A DNA stretch of 33,786 nucleotides from Bernardetia sp. (GTDB taxonomy: Bacteria > Bacteroidota > Bacteroidia > Cytophagales > Bernardetiaceae): contig NZ_JAHDIG010000054.1 in the NCBI RefSeq assembly GCF_020630935.1, positions 1-33,786 of the forward strand. The letters are read 5' to 3'. Every line of letters starts with the position of its first letter. The stretch's first letter is position 1. Shown in pieces: positions 1-33,786 of this stretch. The position numbers and the translations under genes were made by a program. The notes under the pieces were generated by a model. The model was not told the DNA's origin, ran no database searches, and saw only the letters and a list, made by a program, of their open reading frames with translations.

Positions 1-2320
1 CTATGTCTAAAGTTGTCGAAGTTGGATTGTTGCCTGCCATAAAATTTGTGGCTGCGCCTGTGGGCGAAGAGCAGGCAGACAGAGTTGTAAAACTAATCTC
101 ACTTCCATAAGAAGTTCCTTCGCTATTAATGGCATAAGAACGAACATAAATAGTGGTGTTAGAAGGAAGTCCTGTTACTGTTTGGCTGAAAGCTCCTGTT
201 CCTGTGCCTATTTGTACTTTATTATTTGATGTAGTGGGTGTTGTATTAGTATCCCAAACAATTCCATGTTCTGTTACAGTTGCACCTCCATCAGTAGTTA
301 CATTGCCTCCTAAATCGGCTGTGGTAGCTGTTACATTGCTTTGTGTGGTTGTGGTTACTGTGGGAGTAGTAGTCGAACTAGTAATCTCCACTTGGAATAC
401 TAAGTCAAGATCAAAGCTTGATCCATTAAAGTATAAACTACCACCTGAGTACGTGCTAGAACCTGTATTAGCATAATGAATAGATGTTATATCAAATAGA
501 AAAGTATAGGAAGTTCCACTGGTTACAGATATATTGAGCCCACTCACATCTACTTCTCTATAATCAGAACCATTAGATGAAGCTGTTACCTCTATATTAG
601 GAACAGTACCTAAAACTGTCCCACTAACACCGTCTCCAGCACGGATAGTCATTGTTTTACCTATTCCGACTGTACTATTTGCCATTACAAACCTAATTTT
701 ATCTAATGTCCCTGATTGACAGGCAGTAAAACTCTGACCAATATTTCCATCTGCTTGAGTTATATTAAGGTTAGGATTTGATACTGTACACAGACCTGCT
801 GATAACGTCATAAAACTAATCTCACTTCCATATGAAGTACCTTGACTATTAATAGCATAAGAGCGAACGAAAATAGTAGTATTGGAAGGAAGCCCCGTTA
901 CTGTTTGGCTGAAAGCTCCTGTTCCCGTTCCAATTTGTACTTTATTATTTGCGGTTGTTGGAGTTGAGGAAGTTGCCCATACAATACCTCTTTCTGTTAC
1001 AGTTGCTCCTCCGTCAGCAGTTACATTGCCTCCTAAATCGGCTGTGGTGACTGTTACATTGCTTTGTGTGGCTGTGGTTACTGTGGGAGGGGATAATACT
1101 ACTGGTGTATTATAAGTACCTGTAGCATGCATAATACGCTTATCATTACTTGCTATTCTTCTGTCAATCAATACTGCTACTCTGTTAGAGTTATTAAACC
1201 CTAAACCAATATACCTATGAAGACTATTAGAACCATCTGGATTATCATAAGCTGTTTCTATATTCCAAATTGTTCCTCCTGACGGAAATGTAGCAAGTTT
1301 AATGTTGTCGTTGTCAAAAGCATCATAATAAGCAATTATTTTATGTCCATTAGAATTAATGGCTAGTTCACAACCATTTCCTATTTCTCCATTATCAATA
1401 ACAACATCTACCCAACTTCCACTTGTGTTATTAATGTACCTCAAATCTGCATTAACTGATTCATAATAAGCTACATGTATTTTATCATTTGCATCTATTT
1501 GTAAAGAATTGTAGGAAGGGCGACTACTTGCACCACCTGTTACAATTCTTGTAGTTACCCAACTTCCAGAAGCATTTGTTGAATAATCTAAATGGTCAGT
1601 AGTTCCCTCATCTCTCATATAAGAGATATGAGCTTTGTCATTAGAGTCAAACTCTAAACTAGGGTCTTCCAAATCTATAGATGAACCTGTAAAACTCACA
1701 ACGTCTGTTGTGGTAAAAGATGCACCAGATTTTTCAGCATATACTAATTTATAATCAGTAGTACTATTTCTTATTACATATACAATACTAGGGTTTCCTG
1801 TACTATTAACAGCTACATCAAATTCTCTAGTACTTCCATTGGAGCCAGTGGCTGCAGTCAGTTGTGTAAAACTCCAACTTCCACCATTATACATTCCATA
1901 CACCAATCCTCTCATTTGTGTACAACAAGCATTGTTTTGAATATAGCGAGCAGCAATATGAATATTACCAGAATTATCAATTTTAATTGAAGTTCCATCT
2001 TGAAAGGCATCAACGTTGGTTATTCCAATAAGGGCTGGAGTAATTTGATGTATAATACTCCAAGTTGTACCATTCCAACGAGCAATGTCTAGTCTTCCAG
2101 TTTTTGGATCACTTGGATTGTTTGAACTTCCATCGTCATGTCTCCAAATACCATAAAAATCTCCTGTTATAGGGTGGATTGTACCTTCTACAAAAGAGTT
2201 GGTATTATCAACAAGTGTACTGAGTTCTCCTGTATCCCAAGTGGTTACTTGTGCCTTTGCTGTTGAAAATAACAACAGAAATCCCAGTATGGGATAAATT
2301 AGTAGTGTTTTTAAATGCAT
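1..2320 (-). CDS. Secreted beta-propeller / FN3-like repeat protein (3' end beyond window)
   Basis: The minus strand is open from an ATG at 2318-2320 to the window edge (773 codons, no stop), so the gene is partial at its C-terminus. Residues 1-24 are a signal peptide ending in AKAQ. Residues about 25-400 contain repeated blocks of the type 'D-(S/A)-N-(D/G)-K-(A/I)-H-(I/V)-(S/A)-Y' followed by an SW element, typical of BNR/propeller-like surface proteins. Two near-identical FN3-like modules follow (about residues 411-503 and 652-744) with TADLGGNVT, YVRSYAIN and SYGSEISF motifs. They flank a domain (about 508-650) resembling the 'choice-of-anchor' beta-sandwiches seen in surface proteins. Outer-membrane or extracellular location is inferred. 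A C-terminal type IX secretion tail is likely for this architecture but lies outside the window. Confidence 0.8.
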   Translation of the reverse strand, partial: MHLKTLLIYPILGFLLLFSTAKAQVTTWDTGELSTLVDNTNSFVEGTIHPITGDFYGIWRHDDGSSNNPSDPKTGRLDIARWNGTTWSIIHQITPALIGITNVDAFQDGTSIKIDNSGNIHIAARYIQNNACCTQMRGLVYGMYNGGSWSFTQLTAATGSNGSTREFDVAVNSTGNPSIVYVIRNSTTDYKLVYAEKSGASFTTTDVVSFTGSSIDLEDPSLEFDSNDKAHISYMRDEGTTDHLDYSTNASGSWVTTRIVTGGASSRPSYNSLQIDANDKIHVAYYESVNADLRYINNTSGSWVDVVIDNGEIGNGCELAINSNGHKIIAYYDAFDNDNIKLATFPSGGTIWNIETAYDNPDGSNSLHRYIGLGFNNSNRVAVLIDRRIASNDKRIMHATGTYNTPVVLSPPTVTTATQSNVTVTTADLGGNVTADGGATVTERGIVWATSSTPTTANNKVQIGTGTGAFSQTVTGLPSNTTIFVRSYAINSQGTSYGSEISFMTLSAGLCTVSNPNLNITQADGNIGQSFTACQSGTLDKIRFVMANSTVGIGKTMTIRAGDGVSGTVLGTVPNIEVTASSNGSDYREVDVSGLNISVTSGTSYTFLFDITSIHYANTGSSTYSGGSLYFNGSSFDLDLVFQVEITSSTTTPTVTTTTQSNVTATTADLGGNVTTDGGATVTEHGIVWDTNTTPTTSNNKVQIGTGTGAFSQTVTGLPSNTTIYVRSYAINSEGTSYGSEISFTTLSACSSPTGAATNFMAGNNPTSTTLDI
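88..364 (-). repeat. FN3-like module coding repeat, copy 2
   Basis: This 277-bp stretch aligns without gaps to 811-1087. Both encode the FN3-like module of the large surface protein (VTGLPSNTTI-VRSYAINS core). Long runs are identical at the DNA level, including the segment encoding GTGAFSQTVTG, which points to recent duplication or gene conversion within the gene. Confidence 0.8.
811..1087 (-). repeat. FN3-like module coding repeat, copy 1
   Basis: Partner of 88-364, same orientation and same 277-bp length, with 446 bp between the two. Differences are scattered and largely synonymous or conservative, consistent with module duplication under coding constraint. Confidence 0.8.
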
Positions 2321-2473
2321 AGTTTTTTAGTTTTGGTTGAATTGATGAAATTTGATAAGCAAAAACAATTTTTTATGAAAAGAATATTAAAAAAGTACAA
2401 TAAAGTAATTTTTATTACCTACAAAATAGAAAAATATTGAATAATAAGCAATAAATTTAGAGTTTTGTAAAAA

Positions 2474-2481
2474 TACTTTTG
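2474..2481 (+). promoter_or_regulatory. Possible -7 box (TACTTTTG)
   Basis: Exact match to the Bacteroidota -7 consensus TAnnTTTG, 110 bp upstream of the YHS protein start. No TTG lies at the expected 19-21 nt upstream, so only half of the promoter is supported. Confidence 0.3.
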
Positions 2482-2591
2482 TGGATTCAATCTTGATCAA
2501 AAAAATATATAACTGATACTATTTCAAAAAATATGATAAGTTAGAAATTTTGATTATTTTTAATGAGTATCACAATCAAAAACTTTCAATT

Positions 2592-3077
2592 ATGAAATTT
2601 TTCAAATTACACATTCACTATATTTTCTTGCTAGGATTAATTTTCATAATCAATCAAAATCTACAAGCTCAAAAACTTACAGAAGAATATTGTGTCAAAC
2701 ACTTCAATTTAGATAAAGGAGTTGCTATCGAAGGTTACGATGTTGTTTCTTACTTTGTAGAAAATAAGCCGCAAAAAGGAAAGCCTTCTATTTCAGCAAG
2801 ATACTTGGGAGTAATTTATAGATTTGCTACTAAAGAACACCGAGATTTGTTTATCAAAAACCCTCAGAAATATATGCCTCAGTATGGAGGTTGGTGTGCC
2901 TATGCAATGGGAGCAAAGAATGAAAAAGTAACGATGAATCCAGAGAATTATAAAATTGTAGATGGAAAACTCTATCTTTTTTATAAAAACTTCTTTACTG
3001 ATACGTTAGAGGATTGGAATGAAGATGAGGAAAATTTAAAGAAAAAAGCAAATGAGAACTGGTCGGAAGTGAAATAA
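2592..3077 (+). CDS. Exported YHS domain-containing protein
   Basis: Start chosen at the ATG at 2592 because it puts a clean signal peptide (MKFFKLHIHYIFLLG... NLQAQ) at the N-terminus. A longer in-frame ATG at 2550 would add 14 hydrophilic residues in front of it. The mature protein (161 aa with signal) has the YHS pattern: GYDVVSYF, then Y-x-G-x-x-YRFA, then EHRDLF, P-x-KY-x-PQYGGWCAYAMG and a C-terminal DGKLYLFY with a Trp-rich, Lys-rich tail. YHS domains are thought to bind metals or occur in metal-handling proteins, and this single-domain exported form is common in Bacteroidota and Proteobacteria. The substrate is unknown. It is a single gene ending in a bidirectional terminator shared with the serine hydrolase. 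Confidence 0.85.
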   Translation: MKFFKLHIHYIFLLGLIFIINQNLQAQKLTEEYCVKHFNLDKGVAIEGYDVVSYFVENKPQKGKPSISARYLGVIYRFATKEHRDLFIKNPQKYMPQYGGWCAYAMGAKNEKVTMNPENYKIVDGKLYLFYKNFFTDTLEDWNEDEENLKKKANENWSEVK

Positions 3078-3099
3078 TACCTTATTTTGTAATTTATAA

Positions 3100-3198
3100 A
3101 CCTATACCCTTGGAAACGGCATTGTGATGGGCTTCAAAGTGGAAGATGGAAAGCCTGTGAGTTTTTCCTTTATGGAAGATGTTTTTGAGAAGATTTGA
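3100..3198 (+). pseudogene. Possible C-terminal gene remnant
   Basis: An open frame of 32 codons with no start codon at its head follows a stop at 3097-3099. It reads TYTLGNGIVMGFKVEDGKPV followed by SFSFMEDVFEKI and a stop. The composition is that of a real beta-strand protein tail rather than of random AT-rich DNA. It resembles the C-terminal sandwich found at the end of some serine hydrolases, and such a hydrolase is the convergent neighbour, but this link is inference. Confidence 0.3.
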
Positions 3199-3211
3199 GT
3201 CTAATTATTTC

Positions 3212-3246
3212 AAAGCCGTGTTATGCAATAGGCAAAACACGGCTTT
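3212..3246. terminator. Bidirectional intrinsic terminator
   Basis: An 11-bp perfect stem (AAAGCCGTGTT / AACACGGCTTT) with a 13-nt loop lies between the convergent YHS gene and the serine hydrolase gene. It carries A/T tracts on both sides, so it can act in both directions. Confidence 0.75.
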
Positions 3247-3261
3247 TGCATAGCTCAATGA

Positions 3262-5043
3262 TTACTTTCTAATAAAATATACTTTCTTAATTTGGTTATT
3301 TTCTATTTTATAGATAGCCACAGCCTCAAACGTTTCCATTCCTTGCATTCCACTGACTTTTTCGTGGTCAATGACTGTATTTCCTAATACAATTCTGTTG
3401 ACTAATTGACAGTGTAAGTTGGGAGAATTTTTAAATAACTTTTTATAATTTTCTCTCATCCATTCTTTGCCTTTTCCATAAGATTGATTTGGGAAAAGAT
3501 AGATTTCAACATCCTCATCGTAAGGCTTTACAAATTTTTCTAAATCTCCATTATTATAGGCTTCTAGTTGAGCTTGTGCTAACTGTGCTGCAACAGGGTT
3601 ATCATTTGGAAGGATAGAAATAGGTTGAGTTGCTTTGTTAAATTTTACATTTTTAGCTCCAAAATTAGATATTTCAAAGCCTGTAATATTCTTTTTTTCG
3701 TCTTCTAAAAAGTTTATCGTTACATAAAAGCTAATTATGCCTTCAAATTTATTTTCTCCAGTTCTTTTTAGCTCAATCGTACCAAGTCTGTCGTGTTGCA
3801 TAAATAAATTTTCATCTTTTATAGCGACTTCATAATTTGTATTGAGTTCAGAACTATAATAATTTCCAACAAACTTATTTATATCTGATTGATAAACTTC
3901 TTCATTTGAATTGTCGGTTTTGGGCTGTTGTACGGTTTCTTTTTGAGGTTCAAAATCATCTTTTAGATAAAATTCTGCGATTTTCAATCCGTTGCCTAGT
4001 CTGTCAAAATCAATATCATTACTAAGTAGAATAACAGAAAATTCTTTTTCTGGAAATCTGACTAAATAGCTTCTAAACCCTGCATCACCTCCAGTGTGAT
4101 TGTATAATTTTATACCACGATAATTTCTTACAAACTGTCCTTTGGCGTGGTAAATAGTGTCTCCATTCAGAATAGCTAGAATATTTGGTTTTCCATCGTC
4201 TAACAGAGAAATTTCGTTATATCTCTCAATAAGTTTTGGGTCGCCAACAATAGGTTTTTCAAAATTCATTGTCCATTTCGCTAAATCTTCAGCAGTTGTG
4301 AAAACACTTGTAGCTCCAACATTTGAATAATTTAGCTTTCTCTTTTCATATTTTTTATCTTCAAGTTCATACGAATAGGCTCTGTTCTTTACAATTTTTT
4401 GATGGTCGTCATACACTAAAGAGTTTGTCATTGCTAGAGGTTGAAAAATATTTTTCTGTACATATTCTGCAAAAGACATTTTCGAAACTCTACTGACAAT
4501 TTCTGCTAAAAGAGTAAAACCTGTATTGCTATACTGAAATTGAGTTCCTACTGGAAAGTTTAACTCTTTTTGCATACTAACCATTTTCAAAATTTGTTCA
4601 GTAGTTATCACATCGTCCATTCTCCAACCTGCTAAAGTTAGTAATGACCATTGGTCTTTCAGTCCACTTGTATGAGAACACAAATGACGAATAGTGATAG
4701 GCTTGTCAAAGCTGGGAAGTTCTGGGATATATTTTTGTACATTATCATCTAATGAAATTTTTCCTTCTTTTTCTAAAAGATAAATAGCAAAAGTCGTAAA
4801 CTGTTTGGATACAGAAGCTACGTGAAAAACAGTTTGGGGAGTAATGGGAATATCATATTCCATATTAGCCAAACCATATCCTTTTTTGAATACAATTTTG
4901 CCATCCTTAACAACTGTAATAGCTACTCCTGCACTTTGAGAATTATATTGAGAAAATAAGCTATCTATCTGCTTATCTTGAGCAAAACAATGTGTGCTTA
5001 CCAAAAAACAGAAGAGAAAGAAAAATTTGATTTTAAATTTCAT
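3262..5043 (-). CDS. Exported serine hydrolase (class C beta-lactamase family) with C-terminal NTF2-like domain
   Basis: 593 aa with a signal peptide (1-21, ending CFAQ). The catalytic domain (about 25-355) has the three penicillin-binding/beta-lactamase motifs: S77-V-S-K80 with nucleophile Ser77, Y171-S-N173, and H316-T-G-G319 in place of KTG. HTGG is usual in the esterase/DD-peptidase-like branch, so true beta-lactamase activity is not implied. A linker/sandwich domain (about 360-475) resembles DUF3471. Residues about 485-593 (AQAQLEAYNNGDLEKFVKPY onward) look like a SnoaL/NTF2-like fold. Periplasmic hydrolysis of an ester or D-amino-acid peptide is inferred; the substrate is unknown. Monocistronic, convergent with the YHS gene. 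Confidence 0.85.
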   Translation of the reverse strand: MKFKIKFFFLFCFLVSTHCFAQDKQIDSLFSQYNSQSAGVAITVVKDGKIVFKKGYGLANMEYDIPITPQTVFHVASVSKQFTTFAIYLLEKEGKISLDDNVQKYIPELPSFDKPITIRHLCSHTSGLKDQWSLLTLAGWRMDDVITTEQILKMVSMQKELNFPVGTQFQYSNTGFTLLAEIVSRVSKMSFAEYVQKNIFQPLAMTNSLVYDDHQKIVKNRAYSYELEDKKYEKRKLNYSNVGATSVFTTAEDLAKWTMNFEKPIVGDPKLIERYNEISLLDDGKPNILAILNGDTIYHAKGQFVRNYRGIKLYNHTGGDAGFRSYLVRFPEKEFSVILLSNDIDFDRLGNGLKIAEFYLKDDFEPQKETVQQPKTDNSNEEVYQSDINKFVGNYYSSELNTNYEVAIKDENLFMQHDRLGTIELKRTGENKFEGIISFYVTINFLEDEKKNITGFEISNFGAKNVKFNKATQPISILPNDNPVAAQLAQAQLEAYNNGDLEKFVKPYDEDVEIYLFPNQSYGKGKEWMRENYKKLFKNSPNLHCQLVNRIVLGNTVIDHEKVSGMQGMETFEAVAIYKIENNQIKKVYFIRK

Positions 5044-5225
5044 TTTTGGTTATTGATTGTATGAAAAAAGTAGCCTCAACAGTAGAAGTGAGGCATTTTA
5101 AAGTTAGTTGGTAAGATATGTTGTTAATTCATTACAACCTATCAGCACTTTTGACCTTTTTTAGTATTTATCCTATTTTTCCTAAACTCTGCTATTTCCT
5201 TCCAAAATTCCTCTAGTAGTATTGA

Positions 5226-5354
5226 AATCTTAGATTTTATATTTCTTCGTATTGCGATTATGCCGTGAATAATGGGAAGCTATTTGAATCAGATTCTTTA
5301 CTATTGGAAATGAAAAATGGTACTTCTTTTTATTTAAAGGATTATAAAAAATAA
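5226..5354 (+). pseudogene. Possible gene remnant (C-terminal fragment)
   Basis: This 42-codon open frame after a stop at 5223-5225 has no upstream start and reads in part SSYCDYAVNNGKLFESDSLL then LEMKNGTSFYLKDYKK and stop. It looks protein-like for an AT-rich intergenic region. It ends two bases before a good -7 box, so it would be the decayed end of a former gene. No family recognised. Confidence 0.25.
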
Positions 5355-5355
5355 A

Positions 5356-5363
5356 TACCTTTG
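5356..5363 (+). promoter_or_regulatory. -7 box TACCTTTG for DUF1684 gene
   Basis: Exact TAnnTTTG match 41 bp before the ATG at 5405. The -33 region is AT-rich without a clean TTG. The same octamer TACCTTTG precedes def and sdhC in this window. Confidence 0.45.
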
Positions 5364-5404
5364 TAGAAATATTTTTTGCTAAAACTCATAAAAATCAATC
5401 AAAT

Positions 5405-6079
5405 ATGAAGAAGGTAAGTTTGTTTTTTACTGTTCTGTCTTTCTTGGTCTTATTCATTATTTCAGCTTGCCAAAGCTCTAAAAAAGTAACAGATGGTGGC
5501 TCTGAGGCAGATAGTTATACTTCTCAAATAAAAGCCTTTCAAAAGGAAATGAATGAGAGCTACAAAAACCCTAAAGAATCTCCTTTAGAAGAAAAGGATA
5601 GAAAGAAATTTACATCTCTGCCTTTTTTCAAGATTGATGAAGATTATAAGGTAGAGGCTAATTTTGTCAGAACAACAGACGGAAAACCTTTTCAGATGCA
5701 AACTACAACAGATAGAAAACCTATTTATCAAAAATTTGGCGAAGTGAGTTTTACTTTACACGGAAAAAATCATACTCTCAATGTATATCAAAGTCAAGAT
5801 TTAGCGCAGCAAGAGGAATACAAAGATTATCTGTTTCTGCCTTTTACTGACCTTAGCAACGGACAGGAATCTTATTATGGAGGACGTTATATCGATTTGA
5901 GAATTCCAAAAAGAGAGACAGCAGATGGGCAGGAGTTAGATAAAATAACGATTGATTTTAACAAAGCCTATAATCCCTATTGTGCTTACAATAAGAAATA
6001 TTCTTGTCCTATTCCTCCACAAGAAAATCATTTGGATATAAAGGTTTTAGCTGGTGTGAGTTATGAAAAACACGAATAA
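5405..6079 (+). CDS. DUF1684 lipoprotein
   Basis: 224 aa. The N-terminus is a lipoprotein signal with lipobox ISAC (Cys22), followed by a Ser/Lys-rich linker. The body matches the DUF1684 pattern: an N-terminal helix with PKESPLEEKDRKKFTSLPFF, a central strand region, then YYGGRYIDLRIP, IDFNKAYNPYCAYN and YSCPIPPQENHL with a final AGV. The Asn-Pro-Tyr-Cys-Ala-Tyr and Cys-Pro-Ile-Pro-Pro motifs are diagnostic. The family has no established biochemical role. The signal predicts attachment to an envelope membrane. It ends one base before the stop of the convergent CAP gene. Confidence 0.85.
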   Translation: MKKVSLFFTVLSFLVLFIISACQSSKKVTDGGSEADSYTSQIKAFQKEMNESYKNPKESPLEEKDRKKFTSLPFFKIDEDYKVEANFVRTTDGKPFQMQTTTDRKPIYQKFGEVSFTLHGKNHTLNVYQSQDLAQQEEYKDYLFLPFTDLSNGQESYYGGRYIDLRIPKRETADGQELDKITIDFNKAYNPYCAYNKKYSCPIPPQENHLDIKVLAGVSYEKHE

Positions 6080-6080
6080 C

Positions 6081-7349
6081 TTATTTACCAAAATCTAAAA
6101 CGCTATTAAAACGATAGGTTTTATGTGGTTGAACTGAAACGCCTAATGTTTTATATCTACCATCTAAACAGATTTTGCGATGTCCTAGACTGGGCACGCC
6201 CGAGTCAATCAGAAGTTGCATTACAATATTGAGTGCATCAAACTGTCCGTAGGAACAACATTCTCCAGAAAATTTTGCTACGCAATTTGAATTAGCTAGG
6301 CGTGCATGTCCGACGTATCCTTTTTTGCCAGACGAAATAGCGTGGCATTTTGCACTTTCAAATAAATCTTTTTGTGGATAAAGTACACCAACAGGCTGCA
6401 TGTTTTTCATTGTTTTGTAAAGCGAACCTGTATAATAATCTGACAAATTCAAATTTTCGTGTGAGTTCCACTTTTTATATTTTACCAAAAAAGTCTCTGC
6501 AAAAAGAGGTGGATTTAGCCGAGCCAAATTGAGATAGTAATACACTAGCTTTTCATTTTCTGTCAGATAGTCTATGTTTTGGGCTGTGTGAGCAATATTG
6601 TATTTCGGATTTTTCCATGCTGGAACGGCTTCTAAAAATGCCTTTTCATGAGGTAAAATATCCATTACTGTATTGCTTTGGTTAAGAGCTTCTGTATAGT
6701 TACTGATGGTTTCGTCTCCACTTTCATTTTCTTTTATTTCCAACACTTTTCTGTCAAATTTTGTAAGGCGAGCCGAAGTTTGTCCTTTTTTTAAGGTGGG
6801 AAGAATAGAAATGCCAAAAAAAGTAGTCTTTTCAGAGAGTAGAATTTGCTTGGCTTGGTTATTCGATTGCGATTTTAGAATAGACATCAAGAGTCGCATT
6901 CCTGTATTTTCGTAATACATAGAAGATGATGTTCCACTCACTTGAAAATTAGGACAGCTTTCATCTTTATTATAACAACTTGCCAAAATACATTCTTCTC
7001 TCATTGGAGCAACAGCAGGAAGAGGACGCATTTTTTTGAGTTCTTTGGAAAGTTGTTGAATATCTTTGCCAAACATAACCACGTAGCCTAGTGAGTTTGC
7101 GCTATTCCAATCTGTGCATTTATCTAAAAAGGTCTCTGCAAAAAGTGAAGGATTCAGACGCATCAAATTTAAAAAATAATAAAATTTTTTTTCCTCCTCA
7201 TTTAGGTAATTTGCATTTTGGGCTGTACTAGCTGCATTGTATTTTTGTTGTTTCCACTCTGGAATCCATTTTTGGAACTCATTGCATTGAGAATAGGAAA
7301 AATGAAGTACGCCAAGATATAAAGCTATAAATAAAAGTGTTTTTTTCAT
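6081..7349 (-). CDS. Secreted protein with two CAP (SCP/PR1-like) domains
   Basis: 422 aa with a signal peptide (1-20, FSYS|Q). The protein is an internal duplication. Copy 1 (about 24-200) and copy 2 (about 235-422) both open with 'W-K-x-x-K-Y-N-x-A-x-TAQN', then 'FYYFLNLMRLNP-LFAETFL' or its equivalent. Copy 2 keeps CAP-type residues GHAR (His348), GEC (Glu363) and LGHRK (His390), and ends in a normal CAP strand (LGVSVQPH). Copy 1 keeps YYEN (Glu147) but lacks both histidines, so its metal site is probably lost. CAP proteins have varied and often unknown roles; bacterial ones are exported. Its start lies 64 bp from the divergently transcribed 7414 gene, so promoters must overlap. Confidence 0.8.
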   Translation of the reverse strand: MKKTLLFIALYLGVLHFSYSQCNEFQKWIPEWKQQKYNAASTAQNANYLNEEEKKFYYFLNLMRLNPSLFAETFLDKCTDWNSANSLGYVVMFGKDIQQLSKELKKMRPLPAVAPMREECILASCYNKDESCPNFQVSGTSSSMYYENTGMRLLMSILKSQSNNQAKQILLSEKTTFFGISILPTLKKGQTSARLTKFDRKVLEIKENESGDETISNYTEALNQSNTVMDILPHEKAFLEAVPAWKNPKYNIAHTAQNIDYLTENEKLVYYYLNLARLNPPLFAETFLVKYKKWNSHENLNLSDYYTGSLYKTMKNMQPVGVLYPQKDLFESAKCHAISSGKKGYVGHARLANSNCVAKFSGECCSYGQFDALNIVMQLLIDSGVPSLGHRKICLDGRYKTLGVSVQPHKTYRFNSVLDFGK

Positions 7350-7413
7350 AATTGGAAGATTGAGAAGATGATATGTGTTTTTCTAAAATTCAATTTACTT
7401 GCCAAAAAGAAGT

Positions 7414-8034
7414 ATGCAAACATTTGATGCACGAAAAGGAAAGCGACTACCCTATGAAATAGTAGCAGATATGCGTTTTTTTGGATTTTATATTGGTAAT
7501 GATACTCTACTTATTCAAGACGATATTGATGTAGATATTGTTTATGAAAAATCAGAGCATTTGGGAATGCTTTACGCTTTAGAGTTATTTGGTAATTACA
7601 ATGCAAACGGAACGAGTAGTAGAGGAAATAAGAAAAGTTTTATTTCTACAAAAGAGTATGTAAAATCTTTGTATCAAAAATCTAAAATCCCGTCAAATAA
7701 ATTTCCATTTACAAAAAATGAATTACAAGAAAGTGAAAATTGGCGCAGTACAATAGCACGTTTTTTTATAGATTTTGGTTTTAGAACATTGGATACAGAA
7801 CCCTTGAAAAATCTTGAAGAAGATTATGCAGAATGTTTTTTAGATTATGCAGGCAGTCCGTTAGAGGCTTTGACAGCACTTGTTTGCAATATCGTTCGGT
7901 TTGATAAAAACTATAATGTGATTAATGAAGAATGGATGCGCTACCGAGCTAGTCAGATGATACGTTATTATAATGATGATACTTACAAAGTCACCCCAAA
8001 GTTTAAAGTTTGGGAAACTTCTCTTTGGTGTTAA
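7414..8034 (+). CDS. Hypothetical protein
   Basis: 206 aa from the ATG at 7414, which follows a purine-rich AAAAAGAAG tract; an in-frame TTG at 7399 would add five residues but is less likely. Not recognised. No signal peptide or membrane segment, so it is cytosolic. Features: RKGKRLPYEIVADMRFFGFY at the N-terminus, an acidic patch (QDDIDVDIVYE), a basic Ser/Lys-rich middle, and Trp/Tyr-rich C-terminus (EEWMRYRASQMIRYYNDD ... WETSLWC). It stands alone and is followed by a stem-loop at 8087-8145. Confidence 0.65.
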   Translation: MQTFDARKGKRLPYEIVADMRFFGFYIGNDTLLIQDDIDVDIVYEKSEHLGMLYALELFGNYNANGTSSRGNKKSFISTKEYVKSLYQKSKIPSNKFPFTKNELQESENWRSTIARFFIDFGFRTLDTEPLKNLEEDYAECFLDYAGSPLEALTALVCNIVRFDKNYNVINEEWMRYRASQMIRYYNDDTYKVTPKFKVWETSLWC

Positions 8035-8086
8035 TAGCACTTGATATTAAGTGAACTAACTCACATAGTAGAAGTCATCACATAAA

Positions 8087-8145
8087 AAAGCAACTCTAGC
8101 TTAATTTCTTCTTACTAGAGAAGAGTTTTAAGATAAAGTTGCTTT
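8087..8145. terminator. Compound stem-loop, probable terminator
   Basis: An outer stem AAAGCAA / TTGCTTT (8087-8093 with 8139-8145) encloses a hairpin CTCTAG / CTAGAG (8094-8099 with 8115-8120). It sits between two convergent genes (7414-8034 + and 8182-8616 -). Confidence 0.5.
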
Positions 8146-8181
8146 AAAATGTTAATGTTTAAAAAAAGTTGTAGAATACTT

Positions 8182-8616
8182 CTACTCGTTCGAACCAATA
8201 TTTGTTGTTGCTACTACAACTTGTAAGCTATCTGCACTAAGGTGTACATTTACATAACCATTATAGTTTAATAGTTCGTCATAGCCTAGATTTACAGTAG
8301 CCGTACTTGTAGAGTTTTCAACAGGGCCAATATTAAATGCAACTGGGCCATTACTTTCTTTATCTCCATCATGAATGTGAGCAGGGTGTACACCTCCATC
8401 AGGTGCGCCAGTAAGGGCTATTTGTACAGTAGTTGTTGAAGAGGTAGCTTCAGTAAACGTAACTGTCCCCCCTACACCAGCAGCTACTGTTTCTAGTGTA
8501 TATGTTTTTGTTTTTAATGGCTCTTCATCGTCATCATCATCTCCACAACTAACAGCCACAAATGCAAATAATACAAGCATCATACTCCATAAGGCAGTCT
8601 TCCAATAGTTTTTCAT
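8182..8616 (-). CDS. CHRD domain lipoprotein
   Basis: 144 aa. The N-terminal signal ends in lipobox AVSC with Cys24, immediately followed by GDDDDDEE, an acidic run typical of surface-exposed Bacteroidota lipoproteins. The remainder is a single CHRD (chordin-like) beta-sandwich: YTLETVAAGVGGTVTF, VQIALTGAPDGG, the hallmark HPAHIHDG, then a VNLGYDELLNYNGYVNVHLS strand set. CHRD domains bind unknown ligands and occur in secreted bacterial proteins. Outer-membrane anchoring is inferred from the signal. Monocistronic. Confidence 0.85.
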   Translation of the reverse strand: MKNYWKTALWSMMLVLFAFVAVSCGDDDDDEEPLKTKTYTLETVAAGVGGTVTFTEATSSTTTVQIALTGAPDGGVHPAHIHDGDKESNGPVAFNIGPVENSTSTATVNLGYDELLNYNGYVNVHLSADSLQVVVATTNIGSNE

Positions 8617-9094
8617 AATAATAAAAGGATTTAGTAAAAAATAAATTTGGCTATCTAAACAGTTTTTGTCAGTACATTGTTTTATTTATTTTATGTTTTT
8701 TTAATTTTTTTCTTGAAAATGTACAAATTTTAATGATAGAGTTTATTTATCAGAGTAGTAAAAAGGAGCTTAGATGTAGTATTTCATCAATACAAGATGA
8801 GCTTAAAATATTTGAAAAAGATAATATTTGTTTTTCACGATTCTAAAACAAACTAGGGTTTGTACACCACAGAATAGTATTGATACAAAAATAAAAAACC
8901 GTTAGAGTACTGGACATTAAGATAAAAATTTTTTGGTGTTGCTTTACTAAAACACGAAAGAACGGTACTTTTCCCTGTTCTGTGACTCACAGAACAGAAA
9001 ATATCTATGAATGCCCAGTACTTTAAAAAACGGTTTTTCCTATCTATAAAGATTGTATTTTATTCAAAAACCTAAAATCTATATTCTGAATATA
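8617..9094. other. 478-bp gene-free region with folded repeat
   Basis: No ORF with coding character on either strand. The left part (8617-8890) is AT-rich and holds the promoter region of the CHRD gene on the minus strand, though I could not pick out a convincing -7 box. The right part is repeat copy A (8893-9038), which ends 56 bp from the stop of the 9095-9967 gene. Confidence 0.6.
8893..9038. repeat. Dispersed folded repeat, copy A
   Basis: Core 8901-9021 matches 26384-26499 in the same orientation at roughly four bases in five. It has nested inverted repeats: outer AAAACCGTT / AACGGTTTT, then GTACTGGACAT (8907-8917) against ATGCCCAGTAC (9011-9021), and an inner perfect hairpin CTGTTCTGTG-act-CACAGAACAG (8975-8997). 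It lies just downstream of the minus-strand 9095-9967 gene and can act as its terminator. Confidence 0.8.
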
Positions 9095-9967
9095 TTATAA
9101 AGTCAGCCAACGCACTAAAGGCAGTAATTCATTTTCCCATTTCCAATCATAAGCACTCAAGTAAAGAGTTTCTCCATTGGGGTAAGAAAGTTCTATCTCA
9201 TAAATATTTGAATTATCAAGCTCCATAATTGGTTTTTCGACATCTTCTACCAAGAGTGGTTCTTTATGAGAAGTTTCTTCATGATGCACATGAACTGTTT
9301 GAAACTCTACCTGTACGCTATTCCATTCTTTTTTGCGAAGCATTCTTTTGAGTTCCTTATTTTGATTGGGTAAATCCCAACCCAAGACATAATTTCCTTG
9401 CATTTCTATCCACTGACTACCTCTTGCTAAATACTTTTTTGTATTTCGATAAGAAATAAGACAAGAAACAGGATTTTGTAATCTATAATTTTGATAGAGA
9501 GAACGCAAACGCAAACGAGCAATAAATGGGTTTTCGACAGACCTAAAACCATGTTGATAGTTTCTAGTAACAATCTGTTTCCAATTTGCCCAAGCAATAC
9601 GGCTTTTTGGAAAAGTGTGTTCGTGAACCGTACGACTTTGCATAGTGCTGCCAATAGCTCCGTGTGTTACCCAAATTGTTTTTCCGTGAAGTTCTCCCTC
9701 CCAAAACGCATTTCCCTTTACCATATAAAGAGTAGCAGAGTAGTGTTCATCTTCTCCCAAAGAATACATTCTAAATGTGCCATTACATTCATAATCCCAT
9801 TCTTCTTCCGTTGCCAGCTCGTCCATCCAAAGAGAAACCTCCGACTGAATAGCATGAAAGCCTTTATTCCGAAGTTCGTTTTTCACATCCAAGGTAGTTG
9901 TAAAACCACGTTTTTTGAAATGCTCGTGTGCTGTAAGTTGTACATCTATCAAAGAGAGTGTTTTCAT
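9095..9967 (-). CDS. WGR-like domain protein, partner of PARP
   Basis: 290 aa, cytosolic. Residues 10-70 look like a winged-helix: TTLDVKNELRNKGF and IQSEVSLWMDELATEEEW, then FRMYSL. Residues about 77-142 follow the WGR layout (lysine-Gly-Asn-x-FWE strand, GKTIWV strand, a G-x-IG turn where WGR would be WGRxG, then a long helix with WANWKQIVTRNYQHGF). Here the WGR triad itself is replaced by THGAIG. The C-terminal half (150-290) is not recognised. It is transcribed with the PARP gene, 89 bp downstream, and the shared WGR-like fold argues they work together, perhaps as a DNA- or protein-binding partner or regulator. The fold assignments are by eye. Confidence 0.6.
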   Translation of the reverse strand: MKTLSLIDVQLTAHEHFKKRGFTTTLDVKNELRNKGFHAIQSEVSLWMDELATEEEWDYECNGTFRMYSLGEDEHYSATLYMVKGNAFWEGELHGKTIWVTHGAIGSTMQSRTVHEHTFPKSRIAWANWKQIVTRNYQHGFRSVENPFIARLRLRSLYQNYRLQNPVSCLISYRNTKKYLARGSQWIEMQGNYVLGWDLPNQNKELKRMLRKKEWNSVQVEFQTVHVHHEETSHKEPLLVEDVEKPIMELDNSNIYEIELSYPNGETLYLSAYDWKWENELLPLVRWLTL

Positions 9968-10010
9968 AGTAGATTATATTTAGAGTTGAGAAGTTTTGTT
10001 TTTTTCAACT

Positions 10011-10035
10011 TTGACAATGGTCTTGACCTTGTCAA
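10011..10035. repeat. TTGAC/GTCAA palindrome between the PARP operon genes
   Basis: TTGACAATGGTC faces GACCTTGTCAA with a 2-nt loop and one bulged base. The same core, with its flanking AACTTTG and CAATAGTT, recurs at 25251-25299 inside the 153-bp element. It lies in the 89-bp gap between the two operon genes. Confidence 0.6.
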
Positions 10036-10056
10036 TAGTTAGTTATTTTAGGAAGA

Positions 10057-11430
10057 TTAATAATGTATCTCTACCAAGTAGCGAATCGTACATTGATTTT
10101 CTTTGTAAATGATATATTCGTTGTTGAGAAGGTCAATACCACCTTTTGCAAAAAGTGAATCGGCTTCCGAACTTTGTTTTTTGAGATTTTCATAGGTCAG
10201 AGAAGCACACCAATCCTCATACTCTTTAATTTTGAGTTGTCTTCCTGTATGGACTTCATAAATGGCTAAAAATGCTTTTTTGTCATTGCCACTCGTCCAA
10301 AACGAGCCTGCTAGTGAGGTATAGTTTAATGATTTTCGGCATTTGTCGGCAAAATATAATCCGTAGCCAAACATTTTTCCAGTAATGAGTGCATTGGTAG
10401 GACGCAAAACTAAGCCTGTTTTTAAGATAGAAAGCCAGTTTTCATTTCGGCTACCATGCCAAAGTAAATCAGTTGTTCTGTATTTGCTTTTTCGCAGAGC
10501 ATTTGTAAATATTTGTTCTTGGGCGATGTCTTTTACTGAATATGCGTTTACAAACTTGCCTACCTCTTCTTGCATCATTTTCTTAATACGTTTTATTTGG
10601 AGAGCATCTTCTGGTTTTTTTTCATCCAAAATATCGACTTCTATGCCGAGTGTATCCAAAAGTGTAGTATCTGTTTTCCTTGATAATGGTGTGCTTTTAT
10701 AAGATTTTGCCTGTTGCTGTCTCAGTTCTACCTCCCCACGCATTACATCAAGTGTTTCTTGTTCGTATCTCAAAATTTGCCTTGCCTGCTGAATTATCTT
10801 TTTTGTAACAGTTTTTCCTGCTGAATATTCTAAAAGGTGGTTTTGTACAGTTTTCATTGCTCTAGGAATGATGCCATAGAGTTCTATTAGTAGTGCGTTA
10901 AAACTTGTCGTATCAAAGTTTTCTACATTTTTTTGAGTAATCTTATGAGATTTAAAATCTACTTTTTTAGCCAAACTGTCTAATACATTTTGAGCTTCCT
11001 CTACTTGTGCCATCGTAACTTCGGCAGCCGAAACTTCATAACTTTGGAATAAAGAACGTTGTGAGTAGCGTGTAAGATGACGAAAAAGTTCACGTACTTC
11101 TCCATTTTTGATAGCAGACCACGAAGCCAAAGAAGAATTTGCGTTTTTTTGAGATGATTTGTTTCCTAACTCGTCTAAGAAAAGGTGTGTTACATCTTTG
11201 TAGCCTTTCCGTACTTTTTCTCTGTATTTGCTTTCCCACTCGTACATAGAATATTCGTTTACGGCTGCACGCTGTCCCACTCTTCCATAAGAAACTGAAA
11301 ATATTTCGTCAGAAACTTGGCGCATTTCATAATATTTGTTGTTATTGACAGCCGTTACCATTACGAGTTTGGCTACTCTAAGCGTTTTGAAACCATCTAC
11401 TTTTACATTGGTAGAAATTAAATTTTGCAT
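10057..11430 (-). CDS. PARP-type poly/mono-ADP-ribosyltransferase with WGR domain
   Basis: 457 aa, cytosolic. Layout: WGR domain (about 20-80, with SVSYGRVGQ and KVRKGYKDVT), alpha-helical PARP regulatory-like region (about 125-240), then the catalytic domain (about 300-457). The full H-Y-E triad of true PARPs is visible: His325 in WHGSR, Tyr359 in GYGLYFAD, and Glu438 in NEYIIY. KSLNY (366-370) supplies the nicotinamide-stacking Ser and Tyr. By family knowledge the enzyme transfers ADP-ribose from NAD+ to protein or nucleic acid, usually in response to DNA breaks sensed through WGR. No zinc fingers, so it resembles PARP2/3 rather than PARP1. No macrodomain hydrolase is seen in the window. 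PARPs are uncommon in bacteria. First gene of a two-gene operon. Confidence 0.92.
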   Translation of the reverse strand: MQNLISTNVKVDGFKTLRVAKLVMVTAVNNNKYYEMRQVSDEIFSVSYGRVGQRAAVNEYSMYEWESKYREKVRKGYKDVTHLFLDELGNKSSQKNANSSLASWSAIKNGEVRELFRHLTRYSQRSLFQSYEVSAAEVTMAQVEEAQNVLDSLAKKVDFKSHKITQKNVENFDTTSFNALLIELYGIIPRAMKTVQNHLLEYSAGKTVTKKIIQQARQILRYEQETLDVMRGEVELRQQQAKSYKSTPLSRKTDTTLLDTLGIEVDILDEKKPEDALQIKRIKKMMQEEVGKFVNAYSVKDIAQEQIFTNALRKSKYRTTDLLWHGSRNENWLSILKTGLVLRPTNALITGKMFGYGLYFADKCRKSLNYTSLAGSFWTSGNDKKAFLAIYEVHTGRQLKIKEYEDWCASLTYENLKKQSSEADSLFAKGGIDLLNNEYIIYKENQCTIRYLVEIHY

Positions 11431-11661
11431 AATTGATAGATAAATTTGGTGTACAAGAAAATGATGTTTTTTTTAGCAATACTTTTAAAATCTCATCTTT
11501 AAAAGCTAATTTAAGAAATTAATGCTAATTATTATAGCAATTACTAATTATTTATACAACAAATTTAACAGAGTAGGTCGTAATGTATATGAGGACTAAA
11601 AAAAATGGCAAAATTATTTTGTGATTTTGAAAAAACTGTATTCCATTAAGTTTTGAAAACT

Positions 11662-12090
11662 ATGAAAGTCAATCACATTTTTACTGTTTTTTTGTTGAGT
11701 ACAATAATAGCTTTCGCTACAGCTTGTACTGAGCAAGACGAGCAACCTAAAACATCTGATACTCTGCTTTATCTTTGTAGTTATCAAAAAGAAGGCACAA
11801 CTGATTCTTTAGAAAATCCTTGTGAGGGGAATACTTTTATCAAACATTTGTCTGGTGAAGGAGTAGTAAAGTATGATTCTGCATTGAATAGTTATGCTAT
11901 TACAAATCACGTAGAAGGCACGATTGATTGTATTATTGTTACGCTTCTTTGTGGAGAAAATTATAGCTCATTGGTAGATAAAGAAATTGAATACTCCTGT
12001 GATTATTACGAATATGAAAGGCTTTATGAATTTCCTTTAGTTGGAACAGAAATTTTTGTAGCTAAAAACATAGATTATTCAGTCAAGTGA
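11662..12090 (+). CDS. Small lipoprotein, unknown family
   Basis: 142 aa from the ATG at 11662; an in-frame TTG at 11653 is a less likely start. The N-terminus is a lipoprotein signal (FLLSTIIAFATAC, Cys22) followed by TEQDEQPK. The mature part has four cysteines in roughly paired spacing (LCSYQKEG, NPCEGN, IDCIIVTLLCGE, YSCDYYEYE), probably disulfide-bonded in the periplasm. No family recognised. It is followed 17 bp later by the 315-bp MITE-like element. Confidence 0.7.
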   Translation: MKVNHIFTVFLLSTIIAFATACTEQDEQPKTSDTLLYLCSYQKEGTTDSLENPCEGNTFIKHLSGEGVVKYDSALNSYAITNHVEGTIDCIIVTLLCGENYSSLVDKEIEYSCDYYEYERLYEFPLVGTEIFVAKNIDYSVK

Positions 12091-12099
12091 ATTATGAGT

Positions 12100-12430
12100 A
12101 TATAGAAGGGTGTACGACAAATTTCCCTTTTTGCAAAAGATTTAATATTTCGTTGCTCTGCAACTCTACTTTCTACACTTTGTTTTATTCTACCAACAGA
12201 ACGTTGCTCTGCAACTTGTGTTGAAGGGTATAAACGCCAGCTATTTTTGCTAAAAGCTAATAAAAACGTATTTTTTGTAAAAAAAGAGCGTAGAAAAAGT
12301 TGCAGAGCAACATCATATTTGTAGAATGAATTATCATATATTTATTGGGGAGTTGCAGCGCAACGAAATGTAAAGGCTATTTTTTTGCTATAAAATCAAA
12401 AAGGGATTTTTGTCGTACACCCATATAGAG
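12100..12430. mobile_element. 315-bp MITE-like element with 26-bp TIRs (plus flanking duplications)
   Basis: The element proper is 12108-12422. Its ends are inverted repeats of 26 bp (12108-12133 and 12397-12422) matching at 24 positions, beginning GGGTGTACGACAAA. The 8 bases outside each end are ATATAGAA and ATATAGAG, a near-perfect target duplication. There is no transposase ORF inside. It contains four copies of a 13-bp palindromic motif (see separate entries in findings). The right end is 68 bp before def, next to its -7 box. Confidence 0.85.
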
Positions 12431-12445
12431 TAACTGTATTTTCCG

Positions 12446-12453
12446 TACCTTTG
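12446..12453 (+). promoter_or_regulatory. -7 box TACCTTTG for def
   Basis: Exact TAnnTTTG match 37 bp before the def ATG. The position expected for the -33 element falls at the junction with the MITE-like element, and no TTG is seen there, so the promoter may have been altered by the insertion. Confidence 0.45.
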
Positions 12454-12490
12454 TTTTTATTTCATTTCTAAAAAGTAAAATCTGAAATTT

Positions 12491-13042
12491 ATGATTCGTC
12501 CGATATACGTATATGGTCATGCTGTGCTTAGAAAAAAAGCAACTGATATAAAACAAGATGGTTCTATTGATGTAAAAGAACTGGCAAAAGATATGTTCGA
12601 AACAATGTATTCGGCTAGTGGTGTAGGTTTGGCAGGACCTCAAATCGGTCTAGCAAAACGTATTTTTGTCGTTGATGGTGGTGCAATGGATGAAGAATTA
12701 GCAGGTTTTAAGAAGGTGTTTATCAATGCTGAAATTTTGGAAGAAGAAGGCGAAGAGTGGGTATTCGAAGAAGGCTGTTTGAGTATTCCACAGATTAGAG
12801 GAGATGTTTCTCGTAAGCCAAATATTAGAATAAAATATTTTGATGAAAACTGGGAGCAGCACGAAGATACTTTTGATGGCATCGCAGCTAGAATCATTCA
12901 ACACGAATACGACCACATAGAAGGTATTTTGTTTACAGATTATCTTTCTCCACTTCGCAAACGCCTTTTGAAAGGGAAATTAGATAAAATCAGTAAAGGA
13001 AAAATAGGTGCAGATTATAGAACAACGTTGCCTAAGAAATAA
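12491..13042 (+). CDS. def: Peptide deformylase
   Basis: 183 aa. Removes the formyl group from the N-terminal methionine of nascent proteins (EC 3.5.1.88); cytosolic Fe2+/Zn2+ hydrolase. All three family motifs are present: motif I GVGLAGPQ (44-51, Gln51), motif II EEGCLSIP with metal ligand Cys96, and motif III QHEYDHIEG with ligands His138 and His142 and catalytic Glu139. Length is normal for type I deformylase. No fmt follows; the gene is monocistronic, with a -7 box just upstream and a strong hairpin after it. Confidence 0.97.
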   Translation: MIRPIYVYGHAVLRKKATDIKQDGSIDVKELAKDMFETMYSASGVGLAGPQIGLAKRIFVVDGGAMDEELAGFKKVFINAEILEEEGEEWVFEEGCLSIPQIRGDVSRKPNIRIKYFDENWEQHEDTFDGIAARIIQHEYDHIEGILFTDYLSPLRKRLLKGKLDKISKGKIGADYRTTLPKK

Positions 13043-13057
13043 ATGTTACCAATCCTC

Positions 13058-13080
13058 GTTGACGGTTCTGACCTCAACGA
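13058..13080. repeat. Short palindrome after def (CGTTGA.GGT / ACC.TCAACG)
   Basis: Inverted repeat CGTTGAcGGT / ACCtCAACG with a TCTG loop, plus a further CGACGGTT directly after. It resembles the TTGAC/GTCAA palindromes at 10011 and 25251, but the relation is uncertain. It lies between def and the terminator. Confidence 0.35.
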
Positions 13081-13098
13081 CGGTTATTTAAACGTAAT

Positions 13099-13135
13099 AA
13101 AAACGGTTTTTCTTTTTGTGAGAAGAACCGTTTTT
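13099..13135. terminator. Bidirectional terminator after def
   Basis: 10-bp stem AAAAACGGTT / AACCGTTTTT with a 17-nt loop, flanked by A and T tracts on both sides. It serves def (+) and the beta-helix gene (-), which end 113 bp apart. Confidence 0.75.
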
Positions 13136-13154
13136 ATTTGTGATTATAAAAAAA

Positions 13155-14564
13155 TTACTGTCTCTCAAACGCTCCAATATCAGGGTTTGAATCTCTTGGG
13201 TTGTCTTCTAAGTCTATTTCTAGCCCAATGTCAAGACCTGCATCTATAGCTGGACTAAGCGAATCTAGCTGATATTTTCCATTAAACGCATCTACAAACA
13301 TTGGGGCTTGATTCAAAATATTTGGTAAAGAGTTATCTAAAAGTGTCGTTTTCAAAAGATTAGCATTCCAAAAAGTTTGAAAACCTGCCTCTGGACTAGC
13401 AAATAAAGTAAGTTCTTCGTCTATACTTCCCCAAATAATGTTATTGATAAAATAAGCATTCAAATCTTCTCTGATAACTTGCTCATTTCCCAAAGTATCT
13501 ATGAATGCCAGCACGTTAGAAAGCTCAAAAGAAGGTTCTTCTCTGAAAAAATTGAAACCAAAATTTGAAAAAGTATTATTATAAAAATAATAATTTCCTC
13601 CTGCACCTGCTGAAAAAGTACGATTTAGGCAGTTATGAATAAGCGTGTTTTGAATAACAACATCAGAATTTAGACAAAAGACACCTGCATCAGCCATATT
13701 TCTAATTTCTGTATTCTGAATAATCAAATCTGGAATTGTGTCGCTGTCTGGCGTTCCGAAGCGTATTCCTACTGTCGCATTTTCGATAGTTGTATATGAA
13801 ATTTTGTTGTTTCTACTATTCTCACCAAAAAAAACTCCAAACCACTGTCCTAGTGCATTTTTAAAACTTTCATCATTCCTAAAACTTCCTAGCGTTACTC
13901 TTTCTGTTGCTGTACCGTTTGTCTCTAACGAACCTGCCACCAAAAGAGCTGCATTGGTCAGAAAAGATACTCTCACACCTGCCTCAATCGTAAGTTTACA
14001 ATTTTCATCTACCAAAACATTTCCCTTTATGATATATGGCTTTTTACCACTCCAAATTGTCTGACAGTCTAAAACAGAGTCTTCTAATAAAATTCCATCT
14101 TGTAGCCACACCACAATAGGCAATCGCTCTGTATTACCATTACTTTCCATCACTAAAAAATCTTCTAGTTTTGTAATTTCATCTGAATCCAGTTTTGGAG
14201 GTAAAATATCTAAAAAAACACGCAGACTATCATTTCCTCTCAAAAAAATATCATTGGCTTCTTGCTGCTTTGTTCCATTAATAGTCAGACGAAAAGGCGA
14301 ATTTTCTCCTGTCTGAAGATATAAGCGTGAAATATTTATTGCTTCATCATTAAAATTCTTTACGCTTATACGCCTTACAGGCGACTCAAAACCAGTAAAA
14401 AGTGTATCAAAAAAAACTGTATCAGGCGAAAAACTAATTCTGTTGCTCTTGTCTGTACTAATCATTTCGTCTTGTGGCTCACAAGCAAAAAGCAAAAAAG
14501 TAGCAAAAAGTGTAATATAAGCCACCCAGTATTTTTGATTAAAAACTTTAAAGTTCTGATTCAT
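13155..14564 (-). CDS. Lipoprotein with right-handed beta-helix and choice-of-anchor Q C-terminus
   Basis: 469 aa. N-terminal lipoprotein signal (YITLFATFLLFAC, Cys28) followed by an acidic linker. Residues about 40-150 form a beta-sandwich-like region. Residues about 165-350 are a right-handed parallel beta-helix, seen as repeated 'V/I-x-N-T-x-I-x-N' rungs (for example LIIQNTEIRNM, VVIQNTLIHNC, YYFYNNTFSNFG). The end matches the choice-of-anchor Q motif (SLSPAIDAG ... NPDIGAFE). Typical of surface-exposed Bacteroidota proteins, possibly polysaccharide-active or adhesive, but no catalytic motif is seen. Monocistronic, upstream of the tRNA. Confidence 0.8.
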   Translation of the reverse strand: MNQNFKVFNQKYWVAYITLFATFLLFACEPQDEMISTDKSNRISFSPDTVFFDTLFTGFESPVRRISVKNFNDEAINISRLYLQTGENSPFRLTINGTKQQEANDIFLRGNDSLRVFLDILPPKLDSDEITKLEDFLVMESNGNTERLPIVVWLQDGILLEDSVLDCQTIWSGKKPYIIKGNVLVDENCKLTIEAGVRVSFLTNAALLVAGSLETNGTATERVTLGSFRNDESFKNALGQWFGVFFGENSRNNKISYTTIENATVGIRFGTPDSDTIPDLIIQNTEIRNMADAGVFCLNSDVVIQNTLIHNCLNRTFSAGAGGNYYFYNNTFSNFGFNFFREEPSFELSNVLAFIDTLGNEQVIREDLNAYFINNIIWGSIDEELTLFASPEAGFQTFWNANLLKTTLLDNSLPNILNQAPMFVDAFNGKYQLDSLSPAIDAGLDIGLEIDLEDNPRDSNPDIGAFERQ

Positions 14565-14643
14565 TTTCTGAAAGTAATTTTGATGTATAGCGAGTAAAGG
14601 TACGAAATATAAAGACGATATTTTTGAGAATAAAGGACATAAA

Positions 14644-14682
14644 AAAATCCCAATACAGCTTTAAAAATTGTATTGGGATTTT
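14644..14682. terminator. Terminator downstream of tRNA-Thr
   Basis: Perfect 14-bp stem AAAATCCCAATACA / TGTATTGGGATTTT with an 11-nt loop, just downstream of the tRNA on the minus strand. Confidence 0.85.
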
Positions 14683-14689
14683 GTTTTTG

Positions 14690-14762
14690 AGCCTTCTAAC
14701 GGGATCGAACCGTTGACCTATTGATTACAAATCAATTGCTCTACCAGCTGAGCTAAGAAGGC
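14690..14762 (-). tRNA. tRNA-Thr (UGU)
   Basis: On the minus strand, 7-bp acceptor stem GCCTTCT / AGAAGGC, D arm GCTC-AGCTGGTA-GAGC, anticodon stem ATTGA / TCAAT with loop TTTGTAA (anticodon TGT, Thr), and T arm AACGG-TTCGATC-CCGTT. 73 nt including the discriminator; CCA is not encoded. Confidence 0.95.
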
Positions 14763-14944
14763 TTTTAAGTTTTAAAGAGAAGTTTTTCTGTTGTGCTTTC
14801 CTTTAATGTGATGCAAAGGTAACACGACTTTTTTAATCCTGCAAGTAAAAATAAATATTTTTTTAACCTTTTGTTGCTTTTCAAAATCAAGTAGTTGATT
14901 ATCAAACAGTTTTGTTGAAAAAATAATTCAAAAAAAATATTTGT

Positions 14945-14952
14945 TAGTTTTG
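14945..14952 (+). promoter_or_regulatory. Possible -7 box (TAGTTTTG) for CoA transferase
   Basis: Exact TAnnTTTG match 24 bp before the ATG at 14977. The nearest TTG (14915-14917) is 27 nt upstream, longer than the usual 19-21, so support is partial. Confidence 0.3.
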
Positions 14953-14976
14953 TTCGAATTATAAACCTACTAAACT

Positions 14977-16119
14977 ATGGATATTTTAAAAGGAATAAAA
15001 GTTATTGAACTAGCAAGCGTTTTGGCAGGACCTTCTGTGGGACAATTTTTTGCAGAATGTGGAGCAGAGGTAATCAAAATAGAAAATCCACTGACTGGGG
15101 GTGATGTTACTCGCTCGTGGAAACTACCTACTGAAGATACAGAAAATAGTGTTTCAGCGTATTTTTCGGCGATAAATTGGGGTAAGAAGTCTATTGCTCT
15201 TAATATTTATGATAAGGAAGACAAGAATAAGCTCTACAAGGAAATTGAAACGGCAGATATTGTATTGGCAAGTTATAAAAAAGGAGATGCAGAAAAATTA
15301 GAGGTAGATTATCAAACACTTAAAAAATTAAACTCTAAACTTATCTATGGACATATTACAGGATATGGGACAGATAGCTATAAAGTAGGCTATGATGCGC
15401 TCATACAAGCTGAAACAGGATTTGTATTTATGAACGGAGAAAAACCAAATGAAAATGATACAAGAATAGAAGGAACAAAAATGCCAGTAGCTCTGATAGA
15501 TATTTTGGCTGCTCACCAACTCAAGGAAGGCTTGTTAGTTGCTCTTTTAAAACGAGAAAAGGAAGGCAATAATTTTGAAGGAAGTTATGTAACAGTTTCT
15601 CTATACGAATCTGCTCTTGCCTCACTTGCCAACCAAGCTACTAACTGGCTCAATGCAGGACATTCTCCTCAAAAAATGGGTAGCGAACATCCTAATATTT
15701 TTCCGTACGGAACAATTTTTCAAACCCAAACAGATAGCTTGATGCTTGTTGTGGGGAGTGATAAACAATTTTCTGTTTTGTGTGATGTGTTACAGATTGA
15801 AAAAGTGGCAAAAGATGAGCGTTTCAAAACAAATGTAAACAGAGTGAAAAACAGAGAAATATTGCGTCCTATTTTAGCTGATGCTTTTCTACAAACAGAA
15901 AGTAAAGAAGTTTTGAAATTATTAGAAGAAAATAATGTTCCTGCTGGCAGTGTCAATGATATTCCAAAGGCTTTTGAAAACAAGAAGGCACAAGAACTTA
16001 TTCTTCAAGATGAAAATAAAAAAATTGCAGGAGTGAAAAATTTTGTAGCTCGCTTTGACAACCAACCACATAATCTGAATCTAGATGCACCTCCTTTATT
16101 TGAGAAAAAATTGAAATAA
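14977..16119 (+). CDS. CaiB/BaiF family CoA transferase
   Basis: 380 aa, cytosolic class III CoA transferase that moves CoA between carboxylic acids. Recognised by the N-terminal GIKVIELASVLAGPSVGQFF, AECGAEVIKIENP, 'NWGKKSIALNI', GHITGYG, and the region around the catalytic aspartate (MPVALIDILAAHQ, Asp175). C-terminal DAPPLFEKK is typical. Length is near the family norm (about 380-400). The acyl substrates are unknown and no pathway neighbour is present. Alone between the tRNA and the phosphatase gene. Confidence 0.9.
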   Translation: MDILKGIKVIELASVLAGPSVGQFFAECGAEVIKIENPLTGGDVTRSWKLPTEDTENSVSAYFSAINWGKKSIALNIYDKEDKNKLYKEIETADIVLASYKKGDAEKLEVDYQTLKKLNSKLIYGHITGYGTDSYKVGYDALIQAETGFVFMNGEKPNENDTRIEGTKMPVALIDILAAHQLKEGLLVALLKREKEGNNFEGSYVTVSLYESALASLANQATNWLNAGHSPQKMGSEHPNIFPYGTIFQTQTDSLMLVVGSDKQFSVLCDVLQIEKVAKDERFKTNVNRVKNREILRPILADAFLQTESKEVLKLLEENNVPAGSVNDIPKAFENKKAQELILQDENKKIAGVKNFVARFDNQPHNLNLDAPPLFEKKLK

Positions 16120-16309
16120 TGAGAGGTTATGATTATATTTTATTAGTTTTTATCATTGACTGTGCCAAAAAATCACATAATGTATATTTTTCTTGAAATA
16201 GAGTATCTTTTGGCAATAGTTTTTTGTAGCTTGCAACAATTTCTAGTTGGCTTCTAAATCTGTGATTTTAGACCATTATTCAACAAAATATTTCCTTTCT
16301 GTTCGTTAT

Positions 16310-18397
16310 ATGAATTTTGCTCTGCCCCAAAAAGGCTATAAAACAATATTGTTGTTCTTGACGATACTATCGTGGGTACTTCTTACTGCCTATGGTATGA
16401 TAGAGCAATATTTATTAATACACGGACACCAAGTCTTTCAGCAAAACTTACCTATTTGGATAAAAGGATTACTCTTTAATGCTTTTCTTCTGTGTACATT
16501 TTTTACCATTCGCAGAATTGATGTGCAGAAAGATGATAATGAGGATTTTTATGGCTTCTTATGGAAGGCATTTGGTTCAAGTATTATATCCGTATCATTT
16601 TCTTTGATGCTCATTATTTTTATAAGTGTTGCATCAAGTTATTTGTTAGAGCATACCTTGCTTTACAATTTCATCTACCACGTAGATTTTGGACTTTTTG
16701 TAGGTTTTTTACTTACTGCTTACCATAAATGGAAACATCTCATAACCTATCAAGCCAATAAATTTATGCGTACGTTGATGAAAACGTATGAATACACCCT
16801 GTTTTTTACGCTGTTTTTTCATTTTTTTGGCTTTGAATTTTTTGACCCCTATTCACAAATTATTCTTCTATTTTTGATATTAATGACATTTGTTTTGTCT
16901 GTTAATATTCGTTGGATTGCTCATCTAAACTTCAATCATAAAATTCGTTCTATCGGACTTTTATTGATTATTTTGGCAGTGCAAGTATATTTCTTATTTG
17001 ATTTTTTGCATTATTACGACCTTTCCAAAGGAAAAATACCTGCCCAAACTGTTGAAAATTTAGTGTTTGAACTTCAAAACTCAAAGTTTTTTATTGCGAC
17101 TTTCATTTTTACAGGAACGTATTCCATAACAAGTGCATTGCTTTTGCTTTTCAACTTACCTACTTCTTCCGTCTTTGAGAAAAAAATAGGCGAGCTGGCT
17201 AGTTTTCAAAAACTCTCTGAATCTCTTTTGAGTGGAGATAATGAAAAAGAAGTATATAAAGTTCTTTTAGAAAGTGCTATTCAAACTCTACACGCAGATG
17301 CTGCTTGGCTAGAGATTTGGAACACACAGCGAGATTTTATTACAAAAGATATTTCAAGAGATAAAGCCATAGAACTTAAAAAGGTTATCTATGAAAAGGG
17401 CTTGGACAGAAGCAAGCCAAGAAAATATTCAGCGATGCAGCTTTTTGAAAAAGAGTATGAAGAGCAAACTTATCAATCTGTCCTTTCTTTACCTCTGATA
17501 GCCAACAAAAGTTATTTAGGTTCATTGGTGCTATTAAAAGAAGTTGATAATGCCTTTGATAATGTGGTTATGACCACACTTACCTCTTTTGTAACACAAG
17601 CTAGTTTGGCAATTTATAATTTTAGACTCATCACAACAGCTGTAGAGACACAGCGTTACCAAAATGAGCTTAAAATTGCTCACAGAGTGCAGGAAAGCCT
17701 TTTGCCAAATATCATTGATGTAGGGAACCAGTTCGAAATCTGTGTAAAGGCTGGTTCTGCCGATGAAGTAGGTGGTGATTATTACGATTATTTTCAAGTT
17801 GCGCCCAATCGTTTTGCAGTTATTATTGCTGATGTGGCTGGAAATGGAACTTCGGCAGCCTTTTATATGGCTCAAATGAAAGGGATTTTTCATAGTCTGG
17901 TACGTTTAGATTTAAGTCCAGACTTATTTATGGAATATGCCAATAACGCACTTAGTTCTTGTCTTGAACCTCGTCTTTTCATAACAGCAACTTATCTTAT
18001 CATTGACACAGAAAAACGAAAGATATATTCTTCTCGTGCAGGTCATTGTCCTACACTTTACTACAATGCTAGAGAAGAAAAAGCAGATTTTTTAGATGAA
18101 AAAGGTATTGGTTTAGGGATAATCAGAAATGGAACGTATGGAAAACATGCACAAGTTTCTATTTTTGACTACGAAGAAGGAGATATTTTCTTTCTCTATA
18201 CTGATGGAATCAATGAAGCTCGTCATCCTGTTTCCAAAGAAGAATATGGATATGAGAGAATTAGAAATTTTGTAGAGGAAAATGCTCATTGCAATGTTGC
18301 ACAGATTGCAGAATTAGTCATTGATGATATTTATCAGTTTATAGAAGGAGACGCCCTACACGATGACTATACAGTAATGGTGATGCGTTTTGATTAA
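16310..18397 (+). CDS. Membrane-bound GAF-SpoIIE (PP2C-type) protein phosphatase
   Basis: 695 aa from the ATG at 16310; a TTG at 16247 would add 21 residues before the first membrane segment. The N-terminal third has about eight hydrophobic segments (around 10-32, 51-67, 88-112, 118-139, 162-178, 183-199, 215-233, 260-282). A GAF-like domain follows (about 297-440), then a short coiled linker (AVETQRYQNELKIAHRVQESLLP) typical of RsbU-like proteins, and a SpoIIE-type PP2C domain (474-695). Metal-site aspartates are seen in VGGD (490), ADVAGNG (508), YTDG (632) and HDDYTV (685-686). It probably dephosphorylates an anti-anti-sigma factor, but no STAS or anti-sigma gene is near. Confidence 0.88.
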   Translation: MNFALPQKGYKTILLFLTILSWVLLTAYGMIEQYLLIHGHQVFQQNLPIWIKGLLFNAFLLCTFFTIRRIDVQKDDNEDFYGFLWKAFGSSIISVSFSLMLIIFISVASSYLLEHTLLYNFIYHVDFGLFVGFLLTAYHKWKHLITYQANKFMRTLMKTYEYTLFFTLFFHFFGFEFFDPYSQIILLFLILMTFVLSVNIRWIAHLNFNHKIRSIGLLLIILAVQVYFLFDFLHYYDLSKGKIPAQTVENLVFELQNSKFFIATFIFTGTYSITSALLLLFNLPTSSVFEKKIGELASFQKLSESLLSGDNEKEVYKVLLESAIQTLHADAAWLEIWNTQRDFITKDISRDKAIELKKVIYEKGLDRSKPRKYSAMQLFEKEYEEQTYQSVLSLPLIANKSYLGSLVLLKEVDNAFDNVVMTTLTSFVTQASLAIYNFRLITTAVETQRYQNELKIAHRVQESLLPNIIDVGNQFEICVKAGSADEVGGDYYDYFQVAPNRFAVIIADVAGNGTSAAFYMAQMKGIFHSLVRLDLSPDLFMEYANNALSSCLEPRLFITATYLIIDTEKRKIYSSRAGHCPTLYYNAREEKADFLDEKGIGLGIIRNGTYGKHAQVSIFDYEEGDIFFLYTDGINEARHPVSKEEYGYERIRNFVEENAHCNVAQIAELVIDDIYQFIEGDALHDDYTVMVMRFD

Positions 18398-18597
18398 CTC
18401 AAAGTATTGTTCTAAAAACCATTTTTATCTAACTTTGATAAATTTTTATTTTTTTTAAGAAGTAAGAGAATAAGAAAAACACAAATACAATCAGAATAAT
18501 TTTAATTACTTTATCAATAGAGAATAGAACTTAGTATTTATTTTCGTAGCTATATGTAATACAAGATATTACAAATAGTTTTGAAATACATATATTT

Positions 18598-19704
18598 ATG
18601 GAATTTGCCCCTTTATCATCTTGGTTTCCAGAAAACTCAAACTGGAATACAGACAAAAAACCTTTGTTTATAGCAGGTCCTTGTAGCGCAGAAACGCCAG
18701 AGCAACTCATGGAGACGTGTAAAGATATTGCTAAAGACGACCGAATACAAGTCTTGAGAGCTGGAATTTGGAAGCCTCGCACACGCCCAGGTAGTTTTGA
18801 AGGCGTTGGAAAAATAGGCTTAGAATGGCTTTTAGATGTCAAAAAAGAAACTGGAAAGCTCATCACTACCGAAGTAGCCAAGCCAGAACATGTAGAAGAA
18901 GCACTCAAACACGAAGTAGATATTCTTTGGATTGGCGCAAGAAGTGTTGTAAATCCGTTTACAATGCAGGAAATTGCAGATTCACTCAAAGGAATTGATA
19001 TTCCAGTAATTGTAAAAAACCCTATCAATCCAGATGTTGCTCTTTGGATGGGAGGAATTGAGCGAATCTATCAAGCTGGAATCAATAAAATGGCTGCTTT
19101 GCATCGTGGTTTTTCTAGTTATGGAAATACAAAATATCGTAACGAACCGATGTGGCAGTTAGCTATCGAAACAAAAAGTAAATTGCCTACATTGCCTCTT
19201 CTCTGCGACCCAAGCCACATTGGAGGAAAAAGAGAGCTTATCTATCCTCTTTCACAGAAAGCGATGGATTTAAACTATGAAGGTTTGATGATAGAAACAC
19301 ACCGTAGCCCAGACGATGCGTGGAGTGATGCCAAACAACAAGTTACGCCAAGTCGTTTAGCTGAAATTTTGGATAAAATTGTGATACGTACAGGAAACCT
19401 AGAAACCTTAGAGAAGGCTGGTCTTTCTGATAAATTGCAAGACCTTCGTACTCAAATTGATAAAATTGATAGAGAAGTAGTAGAAAATTTTGTGGCTCGC
19501 TTAGAACTTGTAAAACAAATTGGAGATTATAAAAGAGAAAATAATTTACCAGTTTTTCAATTAGAACGTTGGCAAAAAGTATTTGAAAGCCGTCCAGAAT
19601 GGGCAGAAACGATGGATATCAATCCAGACTTTGTTTCAGCAGTCTTCAAACTCATTCACGACGAATCTATACGCATTCAAACAGAACGAAAAGAAGATTT
19701 TTAA
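18598..19704 (+). CDS. Bifunctional DAHP synthase / chorismate mutase
   Basis: 368 aa. Residues about 15-265 are a type I-beta DAHP synthase, which condenses PEP with erythrose 4-phosphate to start the shikimate pathway. Motifs are GPCSAE (27-32), GIWKPRTRPGSFEG (57-69), 'IGARSVVNPFT', KNPINPD, and CDPSHIGGKRE (203-213). Residues about 278-365 are an AroQ-type chorismate mutase (LRTQIDKIDREVVENFVARL, then VKQIGDYKRENNLPV), converting chorismate to prephenate. This fusion with C-terminal mutase is standard in Bacteroidota and probably lets the mutase part act as an allosteric sensor. Monocistronic with a strong terminator. Confidence 0.95.
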   Translation: MEFAPLSSWFPENSNWNTDKKPLFIAGPCSAETPEQLMETCKDIAKDDRIQVLRAGIWKPRTRPGSFEGVGKIGLEWLLDVKKETGKLITTEVAKPEHVEEALKHEVDILWIGARSVVNPFTMQEIADSLKGIDIPVIVKNPINPDVALWMGGIERIYQAGINKMAALHRGFSSYGNTKYRNEPMWQLAIETKSKLPTLPLLCDPSHIGGKRELIYPLSQKAMDLNYEGLMIETHRSPDDAWSDAKQQVTPSRLAEILDKIVIRTGNLETLEKAGLSDKLQDLRTQIDKIDREVVENFVARLELVKQIGDYKRENNLPVFQLERWQKVFESRPEWAETMDINPDFVSAVFKLIHDESIRIQTERKEDF

Positions 19705-19718
19705 AGCTATGAGATAAC

Positions 19719-19754
19719 AAACCAATTACTCTAAATGTAATTGGTTTTTTTTAT
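19719..19754 (+). terminator. Intrinsic terminator after DAHP synthase/CM
   Basis: 11-bp stem AAACCAATTAC / GTAATTGGTTT, 7-nt loop, followed by a run of T residues, 15 bp after the stop codon. Confidence 0.9.
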
Positions 19755-19834
19755 TGGATAAGTATGTTTGCTAATTTAGTATAGTTTTCTTTATTTAGAA
19801 ACCTTCAAAATAAGAAAAAAACTATAATCACATA

Positions 19835-19865
19835 TTGCAATGCTATTTTTTGAGACGTACCTTTG
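19835..19865 (+). promoter_or_regulatory. Complete promoter for sdhCAB (TTG - N20 - TACCTTTG)
   Basis: TTG at 19835-19837 and TACCTTTG at 19858-19865 are 20 nt apart, matching the Bacteroidota -33/-7 layout. The leader to the sdhC ATG would be about 175 nt, long enough to hold regulation, though I see no riboswitch fold. The rest of the 19755-20047 gap is AT-rich with nothing else supported. Confidence 0.6.
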
Positions 19866-20047
19866 AATAGGTTTTATTTTCTTGGGTTAGAAGTGCATAA
19901 ATGGCTAAATAAAAGTTATATTTATAGCATAACTAAGCATATTTAAACCAAACAAAATAAGTAACCAATCATTTATTTTGTATTCCAAATTAGCATTTAC
20001 CCTAATTATTTTTAATCAAATTTCTAATCAACTTAACCATTCTTTCT

Positions 20048-20878
20048 ATGAATTGGATTATACGTACCCTCACAAGTAGCATCGGTAGGAAAGTATTGAT
20101 GTCGCTAACAGGGTTATTCTTAGTAACTTTTCTGATTGTTCATATGTCTGGAAACTTCCAACTTCTTATTCCAGATATTGCTAGTGCGAGTGAGAAGTTT
20201 AATGTCTATGCTGTCTTTATGACAACATTTCCTCTTATCAAAATAACTTCTTATTTATTGTATGGCTCTATTGTTTTACACGCTTTGGTAGCTCTTTTTC
20301 TTACCCTGCAAAACAAAAAAGCTCGCCCAACAGGCTATGCTGTTAGTGGTGATTCCGAAAAATCTTGGGCATCTCGCAATATGGGTATTTTAGGCTCTAT
20401 TTTATTGTTCTTCATCATTATGCACATGGGTCAGTTTTGGTTTCAATATCATTTTGGAGGAAACCAACCTGTGATGGAAATAGATGGTGTAGCTTACAAA
20501 AACTTGTATGCTTTGGTAGCCACGACACTTTCTGTATGGTGGTTTGCAGCTTTGTATCTTGTAAGTATGCTTGCTGTAGGAATGCACTTGTGGCACGGTT
20601 TCCAAAGTGGCTTCCAAACACTCGGCTTAAATCACAAAAAATATACTCCACTCATTTCGGCAGCAAGCAAAGCATTAGCAATTTTGTTCATTGTAGGTTT
20701 TTCTTCTATGCCACTTGCTATGTTGGCTCAATTTGGCGTTGCGAACAGTATTGATGAGGCAGCAGATAACGTGAGAAATAAGTTTGATAAAAAACAGATA
20801 GAGTGGAAAACATCTGACTGGTCAAGTCTAGAGCCAAATACGCCTTGGGAAAATGTAAAAGAAAGTATTGCTGAATAA
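20048..20878 (+). CDS. sdhC: Succinate dehydrogenase cytochrome b subunit
   Basis: 276 aa, inner-membrane anchor of complex II of the single-subunit, di-heme type (b558 family). Five hydrophobic helices at about 15-35, 65-87, 112-134, 155-182 and 205-228. Candidate heme ligands are His32 (LIVHMSGN), His78 (IVLHALVA), His126 (IIMHMGQF) and His180 (VGMHLWHGFQSGFQ). It passes electrons from SdhB to menaquinone. First gene of sdhCAB, order C-A-B, with 159 bp before sdhA. Confidence 0.95.
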   Translation: MNWIIRTLTSSIGRKVLMSLTGLFLVTFLIVHMSGNFQLLIPDIASASEKFNVYAVFMTTFPLIKITSYLLYGSIVLHALVALFLTLQNKKARPTGYAVSGDSEKSWASRNMGILGSILLFFIIMHMGQFWFQYHFGGNQPVMEIDGVAYKNLYALVATTLSVWWFAALYLVSMLAVGMHLWHGFQSGFQTLGLNHKKYTPLISAASKALAILFIVGFSSMPLAMLAQFGVANSIDEAADNVRNKFDKKQIEWKTSDWSSLEPNTPWENVKESIAE

Positions 20879-21037
20879 TTTGTATCTTAATAAAAATTCT
20901 AAATTAAGGTAGATTTTAAAACCTTTAGAACAAACAAGTTATTCAATAGTGTAAAGTTGTTTCAAAAGATTCAATTCAAATTGAACTAATATTTAATAGT
21001 AGCGTATTTCTTTAAAATACAACTAAAAAAAACAATT

Positions 21038-22972
21038 ATGTCAGAACTTAATTCAAAAATCCCAGAAGGCTCAATCGGCGAAAAGTGGGACAAACATAAA
21101 TTTAATATTCGCTTAGTAAACCCTGCCAACAAACGTAAATATACTATTATCGTTGTCGGAACAGGGCTTGCAGGCGCATCAGCAGCAGCTTCTTTAGCAG
21201 AGCTTGGCTACAACGTAAAAGCATTTACTTTCCACGATAGTCCACGTAGAGCGCACTCTATCGCAGCACAAGGAGGAATCAATGCAGCCAAAAACTATCA
21301 GAACGATGGCGATAGTGTATATCGTCTGTTTTATGATACTGTAAAAGGTGGAGACTACCGTTCAAGAGAAGGAAATGTTCACCGTTTGGCACAAGTAAGT
21401 GTTAATATTATTGACCAATGTGTAGCACAAGGTGTTCCATTTGCTCGTGAGTATGGTGGAATGTTGGATAACCGTTCTTTTGGTGGAGCTTTGGTTTCAC
21501 GTACTTTTTATGCAAAAGGACAGACAGGACAGCAGCTTCTTTTAGGAGCATATTCTGCACTTAGCCGTCAAGTAGCGACAGGTAAAGTAGAAATGTTTAC
21601 TCGTACAGAAATGCTTGATGTTGTCAAAATTGATGGAAAAGCAAGAGGAATCGTAACTCGTAATTTGGTAACTGGAGAAATTGAATCTCACGCAGGACAT
21701 GCTGTTTTGCTTTGTACAGGTGGATATTCAAATGTATTTTTCCTTTCTACTAATGCTATGGCTTGTAACGCTACGGCAGCTTGGAGAGCGCACAAAAAAG
21801 GAGCTTATTTTGCAAACCCTTGTTACACGCAAATTCACCCAACTTGTATTCCAGTTTCTGGCGACCACCAATCAAAACTAACTTTGATGTCAGAATCGCT
21901 TCGTAACGACGGACGTGTATGGGTACCACGCAATCCAGAAGATAAAAACAAAAATCCAAACGATATTGCTGATAAAGACCGTTTCTATTATTTGGAAGAA
22001 AAATATCCAACATTTGGTAATCTTGTTCCTCGTGATGTGGCTTCAAGAAATGCAAAATATGTTTGTGATGAAGGTTTGGGAGTAGGAGCAACTGGAAAAG
22101 CTGTTTACCTTGATTTTAGAGATGCTATCAAGAGAGATGGAAAGAAATATGTAGAAGACAAGTATGGTAACCTCTTCGATATGTATAAGCAAATTACAGA
22201 CGAAGACCCATACAAAGTGCCAATGAAGATTTATCCAGCTCCTCACTATACAATGGGAGGTCTTTGGGTAGATTACAACCTCATGACAAATGTGGATGGA
22301 TTGTATGCACTTGGAGAAGCGAATTTCTCTGACCACGGTGCAAACCGTTTGGGAGCAAGTGCCTTAATGCAAGGTTTGGCAGATGGTTATTTTGTAGCTC
22401 CTTATACAGTTGGGGATTATTTAGCAACACAGCCTTACAAAGTAGAAGATACATCTCATGAAGCCTTTGCGCAAGCAGAAGCAGAGGTAAAAGATAGAAT
22501 TAAGCAAGTAATGAGCGTAGATGGTAGTCAAACACCAGACGAAATTCATAAGAAATTAGGTCGTATTATGTGGGAGTATTGTGGAATGTCTCGTAATGCA
22601 GATGGTTTGAAACTAGCTCGTACCGAAATTCAGAAACTACGTGAAGAGTTTTGGAATGATGTGAAAGTTGTTGGAACAGACAATCAACTCAATGCAGAAC
22701 TTGAAAAAGCTCTTCGTATTGCTGACTTCTTAGAGCTTGGTGAACTTATGATTATCGATGCCCTAGATAGAAATGAATCTTGTGGAGGTCACTTCAGAGA
22801 GGAATATGAAATCAATGGCGAAGCAAAGCGTGATGATGAAAATTATTCTTACGTAGCTGCTTGGGAATATCCAAGAGATAGTAAAGCAGAGTTTATGACA
22901 GGCGACCCAGTTCTTCATAAAGAAGAATTAGTCTTTGAAAATGTCAAACTTACACAGCGTAGTTATAAATAA
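21038..22972 (+). CDS. sdhA: Succinate dehydrogenase / fumarate reductase flavoprotein subunit
   Basis: 644 aa. Oxidises succinate to fumarate (or the reverse) on covalently bound FAD. Dinucleotide-binding [10 protein letters not shown] (41-50), covalent-FAD site in [14 protein letters not shown] (His73), substrate-site strands [15 protein letters not shown] and [23 protein letters not shown], and the FAD C-terminal [18 protein letters not shown]. Length and motifs fit the Bacteroidota SdhA type. Ends 67 bp before sdhB with the palindrome at 22987-23021 in the gap. Confidence 0.97.
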
Positions 22973-22986
22973 TTTAACAATAATAA

Positions 22987-23021
22987 TAAACCTATAAGGT
23001 TTCAGAAACCTTATAGGTTTA
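22987..23021. repeat. Perfect 16-bp-stem palindrome in sdhA-sdhB gap
   Basis: TAAACCTATAAGGTTT and its exact reverse complement with a 3-nt CAG loop. It is not followed by a T-run on the + strand, so it should not be a full terminator; it may be a REP-like repeat or an mRNA-processing/stability element. Confidence 0.8.
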
Positions 23022-23039
23022 ATAAAAAATATAAAAATT

Positions 23040-23810
23040 ATGGCAGAACAACATAATTCATATAAAATAAAAGTTTGGAGACAAGCCAATGCAAATGCAA
23101 AAGGTGAGTTCAAAACCTATACATTAGACGGTGTTTCGACAGATATGTCTTTCCTTGAAATGATGGATATGTTAAACGAAACTTTAGTACGAAAAGGCGA
23201 AGATCCAGTAAGTTTCGATCACGATTGTCGTGAGGGAATTTGTGGTTCTTGTGCAATGTACATCAATGGACATCCACATGGAAACGTTCGTGGTGTTACT
23301 ACGTGTCAGCTTCACATGCGTTCTTTTCCAAACAACACAACTATTACCATCGAACCTTGGAGAGCAAAGGCATTTCCAGTAATTAAAGATTTGAGTGTTA
23401 ATAGAAGTGCTTTTGATAGAATCATTCAGTCAGGAGGTTATATTTCTGTAAATACAGGAAATGCTCGTGATGCTAACGAGATGCCAATTCCTAAAGAAAT
23501 TGCTGATGAGGCATTCAATGCAGCAGCGTGTATCGGTTGTGGTGCTTGTGTGGCAGCGTGTAAAAATGCTTCGGCTATGCTTTTTGTTTCTGCTAAAGTT
23601 TCACAGCTTGCACTTCTTCCACAAGGAAAATCAGAAGCGAAAAAGCGTGCTGAAAATATGGTAGCTCAAATGGATGAGGAAGGCTTTGGCTCATGTACAA
23701 ATACAGGTGCATGTTCGGCAGAGTGTCCAAAACTTATCGGACAAGAACATATTGCTCGTTTGAATAGAGAATACTTGACAGCAAAAGCATCTTCTGATTA
23801 TGTAGAGTAG
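23040..23810 (+). CDS. sdhB: Succinate dehydrogenase iron-sulfur subunit
   Basis: 256 aa. Carries electrons from SdhA to SdhC. N-terminal [2Fe-2S] cysteines 63, 68, 71 and 89 (CREGICGSC ... TTCQLH). C-terminal clusters are [11 protein letters not shown] (164, 167, 170, 174) and [11 protein letters not shown] (219, 225, 229). All cluster cysteines are present. The C-terminal pattern matches the Bacteroidota/epsilon type with CTNTG in place of CxxCG. Last gene of sdhCAB, ending at a strong terminator. Confidence 0.97.
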
Positions 23811-23867
23811 TTATAAAATTTACTCTTTAGAATCAGAACATCAATAGAAAATCAAGTTTTTATCAAG

Positions 23868-23904
23868 AAAACCAATGCAAATCTCTTTTGCATTGGTTTT
23901 TTTC
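23868..23904 (+). terminator. Strong terminator after sdhB
   Basis: Perfect 14-bp stem AAAACCAATGCAAA / TTTGCATTGGTTTT, 5-nt loop, T-run. Confidence 0.92.
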
Positions 23905-23924
23905 GTATATTATTCAATAAAATT

Positions 23925-24488
23925 ATGAACCCATCTCTTACAACATCACAACTTAGAAAAGTATTTTATTTAGCTTTGTCTCTATGGTCAATAGCTATTT
24001 TTGTCAATGTTTTGACCCTGTTAAATATAGATGTGGCAGACAGTTTTCCATTTGTTTGGGGACTTCATCTTGGTATTTTTGCTATTATATTGCCCATTAT
24101 ACTTAGCCAAGCAGGAAACATAAAGCATCAAAATACTAACAAAAAACAGAAATTAAATCTAATTTCTGTTTTTAAAGGCGCTCCTATTTGGCTGCCAATA
24201 ATAGTTGTGGGGAGTATTTTATATGCTATAATTGGCTTTTTTGTTTTTAATGATGGTTCTTTAGGAGGCACAGCAGATTTCAGAGATGGACAGTATATAG
24301 TTCATAATCGTGGAACATTTGTCAAAACGATTACCAAAGAACAGTATCACATATACAATGCTGAAGTACTACAAGGCTTTTCAATAGTGTGGATTTGGTT
24401 TTATGGATTAGGAGCAGCTATGTTGCATAAAATTATTAGAATGAGAAAGAGTAGTGATGAGAAAAGCATCACAAATGATATATCATAA
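23925..24488 (+). CDS. Hypothetical four-helix membrane protein
   Basis: 187 aa, not recognised. Hydrophobic segments at about 13-33, 43-61, 88-108 and 148-168. Between the third and fourth lies a hydrophilic stretch with DFRDGQYIVHNRGTFVKTITKE, a shape seen in small Bacteroidota membrane proteins of unknown role, in which it probably faces the periplasm. Starts 20 bp after the sdhB terminator and is convergent, 20 bp apart, with the Uma2 pseudogene. Confidence 0.7.
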   Translation: MNPSLTTSQLRKVFYLALSLWSIAIFVNVLTLLNIDVADSFPFVWGLHLGIFAIILPIILSQAGNIKHQNTNKKQKLNLISVFKGAPIWLPIIVVGSILYAIIGFFVFNDGSLGGTADFRDGQYIVHNRGTFVKTITKEQYHIYNAEVLQGFSIVWIWFYGLGAAMLHKIIRMRKSSDEKSITNDIS

Positions 24489-24508
24489 GTTTTTACACAA
24501 AAGGTGAA

Positions 24509-25162
24509 TTAAGACTTATCAGATTTTTCTTCTGGCTTTTTTTCAAAATTTACTCCTTCATAAATATCTTTCAAAGAAATTTCTACCATTTGGTTGTTGG
24601 GTAGTTACAAAGTGAGTTTTTTATCTATTCCTTCTAATGTAGTTATGCTCCAAAGAGAAGTATTTTTGTCTTCTTTATTTGTTTCAGAACTTTCCCTTCT
24701 TGAAAAAATATCTATCTGTGGTTTATCTTGTTCTATCAATACATAATGAAGAAACGAAGGAATTTGTCGGTAGGCTTGAAATTTATCACCTCTATCATAA
24801 CCCGTAGTAGATTTAAATAAAACTTCAAAAATAACAACTGGATTAGTAATAGCATCTTTATAGTCATCTGCAATTTCAAAGTTTCCACAAACAATCATTG
24901 CATCTGGATAAACATATTTATTTTTATATTTTATCCACAATTTCATATCATTATTGATAGGCTTACAAGACTTACCTTTTAAAGATATTCCTACTTCTAC
25001 AAAGAGACTTGACCCAATTACACTATGAGGAATAGAACCTCTAGACATAGCATAGACTTGTTCGTTATGGTATGCGTATTTTTGGTTGTTTTATTCTTCT
25101 AATTTAATATATTCTTCTACGGTTAGCTTTTCGTTGAATTGATAGTTTGTCTGTGCTGTCAT
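24509..25162 (-). pseudogene. Uma2-family (PD-(D/E)XK nuclease fold) gene with two internal stop codons
   Basis: In one minus-strand frame, ATG at 25162 to the stop at 24509-24511 gives 217 sense-sized codons including two internal TAA stops, at 25091-25093 (codon 24) and 24605-24607. The frame otherwise reads through in the Uma2 pattern: N-terminal 'KLTVEEYIKLEE', 'YAMSRGSIPHS', 'YPDAMIVCG', 'VIFEVLFKSTTGYDRGDKF', 'YRQIPSFLHYVLI', and after the second stop 'VEISLKDIYEGVNF'. The normal family length (about 190-210) fits the full frame. Each stop is one substitution from Gln, Glu or Lys codons. Uma2 proteins have a restriction-endonuclease-like fold, with uncertain function. Only a fragment (25048-24605) remains open. 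Confidence 0.85.
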
Positions 25163-25181
25163 TTTCTTAGTGATAGTATAT

Positions 25182-25334
25182 TTAAGTAGTTAGCTGGTAT
25201 AATTTTGTTATTTTCAAAAGCTAGTGCAATTTTATAAAAAGTTGAATTTTAACTTTGTCAAGGGTCTTTTCGAAGAAAAAAACAGACCTTGACAATAGTT
25301 TTTATAAACTAAATTGTACTACTCAACTACTTAA
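25182..25334. mobile_element. 153-bp element with inverted ends, no ORF
   Basis: Ends TTAAGTAGTTAG (left) and the reverse complement of TTAAGTAGTTGAG (right) are imperfect inverted repeats. Inside is a second inverted repeat, TTTGTCAAGGGTC against GACCTTGACAA. The right 54 bp (25281-25334) recur exactly, inverted, at 33733-33786. No clear target duplication. It lies 20 bp upstream of the start of the Uma2 pseudogene. Confidence 0.75.
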
Positions 25335-25479
25335 GATACGAAATAAAAATTAGTATAGTTCTTCTAAGGTAAAAATGTCTTTCCTCATTCTTTCTCTTGT
25401 CTCTTAGAGTATAAAGGAACGTTTTTTATGCTTGTTGAGTTCTAAAACGGAATTTATGCAATTAAGCAACCCATCTAAT

Positions 25480-26319
25480 ATGAAAGTTTTTTACAACAAG
25501 CAGCAGACTGTTTCATCATTTATTAAAAATTCGCCAAGTGCAGCAAAGCCAAAGCTTGTTGTACAATCTTGGAAAAATTTAGGTTATCCTGTTGAGATAA
25601 TGAAAGTTCGCCCTTCAAGCGTAGATGAATTGTGTTTGGCTCATAATCCTTCCTATGTACGAGGAATTTTGAAGGGACAAATTAAAAATGGATTTGACAA
25701 TAAAAATAAAGAAATAGCGAAGAGTCTGTTGTGGACTACTGGAAGCTTTGTCAGTGCAGCTACTTATGCTTACCAACATCGTGAGTCGACATTTTCTCCT
25801 ACTTCTGGTTTTCATCATGCCCATTACGACCAAGCAGCAGGATTTTGTACTTTCTCTGGTCTGACTATCGCAGCCATTTTACTCAATCAACGTTTTGGAG
25901 CTAAAAAAATCGGAATTTTAGACCTTGATTCGCATTCAGGAGATGGCACAGACCAAACTTTATATAAAACAGGACACGAAAACTTAGTTGCACATTATTC
26001 ATTAGGATACCACGACGTTACTATTTATAATAATGAAGAGTGGCTAAACCGACTTTCTGATTTAATTTGTGAGCGTTTTAGTACTTGTGAAATTCTTTTC
26101 TATCAAGCTGGCGTAGATTGTCATATTGATGACCCAGAAGTTGACAGAGGTCAGTTTACTACTGAACAAATTGCTTTACGAGATAAAATTGTATATAAAA
26201 CCTGCAAAGAATTAGGTTTGCCAGTCGTAACCAACTTAGCAGGAGGTTATCAAAAGCCTATTGAAAAAGTAGTTGAGTTACACAATTTGGCTGCTATTGC
26301 TTTCAATGAGGTAAATTAA
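25480..26319 (+). CDS. Histone deacetylase-like amidohydrolase
   Basis: 279 aa from the ATG at 25480, which gives the start MKVFYNKQQT common for this branch; in-frame ATG 25456 and TTG 25432 are alternatives. Cytosolic Zn-dependent deacetylase of the arginase/HDAC fold. Key residues: charge-relay His112-His113 in SGFHHAHYD, zinc ligands Asp150 and His152 in ILDLDSHSGDG, Asp213 in QAGVDCHIDD, and catalytic Tyr257 in AGGYQKP. The substrate may be an acetylated polyamine, lysine or small molecule; no acetyltransferase is nearby. Monocistronic with its own terminator. Confidence 0.88.
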   Translation: MKVFYNKQQTVSSFIKNSPSAAKPKLVVQSWKNLGYPVEIMKVRPSSVDELCLAHNPSYVRGILKGQIKNGFDNKNKEIAKSLLWTTGSFVSAATYAYQHRESTFSPTSGFHHAHYDQAAGFCTFSGLTIAAILLNQRFGAKKIGILDLDSHSGDGTDQTLYKTGHENLVAHYSLGYHDVTIYNNEEWLNRLSDLICERFSTCEILFYQAGVDCHIDDPEVDRGQFTTEQIALRDKIVYKTCKELGLPVVTNLAGGYQKPIEKVVELHNLAAIAFNEVN

Positions 26320-26329
26320 TTATATATCA

Positions 26330-26364
26330 AAAAACTCTTTATCCAAAATGAATAAAGAGTTTTT
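26330..26364 (+). terminator. Terminator after HDAC-like gene
   Basis: 13-bp perfect stem AAAAACTCTTTAT / ATAAAGAGTTTTT with a 9-nt loop, ten bases after the stop. Confidence 0.85.
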
Positions 26365-26383
26365 AGTTTATAGAATAGGGTCA

Positions 26384-26499
26384 GTTAGAGTACTAGACAT
26401 AAGATAAAAAGTTGTTGGTGCTGCTACACTAAAACACCAACGAATAGCACTTTTTCTCTGTTCTGTGGCTCACAGAACAGCAAATATTTATGGTATTAC
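26384..26499. repeat. Dispersed folded repeat, copy B
   Basis: Same orientation as copy A (8893-9038). Keeps the perfect hairpin CTGTTCTGTG-gct-CACAGAACAG (26458-26480) and a cleaner second hairpin, GTTGGTG / CACCAAC (26414-26441), with changes that preserve pairing. The distal end GTATTAC overlaps the tex stop codon at 26496-26498, so the repeat forms the immediate 3' end of the tex transcript. Confidence 0.8.
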
Positions 26500-28841
26500 T
26501 TCCCAAACTTATTTTTAAGAGCAGCTAGTTTGTCTGCCATTGAGCCTCCAGTTTCTTCTTGGTTTTTCTTGTAGGATGATTTTCTAACAGGTCGGTCAGA
26601 AGAACTTCCTCTTGAAAATTTAGGATTACTTTTTCTATCTTCTTTAGTCGCAGATTTTCTTCCTTCTCCTTTTGCTGGGTTTGCTCCAAATGGGTCAGAT
26701 TTTAGACTCAAACCAATTCTTTTTCTGTTTAAATCTACATCCATTACTGTAGCTTCTACTTTTTGGTGAACCTTTACAGCTTCTGTTGGATGATTGATAA
26801 ACTTATCTGAAAGTTGGCTGATGTGTGCTAGTCCGTCTTGATGAACGCCAATATCTATAAAAGCACCAAAATCTGTAATATTGGTAACAATGCCAGAGAG
26901 TTTCATTCCGACACGCAAATCCTCCATTTTTTCTACACCTTCTGCAAAAGAAAAGGCTTCGAACTGTTCACGTGGGTCTCTCCCGGGTTTGGCAAGCTCT
27001 GAAACAATGTCTTCAAGTGTTGGTAAACCTACTTTTTCAGTAACATAACTTTTTAGATTGATTTGCTTTCTTAGTTCTTCACTTTTCATAAGCTCTTCAA
27101 CCGTTGTGTTCAAATCTTTTGCCATCTGCTCCACAATCGAATAGCTTTCTGGGTGAACAGCACTAGCATCTAGTAAATTTTTAGCATCACGAATACGAAG
27201 GAAGCCAGCTGCTTGTTCGAAGGCTTTGTCTCCCAAACGAGGAACTTTTTTAAGTTGCTCTCGGCTTACAAATGCCCCATTTTCATTGCGATAGGTTACA
27301 ATATTTTTAGCAAGCGAAGCTCCCAATCCAGAAACATAACTCAATAGCTCTTTACTTGCCGTATTTACTTCTACTCCAACAGCATTCACACAACTCATAA
27401 CTGTATCATCCAAACTATTTTTGAGCTGCTTTTGGTCGACATCGTGCTGATATTGTCCTACACCGATAGATTTTGGGTCTAGTTTTACAAGTTCTGCCAA
27501 CGGATCCATCAGACGGCGACCAATAGAAACTGCACCACGAACTGTCAAATCATAATCTGCAAATTCTTCACGAGCCACTTCCGAAGCCGAGTAAATAGAT
27601 GCGCCACTCTCACTAACAACCACTACTTGAATAGATTTTGGTAAGTTTGGAATAGACTTAATAAAACGCTCTGTTTCTCTACTTGCCGTTCCGTTTCCAA
27701 TAGCAATTGCTTCAATGTTGTATTTATCACAAAGTGCTAAAAGAATATTTGCCGATTTGGTAATTTCTTTTTGAGGCTCATTTGGATAAATAGCATCGTG
27801 ATAAAGTAGTTTTCCTTGTTTGTCTAAAATGACAAGTTTACAACCTGTTCTAAACCCAGGGTCAAGGGCAAGCGTGTTTTTTTGTCCTAATGGAGCAGAA
27901 AGTAAAAGCTGGCGAAGGTTTTCGGCAAAAATAGTAATGGCTTCTTCGTCGGCTCTTTTTTTAGAAAGCATACGAATTTCTGTTTCCATAGAAGGCTTTA
28001 AAAGACGTTTATAAGCATCTTTTGCAGCTATCTGCACTTGCTCTGATGAAGTAGTATTGCTATGAACAAAATTATCTTCTAATAATTTTAAAGCTCTTTC
28101 TTCTTCTGGCTCTATGTTTAAAAGTAAAATACCTTCTTTTTCTGCTCTTCGAAGAGCTAATACACGATGCGAAGGTGCTTCTACCAAAGGTTCTGACCAC
28201 TCAAAATAATCTTTGTATTTTTCTCCTTCTTTTTCTTTTCCTGTAATTACTTTTGCTGTAATTGTACCTTCTTTTTCAAACACTTGACGCATTTTTGCAC
28301 GAGTTTCAGCGTGTTCGTTGATGTGTTCTGCAATAATATCTCTTGCTCCTGCTAAGGCTTCTTCTAATGTTTTTACACCTTTCTCTTCATCAATAAATTT
28401 TTTGGCCGTTCTTTCCAAATCCATTCTTCCTTGTTCTAAAATCTCTAATGCTAATGGCTCTAACCCTTTTTCTTTTGCCATTGAAGCACGGGTTTTGCGC
28501 TTTGGTTTGTAAGGCAAGTACAAATCTTCTAAGGCTGCTAAGGTCTGAACAGCATTTATTTTTTCTTCTAATTCTGGAGTCAGTTTGCCCTGCTCATCAA
28601 TAGATTTTAATATAGCTTCTCTACGCTTATCTAGCTCACGAAGCTGTGCCAGCCTATCTCTAATAGTGGCTACTTGTACTTCGTCTAGCGTTCCTGTAAC
28701 TTCTTTTCGGTAACGAGAAATAAAAGGAACAGTTGCCCCTTCATCTAAAAGTTGTGCTGTTGCTTCTACCTGCTTTACACGTACACCAATTTCGGCTGCA
28801 ATCTGAACAATGTGTTGAGCATCTAAAAGAGCTTGATCCAT
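26496..28841 (-). CDS. tex: Tex family RNA-binding transcription accessory protein
   Basis: 781 aa. Highly conserved cytosolic protein acting in transcription. N-terminal Tex domain begins with 'AAEIGVRVKQVEATAQLLDEG' and 'FISRYRKEVTGTLDE'; then the YqgF/RNase H-like domain (about 325-450: LALDPGFRTGCKLVILDKQG), helix-hairpin-helix repeats (about 495-565) and an S1 RNA-binding domain (about 644-714: GIVTNITDFGAFIDIGVHQD, LAHISQLS). A basic low-complexity tail (715-781) ends in ADKLAALKNKFGK. All domains are intact. Monocistronic. Confidence 0.95.
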   Translation of the reverse strand: MDQALLDAQHIVQIAAEIGVRVKQVEATAQLLDEGATVPFISRYRKEVTGTLDEVQVATIRDRLAQLRELDKRREAILKSIDEQGKLTPELEEKINAVQTLAALEDLYLPYKPKRKTRASMAKEKGLEPLALEILEQGRMDLERTAKKFIDEEKGVKTLEEALAGARDIIAEHINEHAETRAKMRQVFEKEGTITAKVITGKEKEGEKYKDYFEWSEPLVEAPSHRVLALRRAEKEGILLLNIEPEEERALKLLEDNFVHSNTTSSEQVQIAAKDAYKRLLKPSMETEIRMLSKKRADEEAITIFAENLRQLLLSAPLGQKNTLALDPGFRTGCKLVILDKQGKLLYHDAIYPNEPQKEITKSANILLALCDKYNIEAIAIGNGTASRETERFIKSIPNLPKSIQVVVVSESGASIYSASEVAREEFADYDLTVRGAVSIGRRLMDPLAELVKLDPKSIGVGQYQHDVDQKQLKNSLDDTVMSCVNAVGVEVNTASKELLSYVSGLGASLAKNIVTYRNENGAFVSREQLKKVPRLGDKAFEQAAGFLRIRDAKNLLDASAVHPESYSIVEQMAKDLNTTVEELMKSEELRKQINLKSYVTEKVGLPTLEDIVSELAKPGRDPREQFEAFSFAEGVEKMEDLRVGMKLSGIVTNITDFGAFIDIGVHQDGLAHISQLSDKFINHPTEAVKVHQKVEATVMDVDLNRKRIGLSLKSDPFGANPAKGEGRKSATKEDRKSNPKFSRGSSSDRPVRKSSYKKNQEETGGSMADKLAALKNKFGK

Positions 28842-28900
28842 AGTTTTTGTCTTAATTCTTATCGTAGGAAAAAATGAAATGAATATGCTAATTATGTCAG

Positions 28901-28908
28901 CAAAAATA
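28901..28908 (-). promoter_or_regulatory. -7 box TATTTTTG for tex
   Basis: On the minus strand, exact TAnnTTTG match 59 bp before the tex ATG. No TTG at the ideal -33 position was found. Confidence 0.3.
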
Positions 28909-29069
28909 CAAAATATTTGAGAAAAGTGCTTGTTTTGAAAGGTAAGCTATTTGCATAATTGTGAAAAGCTGTTCCAATGTTGTGATATTTCATTATGCTG
29001 TAATTCAATACTTTTATTGGTCTTTCGTTTTAATTTTAACTGTTGTGAAAATATACACAGCACAAAACA

Positions 29070-30398
29070 TTATTTTCCATTCTCTAACAAATGAAAATAA
29101 CCTTTTAATCGGTAAGAATATCTATTTGGATCTGTCGTTAGTGTTCTAAATTCTTTTTTTATAAGCTCTATTAAGTCACTCTCAAACTCTTTATCTTCAA
29201 TGTAAGCACAGTTCATCTTCACAAATTGTATGAGAGCAGAGTTAGGAAAATCTGATAACGCTTTCTCTAAATCTGGATTGTTATATGTGTTTTTTTCTGC
29301 TAATCCCATAAAATAACTTATTGCAAAACGTTCGTCATTGTACTCATTCCAACCTTTTTTATCTGTTGCCTCTGAAACTTCACCTTTTACAGTTGCTTCT
29401 AAATAGGCATAAATATTAAGTAATTCAATATCTTTTGTGGAGTCTGCCCAACTTAAAATTTCATCTTTTCTTGACTCAAAAAAATCCTTTTCTGTTAATA
29501 TTTCATTTGTAAAAGCTATTCTAAGTAAATCAGAAGTAATATTTCCGTTAGGGAAAAATCTATTGTTGTCAATAATCATTTCTGATTGAGAAAAAATGGT
29601 TTTTATCGAATCGGCTTTTCCATAGTTCTTTGAAAGTTTTTTTATAGAACTGTAAGCATCCAAATCACGATATATTTCACTAGATTTTCCATAGGTTTCG
29701 CCTATCAATTCTAAATCTTTTTCTAAGAAAAATTTTTGAATAAGTGTATTCCACCAATCTACTTCCCAGTTTAGGTCTAAAAAAATCAAATCATAAGTGC
29801 TTTTTTTATCCTTGTGTTCTTGTATTTTTAAGCGCAATTCAGAACGTTTTTTTATTTGGTCTGTTTCGCCATGAATGAGGTAAATAGCTTTATCAATGCC
29901 GACGTGGTTTTTTGCGTGATTACAAGCATTCCAACTCTTTATAGCTTTATCTTTTTCTCTATTATTCAAATAACATTCAGACAACCACAAATCAATTCTA
30001 TAATCTGTTTCTGCTTGTTTCTGATATGCCAAATAATATGGAATAGCTTCTTCATACAGTCCTTTTCTGTGTAATTGCATCGCATATTCCAGCGAAAAAT
30101 TAAGTTCATTTGGTTTGAGTTCAATGGCTTTTTTGTGTAATTCAAAAGATTTCTCTTCATCAATGTTGTATAAAACTGTTCCAATCAAATACATTTTATA
30201 TTCGTCTGTCGCTTGACTAGCCAATTCATCAATACATTTCTTGCAATCTGTTTCTAAAATACATGTTGAGAAAAAAGTTGTGAAAGAATTCGATAATTCT
30301 TTTTCTGCGCTATCAATTTTATCTATACTATTTTCTAAGTCTTGAGCTTGACAAGCAAAAGCTAGAAGAGATAAAAAAAATAAGATGTTAATTTTCAT
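29070..30398 (-). CDS. Exported TPR-repeat protein
   Basis: 442 aa. N-terminal signal peptide (MKINILFFLSLLAFACQAQ); Cys16 could make it a lipoprotein but the lipobox is weak. Residues about 68-165 hold two to three TPR-like helical hairpins: 'IGTVLYNIDEEKSFELHKKA', 'NFSLEYAMQLHRKGLYEEAI', 'DYRIDLWLSECYLNNREKDK'. An N-terminal CxxC (CKKC, about residue 52) is also seen. The remainder is helical, not recognised. Probably a periplasmic protein-protein interaction module. It follows the 30459 gene by 60 bp on the same strand and may be co-transcribed. Confidence 0.7.
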   Translation of the reverse strand: MKINILFFLSLLAFACQAQDLENSIDKIDSAEKELSNSFTTFFSTCILETDCKKCIDELASQATDEYKMYLIGTVLYNIDEEKSFELHKKAIELKPNELNFSLEYAMQLHRKGLYEEAIPYYLAYQKQAETDYRIDLWLSECYLNNREKDKAIKSWNACNHAKNHVGIDKAIYLIHGETDQIKKRSELRLKIQEHKDKKSTYDLIFLDLNWEVDWWNTLIQKFFLEKDLELIGETYGKSSEIYRDLDAYSSIKKLSKNYGKADSIKTIFSQSEMIIDNNRFFPNGNITSDLLRIAFTNEILTEKDFFESRKDEILSWADSTKDIELLNIYAYLEATVKGEVSEATDKKGWNEYNDERFAISYFMGLAEKNTYNNPDLEKALSDFPNSALIQFVKMNCAYIEDKEFESDLIELIKKEFRTLTTDPNRYSYRLKGYFHLLENGK

Positions 30399-30458
30399 AG
30401 AGTTGAATTTTGTCTTTTAGATTTTTTTTACGAGCCAAATGGGTTGTATAAATAACAC

Positions 30459-31343
30459 TTAGCAGCCTCTTGGATAAGCAGGCTTAACATCAAAGTCGCC
30501 GTTTTTTAATTTAATTTTTTCAATATCTAAGTAATATCGTGGTATATTTTTTATTTCATTTGTTTTAAGTATGTCATCTCCACAAGGCATGTCCTCAGGG
30601 ATTTCTTTTCTTATTACAAATTTTGAGTTTTCAAAGGCTTCAATCAAATACACTCCTTGTTTAATTTCAACCTTCTTTCTTGTATCCTTTTCAATTAACT
30701 CATTAGCCGATAATTCTACTAAACTTCCTCTATATGATTCTGAGTTTCCATTAATATTTTGTGTTAAAACCCAAGCTTCTTTTCCGAAGTATTCTTCTGG
30801 TAATTGCACAAAGTGCTCAGAATGAGCTACGATATTAATATGTATCCCATAACCCCAATCTCCTATTTCCCTAAATTCTTTTTTTACCTTACCATCAATA
30901 GTTTTGACTTGGATAATATAATTTGAAACTAAAGTATCATAATAGGTAATCATTTTCCCAATTAATTTAGATTCAGTATTACTTCTACTATATATATTTG
31001 CTAATTCCCAATGATTAGAGTTAACTTGTTTTTTATAGTTTTTATTATACCAATTCTCAATTTCAGTTGTTAAATAAAACTCAAAGTCATAAACAGGTTC
31101 TGAATCAATTATCACTGTATCCTTTACATATTTGATGTCTGTTTTTTCTCCATTAGATCTTTTGTATTCAGAAATTAATGTTTGTTTTTTTTCAACTTTA
31201 GACTGCTCGCTGATTAATTTATTCGTATTGCTATTTAGATTATCATTACTTAAAGACTTAGTAGTTTCGTGACAAGCACAAAACCCTAGAGTTATTATAA
31301 CTGAAAGTATGATTAATAATTTTTCTTTCCTGTGAAATATCAT
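30459..31343 (-). CDS. Hypothetical envelope protein, probable lipoprotein
   Basis: 294 aa. Hydrophobic N-terminus ending CACHETTKS suggests lipidation at Cys24, although the lipobox is not canonical. A polar Asn/Ser-rich linker follows (to about 60). The central region (about 115-205) has a possible SH3b-type element ('ANIYSRSNTESKLIGKM' then 'EEYFGKEAWVLTQNI'). The C-terminal 90 residues are not recognised and end in YPRGC. No catalytic motif found. Upstream member of a possible two-gene unit with the TPR protein. Confidence 0.6.
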   Translation of the reverse strand: MIFHRKEKLLIILSVIITLGFCACHETTKSLSNDNLNSNTNKLISEQSKVEKKQTLISEYKRSNGEKTDIKYVKDTVIIDSEPVYDFEFYLTTEIENWYNKNYKKQVNSNHWELANIYSRSNTESKLIGKMITYYDTLVSNYIIQVKTIDGKVKKEFREIGDWGYGIHINIVAHSEHFVQLPEEYFGKEAWVLTQNINGNSESYRGSLVELSANELIEKDTRKKVEIKQGVYLIEAFENSKFVIRKEIPEDMPCGDDILKTNEIKNIPRYYLDIEKIKLKNGDFDVKPAYPRGC

Positions 31344-31669
31344 ATTATATCTGATGTTTTATTATGCCAAAGAATGCACTGTGATGACTACGACCTATCA
31401 CTTTACAAGTCTTTAGACTTGAACCACTACTACAAATTTACTAAAAATAGCTCTTTTTTATTATGAATATAGATGAGCTGTTTGGCTTTGGTTTCAAAGA
31501 CAAGCTACTACAATGAAACTAAGAACAGATTTGTAGGAATGAAAATAAGCTAAAATAAAATCATTTACTGCTTTTATACGTTTAATAAATACTATTTTGA
31601 TGCAGAGCAAAATTATATAGTTTTGTATCTTGCATCAACGACCATAAGCAGCATTTAATTTTGACAACT
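31344..31669. other. Gap between divergent genes
   Basis: 326 bp. Holds a short palindrome CAAGTCT-tt-AGACTTG at 31406-31421 with no T-run, and the promoter of the 31670 gene. Nothing else supported. Confidence 0.5.
31597..31625 (+). promoter_or_regulatory. Promoter TTG - N18 - TAGTTTTG
   Basis: TTG at 31597-31599 and TAnnTTTG match at 31618-31625, spacing 18 nt, 45 bp before the ATG at 31670. The layout fits the Bacteroidota housekeeping promoter. Confidence 0.55.
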
Positions 31670-32482
31670 ATGAAAACATTTATATTTCCTTCTCTTATCA
31701 GTATCAAAATGGTTAAGAAAATAACAACTACAGTTTTTTGTTCTGTCTTTCTGAGCTTTGGAGGAAATACACTATTTGCTCAAAATAGTCTGCATACAAA
31801 ACTTCCCTACGACCCAAACAACAATCCTGCTGTGTGGGCGCAGCTCCAACAAAATCCTTTAGATTCTTTGCTTTGGCAAAAATATGTAAACAAACAGTGG
31901 ACAGATATGCCATTGAAACAGCGTTTGCAGATAAAATTATGGATTCAAGAAATGTGGCTCAATAAACTAAATCAAAAGCCAGTATTGGCTAGTAATACTA
32001 AAGCAAAAGATACAAAACAAGAGGTTATTTCTACAACCACTACAATAAAAGAGGAAAAGCAAACTATCGTCGTAAAAAAAGATGAGAATAAAACTCCAAC
32101 TACTATCACTACCCCAGTAGAGACTGTAACTACAAATACAAGTGCAAAATCTCTAACCAAATCTCAAAAGATAAGCGAACTACTCGCCAAGCCAGAAGTC
32201 AAGACTTTTATGAAAGATTTAGAAGAGTCATTTTTGGCAGAATCGACAGAGATGGAAGAGCTAAAGGAAAATCTGTATGAAAACTTCTTTATTTTGGAAG
32301 CTGTTTTGGCAGACGAGTTTGAGGCATTGGGAGCAGAATACATTTTTTATAAACAAAAATACCCAAAAGGCAATTATAGTGAATCTCGTTGGATGATGGA
32401 AAAAGAACAAGAACTCAAAAAACTTAAAATGGAAAAACTGAAAGATGCAAAGCAGGCTTTCCTAGAACGACAAATCAATTAG
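31670..32482 (+). CDS. Secreted coiled protein, paralogue 1
   Basis: 270 aa from the ATG at 31670; a downstream ATG at 31709 would give a shorter and typical signal peptide (MVKKITTTVFCSVFL...LFAQ). Family not recognised. Three parts: an N-terminal 'NNPAVWAQLQQNPLDSLLWQ' motif after the signal, a long Thr/Lys-rich low-complexity linker (about 115-175), and a helical Glu/Lys-rich C-terminal domain with 'ELKENLYENFFILEAVLADE' and 'GAEYIFYKQKYPKGNY'. It shares the two ends, but not the linker, with the downstream gene 32836-33468. Probably periplasmic or surface; function unknown. Confidence 0.7.
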   Translation: MKTFIFPSLISIKMVKKITTTVFCSVFLSFGGNTLFAQNSLHTKLPYDPNNNPAVWAQLQQNPLDSLLWQKYVNKQWTDMPLKQRLQIKLWIQEMWLNKLNQKPVLASNTKAKDTKQEVISTTTTIKEEKQTIVVKKDENKTPTTITTPVETVTTNTSAKSLTKSQKISELLAKPEVKTFMKDLEESFLAESTEMEELKENLYENFFILEAVLADEFEALGAEYIFYKQKYPKGNYSESRWMMEKEQELKKLKMEKLKDAKQAFLERQIN

Positions 32483-32835
32483 ACTACACCAAATCAACAA
32501 AAATAGTACAATTTTTTCTTGAAATCAGTAGTTTTTGAAAGTGTTTTTTTGCGAATTTTTTGCTGTAAATGCTTGAAAATTAGGTTTTTAGGTGTTTTTT
32601 GAATTGTTACATAAAAATAGTGCAAATGTGTGAAATGGAGTAGCAAAATAGAATTTTACACAAAATGATTTATTTGCCCAACTTTTATATCGCTTTTCTC
32701 ACATGGCAATATTTAGTGTGATATGGAAATATCAAAAACATTCTGTACTTTTATAGTTGTATAGACAATCGTTCTGCGTTTTTCTATATAAACCAATTAA
32801 TCTATCCTAAATTTATAATTATTTACTATGCTATT
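32483..32835. other. Gap between the paralogue genes
   Basis: 353 bp, AT-rich, no ORF with coding character. TACTTTTA at 32756-32763 is one base off the -7 consensus and might serve the downstream gene; no TTG pairs with it. No terminator hairpin of convincing quality seen. Confidence 0.4.
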
Positions 32836-33468
32836 ATGCCTATACTAAAACTCTACACAGCCACACAAATAAATTTTATATTAAAGTTTTTTGTATCCTT
32901 TACTTTTTTATTATTGCTTTTTTTTACTGGTGCAGTAGATGCTCAAAATGCAAATAAAAAAGACCCTATGAACAAGCCAGATATTTGGGAAAAATTGCAA
33001 CACAATCCAAATGACCAACAGCTTTGGGAAAGCTATATCGGAAAAAAGATACAAGATTTTACGGATGAAGATAATGATAAAATAGCTTCTTGGCAAGAGC
33101 AACTTATGATGTTGCAATCTGAACATGCAGACGTAGTAATTACTTCACAAGCAGATACTGATGCTGGAGATGAAGAGATTCTTAGAGATATGCAAGTAGC
33201 TGATTGGGAAAATTTAGAAGCAATGGTAATGGGAACAGGCTCTGAAATACAAGAGATGCGCCAAAATGTAGATGCCAACTTTGCCTTATTAGAAGACCTT
33301 TACTCAGAGTCATTTGCAGAGCAAGGATTGGAGTACGTTTCCTATAAAGAAGCACATCCAGATGGAAAATATTCTAAAACAGCTTGGATAGAAGCACAGG
33401 AAAATAAGTTACGCCAAGCAAAAATGAAAGAGTTACAGGCTTTAAGAAAGCAAATTGATAAAAACTAA
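32836..33468 (+). CDS. Secreted coiled protein, paralogue 2
   Basis: 210 aa with an N-terminal signal (FILKFFVSFTFLLLLFFTGA ... VDAQ). Shares with paralogue 1 the motif 'W-x-x-LQ-x-NP-x-D-x-x-LW-x-x-Y' (here IWEKLQHNPNDQQLWESYIG) and the C-terminal helical domain (EIQEMRQNVDANFALLEDLY, GLEYVSYKEAHPDGKYSKTA, then a Lys-rich helix). It has no Thr-rich linker, only a short acidic one. Start at the ATG at 32836, which follows an out-of-frame ATG at 32828. Function unknown. Confidence 0.7.
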   Translation: MPILKLYTATQINFILKFFVSFTFLLLLFFTGAVDAQNANKKDPMNKPDIWEKLQHNPNDQQLWESYIGKKIQDFTDEDNDKIASWQEQLMMLQSEHADVVITSQADTDAGDEEILRDMQVADWENLEAMVMGTGSEIQEMRQNVDANFALLEDLYSESFAEQGLEYVSYKEAHPDGKYSKTAWIEAQENKLRQAKMKELQALRKQIDKN

Positions 33469-33732
33469 AGCTACTGTTTTAGTGCTAAGATATTAATAGT
33501 TTGATAATAATTTAAACAAAAATAGTTAATAGATGGTAGTAGATATGTAAATTTTGAGGTAAAAGCCTTAAATTTGCACAACCTACTAACACAAAAAGAA
33601 TAAAAAGCATTGATTGAACTATTCAATCTAAAAATACTGCTTATTTTTTAAGTTAGTGATAGGTAAATTTGGTGATTCAAAAACATCGGTAATGTTTTAC
33701 CGATGTTTTTTTTTGGACTTTTTTCTAAACAT
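33469..33732. other. Gap with possible small transcript
   Basis: 264 bp with no ORF longer than 15 codons that looks coding. Contains a -7 box TAAATTTG at 33569-33576 and ends in the strong terminator at 33679-33715. The terminator is 211 bp from the preceding stop codon, so it may end a separate small RNA rather than the gene. Confidence 0.4.
33679..33715 (+). terminator. Strong intrinsic terminator
   Basis: 14-bp perfect stem AAAAACATCGGTAA / TTACCGATGTTTTT with a 4-nt loop, followed by more T residues. Confidence 0.9.
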
Positions 33733-33786
33733 TTAAGTAGTTGAGTAGTACAATTTAGTTTATAAAAACTATTGTCAAGGTCTGTT
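33733..33786. mobile_element. End of a second 153-bp-type element (cut by window edge)
   Basis: These 54 bases are the exact reverse complement of 25281-25334, the right end of the 25182-25334 element. The copy continues past the right edge. Confidence 0.8.

Follow-up and report, generated by a model that had tools for sequence, protein, structure and literature searches.

A PARP gene and a winged-helix gene form a conserved pair in Bacteroidota and some phages

ADP-ribosyltransferases are encoded together with a partner gene in DarTG and in other ADP-ribosylation toxin-antitoxin and defence systems. HPF1, the separate cofactor of eukaryotic PARP1 and PARP2, is a second protein acting with a PARP, and the partner described here would resemble it in this respect, by analogy only. 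In bacteria, PARPs are scarce: the available part of PMC4245714 counts 28 homologues in 27 species and reports stimulation of the Herpetosiphon PARP by DNA breaks; the literature available to us gives no such report on the clade of the PARP described here. For Cytophagales, the available part of PMC5966428 describes 'Clade 1.1' PARPs, in which Pfam recognises WGR and ART domains and the helical domain (HD) is visible by modelling only; in the main text of that paper the words 'operon' and 'winged' occur 0 times, and the available part names no partner for these PARPs. We found no description of a PARP-winged-helix pair in the literature searched.

The window, i.e., the whole 33,786-nucleotide stretch analysed here, carries on its minus strand a PARP gene that is followed after 89 bp by the gene of a 290-aa partner, in agreement with the first-pass annotation (Table 1). 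The 457-aa product of the first gene matched the Pfam PARP family (3.5e-24, 85.9 bits, cut-off 26.7), whereas its WGR match (21.8 bits) was slightly below the cut-off of 22 and PARP_reg gave no match at E ≤ 1. The HD was seen in the structure model at residues ~110-261 (pLDDT 86.1), and its closest fold matches were chains of PARP2 and PARP1 that likewise comprise WGR, HD and ART, with PARP2 6x0l (E 5.9e-19) and PARP1 4dqy at the top. H325 and Y359, and separately E438, aligned to the triad residues of PARP2, and none of the three varied across 31 aligned PARP rows. With an ART domain over the Pfam cut-off and an intact triad, the protein is an H-Y-E class ADP-ribosyltransferase, and the WGR and HD ahead of the ART domain give it the domain architecture of a DNA-dependent PARP (PARP1-3 type); the first-pass annotation had likewise read WGR, helical domain and intact triad. 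It shares domain order and triad with human PARP2/PARP3-type enzymes, but is bacterial, has no Pfam PARP_reg match and is co-encoded with a winged-helix protein; it also agrees with the 'Clade 1.1' description in the available part of PMC5966428. PARPs over the Pfam cut-off were found in 39/390 genomes of the order and 6/395 of the phylum sample, which agrees with the low count in the available part of PMC4245714 and with the earlier remark that such proteins are uncommon in bacteria.

Table 1 Features of the PARP-winged-helix locus
Feature	Position	Strand	Basis
PARP gene, 457 aa: WGR, helical domain, ART	10057..11430	-	ORF, Pfam, model, fold match
PARP WGR domain, residues ~19-93, motif YGRVG	11152..11376	-	Pfam WGR 21.8 bits; strands and helix in model
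PARP helical (regulatory-type) domain, residues ~110-261	10648..11103	-	model; PARP1/PARP2 fold match
PARP ART catalytic domain, residues ~263-457	10060..10644	-	Pfam PARP 85.9 bits; model
Spacer between the two genes, 89 bp; no terminator-like site	9968..10056		sequence, terminator search
Partner gene, 290 aa, three domains	9095..9967	-	ORF, model, dN/dS
Partner winged-helix domain, residues 6-69; part conserved beside PARP in Bacteroidota and phages	9761..9952	-	model, fold match, loci survey
Partner divergent WGR domain (predicted), residues 77-144; motif W and R gone (HGAIG)	9536..9739	-	profile matches, model
Partner C-terminal alpha/beta domain, residues 152-289; aligned in 12 long forms of set A5	9101..9514	-	model, alignment
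Conserved upstream block, 93-179 bp before PARP start; likely promoter/regulatory	11523..11609	-	alignment, 7 genus members
Palindrome TGCTA-N7-TAGCA within this block; candidate operator	11523..11539		sequence comparison

No Pfam family passed its cut-off in the 290-aa partner. Its model (pLDDT 90.9) consists of a winged helix at residues 6-69 (helix-strand-helix-helix-strand-strand, pLDDT ~89-96), a putative, divergent WGR domain of strands and a long helix at residues 77-144, and a third domain at residues 152-289. The winged helix matched the folds 2mh2 (TMt 0.72) and 1p6r (0.60), and the fold matches included the regulators BlaI, PadR and SqrR. For residues 77-144, the WGR fold predicted by the model is supported by profile matches: positions 84-145 of a profile built from the partner and four relatives matched the solved structure 2ra8 with E 1e-5, and in the corresponding stretch two relatives (L112 and L122) exceeded the cut-off of Pfam WGR with 29.2 and 25.8 bits. 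The long form L134, scanned alongside these two, gave no Pfam WGR match, one of the five members of set A4 reached 3e-07, and the profile-profile comparison with the PARP WGR gave E 0.0028 yet a probability of 10.9. The divergent WGR domain predicted in the partner is a feature shared with 2ra8 (Q64V53_BACFR), MolR-like and other bacterial WGR proteins; in the partner, in contrast, it follows an N-terminal winged helix whose family has no name, and is tied to PARP. The fold predicted for the partner (winged helix, WGR and alpha/beta) also differs from HPF1, and no HPF1 chain appeared at E ≤ 1 when the PDB was searched with partner profiles. We deemed a sliding-clamp fold spurious: it took the top Foldseek rows, but with probability ≤0.3, TM-scores of ~0.1 and rmsd of ~15. 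An inverted repeat suspected 3' of the partner gene was absent from the repeat search. Within the genus, dN/dS was 0.049-0.103 for the partner and 0.043-0.230 for PARP (21 pairs, some with dS >1), showing that both genes are under purifying selection.

The survey of PARP neighbourhoods proposed in the first-pass annotation placed the partner beside PARP in 7/7 sampled genomes of the genus. Beyond the genus, a winged-helix gene lay 3' of PARP on the same strand in 47/58 named Bacteroidota-like loci, and near PARP in 0/17 other named loci, with flanks of at most 6 kb searched (for L151 only 460 bp downstream). The winged-helix domain began 19-536 bp beyond the PARP match in 46 loci and 1215 bp beyond it in L163, and L165 had one additional copy upstream of PARP; in two of the 11 Bacteroidota-like loci without a winged helix, the contig ended after just 2 bp and 601 bp. 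The pair occurred in Cytophagales, in MAGs labelled Saprospiraceae and, within the phylum sample, in two more families, so that its restriction to this genus was rejected. The core of the pairing is the winged helix, which in most cases stands alone as a protein of ~80-100 aa. We had also considered WGR as the feature common to the partners, but WGR-bearing long forms make up only 9/50 linked copies. The two-gene cassette postulated from the window was thus kept in relatives, with a WGR fold predicted for the neighbour, and extends more widely than the window; the description of the partner as WGR-like with a possible winged helix holds for this genus, whereas across loci the winged helix is the conserved part and WGR an extension.

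Clustering of the ORFs around 75 loci gave the winged helix as the biggest neighbour family (45 loci by BLASTP), spanning families. The next clusters (18, 17 and 13 loci) reflected Spirosomataceae-like synteny with one Saprospiraceae member, and the remaining ones among the top 30 listed comprised ≤7 loci, one of them, of oxidoreductase type, also spanning families. The chromosomal neighbours of the pair were ordinary genes that change among genus members; in the stretches compared, a lipoprotein-like gene (55.7%) was the only flanking gene common to the window and other members. On the PARP tree the pairing label needed 4 changes versus 21.9 in shuffles, and both results suggest that the two genes moved together. 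The pair is mostly co-inherited: over 44 loci the distances of the two proteins correlated with r 0.85, a value that would be expected of any two genes inherited jointly.

The association also holds at the level of genomes. In the order sample (390 genomes, kinship ignored), the winged helix was present in 36/41 genomes with PARP versus 12/349 without, or, counted by genus and again ignoring kinship, in 18/22 versus 2/107; in 8 of the 36 genomes having both, the two were unlinked. In the phylum sample (395 genomes, some of them shared with the order sample), 6/6 genomes with PARP over the cut-off had the winged helix. Three of the 39 order genomes with PARP over the cut-off had no detectable partner (G125, which is 81% complete, G130 and G211). 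Ten of the 12 order genomes with a winged helix but no PARP belong to family f10 (Spirosomataceae by sequence match), and the G049 match is weak. Two further f10 genomes, G313 and G037, have it beside a degenerate PARP, in which His takes the place of the triad Tyr and another residue that of the Gly following the catalytic His, with His and Glu kept. Since it is present without PARP or beside a degenerate one, the role of the winged-helix protein is not confined to that of a PARP cofactor. A match in G420 was taken as false, as the frame reads as a glycosidase-like enzyme and spans no winged helix.

In Cellulophaga phage phi17:2, PARP (gp031), winged helix (gp030) and a DNA ligase (gp029) are consecutive, and the huge phage LR756500 has PARP and winged helix ~9 kb apart. 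A winged helix lay within 5 kb of PARP in 7/80 viral PARP loci, on the same strand in 7/7, five downstream and two upstream, and was absent from 41/50 of the longest PARP-bearing viral records. A close search of viral contigs found no relative of the 290-aa partner. Plasmid PARPs (20 records) were distant, with 22.9-40.9% identity.

The usual accompaniment of the PARP gene by the winged-helix gene suggests that the two work together. We propose that they form a DNA-break-responsive ADP-ribosylation unit with the winged-helix protein as an accessory factor, and give this reading an even chance. The PARP would be activated by DNA breaks, as we infer from its families: its WGR domain would sense DNA ends or nicks and free the enzyme from the autoinhibitory HD, and the ART domain would then consume NAD+. 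Together with PARP, the winged-helix protein would act on DNA, where it would most likely position or retain the enzyme at its site or direct its activity, in analogy to the zinc fingers of PARP1 or to HPF1; we likewise only infer that it acts on PARP, physically or functionally. In this genus the accessory protein would be extended by a further, divergent WGR domain and by the C-terminal domain. Several observations speak against an accessory role: the 12 order genomes with a winged helix but no PARP and the two with a degenerate one, and the lack of the winged helix in the 17 non-Bacteroidota loci and in most (41) of the 50 longest viral records with PARP. Moreover, in the 4 genus rows the winged-helix domain is acidic (net charge -7 to -4), and over 38 rows it is not uniformly basic (median +1, range -7 to +8), so that its charge is weak evidence for DNA binding.

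The main rival, which we consider unlikely, is that the winged-helix protein, rather than serving PARP as a cofactor, controls transcription of the operon that encodes it, as a repressor that DNA damage releases. Indeed, bacterial repressors are commonly winged helices, BlaI, PadR and SqrR are among the partner's fold matches, WGR also occurs in MolR-like transcription factors (available part of PMC7824862), and free winged-helix copies persist without PARP. The palindrome TGCTA-N7-TAGCA, located 93-109 bp ahead of the PARP start, kept exactly in 6/7 genus members (one mismatch in G001) and present in a single exact copy in the window, fits regulated expression and could be the operator. However, it shares half-sites and spacing with the Bacteroidota LexA-type box CTAA-N5-TTAG (available part of PMC8565304), differing at one of 8 positions, and may therefore belong to another repressor. 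No exact CTAA-N5-TTAG box was found upstream of PARP in the 7 genus members, and one-mismatch SOS-type boxes in the window were at chance level (24 versus 27.8). Among 72 named loci with ≥200 bp upstream, the exact palindrome was limited to L099-L101 and L128, and at L128 palindrome and box, both exact, precede a PARP without a linked winged helix. Further arguments against a repressor are the position of the winged-helix gene downstream of PARP in 47/47 linked named loci (disregarding the extra copy in L165) and the co-occurrence with PARP even when unlinked (8/36 genomes). Since the palindrome fits both a damage-induced accessory unit and a repressor, it leaves the odds of both unchanged.

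It is improbable that the partner restrains PARP like an antitoxin, in a toxin-antitoxin or abortive-defence unit. An uncontrolled PARP would deplete NAD+, and the tight gene order with the enzyme first would suit such a unit, as would the macrodomain-like, eraser-type genes near PARP in 7/75 named loci (6/17 non-Bacteroidota, all clostridial, and one Microscilla) and 43/80 viral loci; the two examples scanned, one from each of these sets, gave 21.3 and 21.4 bits with Pfam Macro (cut-off 22). These clostridial and viral PARPs also have a recurring neighbour, but a macrodomain-like one instead of a winged helix. In the genome studied here, PARG, macrodomain and ADP-ribosylglycohydrolase genes are located elsewhere and none of the Macro, PARG and ADP_ribosyl_GH matches falls on this contig, which upholds the earlier statement that the window has no such hydrolase and that reversal would need genes elsewhere, and argues against an antitoxin, as do the three order genomes with PARP and no detectable partner and the Spirosomataceae-like genomes in which the partner outlives PARP. 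PADLOC models gave no match for PARP and one for the partner (E 0.024). Unlike in DarTG, the partner is not a macrodomain and has no useful match in the defence library. Because PADLOC gave no meaningful match, the neighbours are ordinary and changing and phages themselves carry the pair, the defence half of the 'DNA-damage or defence-type' unit suggested earlier is unsupported; a mobile or defence unit was rejected, also because a close search of viral contigs found no relative of the partner and plasmid PARPs are distant. The DNA-damage half is plausible, judging from the WGR-HD-ART order, the ligase beside the pair in phi17:2 and the SOS-box-like shape of the upstream palindrome.

Adjacency through slow synteny decay with no functional link, to which the mostly co-inherited pair (r 0.85) would conform, is very improbable and already disfavoured, since the pair persists amid changing flanks and extends over Cytophagales, MAGs labelled Saprospiraceae, two more families of the phylum sample and phages, and since co-occurrence is seen without linkage.

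Returning to the accessory reading, we tentatively suggest, at somewhat less than even odds, that the winged-helix proteins are an undescribed PARP accessory family of Bacteroidota and phages, a functional counterpart of HPF1 or the PARP1 zinc fingers. Sorted by partner, prokaryotic PARP units would then fall into two or more kinds: PARP-winged helix in Bacteroidota and some phages, and PARP-macrodomain in some Clostridia and many viruses. The first kind would be used at DNA breaks by phages like phi17:2, together with their DNA ligase. The pair, present in environmental bacteria and some phages, opens a route to the bacterial role of PARP, and a partner that tracks PARP through most sampled Bacteroidota lineages and into a phage with a named laboratory host is a specific, testable handle. 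It raises the question of whether the winged-helix protein alters the place, the timing or the targets of PARP action. Should this be so, regulation of PARP by separate accessory proteins would not be just a eukaryotic device, and Cellulophaga phage phi17:2 would be a small system for studying it.

The protein encoded by the PARP gene matched Pfam PARP with 85.9 bits and Pfam WGR with 21.8 bits, slightly below the cut-off, and its structure model (pLDDT 86.1) places a helical domain after WGR and before ART. The triad H325, Y359, E438 is intact and was invariant in all 31 aligned PARP rows, drawn from Bacteroidota, Bacillota and a MAG labelled Thalassovita. The domain searches, the triad check and the model thus bear out the first-pass annotation of a PARP with WGR, helical domain and complete triad. 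Pfam PARP_reg had no match in this protein; in this respect, and in its modelled helical domain, it agrees with the Clade 1.1 PARPs of Cytophagales, which PMC5966428 describes as lacking Pfam PARP_reg, with a helical domain found via modelling. The closest PDB folds were chains of PARP2 and PARP1 in DNA-break complexes.

The genome (4.75 Mb) is assembled in 153 contigs, one of which, C54, makes up the entire window. Both the PARP gene and its 290-aa neighbour were recovered as minus-strand ORFs with the 89-bp spacing originally proposed, and no terminator-like site was found in the spacer. Since the upstream ORF is divergent and the next ORF downstream (among ORFs of at least 80 aa) lies 478 bp off, the two genes are likely carried on one two-gene transcript.

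Features of the PARP locus in the window, of the partner protein and of selected other loci
Feature	Position	Strand	Basis or remark
PARP gene, 457 aa	10057-11430	-	ORF
Partner gene, 290 aa	9095-9967	-	ORF, 89 bp from PARP gene
ORF upstream of PARP gene	11653-12090		divergent
Palindrome TGCTA-N7-TAGCA	11523-11539		in conserved block upstream of PARP; exact in 6/7 genus members, one mismatch in G001
Partner, winged helix	residues 6-69	-	structure model
Partner, WGR-like fold	residues 77-144	-	structure model
Partner, third domain, alpha/beta	residues 152-289	-	structure model
Winged-helix gene copies, L133	7241-7486, 7698-7943		tandem or flanking
Second winged-helix copy, L165	5496-5741		tandem or flanking
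Short PARP relative, L089	2727-3557	-
Short PARP relative, L090	2454-3290	+
Phage winged-helix protein, L250	4414-4998		195-aa frame, immediately before PARP match

A Pfam scan of the partner gave no family above the cut-off. Its structure model (mean pLDDT 90.9, pTM 0.76) shows both the WGR-like fold and the winged helix that had been suspected, and the former was further supported by two profile results: the middle part of a profile of the partner and four relatives matched structure 2ra8 (E 1e-5), and two of three other long forms (winged helix, WGR and third domain), scanned singly, exceeded the Pfam WGR cut-off at this part, the third having no match. The WGR-like region aligned in register with the WGR of the neighbouring PARP (E 0.0028, at a low probability of 10.9), and the partner has lost both W and R from the motif. 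Foldseek returned nothing at E ≤0.001; its local low-rmsd matches were winged helices, e.g. 2mh2 (TMt 0.72) and BlaI 1p6r (0.60), and matches to human PARP1 chains with WGR were weak (E 0.16-0.18, rmsd near 14). Within the genus, dN/dS was 0.049-0.103 for the partner (21 pairs) and 0.043-0.230 for PARP, with dS above 1 in some pairs. Purifying selection on the partner is therefore strong within the genus.

The proposed pairing held in related genomes: the two genes are adjacent in all seven sampled genus members. In a sister genus (G007), the winged-helix part stands alone as a 108-aa ORF, 16 bp past PARP. Another 24 PARP loci from the order (L025-L048) included 16 with the winged helix in their 1.5-kb flanks. 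We also fetched 75 named loci from the PARP alignment and counted 58 as Bacteroidota-like (L099-L150, L155, L161-L165), among them L155 (labelled Thalassovita) and L127 ('bacterium') by their position on the PARP tree. Across these, the neighbourhood survey placed the winged-helix part of the partner downstream of PARP on the same strand in 47/58, the domain starting 19-536 bp beyond the point where the PARP match ends in 46 and 1215 bp beyond it in L163. It was missing from L105, L113, L117, L119, L120, L121, L123, L127, L128, L129 and L149, where the contig continues past PARP for 2 bp in L117 and 601 bp in L127, and from all 17 other named loci (16 Bacillota, one labelled Nanoarchaeia). When all ORFs of the 75 loci were clustered by BLASTP, the winged helix formed the biggest neighbour family (45 loci). 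Clusters ranked second to fourth (18, 17 and 13 loci) reflect Spirosomataceae-like synteny, except for one Saprospiraceae member; the remainder of the best 30 clusters comprise at most 7 loci each, including an oxidoreductase-type family that likewise spans families. Nine of the 50 linked winged-helix domains are in long forms and 41 are short. The winged helix is the core of the pairing.

Several variations were seen at these loci. Second winged-helix copies, in tandem or flanking, lie around PARP in L133, L136 and L165 (Fibrisoma, Spirosoma endophyticum). In Spirosomataceae-like genomes, winged-helix genes repeatedly have as neighbour, whether or not PARP is present, a member of an unnamed family whose motif resembles ANRLLNVELGLYLL (L079, L081, L082, neighbours of L126-L165). 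Outside Spirosomataceae-like loci, the C-terminus of 13/18 short winged-helix proteins reads [FY]-S-x-[N/S] (L103, L104, L106-L108, L110, L111, L114, L115, L118, L124, L125, L145), compared with 0/23 Spirosomataceae-like ones, and 16/18 have N as the final residue; this end may be a docking tail. The PARP frame of L134 (genome G100) has one in-frame stop, and its long partner gene is intact. In L089 and L090, short PARP relatives (277-279-aa frames) lack most of the helical domain, carry His for the triad Tyr and have the Gly following the catalytic His replaced, with an intact winged-helix gene alongside; they are possibly decaying or pseudoenzymes.

The two genes also co-occur across genomes. 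Among 390 genomes of the order, PARP was found in 41 (39 above cut-off), the winged helix in 48 and both in 36; PARP occurred alone in G125, G130, G156, G195 and G211 (G156 and G195 under the Pfam cut-off), and the winged helix alone in 12, including a weak, stop-containing match in G049. At genus level, 18/22 PARP genera had the winged helix versus 2/107 others (Fisher 2.9e-16, phylogeny ignored). The genes are adjacent in 28 of the 36 genomes and apart in eight (seven of family f14, plus G124 of f3). In all five f14 genomes examined (G054, G067, G105, G141, G177), the long form is located apart from PARP, which G177 lacks altogether. The phylum sample comprised 395 genomes, some common to the order sample; here the winged helix adjoins PARP in all six genomes with PARP above cut-off (G000, G037, G402, G423, G516, G611; the last four new, in two families) and accompanies none of five sub-threshold PARP matches; G052 has it without PARP, and a similar match in G420 was judged false.

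Within the genus, the pair has one set of flanks in G001, G002 and G006 and another in G003 and G004, G005 sharing only the upstream side with the latter; in the stretches compared, the window has only one lipoprotein-like gene (55.7%) in common with other members. The pair is kept together while moving between contexts. PARP and partner protein distances correlated (r 0.85, n=44, 0/999 permutations as high), as co-inheritance predicts, and on a PARP tree of 71 of the 75 named loci, from which L134 and rows <330 aa were excluded, presence of a linked winged helix required 4 changes versus 21.9 with shuffled labels.

The pairing extends to phages. By tblastn, PARP was found in 15 phage records, including Cellulophaga phages and the uncultured phage LR756500 (462 kb), where PARP and a winged-helix homologue are about 9 kb apart. 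In Cellulophaga phage phi17:2, PARP (gp031) is followed after 16 bp by gp030 and then by the DNA ligase gp029; gp030, a 154-aa hypothetical protein, matched the winged-helix profile with 38.6 bits (E 4.7e-10 in a set of 12,848 fragments), and 2000 shuffles reached 9.6 bits at most. Of 108 PARP relatives in IMG/VR, 80 were kept, and seven of these loci have a winged helix within 5 kb, always on the PARP strand (5 downstream, 2 upstream); at any position, it occurred in 9 of the 50 longest PARP-bearing viral records. A DNA pattern of the winged-helix core, derived from the PARP-linked family and searched without requiring PARP, hit six viral contigs, four with PARP, three of these already in the PARP set. 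The winged-helix protein of L250 has a C-terminal part that looks acyl-carrier-type by eye, with no Pfam match.

Other clusters near viral PARPs, named from one scanned example apiece, were polymerase III alpha (30 loci), NAD-dependent DNA ligase (10), RNA ligase (10), ATP-dependent DNA ligase (9) and a small macrodomain-like protein (43/80 loci, L206-L260 and others; Pfam Macro 21.3 bits, cut-off 22). A separate macrodomain-like cluster (one example, 21.4 bits) lies near PARP in 6/17 non-Bacteroidota named loci, all clostridial, and one Microscilla (L151-L154, L157, L166, L123). None of the seven winged-helix viral loci was among the 40 listed of the 43 macrodomain loci. PARP with a small macrodomain-like protein is a different PARP pairing.

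The window itself was confirmed to contain no match to PARG, macrodomain or ADP-ribosylglycohydrolase; such genes lie on other contigs, namely one bacterial-type PARG (C27), four macrodomains (C57, C8, C29, C1) and three ADP-ribosylglycohydrolases (C3, C2, C60). In two genomes, G013 and G100, the PARP match has an ADP-ribosylglycohydrolase match roughly 1-2 kb away. Macrodomain matches were also seen near unlinked long winged-helix-WGR genes (about 1.3 kb in G105:C6, 5.6 kb in G054:C34), and another 3-4 kb from PARP in G105:C6 and G054:C134.

The chief alternative is that the winged-helix protein represses its own operon, which we consider rather unlikely. BlaI, one of its fold matches, is a repressor.

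A block 93-179 bp upstream of the PARP start is strongly conserved in the seven genus members. The palindrome in this block is the sole exact copy within the window (about 0.0002 expected per shuffled upstream region), and in half-sites and spacing it matches the Bacteroidota SOS box CTAA-N5-TTAG except at one position; PMC8565304 reports that this box can function in degenerate variants. The palindrome would suit a damage-induced accessory unit as well as a self-repressed operon. One-mismatch SOS boxes showed no excess in the window (24 versus 27.8 expected). Of the named loci, 72 offer 200 bp or more of upstream sequence; in these, the exact palindrome was limited to three genus members, MAGs of Bernardetia (L099), Flexibacter (L100) and uncultured Cytophagales (L101), and to L128, with one mismatch in L119; L128 has both the exact palindrome and an exact SOS box without a linked winged helix. 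This rarity and the L128 case argue against a general rule.

Among the open-access papers searched, we found no description of a winged-helix partner of bacterial PARPs, although reviews may mention one, and none combining PARP, winged helix and operon in Bacteroidetes. Judging from its parts and from the ligase and polymerase neighbours in phages, the PARP would act at DNA breaks. The winged-helix protein, with domain types that bind nucleic acid in other proteins, would be part of the PARP mechanism. Its role as an accessory factor is suggested by the fact that it tracks PARP across most sampled lineages, persists unlinked and adjoins PARP in phages. Three observations weigh most against this role: Spirosomataceae-like genomes retain the protein without PARP, in G313 and G037 the neighbouring PARP is degenerate (His in place of the triad Tyr, with the triad His and Glu intact), and the domain lacks net basic charge in the genus. 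On balance, an accessory factor of PARP at DNA is the best reading of the winged-helix protein, at about even odds.
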